A stretch of DNA of 34,209 nt from an uncultured bacterium (GTDB lineage: Bacteria; Cyanobacteriota; Vampirovibrionia; Gastranaerophilales; Gastranaerophilaceae): contig CAMPBE010000016.1 in the NCBI GenBank assembly GCA_946636615.1, positions 1 through 34,209 on the forward strand. The letters run 5' to 3'. How positions within the stretch are numbered: the stretch's first letter is position 1; each line of letters begins with the position of its first letter. Made by a program: the position numbers and the translations under genes. Positions 1 to 34,209 of this stretch are shown here, piece after piece. A model generated the notes under the pieces. It was not told the DNA's origin. It saw nothing but the letters and a program-made list of their open reading frames with translations, and did not search any database.

Positions 1-2
1 GT

Positions 3-161
3 AGAGATTTCTTTGCATTCAATATTGATAATCGTGGTGGATTATATGGAGAAGCAAATGGTTCTTATCATAATTCAAATTGTAAGAATACTAATCACAG
101 TTCTACTCCGTACTATTGTTCATCAGCAGTTATTGATAGCGGTTGGGAAATGAAATATTAG
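3..161 (+). CDS. C-terminal fragment of a type IV pilin-like / type II secretion pseudopilin-like protein (partial)
   Basis: An open frame enters from the left edge and ends at TAG 159-161, giving the last 52 residues of a protein. The end reads CSSAVIDSGWEMKY, preceded by a Gly/Asn/Ser-rich stretch and a pair of cysteines (YYCSS plus an upstream NCKN) that could form a disulfide loop. This kind of cysteine-containing, Trp-Glu-Met-Lys-Tyr-ending tail is what I associate with the many pilin-like proteins of Gastranaerophilales, where the N-terminal methylation helix lies far upstream; that helix is outside the window, so the family call rests on the tail alone. A strong terminator follows 22 bases downstream, so this is the last gene of its unit. 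Any extracellular protein with a disulfide-bonded tail is an alternative. Confidence 0.5.
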   Translation, partial: RDFFAFNIDNRGGLYGEANGSYHNSNCKNTNHSSTPYYCSSAVIDSGWEMKY

Positions 162-183
162 TTGTATATATATACAAATTAAA

Positions 184-218
184 CGAGGTGCAAAGTTTAC
201 TATTTGCACCTCGTTTTT
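184..218 (+). terminator. Intrinsic terminator after the pilin-like gene
   Basis: A perfect 11-bp stem (184-194 with 203-213, arm CGAGGTGCAAA) encloses an 8-base loop and is followed by five T at 214-218. It separates the pilin-like gene from the DUF1653 gene. Confidence 0.93.
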
Positions 219-229
219 GTTATTTGTCA

Positions 230-238
230 TGTTATAAT
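230..238 (+). promoter_or_regulatory. Extended -10 promoter candidate for the DUF1653 gene
   Basis: TGTTATAAT (TG at 230-231, TATAAT at 233-238) lies just after the terminator. No good -35 box is visible 17 bases upstream, where the terminator sits. Transcription would begin near 245, leaving a short leader with the AGAGG ribosome binding site. Confidence 0.5.
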
Positions 239-259
239 TTATAAAGAGGTAGTGTAAAA

Positions 260-469
260 ATGCAGAAAATTGAAATTGGTAAAACATATAGACATTTTAA
301 AGGTAATCTGTACAAAATTACAGGCTTTGCAAAGCATTCTGAAACTTGCGAGGATATGATTGTATATACTCCTTTAAAAACAGGTGATAGTTGGGTCAGA
401 CCCTATAGAATGTGGAACGAAGTCGTTGATGATAAAGGAACTTTGAGATTTACGCTTGTAGAGGATTAG
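260..469 (+). CDS. DUF1653 domain protein
   Basis: A 69-residue protein of unknown function that fills the whole DUF1653 domain. The hallmarks are visible in order: GKTYRHFKGNLY near the N-terminus, HSET, VYTPL, and WVRPYRMWNE before the C-terminal strand. The ATG at 260 has an AAAGAGG ribosome binding site at 243-249. It is a small soluble domain with no signal peptide or membrane segment. It stands alone between a terminator and the converging ispD gene (20 bases between the stops), so context says nothing about its role. Confidence 0.88.
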   Translation: MQKIEIGKTYRHFKGNLYKITGFAKHSETCEDMIVYTPLKTGDSWVRPYRMWNEVVDDKGTLRFTLVED

Positions 470-489
470 TTAATAATTTTTTTGTTCTA

Positions 490-1143
490 TTATTTCAAAT
501 AGATTTTAGCTATATCTATATCATTTTGGGTTGTAATTTTTATATTTTTGTAGCTTCCGTTCAGTATATACACATCTGTCCCTAATGCTTCAAGCATTCC
601 TGCATCATCTGTAAAATTTTGTCCTATAAGTTTTTCGTGTGCGTTTCTTATTAGCTTGTAATCAAAAGCCTGCGGAGTTTGTGTGTTGTATAATTTTGAG
701 CGGTCTATAGTTTGTATAATTTTACCGTCAACAACTTCTTTTATAGTATCTATTGTTTTTGTAGCAACTGTTATAGCTTTTCTATCCTTCACCATTTCTA
801 TTGTTTGGTTAATCAAATCTGCAGAAATCATTGGACGTGCTGCATCATGAATTAGAACATAATCACATTCGCAGACCCTTAGCCCGTTAAATACAGATTC
901 CTGTCTTGTCGCTCCGCCTTCAATTATTACAACCTTTTTATAACCATTAAATAAACTTTTTAGAATATCTATTATACTTATATTTGCACAAATAATAATT
1001 TCATCAATGTTAGATTCTTCAAAAGCATCAATGGTGTGTTTTATAATTTCTTTACCGTTGACTTTTTCAAGTAACTTATTTTTATTCCCAAATCTGGAAG
1101 AAGTTCCTCCTGCCGGAATTATAGCGTTTGTTTTAATTTTCAT
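490..1143 (-). CDS. ispD: 2-C-methyl-D-erythritol 4-phosphate cytidylyltransferase
   Basis: IspD joins CTP and methylerythritol phosphate to form CDP-methylerythritol in the MEP pathway of isoprenoid synthesis, in the cytoplasm. The 217-residue length is normal. The nucleotide-binding loop IIPAGGTSSRF (residues 8-18) is followed by lysines at 21 and 23. IHDAARP lies near residue 98, DRSKLYNTQTPQAF in the middle, FTDDAGMLE near 175-185 and NIKITTQND near the end. I chose the ATG at 1143 because GAGGAG sits 5-10 bases before it. An in-frame ATG at 1155 would place that ribosome binding site inside the gene. It overlaps the end of thiL by 11 bases and is the last gene of the five-gene minus-strand operon. 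The third Gly of the usual PAGGxGxR loop is Ser here. Confidence 0.94.
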   Translation of the reverse strand: MKIKTNAIIPAGGTSSRFGNKNKLLEKVNGKEIIKHTIDAFEESNIDEIIICANISIIDILKSLFNGYKKVVIIEGGATRQESVFNGLRVCECDYVLIHDAARPMISADLINQTIEMVKDRKAITVATKTIDTIKEVVDGKIIQTIDRSKLYNTQTPQAFDYKLIRNAHEKLIGQNFTDDAGMLEALGTDVYILNGSYKNIKITTQNDIDIAKIYLK

Positions 1144-2041
1144 TATTCTCCTCAAAATGATTAAAAATTTTGTTTTCTATATTTTTTATTATTTGTCCGT
1201 TGATTTCCACAGATGCTTTGCCTGAAACGGCTTCTCCAATAATAGTATAACCTGATATTTTGGACAATATTGACTCAGGTACGACTGCCACAAGTTCATA
1301 ATCTTCTCCGCCATATAAAACTGTTTCCATATCAACGTTTTTGTTATGCGGAATTTTGTCAAAATCTATTTTTAGTTTAACATTACTTGAATTTGCAATT
1401 TGAACAAGAGCATCCGCCAAACCGTCTGACGTATCCATCATAGCATAATCGCATTGAATATTCATTGCAATTTCTTTTGAAAAATTGATTTTAGCTTGCG
1501 GCATTAAATGAGATTTTATAAAAAAATCGTTGTCTTTTTTTAAATCAATTTCTGATTTCAAAATTTTTAATCCTGTTGCGCTGTTGCCATGTTCGCCCGA
1601 AACAATTATTTTATACCCATCTTTGGCATTTGCTCTTGAAGATATTTTTCTGCCTTTAGTTGAACCTATAGCAGCTATTGAAATATATAATTTGTCTGCA
1701 CCTGTGATATCTCCGCCAACAATTTTTACATCTTTTGATGCGTCTTTTGCCCCTTTATAGAAATCTTTTATAAAATCTGAATTTATATATTTGGGTATAG
1801 ACAGTGCAACGGTTAAATACTCAGGTTTCGCTCCGGATGCGCATATGTCGCTTATATTGACCATAACAGATTTCCATCCCAATTGGTAAGCATTTGTATA
1901 TTTTAAAGAAAAATGAATATCCTCAACCAAGCTATCTTGGGTAATAACTATTTCTAAATCTTTTAAATATGCACAATCATCTCCAATATATTCAGAATTT
2001 AGAAGTGATTTAATTGTGTTAATAAGTTCTTTTTCTTTCAT
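1133..2041 (-). CDS. thiL: Thiamine-monophosphate kinase
   Basis: ThiL phosphorylates thiamine monophosphate to the active cofactor thiamine diphosphate with ATP. The protein has 302 residues, and the Mg/ATP-binding landmarks are all present: GDD at 20-22, DSLVEDIHF at 36-44, NISDICASGAKP at 62-73, GGDITG at 109-114, DTSDGLAD at 203-210 and GGEDYEL at 244-250. Its ATG overlaps the upstream stop by one base (TAATG). With little ribosome-binding sequence upstream, translation is probably coupled to that of the GGDEF gene. The family fold is the AIR-synthase/PurM type. The start and function are well supported. Confidence 0.94.
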   Translation of the reverse strand: MKEKELINTIKSLLNSEYIGDDCAYLKDLEIVITQDSLVEDIHFSLKYTNAYQLGWKSVMVNISDICASGAKPEYLTVALSIPKYINSDFIKDFYKGAKDASKDVKIVGGDITGADKLYISIAAIGSTKGRKISSRANAKDGYKIIVSGEHGNSATGLKILKSEIDLKKDNDFFIKSHLMPQAKINFSKEIAMNIQCDYAMMDTSDGLADALVQIANSSNVKLKIDFDKIPHNKNVDMETVLYGGEDYELVAVVPESILSKISGYTIIGEAVSGKASVEINGQIIKNIENKIFNHFEENNEN

Positions 2042-3936
2042 TAGGTATCAATATCAATTAGTGTAATAAATTCTTGTACAAGGGCAGAATTCCATTTTTT
2101 ACCGGCATCCTGTTTAATTACTTCCAATGCTTGTTTTGGAGTTAATTCAGCTCTGTATGTTCTTGGTTCAATTAACGCAAAGTAAGCATCAACAATCAGT
2201 ACAATTTGTGAAGTCATTGGAATTTCCTCTTTTGCAATTTGCGCAGGATATCCTGTACCGTCCCAATTTTCATGGTGGTGTTCAATTATCGGAATAACAT
2301 CTTGAATTGCGGTAATTGGTTTTAAAATTTCACGTGCTGCAATAATTGGGTGTTCTTTTATGTGGTTACGTTCTTCTTCTGTTAAAGGTGTTGATTTTTG
2401 CAGCAATTCTTGAGGAAGCATAATGTTTCCAATGTCATACAAAAGCATTGCAATTCTAAGATTGTCGATATTTTCTTTAGAAAGATCAAATCTTTTTGCT
2501 AAACTTACAGCAAGTTGAACCTTATCTTTAATAACTCCTGTGTGGTGGAGCGGATTATAAGTTTGAGTAAGGAGATCTGCAACTGTATATAAAGCTTCTT
2601 TAGAATTATCTTGTTGCGGATTTTGCAGCTTGTTTTTCAAATCTTTTGCAACATTCTCTTTTATTGGAATATTGTGTTTTGATAGTATATCAATAAATGT
2701 ATTAATCGCAACTTCTTGCCAGCTTGTTTCGTTAATTGGTTTGGCTAAAGTTACTTGATTTCTGCCATTACGCTTTGATTGATACATAGCCTGATCTGTC
2801 AACTCTATTATATCTTCTATGTTATCAGAATGTTCTAAAAATGTTGCAACTCCAATACTTGCAGTTACATGGTCTATTGTATCAAGTTTTTCTGATTCAA
2901 GAGCCTTTCGAATTCTCTCTGCTGCTATCATTGCACCATTAGAATCAACTCCCGGAAGTATTACGTTAAATTCTTCTCCGCCCATTCTTGCAGCAGTATC
3001 AATAGAACGAGCATTTTTCTTTAGTACATCTGCAACCGTTTTTATAGCTAAGTCTCCGTATGCGTGTCCATACTTATCGTTTATTTCTTTCAAATGGTCA
3101 AGATCAAGTCCAATGATACTGAAAGCTTGTTGTTGACGCATTGCACGAGTAACTTCTTTCTTTAAATATTCTTCAAAATATCTTCTGTTGTACAATCCGG
3201 TCAAGCTGTCCGTAACAGCTTGGGCTTTAACTTCTTCGAACAAGCCAGCAATAGTTATTGCCATTTCTATTTGTTGTGCAAATATTGTTAAGAAGTCAGT
3301 TTCACCTTTTGTTAAATCTTTGCGAGAAGAAAATACGTTAAACCAACCGTAATGGGTGTTCCTTGTGTATAATGGTACTGTAATAATTGATTTGCTCGGA
3401 CTTCCGTCAACTATTTCTTTTATAATTTCTAAATCTACATCAGGGGCTACGGATTGCAGTGTCCCGCCTATATCCGGTGTTTGTATTATTTCTTTTGTTT
3501 TTGCAGTCTGTGCATAAACACTATCTTCTGTATATACAAGTTTTCGAGCTTGAAAAGGTATTTTAATTAGTTTTTCAACTCTTTTTATTGAAACATCATC
3601 AGACTGTGCTAAAACGGTCATATATGTGCCGCTTTCATCTTCACATTTTTTTATAATATTACAATGCAGATAGCCAAGTTCGCCTTGAATACTGTTAACT
3701 ATAGTCTCCAAAACACTCTGCAAAGGTCTTGAAGCGTTCATCATATCCCAAATGTGCTGTAAAGTTAACATCCTTTTATTGGCAATATTAAGTTCTCTTG
3801 TTCTTTCTTCAATCTCTTGTTCTAATTGAAGATTCCGTTCATAAATTTCAAGATAGTCCTGTTTGCCGTTATATATTGAATTTTCGACTTCAGAAACTTT
3901 TCTGTAGATATCTTTTAGATTTTTAAAAAAACTCAT
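2041..3936 (-). CDS. GAF-GGDEF protein with a degenerate HD-GYP domain (diguanylate cyclase)
   Basis: A soluble signalling protein of 631 residues from the ATG at 3936; a GTG at 3951 is the alternative, and neither has a clear ribosome binding site. Residue numbers count from the GTG. A coiled coil (about 35-62) leads to a GAF sensor domain (about 72-237) and a GGDEF domain (about 246-400). Its active-site GGEEF lies at 324-328, with RSID at 315-318, an RxxD c-di-GMP inhibition site at the usual five-residue distance. The last 175 residues are an HD-GYP domain with HHENWDGTGYP (559-569), but its HD motif reads YDIGN (505-509) instead of HDIGK, and the later DAxxAL motif is changed to DAYFAL. 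The cyclase half should make c-di-GMP; phosphodiesterase activity is doubtful. No membrane segment is seen. Confidence 0.88.
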   Translation of the reverse strand: MSFFKNLKDIYRKVSEVENSIYNGKQDYLEIYERNLQLEQEIEERTRELNIANKRMLTLQHIWDMMNASRPLQSVLETIVNSIQGELGYLHCNIIKKCEDESGTYMTVLAQSDDVSIKRVEKLIKIPFQARKLVYTEDSVYAQTAKTKEIIQTPDIGGTLQSVAPDVDLEIIKEIVDGSPSKSIITVPLYTRNTHYGWFNVFSSRKDLTKGETDFLTIFAQQIEMAITIAGLFEEVKAQAVTDSLTGLYNRRYFEEYLKKEVTRAMRQQQAFSIIGLDLDHLKEINDKYGHAYGDLAIKTVADVLKKNARSIDTAARMGGEEFNVILPGVDSNGAMIAAERIRKALESEKLDTIDHVTASIGVATFLEHSDNIEDIIELTDQAMYQSKRNGRNQVTLAKPINETSWQEVAINTFIDILSKHNIPIKENVAKDLKNKLQNPQQDNSKEALYTVADLLTQTYNPLHHTGVIKDKVQLAVSLAKRFDLSKENIDNLRIAMLLYDIGNIMLPQELLQKSTPLTEEERNHIKEHPIIAAREILKPITAIQDVIPIIEHHHENWDGTGYPAQIAKEEIPMTSQIVLIVDAYFALIEPRTYRAELTPKQALEVIKQDAGKKWNSALVQEFITLIDIDT

Positions 3937-3958
3937 ATAATTATTATACACTATGTTA

Positions 3959-4999
3959 TTAGTTTTGTAACACGTTATTTACAATATTTATTATTTGTTC
4001 AGGTTTTGGATAATTTACGCATTGTTCAAAATCTTCACCTGAGAGCGGGCATTTTCTTGTGTGACAGGGTTGGCATTTTAAACCTCCGTCAAGTGCAAAA
4101 TATTTTGTGTCGTCTCCAAACGGACCGTATTTATTAGGTGGAGTACAACAGAATATTGATATAACTGCAGGTTTTTCCGTTGCTCTGGCAAGATGTGCAC
4201 TGCCTGAATCCGGTGCAATAACCAATCTTGCACGTGAAAAAATTTCTATCAGTTCTTTTACTCCTGTTTTTCCGGCAAGATTTATATATTTATTTTCGCC
4301 AATATACGATATTAATTCTTTATCTGCATTTGTACCTGTAAATACTATTGAACATTTATCTTTTATTGCATTAACTAATGCTTTCCAATTATCTTTGTTC
4401 CAATGTTTTAATTTCCAGGTTGTTGCAGGCGCAATTATAACCATTGGTTTCGATTTATCAACATCTTTCAATAGTTCATCAACGGTAGCTTTTGTTTCAT
4501 CACTCGTTGGTGGCAGGGTAAATTTTACTTCGTCAGTGCCTTCAAGTTTAAGATACTCTGCATATTGCATGTGCTGATATACAGCATGGATACTCATTAT
4601 AGGCCCTTTTTGAACAATCTTTTCATTTCCTCCAAAATGGGAAAATTCTTTTCCGTATGTATAGCAAATTTTTCTGTCAGCTCTGCACAGGCGCATCCAT
4701 ACCATGCTTTTAAACATCATTTGTGTATCGATTGCTATATCAAATTTTTCTTTTCTCACTTCATTGAGGATTTTAAAAAATTCAATAACATTTTTTATTG
4801 AAAATCCTGATTTTTTCCATTTTTGCAAAGGAATAAGTATTGCCTTATTGACAGCTGGGTTGTTTTTTACAATATCAATACCTTTTTCTGATACAAGCCA
4901 AGTTACTTCATATCCGTTCTTTTTCAGTACATTTGCAAGTGGAATATTAAATATTACATCTCCCAATGATGAAAGTCTTATTAATAATATCTTTTTCAT
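3959..4999 (-). CDS. Glycosyltransferase family 9 (heptosyltransferase-like)
   Basis: A 346-residue GT-B enzyme of the ADP-heptose:LPS heptosyltransferase family (GT9). The N-terminus MKKILLIRLSSLGDVIFNIP is the classic start of the family. The middle has VIIAPATTWKLKHWNKDNW, and the donor-binding half has VIAPDSGSAHLARA. Near the C-terminus four cysteines (309, 312, 317, 327; pattern CxxC-CPL-EQC) are a recurring feature of GT9 proteins. It probably adds a heptose or similar sugar to the lipopolysaccharide core at the inner membrane. The acceptor cannot be read from the sequence. Its ATG overlaps the stop of the ROK kinase gene by 4 bases (ATGA), so the two are translationally coupled. waaC or waaF cannot be separated here. 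Confidence 0.9.
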   Translation of the reverse strand: MKKILLIRLSSLGDVIFNIPLANVLKKNGYEVTWLVSEKGIDIVKNNPAVNKAILIPLQKWKKSGFSIKNVIEFFKILNEVRKEKFDIAIDTQMMFKSMVWMRLCRADRKICYTYGKEFSHFGGNEKIVQKGPIMSIHAVYQHMQYAEYLKLEGTDEVKFTLPPTSDETKATVDELLKDVDKSKPMVIIAPATTWKLKHWNKDNWKALVNAIKDKCSIVFTGTNADKELISYIGENKYINLAGKTGVKELIEIFSRARLVIAPDSGSAHLARATEKPAVISIFCCTPPNKYGPFGDDTKYFALDGGLKCQPCHTRKCPLSGEDFEQCVNYPKPEQIINIVNNVLQN

Positions 5000-5955
5000 A
5001 GTATTCTATCCTCTAAAAATGCAGCACCAATCACTCCGGAGTAATCACCAAGTTCAGCTTTATGAAATTTAATAGTTTTGGCAGGTATTGGTAATGATTT
5101 TAATCTCGCTTTTTTTACGGTTTCGTTGTAAAAATAATCTACTGCATCTATCAAACCTCCGCCAAGTATAATTAATTCAGGATTAATTATATTGACAATA
5201 CTTGCAATTCCTCCTGAAAGGTATTCAGAGGCTTCGTTTACACATTGTAGTACAAGTTCGTCGTTGCGGTCTATAGATTTTTTTATCATTCCTGAAGTGA
5301 TTGATTTTCCTTCTTCCAAATATTCAGAAATACAAGAACTTCTGCCCTTTTTTAGCGCCCCTTCAATTCGGGTTTCAATCGCTGAACGGGATGCGTAAGC
5401 TTCTAAACAACCGTGTGCTCCACAGGTACATGGTCTGCCGTTTAAATCAACTATCATATGCCCGATTTCACCGGCAGTGCCTGTATTGCCATACATTATA
5501 TTACCATTCTTTACAATACAAGAGCCAACTCCTGTACCTACGAATATGCATACAAAATCACTTGAATTTTTGCCTGCACCAAATTTTTGTTCTCCAATAG
5601 CAGCAACCTCAAGATCATTCCCTAGATATATGGGAATACTAAAATGCTCGCTTAGTATTTCTTTTATTTTAAAATCAAAACAATCTAAATTTGGAGCACC
5701 TAATATAATTCCGTTATTTCTGTCTATTTGTCCTGCAGCGCCTATACCTATTGAACTAATGTTATTTAAGTTAATTTGAAAAGTATCTAAAAGCTCCTCT
5801 ATACCTTCTAACAGCTTTTTTATTATTTTTGTAGGCCCTTTTTCTTTTTTTGTTTTTTTCTTTATAACCCCGATAACCTCTCCGCTTGATTTATCTACAA
5901 GCGCAATAAGTATTTTGGTTCCGCCCAAATCTATTCCTATTGAATATTTTTTCAT
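4996..5955 (-). CDS. ROK family sugar kinase (glucokinase-like)
   Basis: A 319-residue cytoplasmic kinase of the ROK family, most like glucokinase, transferring phosphate from ATP to the 6-hydroxyl of a hexose. The ATP-binding loop DLGGTK is at 9-14, the catalytic aspartate in GND at 112-114, GTGVG at 140-144, and the zinc site has His in EIGH (163-166) with CTCGAHGC (176-183). It has no helix-turn-helix extension, so it is an enzyme rather than a ROK repressor. Substrate choice between glucose, mannose and N-acetylglucosamine-type sugars is open. It is the first gene of the minus-strand operon. The only ATG (5955) has no ribosome binding site and lies 8 bases after the -10 box, which suggests a leaderless transcript. 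Confidence 0.9.
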   Translation of the reverse strand: MKKYSIGIDLGGTKILIALVDKSSGEVIGVIKKKTKKEKGPTKIIKKLLEGIEELLDTFQINLNNISSIGIGAAGQIDRNNGIILGAPNLDCFDFKIKEILSEHFSIPIYLGNDLEVAAIGEQKFGAGKNSSDFVCIFVGTGVGSCIVKNGNIMYGNTGTAGEIGHMIVDLNGRPCTCGAHGCLEAYASRSAIETRIEGALKKGRSSCISEYLEEGKSITSGMIKKSIDRNDELVLQCVNEASEYLSGGIASIVNIINPELIILGGGLIDAVDYFYNETVKKARLKSLPIPAKTIKFHKAELGDYSGVIGAAFLEDRIL

Positions 5956-5963
5956 ACACTTAA

Positions 5964-5991
5964 ATTATATATAAAAAGTTGGAATTTGCAA
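5964..5991 (-). promoter_or_regulatory. Promoter of the ROK-GT9-GGDEF-thiL-ispD operon
   Basis: On the minus strand TTGCAA (5991-5986) and TATAAT (5969-5964) are separated by 16 bases. The ATG of the kinase starts at 5955, 8 bases beyond the -10 box, so the RNA would begin at or within about 2 bases of the start codon. Confidence 0.7.
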
Positions 5992-6037
5992 AATATTAAT
6001 TTATTTGATAGCATGCGATTGTAAGGGGGATTGTGTA

Positions 6038-7585
6038 ATGAAAATTTTTAATAAGTTATTATCTGTATTGATTGTTATGTTCGTTACAGCTCAAATGAGC
6101 TATTCTTATGATGCGTGGCTAAATGACATGCGAAAAATGTTTTTGAATAACTCTGCTATTATATATGAGATTAATATAAGAACTTTTGGTGCGAAAGATG
6201 TTAATAAAAATGGGATAATAGATTTTGATGAAGGCGAAGAGAGTGGCACTTTCCTCAATGCAATTCCAAAATTAAATGAATTATCCCAAAAAGGTATTAA
6301 TACTATACATGTTATGCCAATTCTTCCGGTTGGAAAAACAAAAGCATTAGGAACTGCGGGCTCTTTATATGCAGCTTCTTCTTTTAATAGCATTAATCCT
6401 CAACTTGTAAGTAACAATTCAAATTTATCACCAAAAGCTCAAGCTGCTAAATTTGTTGAAGAAGCACATAACAGAAAAATAAGAGTAATATTAGATTTGC
6501 CGTCTTGCGGTTCTTATGATTTTTATATGCTTCATCCTGAGCTGTTTATGCGTGATAAATCTGGGCAACCTATTGTCCCTGCTGATTGGACAGATGTAAG
6601 ATTGCTTAATGCCGGTGACGAAAATGTTGTTAATACTGAAGTATACAACTTGTATAAAGAATTCGTGGATATGGCAAAATATATTGGTGTAGATGGTATA
6701 AGAGCTGATGTTGCTACTATTAAACCTGCAAAATTCTGGAAAAGTTTGATTGATTATTCAAGAAAAGATGATCCTCAGTTCTTGTGGCTTGCAGAAGCTT
6801 CTGAAAGTTGGACGAGTCCTGTTGCTGCAGGCTGCACTTTTACTCCATATGATAAACTTTTAGAAGCCGGTTTTGACGGATATTATGGCAGTTTCTTTAA
6901 TATAAAAGATTTTAAATCAGGTAAAGAATTAATTAGTTTAATTCAAAACACAAAAAATGAGTTAAATAAATTTAATGGACAAAAAGCTGTAATTGGGAGT
7001 TTTACAACTCATGATGAGATGAGTCCTATAGTAATAAACGGTCAAAAATTATCCGATATGATTATATGGCTAAATGCTACTTTGCCTGTAAATTCTTATT
7101 TTGTTGATGGTTTTGATACAGGTGATAATTATATTTATATGTGGGGGAATAAAGAAGCCTCAAAAACATATACTGACGATGATAACTATTTTGTTCACAG
7201 AGGGAAAATTGATATATTTAATTTTTCAAGACAACCCGGCGGTAACAATTCTGATTTGTTGAGAAGCTTTATATTTGGAAACAGTATGAAACGTCAGTTT
7301 TCAAAAATTATAAATTACGGAAAATTTGTACCATTAAAAGTTACATCAGCTCCTGTTTTTGCATATGCAATGTCATATTCAAATCAAAGTATAGTTGTAG
7401 TTGGAAATTTAGATTTTAGACAAAGTGTTGATACTGTTGTATCTGTTCCGAAACTCAGTGATAAAGTAAATGTTATACCTGTAAAAATACAAGATATACC
7501 AATTATTGAACATGGAAGTTTTAAAATTACCTTATCACCAGGTGAGATTATAGTTTTGTTTTTGTCGGATTTAGAGATAAAATAA
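6038..7585 (+). CDS. Secreted GH13 (alpha-amylase family)-like protein
   Basis: A 515-residue protein with a signal peptide (residues 1-23, ending in the Ser-Tyr-Ser region; no lipobox Cys), so it should act outside the inner membrane on alpha-glucans. The (beta/alpha)8 landmarks of GH13 are present. After the first strand there is a calcium-loop-like DVNKNGIIDFDE (54-65). Region II GIRAD gives nucleophile D224, region III gives acid/base E253 (LAEASES), and region IV has HD with D326. Region I keeps its Asp (D153) but lacks the usual Asn-His. The C-terminal part looks like the beta-sandwich found after GH13 barrels. The ATG at 6038 has AAGGGGGA at 6023-6030; an upstream in-frame TTG would include that site. 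The exact subfamily and bond specificity are not recognised. Confidence 0.82.
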   Translation: MKIFNKLLSVLIVMFVTAQMSYSYDAWLNDMRKMFLNNSAIIYEINIRTFGAKDVNKNGIIDFDEGEESGTFLNAIPKLNELSQKGINTIHVMPILPVGKTKALGTAGSLYAASSFNSINPQLVSNNSNLSPKAQAAKFVEEAHNRKIRVILDLPSCGSYDFYMLHPELFMRDKSGQPIVPADWTDVRLLNAGDENVVNTEVYNLYKEFVDMAKYIGVDGIRADVATIKPAKFWKSLIDYSRKDDPQFLWLAEASESWTSPVAAGCTFTPYDKLLEAGFDGYYGSFFNIKDFKSGKELISLIQNTKNELNKFNGQKAVIGSFTTHDEMSPIVINGQKLSDMIIWLNATLPVNSYFVDGFDTGDNYIYMWGNKEASKTYTDDDNYFVHRGKIDIFNFSRQPGGNNSDLLRSFIFGNSMKRQFSKIINYGKFVPLKVTSAPVFAYAMSYSNQSIVVVGNLDFRQSVDTVVSVPKLSDKVNVIPVKIQDIPIIEHGSFKITLSPGEIIVLFLSDLEIK

Positions 7586-7594
7586 ATATATAAT

Positions 7595-7622
7595 AAAAGG
7601 TTCGCTATATGCGAACCTTTTT
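7595..7622. terminator. Bidirectional terminator between the GH13 gene and the 1618-residue gene
   Basis: An 11-bp stem (7595-7605 with 7611-7621, arm AAAAGGTTCGC) has a 5-base loop. It gives a T run on the plus strand and TTTT on the minus strand, placed between two convergent genes. Confidence 0.9.
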
Positions 7623-7628
7623 GTTGTA

Positions 7629-10600
7629 TTAAATACGTTTTGCAAATTTTTTGAATCTGCGTTTTTGGTCATCATTATGACCACCGCCAAAGTAGCTGTC
7701 ATTACTTGCTGATGTAGCCATATATTTATTTGCTTTTAAATATCTTGAATCATAAGACCCTTTGTTTTTTACTTTTTTGCCTGTGGCTGTATTTTCATTT
7801 GAAGCAAATAATGACATAATTGAAGCTGTAGCTGAAGTTGTTTTTCCAACAGTATCAATTACTTTTTCAATTTTATTGAATTTTTGTTCTCTATAATTCT
7901 TCAATGTTGTTTTACCGGCTTGAGCATTTTGTGCACTTGCTTTAAAATCTGCTCTGCGTTGTTGCTCAGCTGTTAATTTATTTATTTCATCTGCACTTGC
8001 ACCATTTGCTTTTGCAGCACTAATTTTTTCTTTAAGAGCGGCATCATCAACATCGGCAAATTCGGCAGAAGCGCCGTTTTCTATAACATTTTTGCGAGCC
8101 TCCCCTTTCAAGCCTTCGGCTTCTGCTCTTTGAGTATCAACCAATTCTTCATGTCTTCTTATATCTTCTTTTGCTTGAGCTCTTTTTTCTTTTTCCTGAG
8201 CTTTTGTTTGTTCTGTTTTTGTATTATCTTCTGCATTACTTCTTGTTTCTGTTGTTGCAGCGCTTCCTTCAGGTTTTACTTCTTCAACAGATTTTGGATT
8301 TTGAGTTGCATTAGAATTTGTCGCAGGTTGAGTAGAAGTTGAATTATTTGCAACAAATTCATTTAGATTTTTATGGAAATCTGCAGGAGATACACCCATT
8401 TCCGCAGATGCTCTATCAGCTATTGCCATAACTTTTTTATCTTGCATTGCTTTTTTTACAGTTTCCACTTTTTTATCTTGATTATTAGATTCTGAATTGT
8501 TTGTTTTATTATTATTTCCGTCAGAATTTTGTTGTGCTTCATTAGTATTTTCTTTATTTTTGTTGTCCATATCGTCTTTTTTGTTAGAGGCAATTTGACC
8601 AATAGAACCTATCATGCTCATTGCACCGCCGACTGAACCTAAAATATTTGCAGTTTTTTCATCACCCCAGCCGAATTCACTCATCAATTGTGATGCTGAA
8701 GATGTTGTAGAACCAACAACACCAACTATCTGGGATGCTTTATTAAACGATGATGCACCATTCTTTCCTAATTCAGAAATTGTAGATGCCGAGCCTGCAA
8801 GTGCGGAACCAACGCCGGCAATTGTGCCTACTTTACTCATAACCCCGTTAGCTTCTTTGCCAGATACAACTCTTACATTGTTTACAAGTTGTGCCGAATT
8901 AGAAACAACGCTCAAACCTTGACTTACAAACCCAAAAGTATTGTTCGCTGCACTACCAGTGCTGGTAGCTCCTGCTACTGCAGCTATAGCTGTTTGACCT
9001 AATGACATTAAACCTGCAGCCAAGTTGCCGTTTGCAATATTTATTGCAGCTTTTGTAACACCGCAAGCTACTGTTCCGTATAAACCTATTGTTGATAAAA
9101 CGCTACCGACTGTTGTTAATGTAGTACCATTTACCTCTAAAACAGTACCTTTTGTTATTAAAGCAATACCTAAAGCGGTTGTAGGCCAACATAACAACGA
9201 TTCACCTGCTGCTATAAAACCTTGACCGGCAGGAATCATCGGAGTACCAATTTCTGTTAAAACCATACCCGTTGTAGATGTAATAGAGAAAACGTTTTCA
9301 GCAATACCGACAGCTGCAAGTTGTTTTTGCAATTTCTTTTGCTTTTTCATTTCTTTTTTCTGCTGATCTTTAATTTTCTTTTGTTTTAATTTTGTTTTCT
9401 TTTGGAATTTTTTAGTACTTGTTTTAATGTGTTTTTCAATTTTTAAGATTTTTACTCTGTTTCTTGTAATTTTGTTACCTGCAATACCAAATTGACTTGC
9501 AATAGTCGTAATCTCTTGGTTGTTTGCATTCAATATATCCAAATTATCAGAAGTTGAACTTTTTGAAGAATCAGTCATACCAAATGAATTCGTTGCACTT
9601 GCTATACCGTTATCGTTATTGGTATTGTCAGACTGTTGTGCAGGTGCTGCAATTGATTTCTTTTGTTCTTCTTCTGCCGCAATTGTTTCGTTTTCTTGAG
9701 TTAAAATTTCATATCTGACAAGCAATTCTTCTTGTTTTTTAGCTGCTTCTTCAGATTCTTTAACCATTTTTACTAAATCTTGTTCTTCTTTTTTTATATC
9801 TTGTTCAATTTTTTTAGCTTCTTTTTCTAATTGTTTTGCGTTTTTCTTTTCATCTTTTTCAATTTTTTTAGATTCTTTTGCATCTTTTTTTGCACTTCTA
9901 TTGGTATCTTTAACGATATCTTCTTGCTTGTCAGTTTGTTTCTTTTGATTTTTTTCTTCTTTTTTAGCCATTTCGCCTGCAGCTTGAGCTTTTTCTTCTT
10001 CTGACATTTCTTTGCCGCCACCAACAACGGTGTTGCCATTATTATCGCCTGTTGGTTCTTTTACTGTCGAAGGTTCTTCATCATCTATTGAAACTTCTAC
10101 TGCATTTGGATCTTCTGTCGGAACGGTTTCGCCTGAAGGTGCAGTCTCAACAGGAATTGTACTACCATTTGCTTCTGCAGGTTCTTCTGTCGTATTTGCG
10201 GCAGGATCTTGTCCTGCTTCACCATTTTCTTCGCCTTCGCTGTTTTCTTCTCCATTAGCAGATTCTTCAGGATTAGAAATTTCTTCATCTGCAGCTTTAT
10301 CGCCTGTTACTTCAGTAATTCTGTTATCAAGTTCTGTTAAGGTATTTATAGCGTTGTTTTCGGCGTTAACAGCAATTCCTGTTGTTTTTTCTGCAACTTT
10401 AGGAATAGGAGTTTTTGAAACAATTTCTGCACCAACACCAATACCTGTGCTAATTGTACCTTTTGCAATGTTTCGTAATCCTTTTTTAATTTGCAAAAGA
10501 GCAATTTGTTCCATACCTACAGTTACACGGTAAATACCCATTTTACGCAGAGTTTTTCCGCTGCTGTTTGTAAATGCAATCCTTACCTTATCTTCAGGAA

Positions 10601-12485
10601 TGATTTCATCTTTGTATTCTATGTCTGTAGCTAAATTTTTTGTTTCTTCAGGAATAGCCTTGTTTAATTTTTCTTTATAACTGCTGGTAGTATTAATAAT
10701 TCGTTCTTTTTCTTCTGCGGATTGTTCATTTATAGCTTTAATATCTGTAGTATTTCGATCAATAATTGCTTGTTGTTTATCAATTTCGTTTTGATTAGGG
10801 TTTTCTTCCGAATCAGCAGCGTTAGGAACTAACTTAGAGACCATTTCTTTTTCAGAATTTTCTCCGCCGCCGAGTTCTTCAATTTTTTCTTGCGCTCTTT
10901 TATTTTCTTCTTCTTTTGCTGCAATTTCTTCTTGGCGCTTTTCTTCTTCTTTTTTATATTTTTCTATTATATCAGTTAAAATCTTTAATGACATCTTTGC
11001 ATAATCTTCATCCTCATCTGCATTTTTTGTATTTTCTAACGAATTCTTTACTTGTTTCAATAAGTCAGCGTTGATATCAATATTTTCATCTATTAGATCT
11101 AATACATTTTCATCATTAATTATGAAATCTTCTTCAATTGAATTATTTTTTTCTTCAGCTGCTTTAATTGTTTCTTGTTTATTTTCTGTAAGCGTAAGAT
11201 TTTCTTGTGGTTCATTTCCTTCTGTTTCTTGAATTTCTTTTGTAGATTCAGCATCTTCAGGTTTATTTTCTTCAGGTTGAGTAGACGGATTTATGATCAT
11301 TTTTTCAACGCCTAATAAACCGGCAATATCTCCGATAGAATCTGCTGTGTCTTCTGTATAATCTTTAGTTTCGTGACCTACTTCGTTTGCTTCTTTAGCA
11401 AGAGTTTTACCGTTTAACATAGCAGTAATGGCTCTTAAGAAGCCAATTTCACCAGTTATTTGTTCTCTTGTTGATTTGTAATTTGTTTCAGAAACATAAT
11501 CTGCTAACTGGTCACCTATTTCGATAGTTTCATCAGCAAGTTGTTCGCCTAAAACTGCAAGAATGTTAATTTCATTGAGGTTTCTTGCAATACTTAATTT
11601 GTCTAATTTGAAGTCTGCTGCACTACCGTTTTTATCTTCCAACATGCCTGTAATGTGTGCATATTTACGAGCTTCTGTGTCAGTTAATTCTTCACCATTA
11701 TTAATTTTGTTTTGAAGAACTCTCCATTCTCTAATCATTTGTTCATACTCTTTAAGAACGTCTTTTTGTTTTTCCATTTTTTCTTCAAATGATTTTTGGA
11801 TGCCACCATTGTTTTGAACTAGATTTGTAATTTTTTCATCAATTTTAGCTTCTTTGTCATGGCATTTGTCGATGTTCTTTTTGGCTTTTGGAATTAATTC
11901 CAAAAACGTTTCTTTTTCTGTTTTTTCAGAGTCATTACCTTCGCCTTCTTCACTTTCACCTTCAACACCTTCAAGGTTGCCTGTTTTGGATTGCAATTCT
12001 GTTTCTGCTGCGTCTACTATATTCTGTGGAATATTAACTCCATTGTTAAACATTTCCATTATTTCTTCAGCTGAAAATTGGCTCCAGACCTCATCAAGAG
12101 TTAAGCCGTTTTTTGCTGCATATGCTTCTGCTGTGTATTTTTGAGCAATTAAATCTTTTGTAAAATTTGAAATATTAGAAGACCAAATATATTCTCCTCT
12201 TTTTCCGCCTGCGCGTGAGTTTCTGCGAGAATTTGGCTTTTGACCTGTTTTTGTGACCTTAATTTCTTTGTCTAAATTATATCCGGATGCATGTGTAATA
12301 TAAGGAATATCAATTATTTCATATTCAACTTTATCTGCACAAAATTGAGCGAAGTCTATTTGAGTTGCTTCGTCCATATTATAATACATTTTTACTGCAT
12401 CATTATAAGTGATTTCTACGCCATTGATTTTAAGGTAGAATTCTTGGAATATTTCAAATTTGTTTTGTAATCCTTCAATACGCAT
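7629..12485 (-). CDS. Giant coiled-coil protein with a glycine-rich hydrophobic core, function unknown
   Basis: A 1618-residue protein I do not recognise. A compact N-terminal part (1-160) has no signal peptide. From about 190 to 720 it is rich in Glu, Lys and Gln and looks like coiled coil. Residues about 730-830 are acidic and rich in Pro, Thr and Glu. A Lys/Glu helix region follows (about 830-930). A strongly basic stretch (about 1012-1058) precedes about 245 residues rich in Gly, Ala, Ser and Val (1058-1302). These could be several membrane-inserting or glycine-zipper hairpins, as in pore or translocator proteins. Another charged coiled coil leads to a basic tail (RRFKKFAKRI). The ATG has AGGA five bases upstream. 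It is a single-gene unit between two terminators. A structural, surface or secreted translocator-like protein are all possible. Confidence 0.75.
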   Translation of the reverse strand: MRIEGLQNKFEIFQEFYLKINGVEITYNDAVKMYYNMDEATQIDFAQFCADKVEYEIIDIPYITHASGYNLDKEIKVTKTGQKPNSRRNSRAGGKRGEYIWSSNISNFTKDLIAQKYTAEAYAAKNGLTLDEVWSQFSAEEIMEMFNNGVNIPQNIVDAAETELQSKTGNLEGVEGESEEGEGNDSEKTEKETFLELIPKAKKNIDKCHDKEAKIDEKITNLVQNNGGIQKSFEEKMEKQKDVLKEYEQMIREWRVLQNKINNGEELTDTEARKYAHITGMLEDKNGSAADFKLDKLSIARNLNEINILAVLGEQLADETIEIGDQLADYVSETNYKSTREQITGEIGFLRAITAMLNGKTLAKEANEVGHETKDYTEDTADSIGDIAGLLGVEKMIINPSTQPEENKPEDAESTKEIQETEGNEPQENLTLTENKQETIKAAEEKNNSIEEDFIINDENVLDLIDENIDINADLLKQVKNSLENTKNADEDEDYAKMSLKILTDIIEKYKKEEEKRQEEIAAKEEENKRAQEKIEELGGGENSEKEMVSKLVPNAADSEENPNQNEIDKQQAIIDRNTTDIKAINEQSAEEKERIINTTSSYKEKLNKAIPEETKNLATDIEYKDEIIPEDKVRIAFTNSSGKTLRKMGIYRVTVGMEQIALLQIKKGLRNIAKGTISTGIGVGAEIVSKTPIPKVAEKTTGIAVNAENNAINTLTELDNRITEVTGDKAADEEISNPEESANGEENSEGEENGEAGQDPAANTTEEPAEANGSTIPVETAPSGETVPTEDPNAVEVSIDDEEPSTVKEPTGDNNGNTVVGGGKEMSEEEKAQAAGEMAKKEEKNQKKQTDKQEDIVKDTNRSAKKDAKESKKIEKDEKKNAKQLEKEAKKIEQDIKKEEQDLVKMVKESEEAAKKQEELLVRYEILTQENETIAAEEEQKKSIAAPAQQSDNTNNDNGIASATNSFGMTDSSKSSTSDNLDILNANNQEITTIASQFGIAGNKITRNRVKILKIEKHIKTSTKKFQKKTKLKQKKIKDQQKKEMKKQKKLQKQLAAVGIAENVFSITSTTGMVLTEIGTPMIPAGQGFIAAGESLLCWPTTALGIALITKGTVLEVNGTTLTTVGSVLSTIGLYGTVACGVTKAAINIANGNLAAGLMSLGQTAIAAVAGATSTGSAANNTFGFVSQGLSVVSNSAQLVNNVRVVSGKEANGVMSKVGTIAGVGSALAGSASTISELGKNGASSFNKASQIVGVVGSTTSSASQLMSEFGWGDEKTANILGSVGGAMSMIGSIGQIASNKKDDMDNKNKENTNEAQQNSDGNNNKTNNSESNNQDKKVETVKKAMQDKKVMAIADRASAEMGVSPADFHKNLNEFVANNSTSTQPATNSNATQNPKSVEEVKPEGSAATTETRSNAEDNTKTEQTKAQEKEKRAQAKEDIRRHEELVDTQRAEAEGLKGEARKNVIENGASAEFADVDDAALKEKISAAKANGASADEINKLTAEQQRRADFKASAQNAQAGKTTLKNYREQKFNKIEKVIDTVGKTTSATASIMSLFASNENTATGKKVKNKGSYDSRYLKANKYMATSASNDSYFGGGHNDDQKRRFKKFAKRI

Positions 12486-12580
12486 AGCAATCCTTTTTCC
12501 TATGTATAGATAATCGGATTGTTAAGACCTAAACTTTAATGATTTCAGAGGTTTTTAACATAATATTTACAAATCGTTAC

Positions 12581-12620
12581 AAAACAAAAAAGGTTGAACG
12601 AGTAAAATCATTCAACCTTT
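12581..12620 (-). terminator. Terminator of trxA
   Basis: A 10-bp stem (12589-12598 with 12611-12620, arm AAAGGTTGAA) extends inward after one mismatch. On the minus strand it is followed by a T-rich run (12588-12581). It ends trxA, so the 1618-residue gene downstream must have its own promoter between 12486 and 12580. Confidence 0.88.
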
Positions 12621-12646
12621 AACTTTGTATATTTTCAACTATTTTT

Positions 12647-12964
12647 CTACAAATGTTTTTCAATGTTTGAAATAATTGAAGATTTTGGCATTAAACCGAC
12701 TAATCTTTCGATAGCTTTGCCGTTTTTAAAAACCAAAAGGCTTGGTAATCCACTTATAGAATAATCCTGAGCTGTTTTTAAGTTTTCATCTGTGTTTAGT
12801 TTTACAAATTTCACTTTACCTGTAAATTCATTTGCAACTTCTTCTAAAACAGGACCTAATTTTCTGCATGGACCACACCAAGGTGCCCAAAAATCAACAA
12901 CAACCGGTTGTTCAGAATTTAAAACTTCTTGTTCAAAAGTAGAATCTGTAATATCTATAGCCAT
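12647..12964 (-). CDS. trxA: Thioredoxin
   Basis: A 105-residue classic thioredoxin, the cytoplasmic protein disulfide reductase that serves ribonucleotide reductase and other reductive enzymes. The active site WCGPC is at residues 29-33 after VVDFWAP, and the cis-proline lies in SGLPSLLVF. The ATG at 12964 is preceded by a perfect AAGGAG seven bases upstream. A longer reading from 12994 would add ten charged residues encoded by the leader and is not supported. It is divergent from the exonuclease gene, with about 80 bases between starts, and closed by its own terminator. Confidence 0.96.
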   Translation of the reverse strand: MAIDITDSTFEQEVLNSEQPVVVDFWAPWCGPCRKLGPVLEEVANEFTGKVKFVKLNTDENLKTAQDYSISGLPSLLVFKNGKAIERLVGLMPKSSIISNIEKHL

Positions 12965-13008
12965 TTTCTCTCTCCTTTTTGATAATGATACCATATAAAA
13001 TATTTTTA

Positions 13009-13017
13009 TGCTATTAT
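13009..13017 (+). promoter_or_regulatory. Extended -10 promoter candidate for the exonuclease gene
   Basis: TGCTATTAT (TG 13009-13010, TATTAT 13012-13017) sits 27 bases before the ATG at 13045. No convincing -35 box is seen. The surrounding TTTATGCTATTAT matches the sequences before the helicase and acetyltransferase genes. Confidence 0.5.
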
Positions 13018-13044
13018 CTAAATAGAATTCTATAGGATAAGAAA

Positions 13045-13962
13045 ATGGTAAGAAAAAAGATTATAGAAATAGTTCTTGATACGGAGACAACAGGGTTAGA
13101 TTATACAAAAGAGAGAATGGTTGAATTTGCCGCAGTAAGGCTTGAAAATGGTAAAATTAAAGACGAATTTCAAACTCTTATAAACCCCGAACAACATATT
13201 AGAAAATCAAGTATAGCAATTCATGGTATAACTCAGGAAATGGTTGCGGATGCGCCAACTGAGGCAGAAGCAATGCCGAAAATATTAGAGTTTATCGGAG
13301 ATTATCCGATTGTTGCTCATAACTGTATATTTGATTATTCCTTTTTGAATGAGGCCTCTTTAAGAACAACAGGAAAAGAATTGGAAAACCCCAGAGTGGA
13401 TTCTCAACAAATGTTCAAGGAAATTTATCCTGATCTTTTTTCTCACGGTTTAGAAGCGTTAACAGAAAAATTTCATGTTGATTTACAAAATCATCATAGA
13501 GCTATGGCAGACACTATGGGGTTGGCATTAGCGTATCCTAAATTAAAAAAATTGTATTTGCAAAAGTATGATTGGGAAGTAAAGCAGCTTGATAATATAG
13601 ATTATTTGTTTGAAAGATTTTTGAGAATTCAACAAACAGTCACTACTTTGCAAGCAGAATTACAGGATATAAAATCTGTATTTAAACTTTATTTTGAACA
13701 AGGGGGGCAACCAATTGTTTCTCAATCGGGTGAAACTCTTGTGTATAATTCAAAACAATCTTTTGGGTATGATTTGCACCAAATAAAAGATGTGTTAGAG
13801 GAAGTCGGAGCTTTAGAAAAAGCGGTAAAAGTTAATAATGGATTTATTGACAGATTGGTTGGCGGATGTAGGCTGGATGAGGAAAAACGCGAAATTATAA
13901 AAGATGCCCGTCAAGAAATCACTGAAACAAGGAATATACAAATAATTAAAGCAGGGAAATAA
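13045..13962 (+). CDS. DEDDh 3'-5' exonuclease, DnaQ/PolC-epsilon type
   Basis: A 305-residue protein whose first 175 residues are a DnaQ-family exonuclease. The four acidic ligands and the catalytic His are present: D12 and E14 in LDTETTG, D97 in AHNCIFD, and H151 plus D156 in HHRAMAD. It should remove 3' nucleotides from DNA, as a proofreading or repair nuclease. The remaining 130 residues, starting with a Leu/Gln-rich helix (YLFERFLRIQQTVTTLQAEL), match nothing I know and may bind a partner or DNA. Standalone epsilon subunits usually end soon after the nuclease domain, so this extension is notable. AGGA at 13033-13036 serves the ATG. The antiporter gene starts two bases after its stop, so they form a two-gene operon despite unrelated roles. 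Confidence 0.88.
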   Translation: MVRKKIIEIVLDTETTGLDYTKERMVEFAAVRLENGKIKDEFQTLINPEQHIRKSSIAIHGITQEMVADAPTEAEAMPKILEFIGDYPIVAHNCIFDYSFLNEASLRTTGKELENPRVDSQQMFKEIYPDLFSHGLEALTEKFHVDLQNHHRAMADTMGLALAYPKLKKLYLQKYDWEVKQLDNIDYLFERFLRIQQTVTTLQAELQDIKSVFKLYFEQGGQPIVSQSGETLVYNSKQSFGYDLHQIKDVLEEVGALEKAVKVNNGFIDRLVGGCRLDEEKREIIKDARQEITETRNIQIIKAGK

Positions 13963-13964
13963 AC

Positions 13965-15380
13965 ATGTTTGGAAAAATATTAGATTTTTTTAAGGAACCG
14001 CCATCGAAGCCGGTTACTATGAATGAAGAAGAAGTTAAAAAGACTTATTCACATTTTAGATGGAGAATTTTTTATTCAAGTTTTATTGCATATGTGGTAT
14101 TTCATATTTGCCGTAAAAATATTGCGGTAGCACTACCGGCTATGGGTGCCGATTTACATCTTTCAAACACCGAACTCGGTATTTTGGGTTCAACTTTATA
14201 TGTAACTTACGGTATCGGAAAGTTTATAAATGGCGTGTTAGCGGATAAATCAAATGTAAGAACTTTTTTGCCTACTGCGCTAATTTTGTCCGCAATATGT
14301 AATATATGTTTTGCGACAAGCGCAATATTTATTACACCGGGACATGTAAGCTTCTTCGGTTTACCCAGCGCAACAATTTTGTTGTGGGTAATGGCATTTT
14401 TCTGGGGCGCTAACGGGTGGTTCCAATCTTGCGGATTTCCGCCTGTTGCAAAAAGCTTGTCTTATTGGTTTTCGAAATCAGAAAGAGGTACAAAGTGGTC
14501 AATTTGGTCAACATCTCACCAAATTGGGGTATTTGCAGCTGTTGCTTTGTCTGGCTTAGTTATAGATAAATTTGGTTGGCAGGCTGCATTTTATATTCCT
14601 GCTGTAATTTGTGTAATTACAGGTTTATGGTTGTTTGACAGATTGCGCGATAAGCCTCAGTCCATTGGATTGCCTGATATTGAAAAATACAACAACGAAC
14701 CGGTTGTTGAAGAAGAACAAGATGAAAAGAGTGACGTATCTTATTTTCAAATTATAAAAGAAAATATTTTATGCAATCCTGTCATATGGATGCTTGCTAT
14801 ATCTTATATTTTTGTTTACATAATCAGATTCGGCACGGAAGATTGGTTGGTTAAATATCTTGTTGAAGTAAAAAATAATACATTACCGATTGCGAGTGCA
14901 AAATTGAGCTCTTTAGCGCTTATCGGCTCAGTTGGTGCTATTATGGCCGGTGTAATTTCTGATAAATTATGTAAAGGCAACAGAACACCTGTAAATATTG
15001 CATTTTTATTATTATTAATTTTAAGTTTGTATTTGTTTGCAACAAATCCAACAGGTAAGCCGATTTATGAAGCTTTGGATTATGTTTATGCAGCAATGAT
15101 AGGCATGTTTACAGCAGGTCCTCAAATGTTGATTGGCGGACTTTGCGCTGTTGAATCAAGTTCTAAGAAAGTAGCTTCTGCAACAATCGGATTTACAGGA
15201 ATCTTTGGATACGTTGGTGCTGCTTTATCTTCAGGTGGAACAGGTTTTGTTGTTGACAAATTCGGATGGAACGGAGCAATTGCATTTTGGATGATTTCAA
15301 CTGCAATATGCGTTGTTATCTGTACAATATTGATGTTCTATGAAAGAGCAAGAAAGAAAAAACAAACGCAACAAGCATAA
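13965..15380 (+). CDS. Organophosphate:phosphate antiporter family transporter (GlpT/UhpT/UhpC-like MFS)
   Basis: A 471-residue, twelve-helix MFS transporter of the OPA family, which exchanges a phosphorylated sugar or glycerol-3-phosphate for inorganic phosphate across the inner membrane. The two substrate-phosphate arginines of GlpT have clear counterparts. HICRKNIAVALP (R50) matches the first-helix RKN motif, and YIIRFGTEDW (R288) matches the seventh-helix arginine motif. FGWQAAFYIPA and the hydrophilic loop near 225-260 (acidic, VVEEEQDEKSD) mark the centre. The tail is basic (RARKKKQTQQA). Whether it carries glycerol-3-phosphate, hexose-6-phosphate or acts as a sensor cannot be told. It follows the exonuclease gene by two bases and ends in a strong terminator. 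Confidence 0.88.
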   Translation: MFGKILDFFKEPPSKPVTMNEEEVKKTYSHFRWRIFYSSFIAYVVFHICRKNIAVALPAMGADLHLSNTELGILGSTLYVTYGIGKFINGVLADKSNVRTFLPTALILSAICNICFATSAIFITPGHVSFFGLPSATILLWVMAFFWGANGWFQSCGFPPVAKSLSYWFSKSERGTKWSIWSTSHQIGVFAAVALSGLVIDKFGWQAAFYIPAVICVITGLWLFDRLRDKPQSIGLPDIEKYNNEPVVEEEQDEKSDVSYFQIIKENILCNPVIWMLAISYIFVYIIRFGTEDWLVKYLVEVKNNTLPIASAKLSSLALIGSVGAIMAGVISDKLCKGNRTPVNIAFLLLLILSLYLFATNPTGKPIYEALDYVYAAMIGMFTAGPQMLIGGLCAVESSSKKVASATIGFTGIFGYVGAALSSGGTGFVVDKFGWNGAIAFWMISTAICVVICTILMFYERARKKKQTQQA

Positions 15381-15388
15381 ATGAATTA

Positions 15389-15420
15389 TTGGGCGAGATA
15401 GATATCTCGCCCAACTTTTT
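15389..15420 (+). terminator. Terminator after the antiporter gene
   Basis: An almost uninterrupted palindrome (TTGGGCGAGATA at 15389-15400, its complement at 15403-15414) is followed by TTTTT at 15416-15420. The T run overlaps the stop codon of the converging 67-residue gene. Confidence 0.92.
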
Positions 15421-15622
15421 AATCAGGATTAGAAATTAGTTTTCTGCAGATTTCAATATTATCAAAAGATGATTTTACATTTTTTTGAATTGTATTTATT
15501 AAATAGCAATCTTTCACTTCTCCATCAATCAAATCATAAAGTATTTCAATAGCAGCCAATGTATCACACAAATTATTTGATATATCTTTGCTTAAGTCTG
15601 CTAAATTTTTGTTTTCTTCCAT
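15419..15622 (-). CDS. Small helical protein, partner of the divergent AbrB-like gene, function unknown
   Basis: A 67-residue acidic protein predicted by eye to be all-helical (LADLSKDISNNLCDTL, then AIEILYDLIDGE, then a Lys/Asn-rich helix). It has three cysteines and no signal peptide. I do not recognise a family. The ATG at 15622 has GGAG at 15633-15630, seven bases upstream, which supports a real gene. It is transcribed away from the AbrB-like gene across a 92-base region holding two related palindromes, so it is probably controlled by that protein. The size and position would fit a small toxin or adaptor paired with an antitoxin-like regulator, but nothing in its sequence proves this. Confidence 0.65.
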   Translation of the reverse strand: MEENKNLADLSKDISNNLCDTLAAIEILYDLIDGEVKDCYLINTIQKNVKSSFDNIEICRKLISNPD

Positions 15623-15639
15623 ATTATTACTCCATAATT

Positions 15640-15685
15640 ATAATGTTATTACGTTGTACAGTATACAACAATGTTATAACATTGT
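15640..15685. promoter_or_regulatory. Tandem palindromic operators in the divergent promoter region
   Basis: ACAATGTTATAACATTGT at 15668-15685 is a perfect 18-base palindrome. A second copy at 15640-15657 matches it at 15 of 18 positions, 28 bases away. Between them GTTGTA and TACAAC form another inverted pair (15653-15669). They fill the space between the two divergent small genes, where promoters must lie, and are likely binding sites for the AbrB-like product. Confidence 0.7.
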
Positions 15686-15714
15686 AAAGTGTTTATTATA
15701 ACAGAGGATAAATT

Positions 15715-15867
15715 ATGAAAAGAAAATTTACAAAAACAGGCAACAGCTGGGCAATGCTGTTTACCAAAACAATGCTTGAAATTATGGATATTGACCCTGA
15801 AAAAGATCAGGTTAAAATTGAATTTGATAAAAACACTCTTGTTATGAAAAAAGATAAACAGGATTAA
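15715..15867 (+). CDS. AbrB/MazE-like swapped-hairpin DNA-binding protein (antitoxin-like)
   Basis: A 50-residue protein. The sequence KFTKTGNSWAMLFTKTMLEI, then an acidic turn (DPEKDQ), VKIEFDKN and TLVMKK, follows the MazE/AbrB N-terminal pattern: strand, KTGNS, helix, acidic turn, strand, turn, strand. Such domains dimerise and bind palindromic operators. The ATG at 15715 is preceded by AGAGGA at 15702-15707. There is no toxin gene downstream on its strand: the next gene converges and is a sugar acetyltransferase one base away. The plausible partner is the divergent 67-residue gene. The usual hydrophobic pair before Pro in MazE (xIPK) is replaced by LFTK, so it is a divergent member. Confidence 0.75.
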   Translation: MKRKFTKTGNSWAMLFTKTMLEIMDIDPEKDQVKIEFDKNTLVMKKDKQD

Positions 15868-15868
15868 T

Positions 15869-16423
15869 TTATATATTTTTTACCACTTTACAAGGGTTTC
15901 CGACTGCAACGGAATTTGACGGAATATTTTTTGTAACAACACTTCCTGCTCCAATTACAACGTTGTCACCAATTATTACATTAGGCATTACACAAACATT
16001 ACCGCCAATCCAAACATTATTACCAACATTTATTGGTTTTGCAAATTCAAGACCTTCGTTTCTTGTTTCACAATCCAAAGGGTGACCTGCAGTATAAAAT
16101 CCGCAATTCGGACCTATAAAAACATTATCTCCAAATTTTACATTTGCAGGATCTAAGATAACGCAATTGTGATTCATATAAAAATTTTCTCCAATTTCTA
16201 TATTGTATCCGTAATCACAGAAAAAATTAGGTTCAATCCAAAACTTTTCACTCGTTTTACCTAAAATCTCAGATAAGATATTTTTTCTTTCTTTAATATT
16301 ATCAAGCGGTGTTGAATTGAACTTTTGACATAATTTTTTGCATTTTATGCGTTCTTCAAAAAGCTCTATATCATTGCCAGCATTATATAAATTTCCTGAT
16401 AACATTTTTTCTTTTTCTGACAT
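15869..16423 (-). CDS. Maltose/galactoside O-acetyltransferase-like protein (left-handed beta-helix)
   Basis: A 184-residue hexapeptide-repeat acetyltransferase of the Maa/LacA/NodL group, moving acetyl from acetyl-CoA to a sugar hydroxyl. The helical start MSEKEKMLSGNLYNAGN is the family's N-terminal domain. The beta-helix follows with IGEN, FGDN, VGNNVWIGGN and IGDNVVIGAGS repeats, and the catalytic histidine is H114 in TAGHPLD. It ends in the usual NPCKVVK. I chose the ATG at 16423 because GAGG lies six bases before it; an ATG 12 bases earlier is in the ribosome binding site. The sugar acceptor is unknown. An extended -10 promoter (TGCTATAAT, 16459-16451) precedes it, so it is an independent unit. 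Confidence 0.9.
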   Translation of the reverse strand: MSEKEKMLSGNLYNAGNDIELFEERIKCKKLCQKFNSTPLDNIKERKNILSEILGKTSEKFWIEPNFFCDYGYNIEIGENFYMNHNCVILDPANVKFGDNVFIGPNCGFYTAGHPLDCETRNEGLEFAKPINVGNNVWIGGNVCVMPNVIIGDNVVIGAGSVVTKNIPSNSVAVGNPCKVVKNI

Positions 16424-16450
16424 TTTGAACCTCATAAAAATTTTAAGTAA

Positions 16451-16459
16451 ATTATAGCA
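16451..16459 (-). promoter_or_regulatory. Extended -10 promoter of the acetyltransferase gene
   Basis: On the minus strand TGCTATAAT ends at 16451, 28 bases before the ATG. No clear -35 box is visible, as expected when the TG extension compensates. Confidence 0.65.
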
Positions 16460-16488
16460 TAAATCAAAAATTTTTCGATAATTACTTA

Positions 16489-16519
16489 TTGACCGTTTTT
16501 TATCTTTGTAATCTAATAT
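16489..16519 (+). promoter_or_regulatory. Promoter of mnmA
   Basis: TTGACC at 16489-16494 and TCTAAT at 16512-16517 are spaced by 17 bases; TAATAT at 16514-16519 is an alternative -10. The ATG is at 16550 with GAGG just upstream. Confidence 0.6.
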
Positions 16520-16549
16520 AAATGATTTTAAAACTAAGAGGAATACTGA

Positions 16550-17617
16550 ATGAAAATATTGGTAGGTTTATCTGGTGGTGTGGATTCATCCGTAGCGGCT
16601 TTGATATTAAAACAACAAGGTTATGATGTTATTGGTGCAACAATGTCAATATGGGGCAAGGACGGTATGGCTGCAAAATCAGGGCATAAGAATGCTTGTT
16701 ACGGTCCTGATGAAGTTGAAGATATTGAATCAGCACGTAAAATAGCTAATCAATTGGATATACCATATTATGTGTTTAATTGTGTTGAGCAGTATGAGCA
16801 AATAGTTTTGGAAAATTTTAAATCAGAATATTTACAAGGCAGAACGCCAAATCCTTGTGTATGGTGTAATGCGCTTGTGAAATTTGGTGTTCTTCCTCAT
16901 ATGGCAAAGGCGAATAATGTAGAATTTGATAAATTTGCAACAGGTCATTATGCAAGAATTGAAAAATTTGGTGATAAATTTGTTTTAAAAAAAGGTATTG
17001 CGCAAAATAAAGATCAATCATATTTTCTGTATAGATTAACACAAGATCAGTTGAAAAATATAATTTTACCATTGGGTGCATACACAAAAGATGAAATACG
17101 AAAAATTGCAAAAGAGAATGGATTGGATGTTGCAGAAAAACCTGACAGTCAGGATTTTTATGATGGTGACTACAATGAATTGTTAGACATTAAAGAAAAA
17201 GACGGAAATATTGTTGATTTGTCAGGAAATATTTTAGGTACACATAAAGGCATATGGAATTATACTATTGGTCAGAGAAAAGGTCTTGGGGTATCTTCAA
17301 GTGAGCCACTTTATGTTTTGCAATTAAAAAAAGATACAAATGAGGTTGTTGTCGGACCTGCTGATAAAACTTTTAAAAAAGCATTAAGTGCTACTAAGCT
17401 AAATTGGGTATCTATAGAAAAGCCAAAAGACGAATTTAGAGCAAAGGCCAAAATCAGATCAACTCAAATACCTGTTGATGTTTTAGTGAAACCGTCTGGG
17501 GATGAAATAGAGGTTATATTTGACGAATTGCAAAAATCTATAGCAATAGGTCAATCAGTTGTCTTGTATGATGAAGATGTTGTTTTAGGCGGTGGAATTA
17601 TTGATAAGGCTTATTAA
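16550..17617 (+). CDS. mnmA: tRNA 2-thiouridine synthase MnmA
   Basis: MnmA thiolates position 2 of the wobble uridine in tRNAs for Lys, Glu and Gln, using ATP to adenylate the base. The 355-residue length is normal. The PP-loop SGGVDSS is at 8-14, and NPCVWCN at 101-107 carries the first catalytic Cys (C103) and C106. ATGHYAR, KDQSYFLYRL and WNYTIGQRKGLG follow in family order. The usual second cysteine, in a context like SQDICF, is absent: here the region reads KPDSQDFYDGDY (197-208). An additional ACYGPDE near residue 50 has C50. I recall a subfamily with this shape, so it is probably not an error. It ends in a strong bidirectional terminator. Confidence 0.92.
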   Translation: MKILVGLSGGVDSSVAALILKQQGYDVIGATMSIWGKDGMAAKSGHKNACYGPDEVEDIESARKIANQLDIPYYVFNCVEQYEQIVLENFKSEYLQGRTPNPCVWCNALVKFGVLPHMAKANNVEFDKFATGHYARIEKFGDKFVLKKGIAQNKDQSYFLYRLTQDQLKNIILPLGAYTKDEIRKIAKENGLDVAEKPDSQDFYDGDYNELLDIKEKDGNIVDLSGNILGTHKGIWNYTIGQRKGLGVSSSEPLYVLQLKKDTNEVVVGPADKTFKKALSATKLNWVSIEKPKDEFRAKAKIRSTQIPVDVLVKPSGDEIEVIFDELQKSIAIGQSVVLYDEDVVLGGGIIDKAY

Positions 17618-17622
17618 CCAAT

Positions 17623-17655
17623 AAAAAAGCACCTTTTAAAAAAGGTGCTTTTTTT
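17623..17655. terminator. Bidirectional terminator between mnmA and the DUF2582 gene
   Basis: A long stem around AAAAGCACCTTT (17623-17637 with 17640-17654) ends in a T run on both strands. It lies between convergent genes. Confidence 0.9.
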
Positions 17656-17669
17656 AATTTAAAAAAAAC

Positions 17670-17876
17670 TTATTTTAGTCTTACGCTTACTGATGTACCT
17701 TTTTTAGAGATTTCAACTTTGTCTTCTCTAGCTAACCAGCCAAGACCCAAATCAGCAAAGTTTCCTTTAAGATCTAATTCTTTTTTCATTTTAGAGAATG
17801 TAGATTCTCCATTGTTATTCAAATAATCATAAATCATGCCTGCTGAAAATCCGATTTGTTCTTGTAATTCTTCCAT
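17670..17876 (-). CDS. DUF2582-type winged helix-turn-helix protein
   Basis: A 68-residue protein matching the small winged-helix DUF2582 family. It reads as an IGFSAGMIYDYLN helix, then GESTFSKMKKELDLKG (the predicted recognition part), LGLGWLAREDKVEI, and a short final strand (VSVRLK). Its role is unknown, though the fold suggests DNA or protein binding. The ATG at 17876 has GGAGG six bases upstream; an ATG 12 bases further out overlaps that site and is less likely. It is divergent from the helicase gene, with about 150 bases of A+T-rich sequence between starts. Confidence 0.85.
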   Translation of the reverse strand: MEELQEQIGFSAGMIYDYLNNNGESTFSKMKKELDLKGNFADLGLGWLAREDKVEISKKGTSVSVRLK

Positions 17877-17994
17877 TTTTACCTCCATGTTTTATTGTAA
17901 ATGAATTTTATATTATAGTTATAATAATAGACTAATGGTTAAAAAAATGCAATAGGTTAACAAGATGAGGACAAAATATTTTTTTTGTTATTTA

Positions 17995-18003
17995 TGCTAA
18001 AAT
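17995..18003 (+). promoter_or_regulatory. Extended -10 promoter candidate for the helicase-nuclease operon
   Basis: TGCTAAAAT (TG 17995-17996, TAAAAT 17998-18003) sits 21 bases before the TTG start. The context TTTATGCTA is shared with two other promoters in the window. No strong -35 box is visible. Confidence 0.5.
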
Positions 18004-18024
18004 ACCTTTAAGGGGGAAGTATTA

Positions 18025-21000
18025 TTGTTAATTTCAGGGGATTTGTCGACAAATAAAACTGATTTGCTAATTGATAAATATGCAGAATTGTTAAATTCCG
18101 GCATTAATGCTTCTGAGATTTTGGTGCTTTTACAAAATTCCAACAGGAAACAATATTTTTTGGATAGAACTTTTGAAAAATTAAGAATTGATTGTATAGA
18201 AAAATTACAAGTTCATTCTTTTTTTTCTCTTGTTTATAACACAATCAATGACAATTGGGCATTTTTAGAAAATCTGAATCCATATAATAACCCCTCAATT
18301 TTGCCAAACCTTGCAGGGCTCGAGGTTTCACAATTTTTATTAAAAGATATATTGAAAGAAGTCCCGTTTAAAGGTTACAATTCTAAAAAATCTTTATTGC
18401 ATCAAATTTTTAGAAGATATTCACTGATAGTTCAAAATAACTTGAATGATGAAGATGTTGAATGGCGAACTCGTGTGTTAGGTGAAAGTTTTGCTGATGA
18501 TGCAAAAAATGTATTAAAAAAATTGCTCTCGAGAACATTGCAATATAGGGATTTTGACTATTTAAGACAAGGTTTGGTTTTTAATTATATTTATAAAAAT
18601 ACAGACTATTTTAAGAATATTAAATATTTAATACTTGATGATGGTGATGAGATTACTCCAATTTGTTTTGATTTTATAAAATTTTTAGCACCTCAATTGA
18701 TTGATGTGTTTGTAGCATTTGATCCATATGGCGCAAGTAGAAGCGGTTATTTGAGTGCCGATAGAACTGCTGTGTGGAAGTTTGAAGATTTATTTAAGCA
18801 AAAATCTGAAATTTTACAATCGGATAACAATTTATCGGAAGATGCAAAAAATATTTATTTTAATATTGTTAATAATGAATCAAATGTTTTAAAAAACTTT
18901 TCTCTAACCTCTGTATCGAAACGTGCATCCATGATTGATGAAGCAATAAAAAGAATAAAAGAGCTGTTAGGGAAGGATGTAAAACCTTTTGAAATATCAA
19001 TTATTACTCCTTTAGTTGATGATATGTTGAAGTTTTCGTTGAAAGAAAATTTACATAATAATATTGTATATTTATCAGGCAGTGAAAAATTGGTTAATAA
19101 CAGAATAGTAAAATCTGTTTTGAATATTCTCAAAATGTCCTTGGGTATAAAAATTTCTCATTTTGAGTTAAGAGTCGTGCTATCTCATTTTTTAGGCATT
19201 CCTATTAGATATTGTAAAAATATTCTTGAAAATTATGAAAAAACATTTCAGTTGATTGATTGGAATTTTCAAAATGATGAATATACAAATAAGTATGTTA
19301 ATTTTAAAAACATATTAGAAAATCTAAAAAACTCTGATATAAAATTATCAGAAAAAGTATATGAAATATTCAATTCTTTTACTGAATTTTATTTAGTTAA
19401 TTCCACAGAAATGGCTAAATTTAACTTTTTCATAAAGCAATTGCAAGATTTTGAAAATATATTTGGAGATGAGTTTAAACTAAGACAAGAAGAAATCATA
19501 AATCAGATAGAAAATTCAATTATATCTGAAAATCCGTATTCTATTTTAGAAATTTCTCAAAACGATTTGATAGTTTCTACCCCACAAAAAATTATTGACA
19601 ATCAGGTTAAAACAAAATATCAGATATGGCTTGATATTTCAAGTGATGAATGGATAAAGAGTGATATAGGTCCTTTGTATAATGCTTGGGTTTTTCAAAG
19701 AGGTTGGGCAAAGGATGAATTTACTGTAGATGATAATATAGAATTATCCAAAGAAAAGACTGCAAGAATTTTGAGAAAGATAATTCTTTGCGCATCTGAG
19801 AATATAAATGTTTATGCTAGCTTATTTGATGGTAATGGCGTTGAAAACTTTGGCGGTATACAAGATTATATTAAAGTTCAAGAAAATGATGATTCAGATT
19901 TGAATGCAGAGAAAAAGTTTAATATAATTCCAAGAGAAGATCAAAAACCTGTACTTGAATATAAAAACGGTAAAATGGCTATTTCAGCAGTTCCCGGTGC
20001 CGGAAAAACAACAATTCTTTTGGCGTTAATTATAAAACTTTTAAACGACGGAATTAATCCTGAGAATATATTTGTTATGACATATATGGAATCGGCTGCA
20101 AGAAATTTTCGTGACAGGATAAAGACTATTCGCTCAAACAGCTCTCAATTACCAAATATCAGTACAATTCATGGTTTGGCGTTAAGAATTCTAAAAGAAA
20201 ACGGAAACCATGAAAGATTAGGACTGCCATCAGATTTTGAAATTTGCGATGATACCCAAAGAACTAATATATTAAGACAAATATCGCAAAATTTAAAATT
20301 AAAAAAAACGGAAACAGATGAATTTGAAAGGGGTATTTCCGTATTAAAGATGGGATGTAAAAAAACTGATGGAAATATAGAAACAAGTGATGCTAAAATA
20401 AAAAGATTTTTGGAATTTTTTAGAGAATATCAGGCTGTTTTGAAAGAAAATAATTTAATTGATTATGATGATATGCTTATATCTTCTGTAAGATTGCTTG
20501 AAGAAAATGATGATATTTTAAAGTATTATCAAAATATTTGTCAATATATAATCGAAGACGAAGCTCAGGATTCTTCTGCAATTCAACAAAGGTTAATTAA
20601 TTTATTAAGTTCAAAATCTAAAAACTTAATAAGGTGCGGTGATATTAATCAGGCAATCACAACAACTTTTTCTAATGCTGATGTTGAAGGATTTAGAAAA
20701 TTTATAGCAGAAAGTGATAATGTAAGCATGGACCATTCTCAACGGTGTTGTGAGGATGTGTGGAAACTTGCAAATAAACTTGTTGATTTCGGAAAAACAA
20801 AGCCTGAATTTAGCGGTGCTTTTTTTGATATATATATGAAACCTGTACAAGGTAAAAATCCGGTTTCGCAAAATGCAATAAATCCTAAAATATTTGAAAA
20901 ACCATTAGAAGAAAGAAATTATATTTTAAGAGAAATTAAATCAATACTGCGAAAAGAACCAAAATGTACTGTTGGTATATTACTCAGAAATAATTATCAA

Positions 21001-21897
21001 GTTGCACAGTGGATAAACTTCTTAAATAATAGCGGTTTGAAAACGATCACCCGAAGCGAATCTCTTGAACAAAAATCTATTTTTAGAACGATTTTTGCAA
21101 TTATGAATATGATATTAAAACCTTTTGATAATAATTTAATTGCAGAAAATTATGAGATTTTGGCAGAAACAGGATTGTATAAACAACGTTTGGGGTATGA
21201 AATAAAAAAATGTGATATTCCTTTTATAGAACAGAATTGTGATGATATTGAAAATATACATCTTGCTCAATTCTATTGGGATTTAACATATTGGCTATAT
21301 TTTAGTTATCTTGCACCTGAAGAATTAGCAATCAAAATCGGTTTGCATTACTTTTCATCAGAAATTGAAAAATCAAATGTTTATTTAATTTCTACATTAA
21401 TAAAACGGTTGAGTATGAATAATCAAGATATGGAATCTTTGTTATTAAGATTGGGAGAACTTGCAAAAAAACCAAGTCTTAGCGGATTTAAATTTTTCTC
21501 GGAAGAAGATGAAAGCTCAAAAGAATTTGTAGCAGGTAAAGTCCAGATAATGACTATGCATAAATCAAAAGGGGATGAATTTGACTATGTATTTATGCCG
21601 GAAATGACTGAGAAAAATTTGACTTTTGATGTAGCGCAGGTAAAATTAAAATCTTCAGAATTTATGGAAAATATAAGACGATTGAATCCTGAATATAAAA
21701 ATAAAACAGAAAACGATATGGTATGTGAGCAAATTGCAGAGAATTTGCGTCTTTTGTATGTTGCAATTACAAGAGCTAAAAAATATTTATGTATTACAAC
21801 CAGCAGAAAAACAACGTCATTTGGAAAAGTTGTTGAACAAGAACCCAATCTGATATTTAATGATTTATTAGAGTGTCGTGAGGTGTACAGTGACTAG
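18025..21897 (+). CDS. Two-module SF1 helicase, AddA/UvrD-like with an inactive AddB-like N-terminal half
   Basis: A 1290-residue protein made of two SF1-like modules. The C-terminal half is an intact UvrD/AddA-type 3'-5' helicase: Walker A AVPGAGKTT (K661), STIHGLALRIL, Walker B IIEDEAQDSS (E844-D849), MTMHKSKGDEFD (from 1176), and the arginine motif LLYVAITRAKKYL near 1245. The N-terminal 620 residues repeat the plan in degenerate form. GDLSTNKT (5-12) has Asn in place of the Walker Gly, LQVHSFFSLVY resembles the second motif, and YLILDDGDEITP resembles Walker B. That recalls AddB fused ahead of AddA. No nuclease domain is present; a separate RecB-like nuclease follows and overlaps by 8 bases. 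It starts with TTG behind a strong AAGGGGG. The likely role is double-strand-break end processing. Confidence 0.87.
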   Translation: MLISGDLSTNKTDLLIDKYAELLNSGINASEILVLLQNSNRKQYFLDRTFEKLRIDCIEKLQVHSFFSLVYNTINDNWAFLENLNPYNNPSILPNLAGLEVSQFLLKDILKEVPFKGYNSKKSLLHQIFRRYSLIVQNNLNDEDVEWRTRVLGESFADDAKNVLKKLLSRTLQYRDFDYLRQGLVFNYIYKNTDYFKNIKYLILDDGDEITPICFDFIKFLAPQLIDVFVAFDPYGASRSGYLSADRTAVWKFEDLFKQKSEILQSDNNLSEDAKNIYFNIVNNESNVLKNFSLTSVSKRASMIDEAIKRIKELLGKDVKPFEISIITPLVDDMLKFSLKENLHNNIVYLSGSEKLVNNRIVKSVLNILKMSLGIKISHFELRVVLSHFLGIPIRYCKNILENYEKTFQLIDWNFQNDEYTNKYVNFKNILENLKNSDIKLSEKVYEIFNSFTEFYLVNSTEMAKFNFFIKQLQDFENIFGDEFKLRQEEIINQIENSIISENPYSILEISQNDLIVSTPQKIIDNQVKTKYQIWLDISSDEWIKSDIGPLYNAWVFQRGWAKDEFTVDDNIELSKEKTARILRKIILCASENINVYASLFDGNGVENFGGIQDYIKVQENDDSDLNAEKKFNIIPREDQKPVLEYKNGKMAISAVPGAGKTTILLALIIKLLNDGINPENIFVMTYMESAARNFRDRIKTIRSNSSQLPNISTIHGLALRILKENGNHERLGLPSDFEICDDTQRTNILRQISQNLKLKKTETDEFERGISVLKMGCKKTDGNIETSDAKIKRFLEFFREYQAVLKENNLIDYDDMLISSVRLLEENDDILKYYQNICQYIIEDEAQDSSAIQQRLINLLSSKSKNLIRCGDINQAITTTFSNADVEGFRKFIAESDNVSMDHSQRCCEDVWKLANKLVDFGKTKPEFSGAFFDIYMKPVQGKNPVSQNAINPKIFEKPLEERNYILREIKSILRKEPKCTVGILLRNNYQVAQWINFLNNSGLKTITRSESLEQKSIFRTIFAIMNMILKPFDNNLIAENYEILAETGLYKQRLGYEIKKCDIPFIEQNCDDIENIHLAQFYWDLTYWLYFSYLAPEELAIKIGLHYFSSEIEKSNVYLISTLIKRLSMNNQDMESLLLRLGELAKKPSLSGFKFFSEEDESSKEFVAGKVQIMTMHKSKGDEFDYVFMPEMTEKNLTFDVAQVKLKSSEFMENIRRLNPEYKNKTENDMVCEQIAENLRLLYVAITRAKKYLCITTSRKTTSFGKVVEQEPNLIFNDLLECREVYSD

Positions 21898-22525
21898 TTA
21901 TTCTCCTAACATGTTAAAAACTTATCAAAATTGCCCTCAGAAATATTGCTTAAAATACGAGCAAAAACTTATTATGCCTCAAAAAGCTTCTTTGTTTGAA
22001 AAAGGTAAGAATATTCATGCGTTAGCAAATTATTATCTAAAAGGTGATAATATTGACAAATTTTTAACTGTTTTAAACCAAGAAGAAGTCCTGTTATGGG
22101 AAACTTTGAAAAATAATATATATTTTCAGAAACAATATGTGGAATCTGAATATAATTTATCTTGTAAAATTGGAGATTTTTGGATTGGCGGTAGAATCGA
22201 CGCAATTGTGAAAGATGAAGAAAAATATTATATTCTTGATTATAAAACAGGTGCTATCCCAAAAGAACCTGAAAATGATTATCAAACAATGATTTATATG
22301 CTTTGTTTAAGTAAAAAATTAAATCGCATTGATGGAATTAATTTTGTTTATATTGATTTAAAAAATAATCAAAATCATTTGATTGAATTGTCAGATGAAA
22401 AGTTACGTGAATATGAAAAAAGCATTATCAAAATTTGTAATTCTATAAAAAACGTTCAAATACAAGAGGATTTAAAATTTTCAAAAAAATGTGATTTTTG
22501 TGAGTATAAAAGAGTTTGTTTTTAA
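21890..22525 (+). CDS. RecB-like PD-(D/E)XK nuclease with Fe-S cysteines (Cas4/AddB-type)
   Basis: A 211-residue nuclease of the RecB/Cas4 clan. The catalytic core is GGRID (D104), then LDYKTG (D117, K119) and QTMIYML, the usual order of motifs II, III and QxxxY-like. Four cysteines frame it: C15 in QNCPQKY, and C201, C204, C210 in CDFCEYKRVC. These can hold a 4Fe-4S cluster, as in AddB and Cas4. I chose the GTG at 21890, six bases after TGAGG; a GTG at 21878 is alternative. It overlaps the helicase stop by 8 bases, so the two are translationally coupled and probably form one machine, with this protein cutting the strands opened by the helicase. No cas genes or CRISPR array lie nearby, which argues against a Cas4 role. 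Confidence 0.9.
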   Translation: MTSYSPNMLKTYQNCPQKYCLKYEQKLIMPQKASLFEKGKNIHALANYYLKGDNIDKFLTVLNQEEVLLWETLKNNIYFQKQYVESEYNLSCKIGDFWIGGRIDAIVKDEEKYYILDYKTGAIPKEPENDYQTMIYMLCLSKKLNRIDGINFVYIDLKNNQNHLIELSDEKLREYEKSIIKICNSIKNVQIQEDLKFSKKCDFCEYKRVCF

Positions 22526-22540
22526 CCCTTTTTAAAAATA

Positions 22541-22572
22541 CAAAACCCTCTGTATAATTACAGAGGGTTTTG
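22541..22572. terminator. Bidirectional terminator between the nuclease gene and rplL
   Basis: A 14-bp stem (arm CAAAACCCTCTGTA, 22541-22554 with 22559-22572) has a 4-base loop. Both strands carry a T-rich run. It closes the helicase-nuclease operon and the rplJL operon. Confidence 0.92.
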
Positions 22573-22590
22573 TAAAAATAGTGTTAAAAA

Positions 22591-22971
22591 CTATTTGATT
22601 TCTACAGTTGCGCCAGCTGCTTCTAATTTAGCTTTAATGTCTTTAGCTTCTTCAGGTTTAATACCTTCTTTAATAGCTTTAGGAGCACCATCAACTAAAT
22701 CTTTAGCTTCTTTCAAACCTAAACCTGTAATTTCACGAACGATTTTCAATACAGGGATTTTTTGGTCGCCAGCGCTAGCCAAAATTACAGATACTTCAGA
22801 AGGAGCTTCACCTGCATCTGCTGCACCTGCTGCTGCTGGAGCTGCTGCTGCAACTGCAACCGGAGCTGCTGCTGATACGCCGAATTTTTCTTCCATAGCT
22901 TTTACTAATTCAGCTGCTTCTAACAAAGTTAATTTTTCAATTGATTCTAAAATAGTTTCTACGTTACTCAT
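22591..22971 (-). CDS. rplL: 50S ribosomal protein L7/L12
   Basis: The 126-residue stalk protein of the large subunit, which recruits translation factors. The N-terminal dimerisation helix ([19 protein letters not shown]) is followed by an Ala/Pro/Gly-rich hinge and the conserved C-terminal domain ([20 protein letters not shown], with VDGAPK). The ATG at 22971 follows AAGGAG. It lies 189 bases after the end of rplJ, longer than usual. That gap contains a small hairpin (arms GTCAGA/TCTGAC, 23003-23019) with no T run, so it is not a terminator. The two genes are probably cotranscribed, which fits control by the L10 leader. Confidence 0.97.
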
Positions 22972-23160
22972 TATTCTTCTCCTTTTTTGTTTTTCGTTTG
23001 ATGTCAGATTTTGTCTGACCTACTTTTAATTGTCATCTGTGTTTAATTATTGCTTTACACTCCGCTGTCATTCACTACATTTTAATTCGTAAAGTTTTTG
23101 TTCATTAGCTTCGTGATACTTCGAGTTTGTTCGCTATTGCTCACTCCACTCTACGCAAAA

Positions 23161-23679
23161 TTAAGCTTTTTGATCTCTAACAGCTGCCATAGCACGTGTA
23201 AGTTGTGCCATAACTGCGTTGATAGATCCAACGATACCTGATGCCGGTGAATTGATTGAACCAAGAATTTTTGCAATAAGTTCTTCTTTTGATGGAAGTT
23301 TTGCAAGAGCTTCAACTTCTTTTGCATCAAGAAGTTTGCCATCCAATGCACCACCTAAAATAGCACCCTTTTTAGTATCTTTGATAAATTTAGAAACTGC
23401 TTTTGCAGGGCTAACTTGATCTTCATAACCAAAAGCAATAGCTATAGGTCCTGTTAAAGACTCAGCAAGCACTTCAAATTCAGTACCCTTTAGAGCAATT
23501 TTAGCTAAAGTGTTTTTAGTTACCATGTAGTCGCCGCCGTCTTTTTGAAGCGCACGTCTAAGATTTGTGATTTCTTCTACACTGTAACCTTTATACTCAG
23601 TTAAAACAGCTACTTGGGCTTTTTCTGCTTTTGCTTTAATTTCATTGATTTTTTCTGATTTAAAAGCTTTTGTTGCCAT
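23161..23679 (-). CDS. rplJ: 50S ribosomal protein L10
   Basis: The 172-residue stalk base protein that binds 23S rRNA and carries L7/L12 dimers through its C-terminal helix. Family landmarks include VLTEYKGYSVEEITNLRRAL near the N-terminus, YMVTKNTLAKIAL, the GPIAIAFGYED stretch, and the AKILGSINSPASGIVGSIN and Ala-rich C-terminal helix region. The ATG at 23679 has AAGGAG five bases upstream. It is preceded by an L10 leader and an attenuator, so L10-L12 complexes are expected to repress it. The canonical neighbours rplK, rplA and rpoB are not here; a membrane protein and panC precede it instead. Confidence 0.97.
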   Translation of the reverse strand: MATKAFKSEKINEIKAKAEKAQVAVLTEYKGYSVEEITNLRRALQKDGGDYMVTKNTLAKIALKGTEFEVLAESLTGPIAIAFGYEDQVSPAKAVSKFIKDTKKGAILGGALDGKLLDAKEVEALAKLPSKEELIAKILGSINSPASGIVGSINAVMAQLTRAMAAVRDQKA

Positions 23680-23726
23680 TTTTGCTCCTTTTTTGTGTAC
23701 TACATATTTTACCGACCACGAACATT

Positions 23727-23769
23727 AAAAAAGACTTTGCGTCATTCTCAATATTCAGACCGCAAAATC
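23727..23769 (-). terminator. Transcription attenuator between the L10 leader and rplJ
   Basis: On the minus strand GATTTTGCGGTC (23769-23758) pairs with GACGCAAAGTC (23743-23733), with one bulged G and one wobble. Six T follow (23732-23727). It lies after the leader and 48 bases before rplJ, so it must be read through to express rplJL. TGCGGT in its first arm (23764-23759) is exactly complementary to ACCGCA of the leader (23876-23871), giving an obvious antiterminator. Confidence 0.75.
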
Positions 23770-23799
23770 TTACAAGTTAAAACATCTATTTATATTTTC

Positions 23800-23880
23800 G
23801 ACTGTTTCACCTCGGCTAGATATTAAGGTAGTTATTATAAGGATTTTACCCCCAACCACCACTAGCTGTCTGCGGTTATA
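23800..23880 (-). ncRNA. Ribosomal protein L10 leader RNA
   Basis: The minus strand has the conserved leader elements: ACCGCAGACAGCTAGTGG (beginning at 23876), a variable segment, then TATCTAGCCGAGGTGAAACAG ending near 23802 (the run is split by the kink). In known L10 leaders this structure binds the L10-L12 complex and controls rplJL. CTAG in the first arm and CTAG in the second allow the expected helix. The RNA would start near 23880 from a TTGATT/TAGTAT promoter. Confidence 0.85.
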
Positions 23881-23885
23881 TGTTC

Positions 23886-23914
23886 ATACTATTATAAAAA
23901 TTTTTAGAAATCAA
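23886..23914 (-). promoter_or_regulatory. Promoter of rplJL
   Basis: On the minus strand TTGATT (23914-23909) and TAGTAT (23891-23886) are 17 bases apart, ending just before the L10 leader. It lies partly against the 3' end of the upstream membrane-protein gene (stop at 23922). Confidence 0.6.
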
Positions 23915-23921
23915 GTATAAG

Positions 23922-24851
23922 TTAAACTTTCTTAACCAATACGTATATATCAGAACCTCCATCGATTGCGTAATCGCTATTGAAAAGTTCAATATTGTAT
24001 TTTTGATCCTGTTTATATTGATATCTTAATTTAAAGTTACCAAAGCAAGTAATTCCTCTTGAATGTCTGATTTTAATTAAATTTTCCAATGCAGGATATA
24101 CAGTGTTTCTGAAATCTGTATTGTTATCATATACCTCTACTCCAATATAGCTGTATATTTCCCAATTGTCTTCTTTGAGCTCTGATTTTATTTTGTCGAT
24201 AATTTTGCTGATTTTGGGTAAAATAGTGTCAATCATAATAAATTCATTTAACATTACAACAAGTTTTGTGCCATTTTTGGCGAATTTACATCCTTTTAAT
24301 TCTTTCAATTCTGTATATAGCATTTTGAACGTAATTTCTTCTTTTTCATCTTTATTTCTTATTGGCTGGTCAGCTTTTCTATATTTTTTGATTGTTAAAT
24401 CTTTTAACTCTATTTTTATGATGATTGCAACATTGTTAGAATTTAAAATTCTTTTTTCTGTTTCTATTCTTAGAGCTTCATTAAATTTATTTTCCTCTTG
24501 TTGTATTAGTCCATCAACAATTTTATCAATGAATTCTGCAGATCTATAAATATAATATTTGCTTTTTGATATAATAAACACAATTAAAATTGATACTATA
24601 TCAAATACAAGGATGGAAGCATCAATGGTATTGCCTGCAATATCAATGCTTGAGTTATAATAAATTTTTACAAAATCTGATATTGCTTCAGCTATTGGCT
24701 CTGCAAACATGAAGAAATCGAAGCCTGCTACTCCAAAAAACCAATATGCTGCGGAAAAAAATACAAGTATCATCAAAACAATTTGTATTGCAAATAGTAA
24801 GTTTATAAATAATCTAATTAATTTTTGAAGTATTTTAAAAAGTAATATCAT
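23922..24851 (-). CDS. Membrane-anchored protein of unknown function, coupled to panC
   Basis: A 309-residue protein I do not recognise. Two hydrophobic stretches near the N-terminus (about 10-50, with a Phe/Ala/Gly-rich centre, and about 80-96, ILVFDIVSILIVFIIS) are probably membrane segments, and a third weaker one may lie between them. The rest (about 105-309) is hydrophilic and mixed alpha/beta. It includes a charged segment (RKADQPIRNKDEKEE) and repeated Ile/Lys helices (PKISKIIDKIKSELKEDN), and probably lies in the cytoplasm. It ends in a hydrophobic strand (SDIYVLVKKV). Its ATG overlaps the panC stop by 4 bases (ATGA), so the pair is coupled, but nothing in the sequence ties it to pantothenate synthesis. 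Confidence 0.7.
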   Translation of the reverse strand: MILLFKILQKLIRLFINLLFAIQIVLMILVFFSAAYWFFGVAGFDFFMFAEPIAEAISDFVKIYYNSSIDIAGNTIDASILVFDIVSILIVFIISKSKYYIYRSAEFIDKIVDGLIQQEENKFNEALRIETEKRILNSNNVAIIIKIELKDLTIKKYRKADQPIRNKDEKEEITFKMLYTELKELKGCKFAKNGTKLVVMLNEFIMIDTILPKISKIIDKIKSELKEDNWEIYSYIGVEVYDNNTDFRNTVYPALENLIKIRHSRGITCFGNFKLRYQYKQDQKYNIELFNSDYAIDGGSDIYVLVKKV

Positions 24852-25708
24852 AATTCTCCAAGTGATATATTATCAATTAACCTAACATTTTTAATTTTTA
24901 GTGCTATAAACACGATTGTGTTTTCGTCTGCAATATTTTTTTCTTCCAAATCATTAGCATCTCTAAATTCAAGATATTCAAGAGAATGATTTGAATTTAG
25001 ATATGAATACGCTGTTTCTGTTAATGCTTTGCAATCTTTAATCCCATTTTTATAGCAAGCCTTTATGTTAAATAAAATTTTGCTTAGTGCTAACGCTTCT
25101 TTTTTATCTTCTTCCGATAAATATTTGTTTCTTGAAGATAAAGCCAAACCGCTTTCTTCCCTAACTATAGGACAAGGAATAATTTCAACCGGAATATTCA
25201 AGTCATTTACCATTTTCTTTAATATAATCAGTTGCTGTCTGTCTTTTTCGCCGAAAAAAGCAAAATCCGGTTGTACAATGTTAAACAGCTTATTTACAAC
25301 CGTACATACTCCGTCAAAATGTCCAACTCTTGATTTCCCGCATAATTTATTTACGTAAAAGAACGGGGGGGTTACGTACGTCAAAAAATCATTAGACATA
25401 ATATGTCCTTCCCCGTACATTTCTTTAGGGCTTGGTGCAAATATAATATCAACACCAACATCATTGCATAGTTTTTCGTCAGCATCCAATGTCCTTGGGT
25501 ATTTGTCTAAATCTTCTCCGGGACAAAACTGTATTGGGTTAACGAATATCGAAACAACTGTTTTATCGCATTTTGATACAGATTTTTTTATTAAACTTTT
25601 GTGACCATCATGCAATGCTCCCATAGTTGGTACTAATCCGATTGTTAATCCTTGAGATTTCCACTCTCTAATCTTGTTTCTAACTTCCTCTATTTTATGA
25701 ATAAGCAT
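24848..25708 (-). CDS. panC: Pantothenate synthetase
   Basis: PanC joins pantoate and beta-alanine with ATP to make pantothenate, the coenzyme A precursor. The 286 residues show the family markers: VPTMGALHDGHKSLI with the HDGH nucleotide-binding motif, SIFVNPIQF, the pantoate-binding GKSRVGHFDGVCTVVNKLF, FGEKDRQQL (a KD motif with Arg in the variable position), and LALSSRNKYLS with the SSRN signature. The ATG at 25708 has AGGAAAGAGAG upstream. No panB or panD is in the window. The gene has its own likely promoter (TATAAT, 25733-25728) beyond the rpsT terminator. Confidence 0.94.
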   Translation of the reverse strand: MLIHKIEEVRNKIREWKSQGLTIGLVPTMGALHDGHKSLIKKSVSKCDKTVVSIFVNPIQFCPGEDLDKYPRTLDADEKLCNDVGVDIIFAPSPKEMYGEGHIMSNDFLTYVTPPFFYVNKLCGKSRVGHFDGVCTVVNKLFNIVQPDFAFFGEKDRQQLIILKKMVNDLNIPVEIIPCPIVREESGLALSSRNKYLSEEDKKEALALSKILFNIKACYKNGIKDCKALTETAYSYLNSNHSLEYLEFRDANDLEEKNIADENTIVFIALKIKNVRLIDNISLGEL

Positions 25709-25727
25709 AATTCTCTCTCTTTCCTAA

Positions 25728-25733
25728 ATTATA
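25728..25733 (-). promoter_or_regulatory. -10 box candidate for panC
   Basis: TATAAT on the minus strand (25733-25728), 20 bases before the ATG. TTTTCA at 25756-25751 is a weak -35 with 17-base spacing. Confidence 0.45.
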
Positions 25734-25784
25734 TCATTAAATTTATGGCTTGAAAATAGTTTATTTTTACTATTTTTTAATAAT

Positions 25785-25811
25785 AAAAGCCCCCAATGTT
25801 GGAGGCTTTTT
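25785..25811 (-). terminator. Terminator of rpsT
   Basis: A 7-bp stem (AAAAGCC with GGCTTTT, 25785-25791 and 25804-25810) extends after one mismatch by CCAA/TTGG. T-rich runs follow on both strands, and it lies just after the rpsT stop. Confidence 0.8.
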
Positions 25812-25832
25812 ATTTAGACAAAAATTTCTAAA

Positions 25833-26102
25833 TTATTTTGCTTGTAATTTGTTTACAGCAAGAGTTAATCTTGATTTTTTTCTTGCAGCTGTGTTTTTGT
25901 GTAAAACACCTTTAGATACAGCTTTATCGCATAGTTGATATGCTCTTGAGATAGCTGAATTTAAAGCATCTTTGTCATCAGCTTTAGCCAATTCCAAAAC
26001 TTTCTTTACTGCAGTTTTAATAGATGTTTTGAATGCAACATTCTTAACTCTATTTCTTTCAGCGATTAATACTCTTTTTTTAGCAGATTTAATATTTGCC
26101 AT
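25833..26102 (-). CDS. rpsT: 30S ribosomal protein S20
   Basis: An 89-residue basic, helical protein that binds 16S rRNA early in small-subunit assembly. It begins MANIKSAKKRVLIAERN and contains RNRVKNVAFKTSIKTAVKKV and KGVLHKNTAARKKSRLT, all typical of S20. The ATG at 26102 has AAAGG upstream. A promoter (TTGCTA, 17 bases, TACCAT) lies about 70 bases upstream, giving a leader with a short CCGC/GCGG hairpin whose role is unclear. It is monocistronic. Confidence 0.96.
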   Translation of the reverse strand: MANIKSAKKRVLIAERNRVKNVAFKTSIKTAVKKVLELAKADDKDALNSAISRAYQLCDKAVSKGVLHKNTAARKKSRLTLAVNKLQAK

Positions 26103-26170
26103 TGTTTTTGCCTTTCTTTACTCAACTTGCCCGCTTAATGACTGCGGATTTTGAGGATGTGAGCAGGGGT

Positions 26171-26199
26171 ATGGTATAACAAAAAAATTATTTTAGCAA
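26171..26199 (-). promoter_or_regulatory. Promoter of rpsT; survey of the 26103-26402 gap
   Basis: On the minus strand TTGCTA (26199-26194) and TACCAT (26176-26171) are 17 bases apart. The rest of this 300-base gap (26200-26370) has no supported gene. It holds a 5-bp hairpin (CTGAG/CTCAG near 26254) and repeated GTAAAAAG words, without a recognisable element. Confidence 0.6.
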
Positions 26200-26371
26200 G
26201 TGCTTGTAAAAAGTGAGATGTGGAATGTAAAAAGTTCTTTACAAAAATAGTCTGAGCAAAACTCAGTCATAACCACTTTATGATAAGGTCTTTTTACTTA
26301 TAACCTTTCACTTTTCACTTAATTAACAAATCTTCACACATTTGTCAAAAATTCCTGCCACTGTGTTTTTA

Positions 26372-26377
26372 TATAAT
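26372..26377 (+). promoter_or_regulatory. -10 box candidate for the UbiB-like gene
   Basis: TATAAT at 26372-26377, 25 bases before the ATG. TTGTCA at 26342 is 24 bases away, too far for a standard pair. A direct repeat of AAGGGAAAAT follows, its second copy serving as ribosome binding site. Confidence 0.5.
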
Positions 26378-26402
26378 AGTAAGGGAAAATCAAGGGAAAA
26401 TT

Positions 26403-29171
26403 ATGTCAGGATTGGAAAATTTTGTAAGCAAAAACAATGGCGGATTACCCCAATATTACATCGCAAAAAATCAAGCAGAGTCTATCAAAACAGAACAAGC
26501 TGCCGTTGAAAATAAAGCTGTAGAAACTAAAGATTCTGCAGCAACTAATCCTGTAAATGAAGTTCCAAAAGAAACTATTCCGGCAACGGTTCCAGATACA
26601 ACAATAAGAGATGAATTTGTTAAGGAAAAGAAAAATAATGGACTAGTCGGAAAATTTTATAACTTTTTGAAAAACAAATCTGGTATCGGTTTAGGCTCTA
26701 AGAAGGTTGAAGCTGAGATTGACAAATTTGAAAAAGGAGAAATTACAGAAGAACAAGCAAGAGAAAAAATCTCTCAATACAAAATTTCAAGAGAAAATGC
26801 AGTTCAACAAACAGGAGATTTGGCGGCAGCTGCAGTTTCGATTTCCTCATTCTATTTGTTAAATAATCAGGCTAAAAAGCTGAAAGCTCGTTTTGAGTTG
26901 GGTGCTTTACCTGAAATTTTGCGGATAGATAAAAGCAAAGATGAATTAAAAAACTCAAGACATGCAAAATATATTAAAAAATTAGAAAGCATAGTAAAAT
27001 CAAAAGGCAAATTAGCTGCTTATATGCTGCCTGTATTAGCTTTAATCGGCGGTGTGACAAAGCTTCAAACTCTTCAATTGGAGCGTATAACATCAAAAGA
27101 ATTTTCAACAGATAAAAAATTACCAAAGAAAGAAAGAAAACAACAAAAGAAATTAAACAATATAGCAAAACGAGAACAAGATTTAAAAAACTTTGGTACA
27201 GGCGCAGTTGCAGGTTTGTTAGCACCGGTTACAGCTCTTGCTGGCGGTATAGTAGGTGTTCCAGCATACTTGGCTGCAACAACAGGCTTGAGGTATGCAG
27301 CAAGCAATAATGATGAGAAGAAAAAATCTTTTGACGATTTTGCAAAAACATTAAAAGACAATGCGGCAGTAAATACTGTGGCTGCAGCTTTAATTGCCGT
27401 TCCAGCATTTAAGCATGCAAATTACAGCAAGGTTTTGGGTACAAATCTTGAAAAAGTAGTAAATAAATTGAAAGGTAAAAAATTACATTTACCTGATCTG
27501 CCGTCACAAAAAACAGCGTATCAAGAACTTGAAGACAAGATGCTTAATTCTGAATCTATTCAAAAGATTTTGAATACAGGCGAAGATTTGAACGTCGAAG
27601 CTAACATGAATGATCTCATTAAACGACTTACAGAGGAAAATATATTTGCAGTTAAGTTCTTACAAATAAAAAATAGCGGAATATTGAAAGCTGCAAAAGG
27701 CGAATTTAATCATTATAGTATGGTTTCTGAAGCATTAAGAGAAAATTGTCCGCCAACAAGAACTCTTGAACAGGCTCAGGATCTTATAAATAGTCTTTGG
27801 GGGTCTCGTGAATATACAATATCTAAATTGCTAGGTGTTGGTACTGTTGCTGAAACGTACTTAGCTAAAGACAAATCCGGTAAAGAAGTTTGTATAAAGG
27901 TTCTTAAAGAAGGCATAACTGCAGAAAAGATCGCAGCAGATAAAGAAAAACTTGTAAAATTAATAACAGGGGATACTCCTATAAATAAGCTTACAGAAGA
28001 TCAAAAATATCTATTGAGAAATATTGATGATTTGGCTGAAGGTATTTCTAAAGAAGTTGATTTCAAGAATGAAATGGAAGCCGCAAAAGAATTGAAAAAA
28101 TATTGTAAGGTCGCTGATGTAGTTGTTCCTCACGCTGCAAAAGATGGTATTTATGTAATGGAAAGAGCAGAAGGAATAAGCGTAAAAACTCTTGTTGATT
28201 ATTACAATTGCGAACGAAGCTTAAAATCTATGAAAAAATGGTTAGCAAAAAATCCTGACAGCGATTGGGCTGCAAGAGAAATAGACAAACTTGAAAAGCA
28301 AATGGAAAAAATAAAATCCAGATCTCCTGAATTTGAAGAATTTGAGATGACACCTGCGCAAATTAAGAAATTGTTGAATTCTTATATTGATTTACAAATA
28401 GAACAATTCTCTAAAATTGATAAAAACGGAAAAGTTATCCACGCAGATATTCATCCGGGCAACATATTTATTAATTTGAAAAACTTGCAGAGCGGCAAAG
28501 GTAAATTGTTCACATTGATTGATACAGGTAATACAATAAAATTGTCAAAAGAACAGGCTAAAGCGTCGATGCGCGTAATTCCTTATATCAAAAATGGTAA
28601 TTATAAAGAGCTTTCTAAGATTGTTCTTGATGGTGCTGTATTACCAAAAGGATTGTCAGAAGCAGATGCGCTTGCAAAAATCGAAGCTGATTTAAAGAAA
28701 TTCTTCTTTGATTCAGAAACTAAGATTGAAACAATGAATATAGATACATTCTATGCATTGTCAGATAATATTTTGAGAAAATACAGCATCATTCCGAATA
28801 ACACTCAATTAAATCTTAATAAGGCTAAAACATCTGCATCAAATTCATTTGAAAATTTGATTGAATCTTTCTTCAGCAAAAAATATGCAGGTAAAAATAT
28901 AGATGAAATGTCTACAACAGAAATGGCCGGCACTGCATCAAGAATGGTAGGCGATGCGATGACTATATTTGGCAGATTTAAAACAGCTCAAACATGGCAG
29001 GAAACTAAAAATTTATTCCAAATGAGCTTTAAAGAAGCTTGGAATTACTTGAGAAATCCGAATAGATTGAAAACAAACAGCGAAGATTATTTGACATTTG
29101 AGATGAAACAATCAATGCCTGGACCAAATTCAAAATTCAATATTTTTGAAGAAGCAGCTGAAGAAATTTAA
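26403..29171 (+). CDS. UbiB/ABC1 (ADCK)-like atypical kinase with a long hydrophobic N-terminal extension
   Basis: A 922-residue protein whose part from about 430 to 760 is an ABC1-type kinase-like fold. The Ala-containing nucleotide loop LLGVGTVAETYLA is near 472-484, a lysine lies in VCIKVLKEG near 498, the DFKNEMEAAKEL glutamate helix follows, then VMERAEGISV near 585, the catalytic HADIHPGN at about 680-687, and IDTGN near 706 in place of the usual DFG. The UbiB KxGQ signature before the kinase is not intact. The first 430 residues are extra: a polar Thr/Glu/Pro-rich segment, then four hydrophobic Gly/Ala-rich stretches (about 138-155, 200-222, 263-300, 320-340) separated by very basic linkers. 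Family members support quinone or lipid biology; here no ubi or men genes are near. Alone on its transcript. Confidence 0.82.
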   Translation: MSGLENFVSKNNGGLPQYYIAKNQAESIKTEQAAVENKAVETKDSAATNPVNEVPKETIPATVPDTTIRDEFVKEKKNNGLVGKFYNFLKNKSGIGLGSKKVEAEIDKFEKGEITEEQAREKISQYKISRENAVQQTGDLAAAAVSISSFYLLNNQAKKLKARFELGALPEILRIDKSKDELKNSRHAKYIKKLESIVKSKGKLAAYMLPVLALIGGVTKLQTLQLERITSKEFSTDKKLPKKERKQQKKLNNIAKREQDLKNFGTGAVAGLLAPVTALAGGIVGVPAYLAATTGLRYAASNNDEKKKSFDDFAKTLKDNAAVNTVAAALIAVPAFKHANYSKVLGTNLEKVVNKLKGKKLHLPDLPSQKTAYQELEDKMLNSESIQKILNTGEDLNVEANMNDLIKRLTEENIFAVKFLQIKNSGILKAAKGEFNHYSMVSEALRENCPPTRTLEQAQDLINSLWGSREYTISKLLGVGTVAETYLAKDKSGKEVCIKVLKEGITAEKIAADKEKLVKLITGDTPINKLTEDQKYLLRNIDDLAEGISKEVDFKNEMEAAKELKKYCKVADVVVPHAAKDGIYVMERAEGISVKTLVDYYNCERSLKSMKKWLAKNPDSDWAAREIDKLEKQMEKIKSRSPEFEEFEMTPAQIKKLLNSYIDLQIEQFSKIDKNGKVIHADIHPGNIFINLKNLQSGKGKLFTLIDTGNTIKLSKEQAKASMRVIPYIKNGNYKELSKIVLDGAVLPKGLSEADALAKIEADLKKFFFDSETKIETMNIDTFYALSDNILRKYSIIPNNTQLNLNKAKTSASNSFENLIESFFSKKYAGKNIDEMSTTEMAGTASRMVGDAMTIFGRFKTAQTWQETKNLFQMSFKEAWNYLRNPNRLKTNSEDYLTFEMKQSMPGPNSKFNIFEEAAEEI

Positions 29172-29248
29172 AATATATAAATTTTGAGTAATTTGTTTGA
29201 ATAATCAATATTTTCATGTTACTTTAAGTGTGTTGGGAGTATTGATCT

Positions 29249-30742
29249 ATGCAAATTGATAAATTTAGGAAATTTTTAACCCCTAATTTTTTGCTATATA
29301 TATTTGTAATAATACATGTGATAGTTTGGTCAATGCTGCCTCTTTTAAGGGAAATATTACCAATTGATGCTGCAGAATGTATTATTTGGGGAAGCTATTT
29401 AGACTTTGGCACAAATAAACATCCTCCGCTTGCCGGCTGGTTAGCATATTTTGTTTACAGCATATTTAAATCAGATTTTTCTATTTACTTATTAGGTCAA
29501 TTATTCGTAGGAGCAGGATTTGTATATATATACAAAATTGGAAAATTGTTTTTTTCTGATTTAAAAGCGTTATTTGCCGTATTACTTTTGGAAATTTGTT
29601 ATGTATATACTTATATGGGTATTTATGAAGCTTTTAATCCGAATTTTTTACTGTTGTTCCTTTTACCGTTTTTAACATATTATTTTTATAAATGCTTACA
29701 TGAAGATACTTTAAAAAATTGGGTAATTCTGGGTTTTGGGTATGGTTTTGCATTTATTGGAAAATATCAGACGATAATGCTATTTGCAGGCATGCTAACT
29801 TATCTTCTGATTACGAAAATCGGTAGAATCCAGTTTCAAAAAAAGGGTATATATATAGCCGGAATTATTGCTTTTATGTGTGTATTGCCTCATATTATTT
29901 GGCTGTGCAATCATGACTTTTTATCGTTTAATTATTTCAAGCTGTGCGAACTTAAATATTCACATATATATTATGGATGGTCAAAATATATTGAATCTCC
30001 AATGTTTTTTCTCCTGAATTTATTGCTCCCATTGATCGGTTTATTGTTCGTTTATTTTACAACGATAAAAATTGCCGGACAAAAGTATTGTATTAATAAA
30101 ATTGTTAATGATGATTCAATGTTTCTTGTAGCAACAGGAATATTGCCTGTCATATTTCAGATCTTGCCGGCTATGGTTAGAGGTGCGTACCTGGTTCCTC
30201 AATGGGGGTATTGTTTGTTGTATATGATCACAATTTTGCTATTTTATTTCTTTCCTTTTGAATTATCTAAAAAAGCGATAAAGTATTTATTGTTTTGGAT
30301 AATTGCGGGTGCAGTCGCAACTTATCTTATACTCGGATACATATATTATACAGAGAAAAGTTTTGCAAGCAGATTCCCTGTAGAGCAGGTTACAAAAACT
30401 CTTTCTGATATATATGTAAAAGAAACCGGTAAACCTCTAAAATATATTGGAGGATTTATAGAACTTACAATTCCTTTAGAATTATATAATAAGAATTATG
30501 TTTCTGTGTTGGATACGTATGGTTATAAAAATCCTTGGATTGATATGGCAGATTTAAAAGATTCCGGAGCTTTAATTATTGGCAGAAATAAAAAACTAAT
30601 GGAAAAATATATCATTGCAACTATGCATGACTATAATGGTAAATTTAAGATAAATAAGTTTAATATTGTAGTAGAAAATTGTTTGGGAAAGACGAAAACA
30701 TATGAAATGTTATATGTGGTAATTCCACCTGCTGCTAATTAA
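29249..30742 (+). CDS. GT39/ArnT-like membrane glycosyltransferase
   Basis: A 497-residue polytopic protein with roughly ten hydrophobic segments, matching the PMT/ArnT (GT39, GT-C fold) superfamily that uses a polyprenyl-phosphate sugar as donor. The first periplasmic loop has the acidic motif PIDAAE (D40, E43) and HPPLAGW (58-64), the combination typical of this superfamily. The last 100 residues form a soluble periplasmic tail (VEQVTKTLSDIYVKETGKP onward). It may modify lipopolysaccharide or another glycan; donor and acceptor cannot be told. The ATG at 29249 has GGGAG ten bases upstream. It follows the UbiB-like gene by 77 bases with no terminator, so it may share its transcript. Confidence 0.85.
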   Translation: MQIDKFRKFLTPNFLLYIFVIIHVIVWSMLPLLREILPIDAAECIIWGSYLDFGTNKHPPLAGWLAYFVYSIFKSDFSIYLLGQLFVGAGFVYIYKIGKLFFSDLKALFAVLLLEICYVYTYMGIYEAFNPNFLLLFLLPFLTYYFYKCLHEDTLKNWVILGFGYGFAFIGKYQTIMLFAGMLTYLLITKIGRIQFQKKGIYIAGIIAFMCVLPHIIWLCNHDFLSFNYFKLCELKYSHIYYGWSKYIESPMFFLLNLLLPLIGLLFVYFTTIKIAGQKYCINKIVNDDSMFLVATGILPVIFQILPAMVRGAYLVPQWGYCLLYMITILLFYFFPFELSKKAIKYLLFWIIAGAVATYLILGYIYYTEKSFASRFPVEQVTKTLSDIYVKETGKPLKYIGGFIELTIPLELYNKNYVSVLDTYGYKNPWIDMADLKDSGALIIGRNKKLMEKYIIATMHDYNGKFKINKFNIVVENCLGKTKTYEMLYVVIPPAAN

Positions 30743-30771
30743 ATATATAAACTTTTGTAACATTATACATA

Positions 30772-30783
30772 AGAACTAGTTCT
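30772..30783. promoter_or_regulatory. Perfect 12-base palindrome upstream of the GH57 gene
   Basis: AGAACTAGTTCT reads the same on both strands and lies about 47 bases upstream of the expected transcription start of the GH57 gene. This is a position where activators bind. The regulator is unknown. Confidence 0.4.
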
Positions 30784-30809
30784 AAAGGATTATATTTTTT
30801 ATCCTCCTG

Positions 30810-30818
30810 TGGTATAAA
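30810..30818 (+). promoter_or_regulatory. Extended -10 promoter of the GH57 gene
   Basis: TGGTATAAA (TG 30810-30811, TATAAA 30813-30818). The RNA would start near 30825, leaving a leader of about 54 bases before the ATG at 30879. Confidence 0.55.
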
Positions 30819-30878
30819 TAATATATAAGAAAGAATTATAGTTATATAATAATTCTAATAAATGATATGGAGGCAAAA

Positions 30879-32597
30879 ATGTCAGTAGGACAATTCGTAT
30901 TTATGTTACACAGCCATCTTCCTTATTACAGAAAAGCCGGTATGTGGCCTTTCGGGGAAGAAAACCTTTATGAATGTATGGCAGAAACTTATATTCCATT
31001 GTTGAATGCAATTTCTGAATTATACGATGAAGGTATAAAAGCAAAGTTAACGGTTGGTATTACACCAATTTTAGCTGAGCAACTTAATGATGAACACTTG
31101 AAGCATGGATTTGTAAAATATCTTGATTCAAGAATAGCGAAAGTATCAAAGGACTTGGAAAGATATCCTGACGAAAAAGTTCCTCATTCTCAGCATTTGA
31201 AATACCTTGCAAAATATTATTTTGATTGGTTTACAAATATAAAAGACTGTTTTGTGAACAAATACGGAATGGATTTGATCGCCCAATTTAAAAAATATCA
31301 AGATTTAGGTTGTATTGAAATTACAACATCAGGTGCTACGCACGGATTTTCACCGTTGTTAGCTACCGATGCCAACTTGAATGCTCAATTTAAAGTAGGT
31401 CAAGATACAACAACAAGATTATTTGGTAAAAAAGCGTGTGGAGCTTGGCTTCCTGAATGTGCATACAGACAAGGTTACGAATATATAGGTAAAGATGGTA
31501 AAAAACATTGGAGACCTGCTATTGAAGTAACTTTACAAAATAATGATATCGAATATTTCTTTACGGAATCACACGTTATCGAAGGTGGAAATTCAATTGG
31601 TAATAGACGTGTAATCGGTGTTTACGGAAACATTGAATATATTCCTCTACCTGACAGAGCACCTACAGGATACGATACTTATTCAGCATATTGGCTTCCG
31701 GATGCGCAAGTAGCTGTAATGGGAAGAAATGAAAGAGCAGGTTATCAAGTTTGGTCTGCAGCTGATGGATACCCAGGCGACGGATGTTTCAGAGAATTCC
31801 ACAGAAAAGATGCTAATTCAGGTATGCATTATTGGAGAATAACTTCACCAAAAACAGATCTTGGCGACAAAATGCTTTATGACCCTGTTTTGGCATTGAA
31901 TAAAGTAAATGAAAATTCGGACCACTACACAACATTGATTTACCATATGTTAAATGACTACAAAAAAGCTACCGGCAAAGAAGGTTTGGTAATGGTTTCA
32001 TTTGATACCGAATTATTTGGACACTGGTGGTTTGAAGGTGTTGAATTTATCAAGCAAGTAATTAAAAAATTCAACAATTACTTGCCTCAAGTTGAAAGAA
32101 TGACAGCAGGTGAATATATTCATGCATATCCTCCTAAAGAAGCTATCCAAATACCGGAAAGTTCTTGGGGACAAGGCGGACATTTCTACGTATGGAATAA
32201 CCATTTAACAGAATGGATGTGGCCTATAATTCATGCATGTGAAAAAAGAGCTTCTGCTATCGCAGATAAATATCCTGAAATTCCGGAAGATAAGTTACTT
32301 CACAGAGCATTAAATCAAATGGCAAGAGAAAATCTGTTGTTGCAAAGCTCCGACTGGCCATTCTTGATTACAACATGGCAGGCAAAGGATTATGCTACAG
32401 ATAGATTCAGAGAACATGTTGACAGATTTGAAACTATCTGCGATATGATTGAAAGTGGAAATATAGATGATGCGGCGTTACAGAAGATTGAAAGTATTGA
32501 TAACTGCTTCCCTGTAATAGATTACAGAGTATATCAATCAATTGAAGAAGGTGTAATTCCTCAGCAATCTGCAAAACTTGCGCCGTTGTATAATTAA
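30879..32597 (+). CDS. Glycoside hydrolase family 57 alpha-glucan enzyme (branching-enzyme-like)
   Basis: A 572-residue cytoplasmic GH57 protein. The N-terminal motif HSHLPY (11-16) is followed by the nucleophile motif GAWLPECAY with E193 and the acid motif SFDTELFGHWWFEG with D376. These are the forms seen in GH57 1,4-alpha-glucan branching enzymes rather than in 4-alpha-glucanotransferases. The C-terminal helical part (NQMARENLLLQSSDWPFLI, Trp-rich) is also typical. It should form alpha-1,6 branches in glycogen or a similar glucan; hydrolysis alone is possible. The ATG at 30879 has GGAGG seven bases upstream, and an in-frame ATG 12 bases earlier overlaps that site. No glgA or glgC is in the window. 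A strong terminator follows. Confidence 0.88.
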   Translation: MSVGQFVFMLHSHLPYYRKAGMWPFGEENLYECMAETYIPLLNAISELYDEGIKAKLTVGITPILAEQLNDEHLKHGFVKYLDSRIAKVSKDLERYPDEKVPHSQHLKYLAKYYFDWFTNIKDCFVNKYGMDLIAQFKKYQDLGCIEITTSGATHGFSPLLATDANLNAQFKVGQDTTTRLFGKKACGAWLPECAYRQGYEYIGKDGKKHWRPAIEVTLQNNDIEYFFTESHVIEGGNSIGNRRVIGVYGNIEYIPLPDRAPTGYDTYSAYWLPDAQVAVMGRNERAGYQVWSAADGYPGDGCFREFHRKDANSGMHYWRITSPKTDLGDKMLYDPVLALNKVNENSDHYTTLIYHMLNDYKKATGKEGLVMVSFDTELFGHWWFEGVEFIKQVIKKFNNYLPQVERMTAGEYIHAYPPKEAIQIPESSWGQGGHFYVWNNHLTEWMWPIIHACEKRASAIADKYPEIPEDKLLHRALNQMARENLLLQSSDWPFLITTWQAKDYATDRFREHVDRFETICDMIESGNIDDAALQKIESIDNCFPVIDYRVYQSIEEGVIPQQSAKLAPLYN

Positions 32598-32614
32598 AAG
32601 TTTATATTAATATA

Positions 32615-32642
32615 AAAAGACCGCTTGAGTTAGCGGTCTTTT
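32615..32642. terminator. Terminator of the GH57 gene, overlapping the end of the converging gene
   Basis: An 11-bp stem (AAAAGACCGCT, 32615-32625 with 32632-32642) has a 6-base loop. T follows on the plus side and TTTT on the minus side. The stem includes the last codons of the minus-strand gene that stops at 32630. Confidence 0.88.
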
Positions 32643-33310
32643 CTGTTGATTTTTAGTTGTGGAAATTTTGTTAAAATTCTGTCAAAACATTCTTTATTTG
32701 GTTCAAATGTGCTCAGTGGTTTTAACATTAATTTTTCATCATTTTTTAATCCAAATATTTTGTATAATTCTTTTGCTTTTTTTATATTCCCCATAAATCC
32801 GTTGGGCCACCACATATCTATAATTCTTACATTTTTTTTGGGAACAAAAGGTTTTTTAGTCTTTTTGTTATTTTTTGCTTTAGGTACGTTTAATGCTACC
32901 ACGCAATGATCTAGTGCTTTAGGGGCTTCATTACCTTTTTGAGAATAAAGAGCAAACATATCGCAATTCTTTACTTTGTTTAATCGTAAAATAATTTTCA
33001 TAATTTCAGAAAATTCATCACAGTTTGCAACTTTGAAGGCTTTTACTATACCTAAAAAACCTCTGAAATATTCGGGAAGTCCGCCATCAATTAAAAGCGT
33101 TTTCCTATATTCTCTAGTGAATCCCAATTTATTATTGAGATCTCTGAAGGATGATGCGCATACATCATCTCCTTGAGAAAAGTAATGTATATATGTTGGG
33201 CTGTCAACTCCGGTACAAAATTCCTTAAATACATTTTGAGCTTTTGGCAGAATCTTTCTGGTATTTGGACGAGCAGTAAATGATATATTTGAAGTAATAT
33301 TATTTGTCAT
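32630..33310 (-). CDS. Cys-His-Asp (transglutaminase/papain-like) protein, second gene of a pair
   Basis: A 226-residue protein without a family name I can give. After an N-terminal NISFTAR motif (8-14) it has three conserved landmarks shared with the upstream gene. They are KVANCDEF with C97, DHCVVALNV with H135, and VRIIDMWWP with D165. This order of Cys, His and Asp-before-Trp matches the catalytic triad of the transglutaminase/papain-like fold, so it may be a thiol hydrolase or acyltransferase. The tail (ILTKFPQLKI) also resembles that of its neighbour. It has no signal peptide or membrane segment. The ATG at 33310 has AGGAG six bases upstream and overlaps the previous gene by 11 bases. 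Confidence 0.7.
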   Translation of the reverse strand: MTNNITSNISFTARPNTRKILPKAQNVFKEFCTGVDSPTYIHYFSQGDDVCASSFRDLNNKLGFTREYRKTLLIDGGLPEYFRGFLGIVKAFKVANCDEFSEIMKIILRLNKVKNCDMFALYSQKGNEAPKALDHCVVALNVPKAKNNKKTKKPFVPKKNVRIIDMWWPNGFMGNIKKAKELYKIFGLKNDEKLMLKPLSTFEPNKECFDRILTKFPQLKINRKDR

Positions 33311-34019
33311 GTTTTTCTCCTGCTAAGGATTTTCCTTTTTTGAGTATAAATTGGGGATATTCTTTTCTTAGAGCAGATATTGTTTTTTTGTCAAATTTTA
33401 TACCTTGTGGTGCATAAGGAGTTAGTGCAATGTCATATTCATCTCTAATTTTGAAGAATTTTGAATACTCACCTTTAAATTTTCTTTCAACGTTAGGTGC
33501 AAAATCTGCAAATCCAAGCCAGGGGTCGATAATTAATGTATCTTTTAAATTTTTCAATTTTTCTAAAAAAGGCATTTTTGTGGATTTTATCATCAAAACA
33601 GCATGGTCAACAATCTCACCGGTAATTGCTCCGCTTTTGGTAACGAGGTAAAGTTCCGGTTGAATAACTTCAACACCGTTCATATGGCATATTACGGAAC
33701 AGAGTTTAGCAAAGTCTGCACAGTTTGCAATTTTATGTTCTTTAATTTTTTTAATTAATGTCAAAATAGCTTCTTTATGTCCCTTTTGTGATCTTGCCTG
33801 ATCAAAAGGTATCCTAATTTCTTTATAATCTTTTTCGTGGAGTCTTTCAATGCACTCCTTTATTCTTTGAGTTTTCTCTGCATTTGTGAATTCAGCGTAT
33901 CTGGTTGAAGACATCACAGGGAATTCTTCGCTAACAAGTCGACAAAATTTTTCGGCATCTCTTACTTGAGGTGCTCTTGATGTAAAGTTGATATTATTTT
34001 TTACACTAGAAACTTCCAC
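33300..34019 (-). CDS. Cys-His-Asp (transglutaminase/papain-like) protein, first gene of a pair
   Basis: A 239-residue protein from a GTG at 34019. It shares the plan of its neighbour: NINFTSR at about 9-15, KIANCADFAKLCSVI with C100, VDHAVLMIK with H139, and LIIDPWLGFADF with D165. The spacing Cys-His-Asp is 39 and 26 residues here against 38 and 30 in the other. The NC-DFA, DHaV and IDPW signatures are characteristic of papain-like or transglutaminase-like enzymes, including several toxins and effectors. The open frame continues to an ATG at 34100, but that part is a run of T-rich codons overlapping the tRNA promoter, so I reject it. The GTG lacks a clear ribosome binding site; the start is uncertain. 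Confidence 0.65.
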   Translation of the reverse strand: MEVSSVKNNINFTSRAPQVRDAEKFCRLVSEEFPVMSSTRYAEFTNAEKTQRIKECIERLHEKDYKEIRIPFDQARSQKGHKEAILTLIKKIKEHKIANCADFAKLCSVICHMNGVEVIQPELYLVTKSGAITGEIVDHAVLMIKSTKMPFLEKLKNLKDTLIIDPWLGFADFAPNVERKFKGEYSKFFKIRDEYDIALTPYAPQGIKFDKKTISALRKEYPQFILKKGKSLAGEKHDK

Positions 34020-34065
34020 GAATAATGTAAAACAGGTAAAGATATAAAATTGCCTAAAATAAAAA

Positions 34066-34071
34066 ATTATA
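34066..34071 (-). promoter_or_regulatory. -10 box candidate for the Cys-His-Asp gene pair
   Basis: TATAAT on the minus strand (34071-34066), with transcription expected near 34059, about 40 bases before the GTG at 34019. A -35 is not clear in this T-rich stretch. Confidence 0.35.
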
Positions 34072-34079
34072 TTAAGGTA

Positions 34080-34107
34080 TTGCAAAAAAAAAATTAGCAT
34101 ATATAAT
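34080..34107 (+). promoter_or_regulatory. Promoter of the tRNA-Asp gene
   Basis: TTGCAA (34080-34085) and TATAAT (34102-34107) are separated by 16 bases, about 20 bases before the tRNA. The boxes and spacing are identical to those of the ROK kinase operon promoter. Confidence 0.8.
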
Positions 34108-34127
34108 AAAACACGTAACCGAAATAT

Positions 34128-34205
34128 GGGAGCGTAGCTCAGTTTGGTTAGAGCGCATGCCTGTCACGCATGAGGTCGCGAGTTCGAGCCTCGTCGTTCC
34201 CGCCA
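34128..34205 (+). tRNA. tRNA-Asp (anticodon GTC)
   Basis: A 78-base tRNA with an encoded CCA end. The 7-bp acceptor stem pairs GGGAGCG with CGTTCCC (one G-T). The D stem is GCTC/GAGC, the anticodon stem CATGC/GCATG, and its loop CTGTCAC carries GTC at 34163-34165. The T stem GCGAG/CTCGT encloses TTCGAGC. The discriminator base is G, as expected for an aspartate tRNA. Confidence 0.97.
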
Positions 34206-34209
34206 TTAA

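Follow-up and report, generated by a model that had tools for sequence, protein, structure and literature searches.

An inactive and an active SF1A helicase module in one protein, encoded with an overlapping Fe–S nuclease gene in Gastranaerophilaceae: a candidate DNA-end-processing helicase–nuclease

The window, that is, the whole stretch of DNA analysed (34,209 nucleotides), represents contig C16 of a 1.66-Mb genome that is 98% complete, and the named close relatives of this genome are mostly gut Gastranaerophilales of the class Vampirovibrionia/Melainabacteria. The locus of interest is a two-gene unit on the forward strand, flanked by mnmA and the ribosomal genes rplL/rplJ, all of which were assigned from their own sequences (Table 1). 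The first gene begins with a TTG codon, while the GTG start of the second at 21890 creates an 8-base overlap with the 3′ end of the helicase gene; the same start position was found in homologues. The open reading frame at 18025–21897, the motifs GDLSTNKT and LDDGDE within it and the length of the overlap, all described in the initial annotation, were borne out by direct reading. Among the neighbouring ORFs (17000–24000), we detected no further helicase gene, and thus no SF1B motor RecD, and no cas genes.

Table 1. Features of the fused helicase–nuclease locus, numbered from the first letter of the window
Feature	Position	Strand	Basis or remark
Shine-Dalgarno-like AAGGGGGAAG, 5′ of the TTG start	18010..18019	+	read directly
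1290-aa protein, inactive SF1A module and active UvrD-type SF1A helicase in one chain	18025..21897	+	
N module, residues 1–628, complete SF1A fold lacking a functional ATPase site	18025..19908	+	AlphaFold model, structure alignment
Degenerate Walker A, GDLSTNKT, residues 5–12	18037..18060	+	
LDDGDE at the Walker B position, residues 204–209	18634..18651	+	aligned relatives
QIWLDISSDEW, N-module signature common to fused and stand-alone forms	19621..19653	+	
C module, residues 629–1290, UvrD/PcrA-type 3′–5′ SF1A helicase, motifs intact	19909..21894	+	
Intact Walker A, AVPGAGKTT, residues 655–663	19987..20013	+	
Intact Walker B, EDEAQD, residues 844–849	20554..20571	+	
Fe–S PD-(D/E)XK nuclease, 211 aa	21890..22525	+	GTG start
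First cluster cysteine, Cys15	21932..21934	+	
CX2CX5C, remaining cluster cysteines Cys201, 204 and 210	22490..22519	+	
Terminator-like stem in the gap that separates the nuclease gene from the convergent ribosomal-protein gene	22539..22574	-	consensus match alone

Residues 1–625 of the long protein gave no significant match in Pfam or NCBIfam. An AlphaFold model of the N module, for which an alignment with 21 relatives was used as input, showed a mean pLDDT of 88. This model aligned end to end with the structure of UvrD (Z 30), over 578 residues with that of AdnB (Z 25) and, through its residues 1–621, with residues 4–696 of AddB (Z about 23, 575–581 residues aligned), the last alignment stopping where the AddB nuclease begins. 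Together, the three structures cover residues 1–622. These full-length alignments with UvrD, AdnB and AddB identify the N half as an SF1A helicase by fold, in agreement with the helicase-like part initially proposed, and the SF1A fold extends over the whole length of the model. Since UvrD and AdnB match the model as well as AddB does, or better, this is a match of fold and not proof of family.

In the alignment of N modules, motifs III and VI, including the arginine finger, were replaced throughout. In the box at the Walker B position, D208 and E209 were invariant and D206 nearly so; the DDxDE box, the WLDxSSxxW sequence and an Asp-x-x-Gly-x-x-Arg-x-Gly pattern at the position of motif III were largely retained. 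The Walker A motif was intact in deeper relatives (GPxxSGKT, or more narrowly GPxGSGKT), and was missing or unrecognizable in family f2, a single f11 genome and a sub-clade of Gastranaerophilaceae itself. The substitution of Asn for Gly, previously pointed out, is indeed present here, but it is a late state and does not define the module. The ATP site was thus lost on several independent occasions. The N module is under selection for a role that is not ATP hydrolysis.

Three loci (L060, L061 and L062, in genomes G074, G086 and G011) carried in-frame inserts of 190–280 aa at approximately residue 260 of the N module, flanked by repeats of the forms PPxxGG, SPSPLEGE and NPLPQGxGG. These inserts encode a DUF559 (Vsr-like) endonuclease, as judged by Pfam match for L060 and L061 and by likeness for L062, and shorter inserts of similar kind were observed in the nuclease gene. 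The N-module inserts look like mobile palindromic elements that carry a nuclease and insert in frame.

All the SF1A motifs were found in the C half, and their key residues were retained across 34 aligned fusions. The UvrD-helicase match in Pfam (1.7e-52) covered the chain from residue 639 onward only. When the two halves were searched separately, the N half gave no significant match, while the C half scored best with the NCBIfam model for PcrA (188 bits), followed by Rep (175 bits), UvrD (140 bits) and AddA (98 bits with addA_Gpos, against a cut-off of 708); the RecB equivalog model remained far under its cut-off. The C half had been described as an intact UvrD/AddA helicase. It is intact, but both these scores (188 versus 98 bits) and the helicase tree place it nearer PcrA, Rep and UvrD than AddA. 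As initially stated, neither half carries a nuclease, with no nuclease match in Pfam or NCBIfam in either half of the 1290-aa chain. We considered Gabija and rejected it, as the GajB matches of the C module are generic to UvrD-type helicases and the adjoining nuclease is of the Cas4/AddB type, not GajA.

The product of the second gene matched PDDEXK_1 (1.2e-22) and Cas4 (6e-18). Its score with the Cas4 equivalog model TIGR00372 was 65.3 bits, where the cut-off is 65, and a deeper relative scored 22 bits. Its frame of Cys15…Cys201-X2-Cys204-X5-Cys210, together with conserved E, D and D-x-K residues, corresponds to the separate four-cysteine nuclease of AddB/Cas4 type expected from the initial annotation, and the AddB nuclease domain aligned with its model (pLDDT 92) at Z 12.5. 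The best structural match was the AdnA nuclease domain (Z 16.6), and the ACE1 Cas4-family nucleases of cyanobacteria followed at Z 15.8. ACE1 (PDB 9iab and 9iac) was also the top PDB match by sequence (E 5.6e-7, 16% identity). The locus has no second nuclease gene, and elsewhere in the genome PF12705 matched only the UvrD-Cas4 protein on contig C22. In the nucleases of one sub-clade (L055–L059), all four Fe–S cysteines were lost and the catalytic residues kept.

The long protein was detected in nearly all of 146 Gastranaerophilaceae genomes, at 40–75% identity and mostly at full length. The nuclease gene lies immediately 3′ of the fusion in 60 of 80 named loci, usually with an overlap of 4–11 bases. 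This conservation across the family, together with the nuclease directly downstream in those loci, indicates that the fusion is not a chance ORF. No adjoining nuclease gene was present in the other 20 loci; in families f2, f4 and f11 the nuclease was present but unlinked, and in genera g12, g16 and g41 of Gastranaerophilaceae no separate nuclease was found. The helicase chain can therefore exist without the nuclease. Two near-complete Gastranaerophilaceae genomes of genus g8 (G008 and G046) were without the fusion.

Outside Gastranaerophilaceae, the fusion was found in the other families of the order Gastranaerophilales, as well as in three further families of the class (f6, f11 and f12). The sister families f5 and f10 had no fusion; there, AddB was detected above cut-off with AddA adjoining, and one AddB and AddA pair from these lineages matched TIGR02773 at 1.8e-46 and TIGR02785 at 8.9e-102. 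In the fusion-bearing families, AddB_N matches above cut-off were limited to a few genomes of family f1, and those that were read were UvrD-type proteins carrying a nuclease. The fusion and canonical AddB are thus nearly exclusive across families, which is the pattern expected of functional replacement. In our own genome, addA and addB were not found elsewhere: the complete list of UvrD-type proteins consists of PcrA, an accessory UvrD-Cas4 fusion and the 1290-aa fusion, and PF21445 matched PcrA alone, and weakly.

Several other proteins were examined as possible AddA, AddB or RecB. A conserved protein of 1038 aa with a weak UvrD match, a candidate for AddB or RecB, proved to be a UPF1/DNA2-like SF1B helicase; it has a C-terminal restriction-endonuclease-like domain and is conserved in genomes of the genus (L252:1295-4411 and equivalents; contig C27 in our own genome). 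The UvrD and nuclease protein on C22 (L006:3126-10359, with its neighbour), a candidate for AddA, corresponds to the accessory UvrD-Cas4 fusion known from the literature, and several near-complete genomes of the genus were found not to have it. It adjoins a large helicase-methylase restriction-like protein, an arrangement also seen in published defence loci. Two loci (L209 in G032 and L211 in G092) carried, besides the fusion, an extra overlapping pair of helicase genes that is AdnAB- or AddAB-like, the first gene of which has a C-terminal nuclease.

The PcrA score of the C module, and the lineages in which the nuclease is not adjacent or was not found, could be accounted for if the long chain were a lone accessory helicase of PcrA/UvrD type, acting in fork or transcription conflicts, with the nuclease as an independent neighbour. 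Our own genome, like most others of the genus, nevertheless has a separate PcrA, retention of the dead SF1A module extends across the class, and the nuclease gene overlaps in most loci and also in an unfused relative. We consider an accessory helicase of this kind distinctly improbable.

A profile search with the N half in photosynthetic cyanobacteria identified a stand-alone protein of about 640–745 aa. Four of these proteins were scanned; none gave a significant NCBIfam match, and two gave a weak UvrD match in Pfam. In genome G345 (locus L319), a deeper relative, an N protein of 673 aa, a C-type helicase of 712 aa and an Fe–S nuclease of 280 aa have a gene each; the three genes overlap and follow the order of the fusion locus. 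Most photosynthetic cyanobacteria tested had the stand-alone N protein and an orthologous non-PcrA UvrD at unlinked positions. This helicase was present in 17 of 18 cyanobacterial genomes with the N protein and in none of four without it (Fisher p 0.0007, uncorrected for kinship). In the helicase tree, the fused C halves (support 0.999) were sister to the cyanobacterial copies (joint clade 0.944), and the fused and cyanobacterial motors together fell apart from PcrA, AddA and UvrD-Cas4. Family f38, in which neither the N nor the C module occurs, has small genomes and, in one sampled stretch, 31% G+C, as would be expected if it were Prochlorococcus. For one cyanobacterial genome that lacks the N module, neither RecB nor RecC was found in the half that was sampled.

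The existence of both the unfused trio and the dispersed cyanobacterial versions suggests that the parts began as separate genes, two of which later fused. As read from these sequences, the simplest history would start from an ancestor of the phylum in which all three genes were separate, the first two having fused in Vampirovibrionia. The locus had at first been taken for a rearranged AddAB; the fused dead and live helicases and the one nuclease hold, but the unfused three-gene and dispersed forms suggest later fusion instead.

We compared possible ancestors of the N module. FastTree grouped it with AddB (support 1.0), both being long branches. In an AU test with 5000 replicates, fewer than advised, none of AddB (p 0.70), the C modules (p 0.38) and PcrA (p 0.30) was rejected as its sister. 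Profile–profile comparison of the N half scored 140 with its own C half, 119 with AddB and 116 with PcrA, and such scores for AddB, PcrA, UvrD-Cas4 and the own C half are too similar to name an ancestor. Against solved structures by sequence, the family profile gave a marginal PcrA match alone and a broader profile gave PcrA/UvrD at 1e-6; AddB was missing from both match lists. A canonical AddB was rejected by profile, with no match to PF21445 or TIGR02773. The N half had initially been said to look like the inactive helicase of AddB: the fold does resemble AddB, but the profile searches and the AU test do not establish descent from it. AddB is the preferred ancestor, though an unproven one, and the N module working like AddB is better supported than its being AddB. 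The higher score with the own C half and the p values beside the C modules and PcrA would also suit a duplicated copy of UvrD that serves as a regulatory or autoinhibitory domain, not as an AddB-like partner. The FastTree grouping with AddB, long branches included, argues against such a copy, as does the stand-alone N protein of cyanobacteria, which is not merely an intramolecular regulator, and we judge this origin very improbable indeed.

Like AddAB, the locus combines a single SF1A motor with an inactive SF1A-like module and an Fe–S PD-(D/E)XK nuclease. Compared with AddAB, the dead and live modules are in one chain that begins with the dead module, the sole nuclease comes as a protein of its own, so that there is one nuclease and not two, the motor is UvrD/PcrA-like and without the C-terminal nuclease of AddA, and the AddA and AddB profiles gave no match above cut-off. 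RecBCD pairs the dead helicase-like RecC with an SF1A motor and one nuclease, and in this it resembles the locus; here, however, there is no RecD motor and the nuclease is off the motor chain. In AdnAB, both chains each carry helicase and nuclease parts, an arrangement not shared by the locus, although the structural matches of AdnA to the nuclease model and of AdnB to the N module link the two. The nuclease fold is also common to ACE1, an Argonaute-associated Cas4-family protein of cyanobacteria. UvrD-type helicases linked to Cas4-like Pfam12705 nucleases have been reported, with a suggested role in repair, and unfused UvrD/Cas4-like operons were found mostly in Clostridiales (Hudaiberdiev 2017, PMC5704561). 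The dead N module was not described in those systems (PMC5704561). The UvrD-Cas4 fusion is a different gene (on C22 in our own genome, beside the restriction-like gene), lies on a different branch of the helicase tree and unites in one chain the helicase and nuclease that are on separate chains here. The locus thus has the same parts list as the helicase–nucleases, in a different chain order and with a phylum-wide history.

From what the sequences show of domains and motifs, fold, synteny, the phyletic distribution of the parts and their orthology, we consider it likely that the locus encodes a DNA-end-processing helicase–nuclease that works like AddAB/RecBCD and is built differently. What follows is inference and covers the formation of a complex, its polarity and strand choice, RecA loading and a role in repair. 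The C module would be the sole motor, translocating 3′–5′, and the N module, with no motor activity, would part the duplex and steer one of its strands, like AddB or RecC. The separate Fe–S nuclease would dock onto the complex and cut one of the two unwound strands. The simplest choice would be the 5′ strand, which the nuclease of AddB trims (PMC4824097), and a 3′ tail would be left for RecA. With an AddB-type nuclease alone, no nuclease acting on the 3′ strand would have to be switched off, and Chi-like control may thus be weaker or lacking altogether.

In a transposon screen of Synechococcus elongatus, loss of ago, cas4-like, uvrD (a PcrA paralogue), recJcy, rpoD2 or Synpcc7942_0992 favoured RSF1010 and natural transformation; for cas4-like, uvrD and ago, the transfer or maintenance of RSF1010 was raised (PMC10653904). 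These phenotypes, the presence of ACE1, named as Argonaute-associated, among the closest nuclease structures and the known defence loci with UvrD-type helicases and Cas4-like nucleases (PMC5704561) could mean that the locus is chiefly a defence or DNA-exclusion device, which destroys incoming plasmid or transforming DNA or makes Argonaute guides, with repair secondary. The uvrD and cas4-like genes of S. elongatus are, however, only candidate orthologues of the locus parts, and destruction of foreign DNA is also a property of RecBCD and AddAB, which makes the phenotypes compatible with repair. The locus lies amid core genes (mnmA and ribosomal proteins); unlike patchy defence genes, it is inherited vertically in the family and present in nearly all of its genomes. 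A primarily defensive function is therefore unlikely in our judgement, and we retain the end-processing helicase–nuclease.

Together, recBCD genes have been found mainly in marine Prochlorococcus and Synechococcus and are incomplete in common model strains, according to a survey (PMC5101192), while S. elongatus is reported to encode AddAB (PMC10269773). In the open-access literature searched, the present machine is not described. Relatives show the fusion and its nuclease to be old and inherited within the phylum, and this machine probably does the broken-end job of AddAB/RecBCD. It is conceivable, though we put it at slightly less than an even chance, that the three-part machine is the missing RecBCD/AddAB counterpart of Cyanobacteriota, dispersed in the photosynthetic members and fused and gathered into an operon in Vampirovibrionia. 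If so, it would account for the mutant phenotype common to uvrD, cas4-like and argonaute in S. elongatus. The dead module has evaded Pfam and NCBIfam. The parts that AddAB keeps together are here separate in nature, and this would show what a dead helicase contributes and what the nuclease contributes. As double-strand-break resection in many cyanobacteria is poorly understood, the three-part helicase–nuclease offers a concrete, testable candidate.
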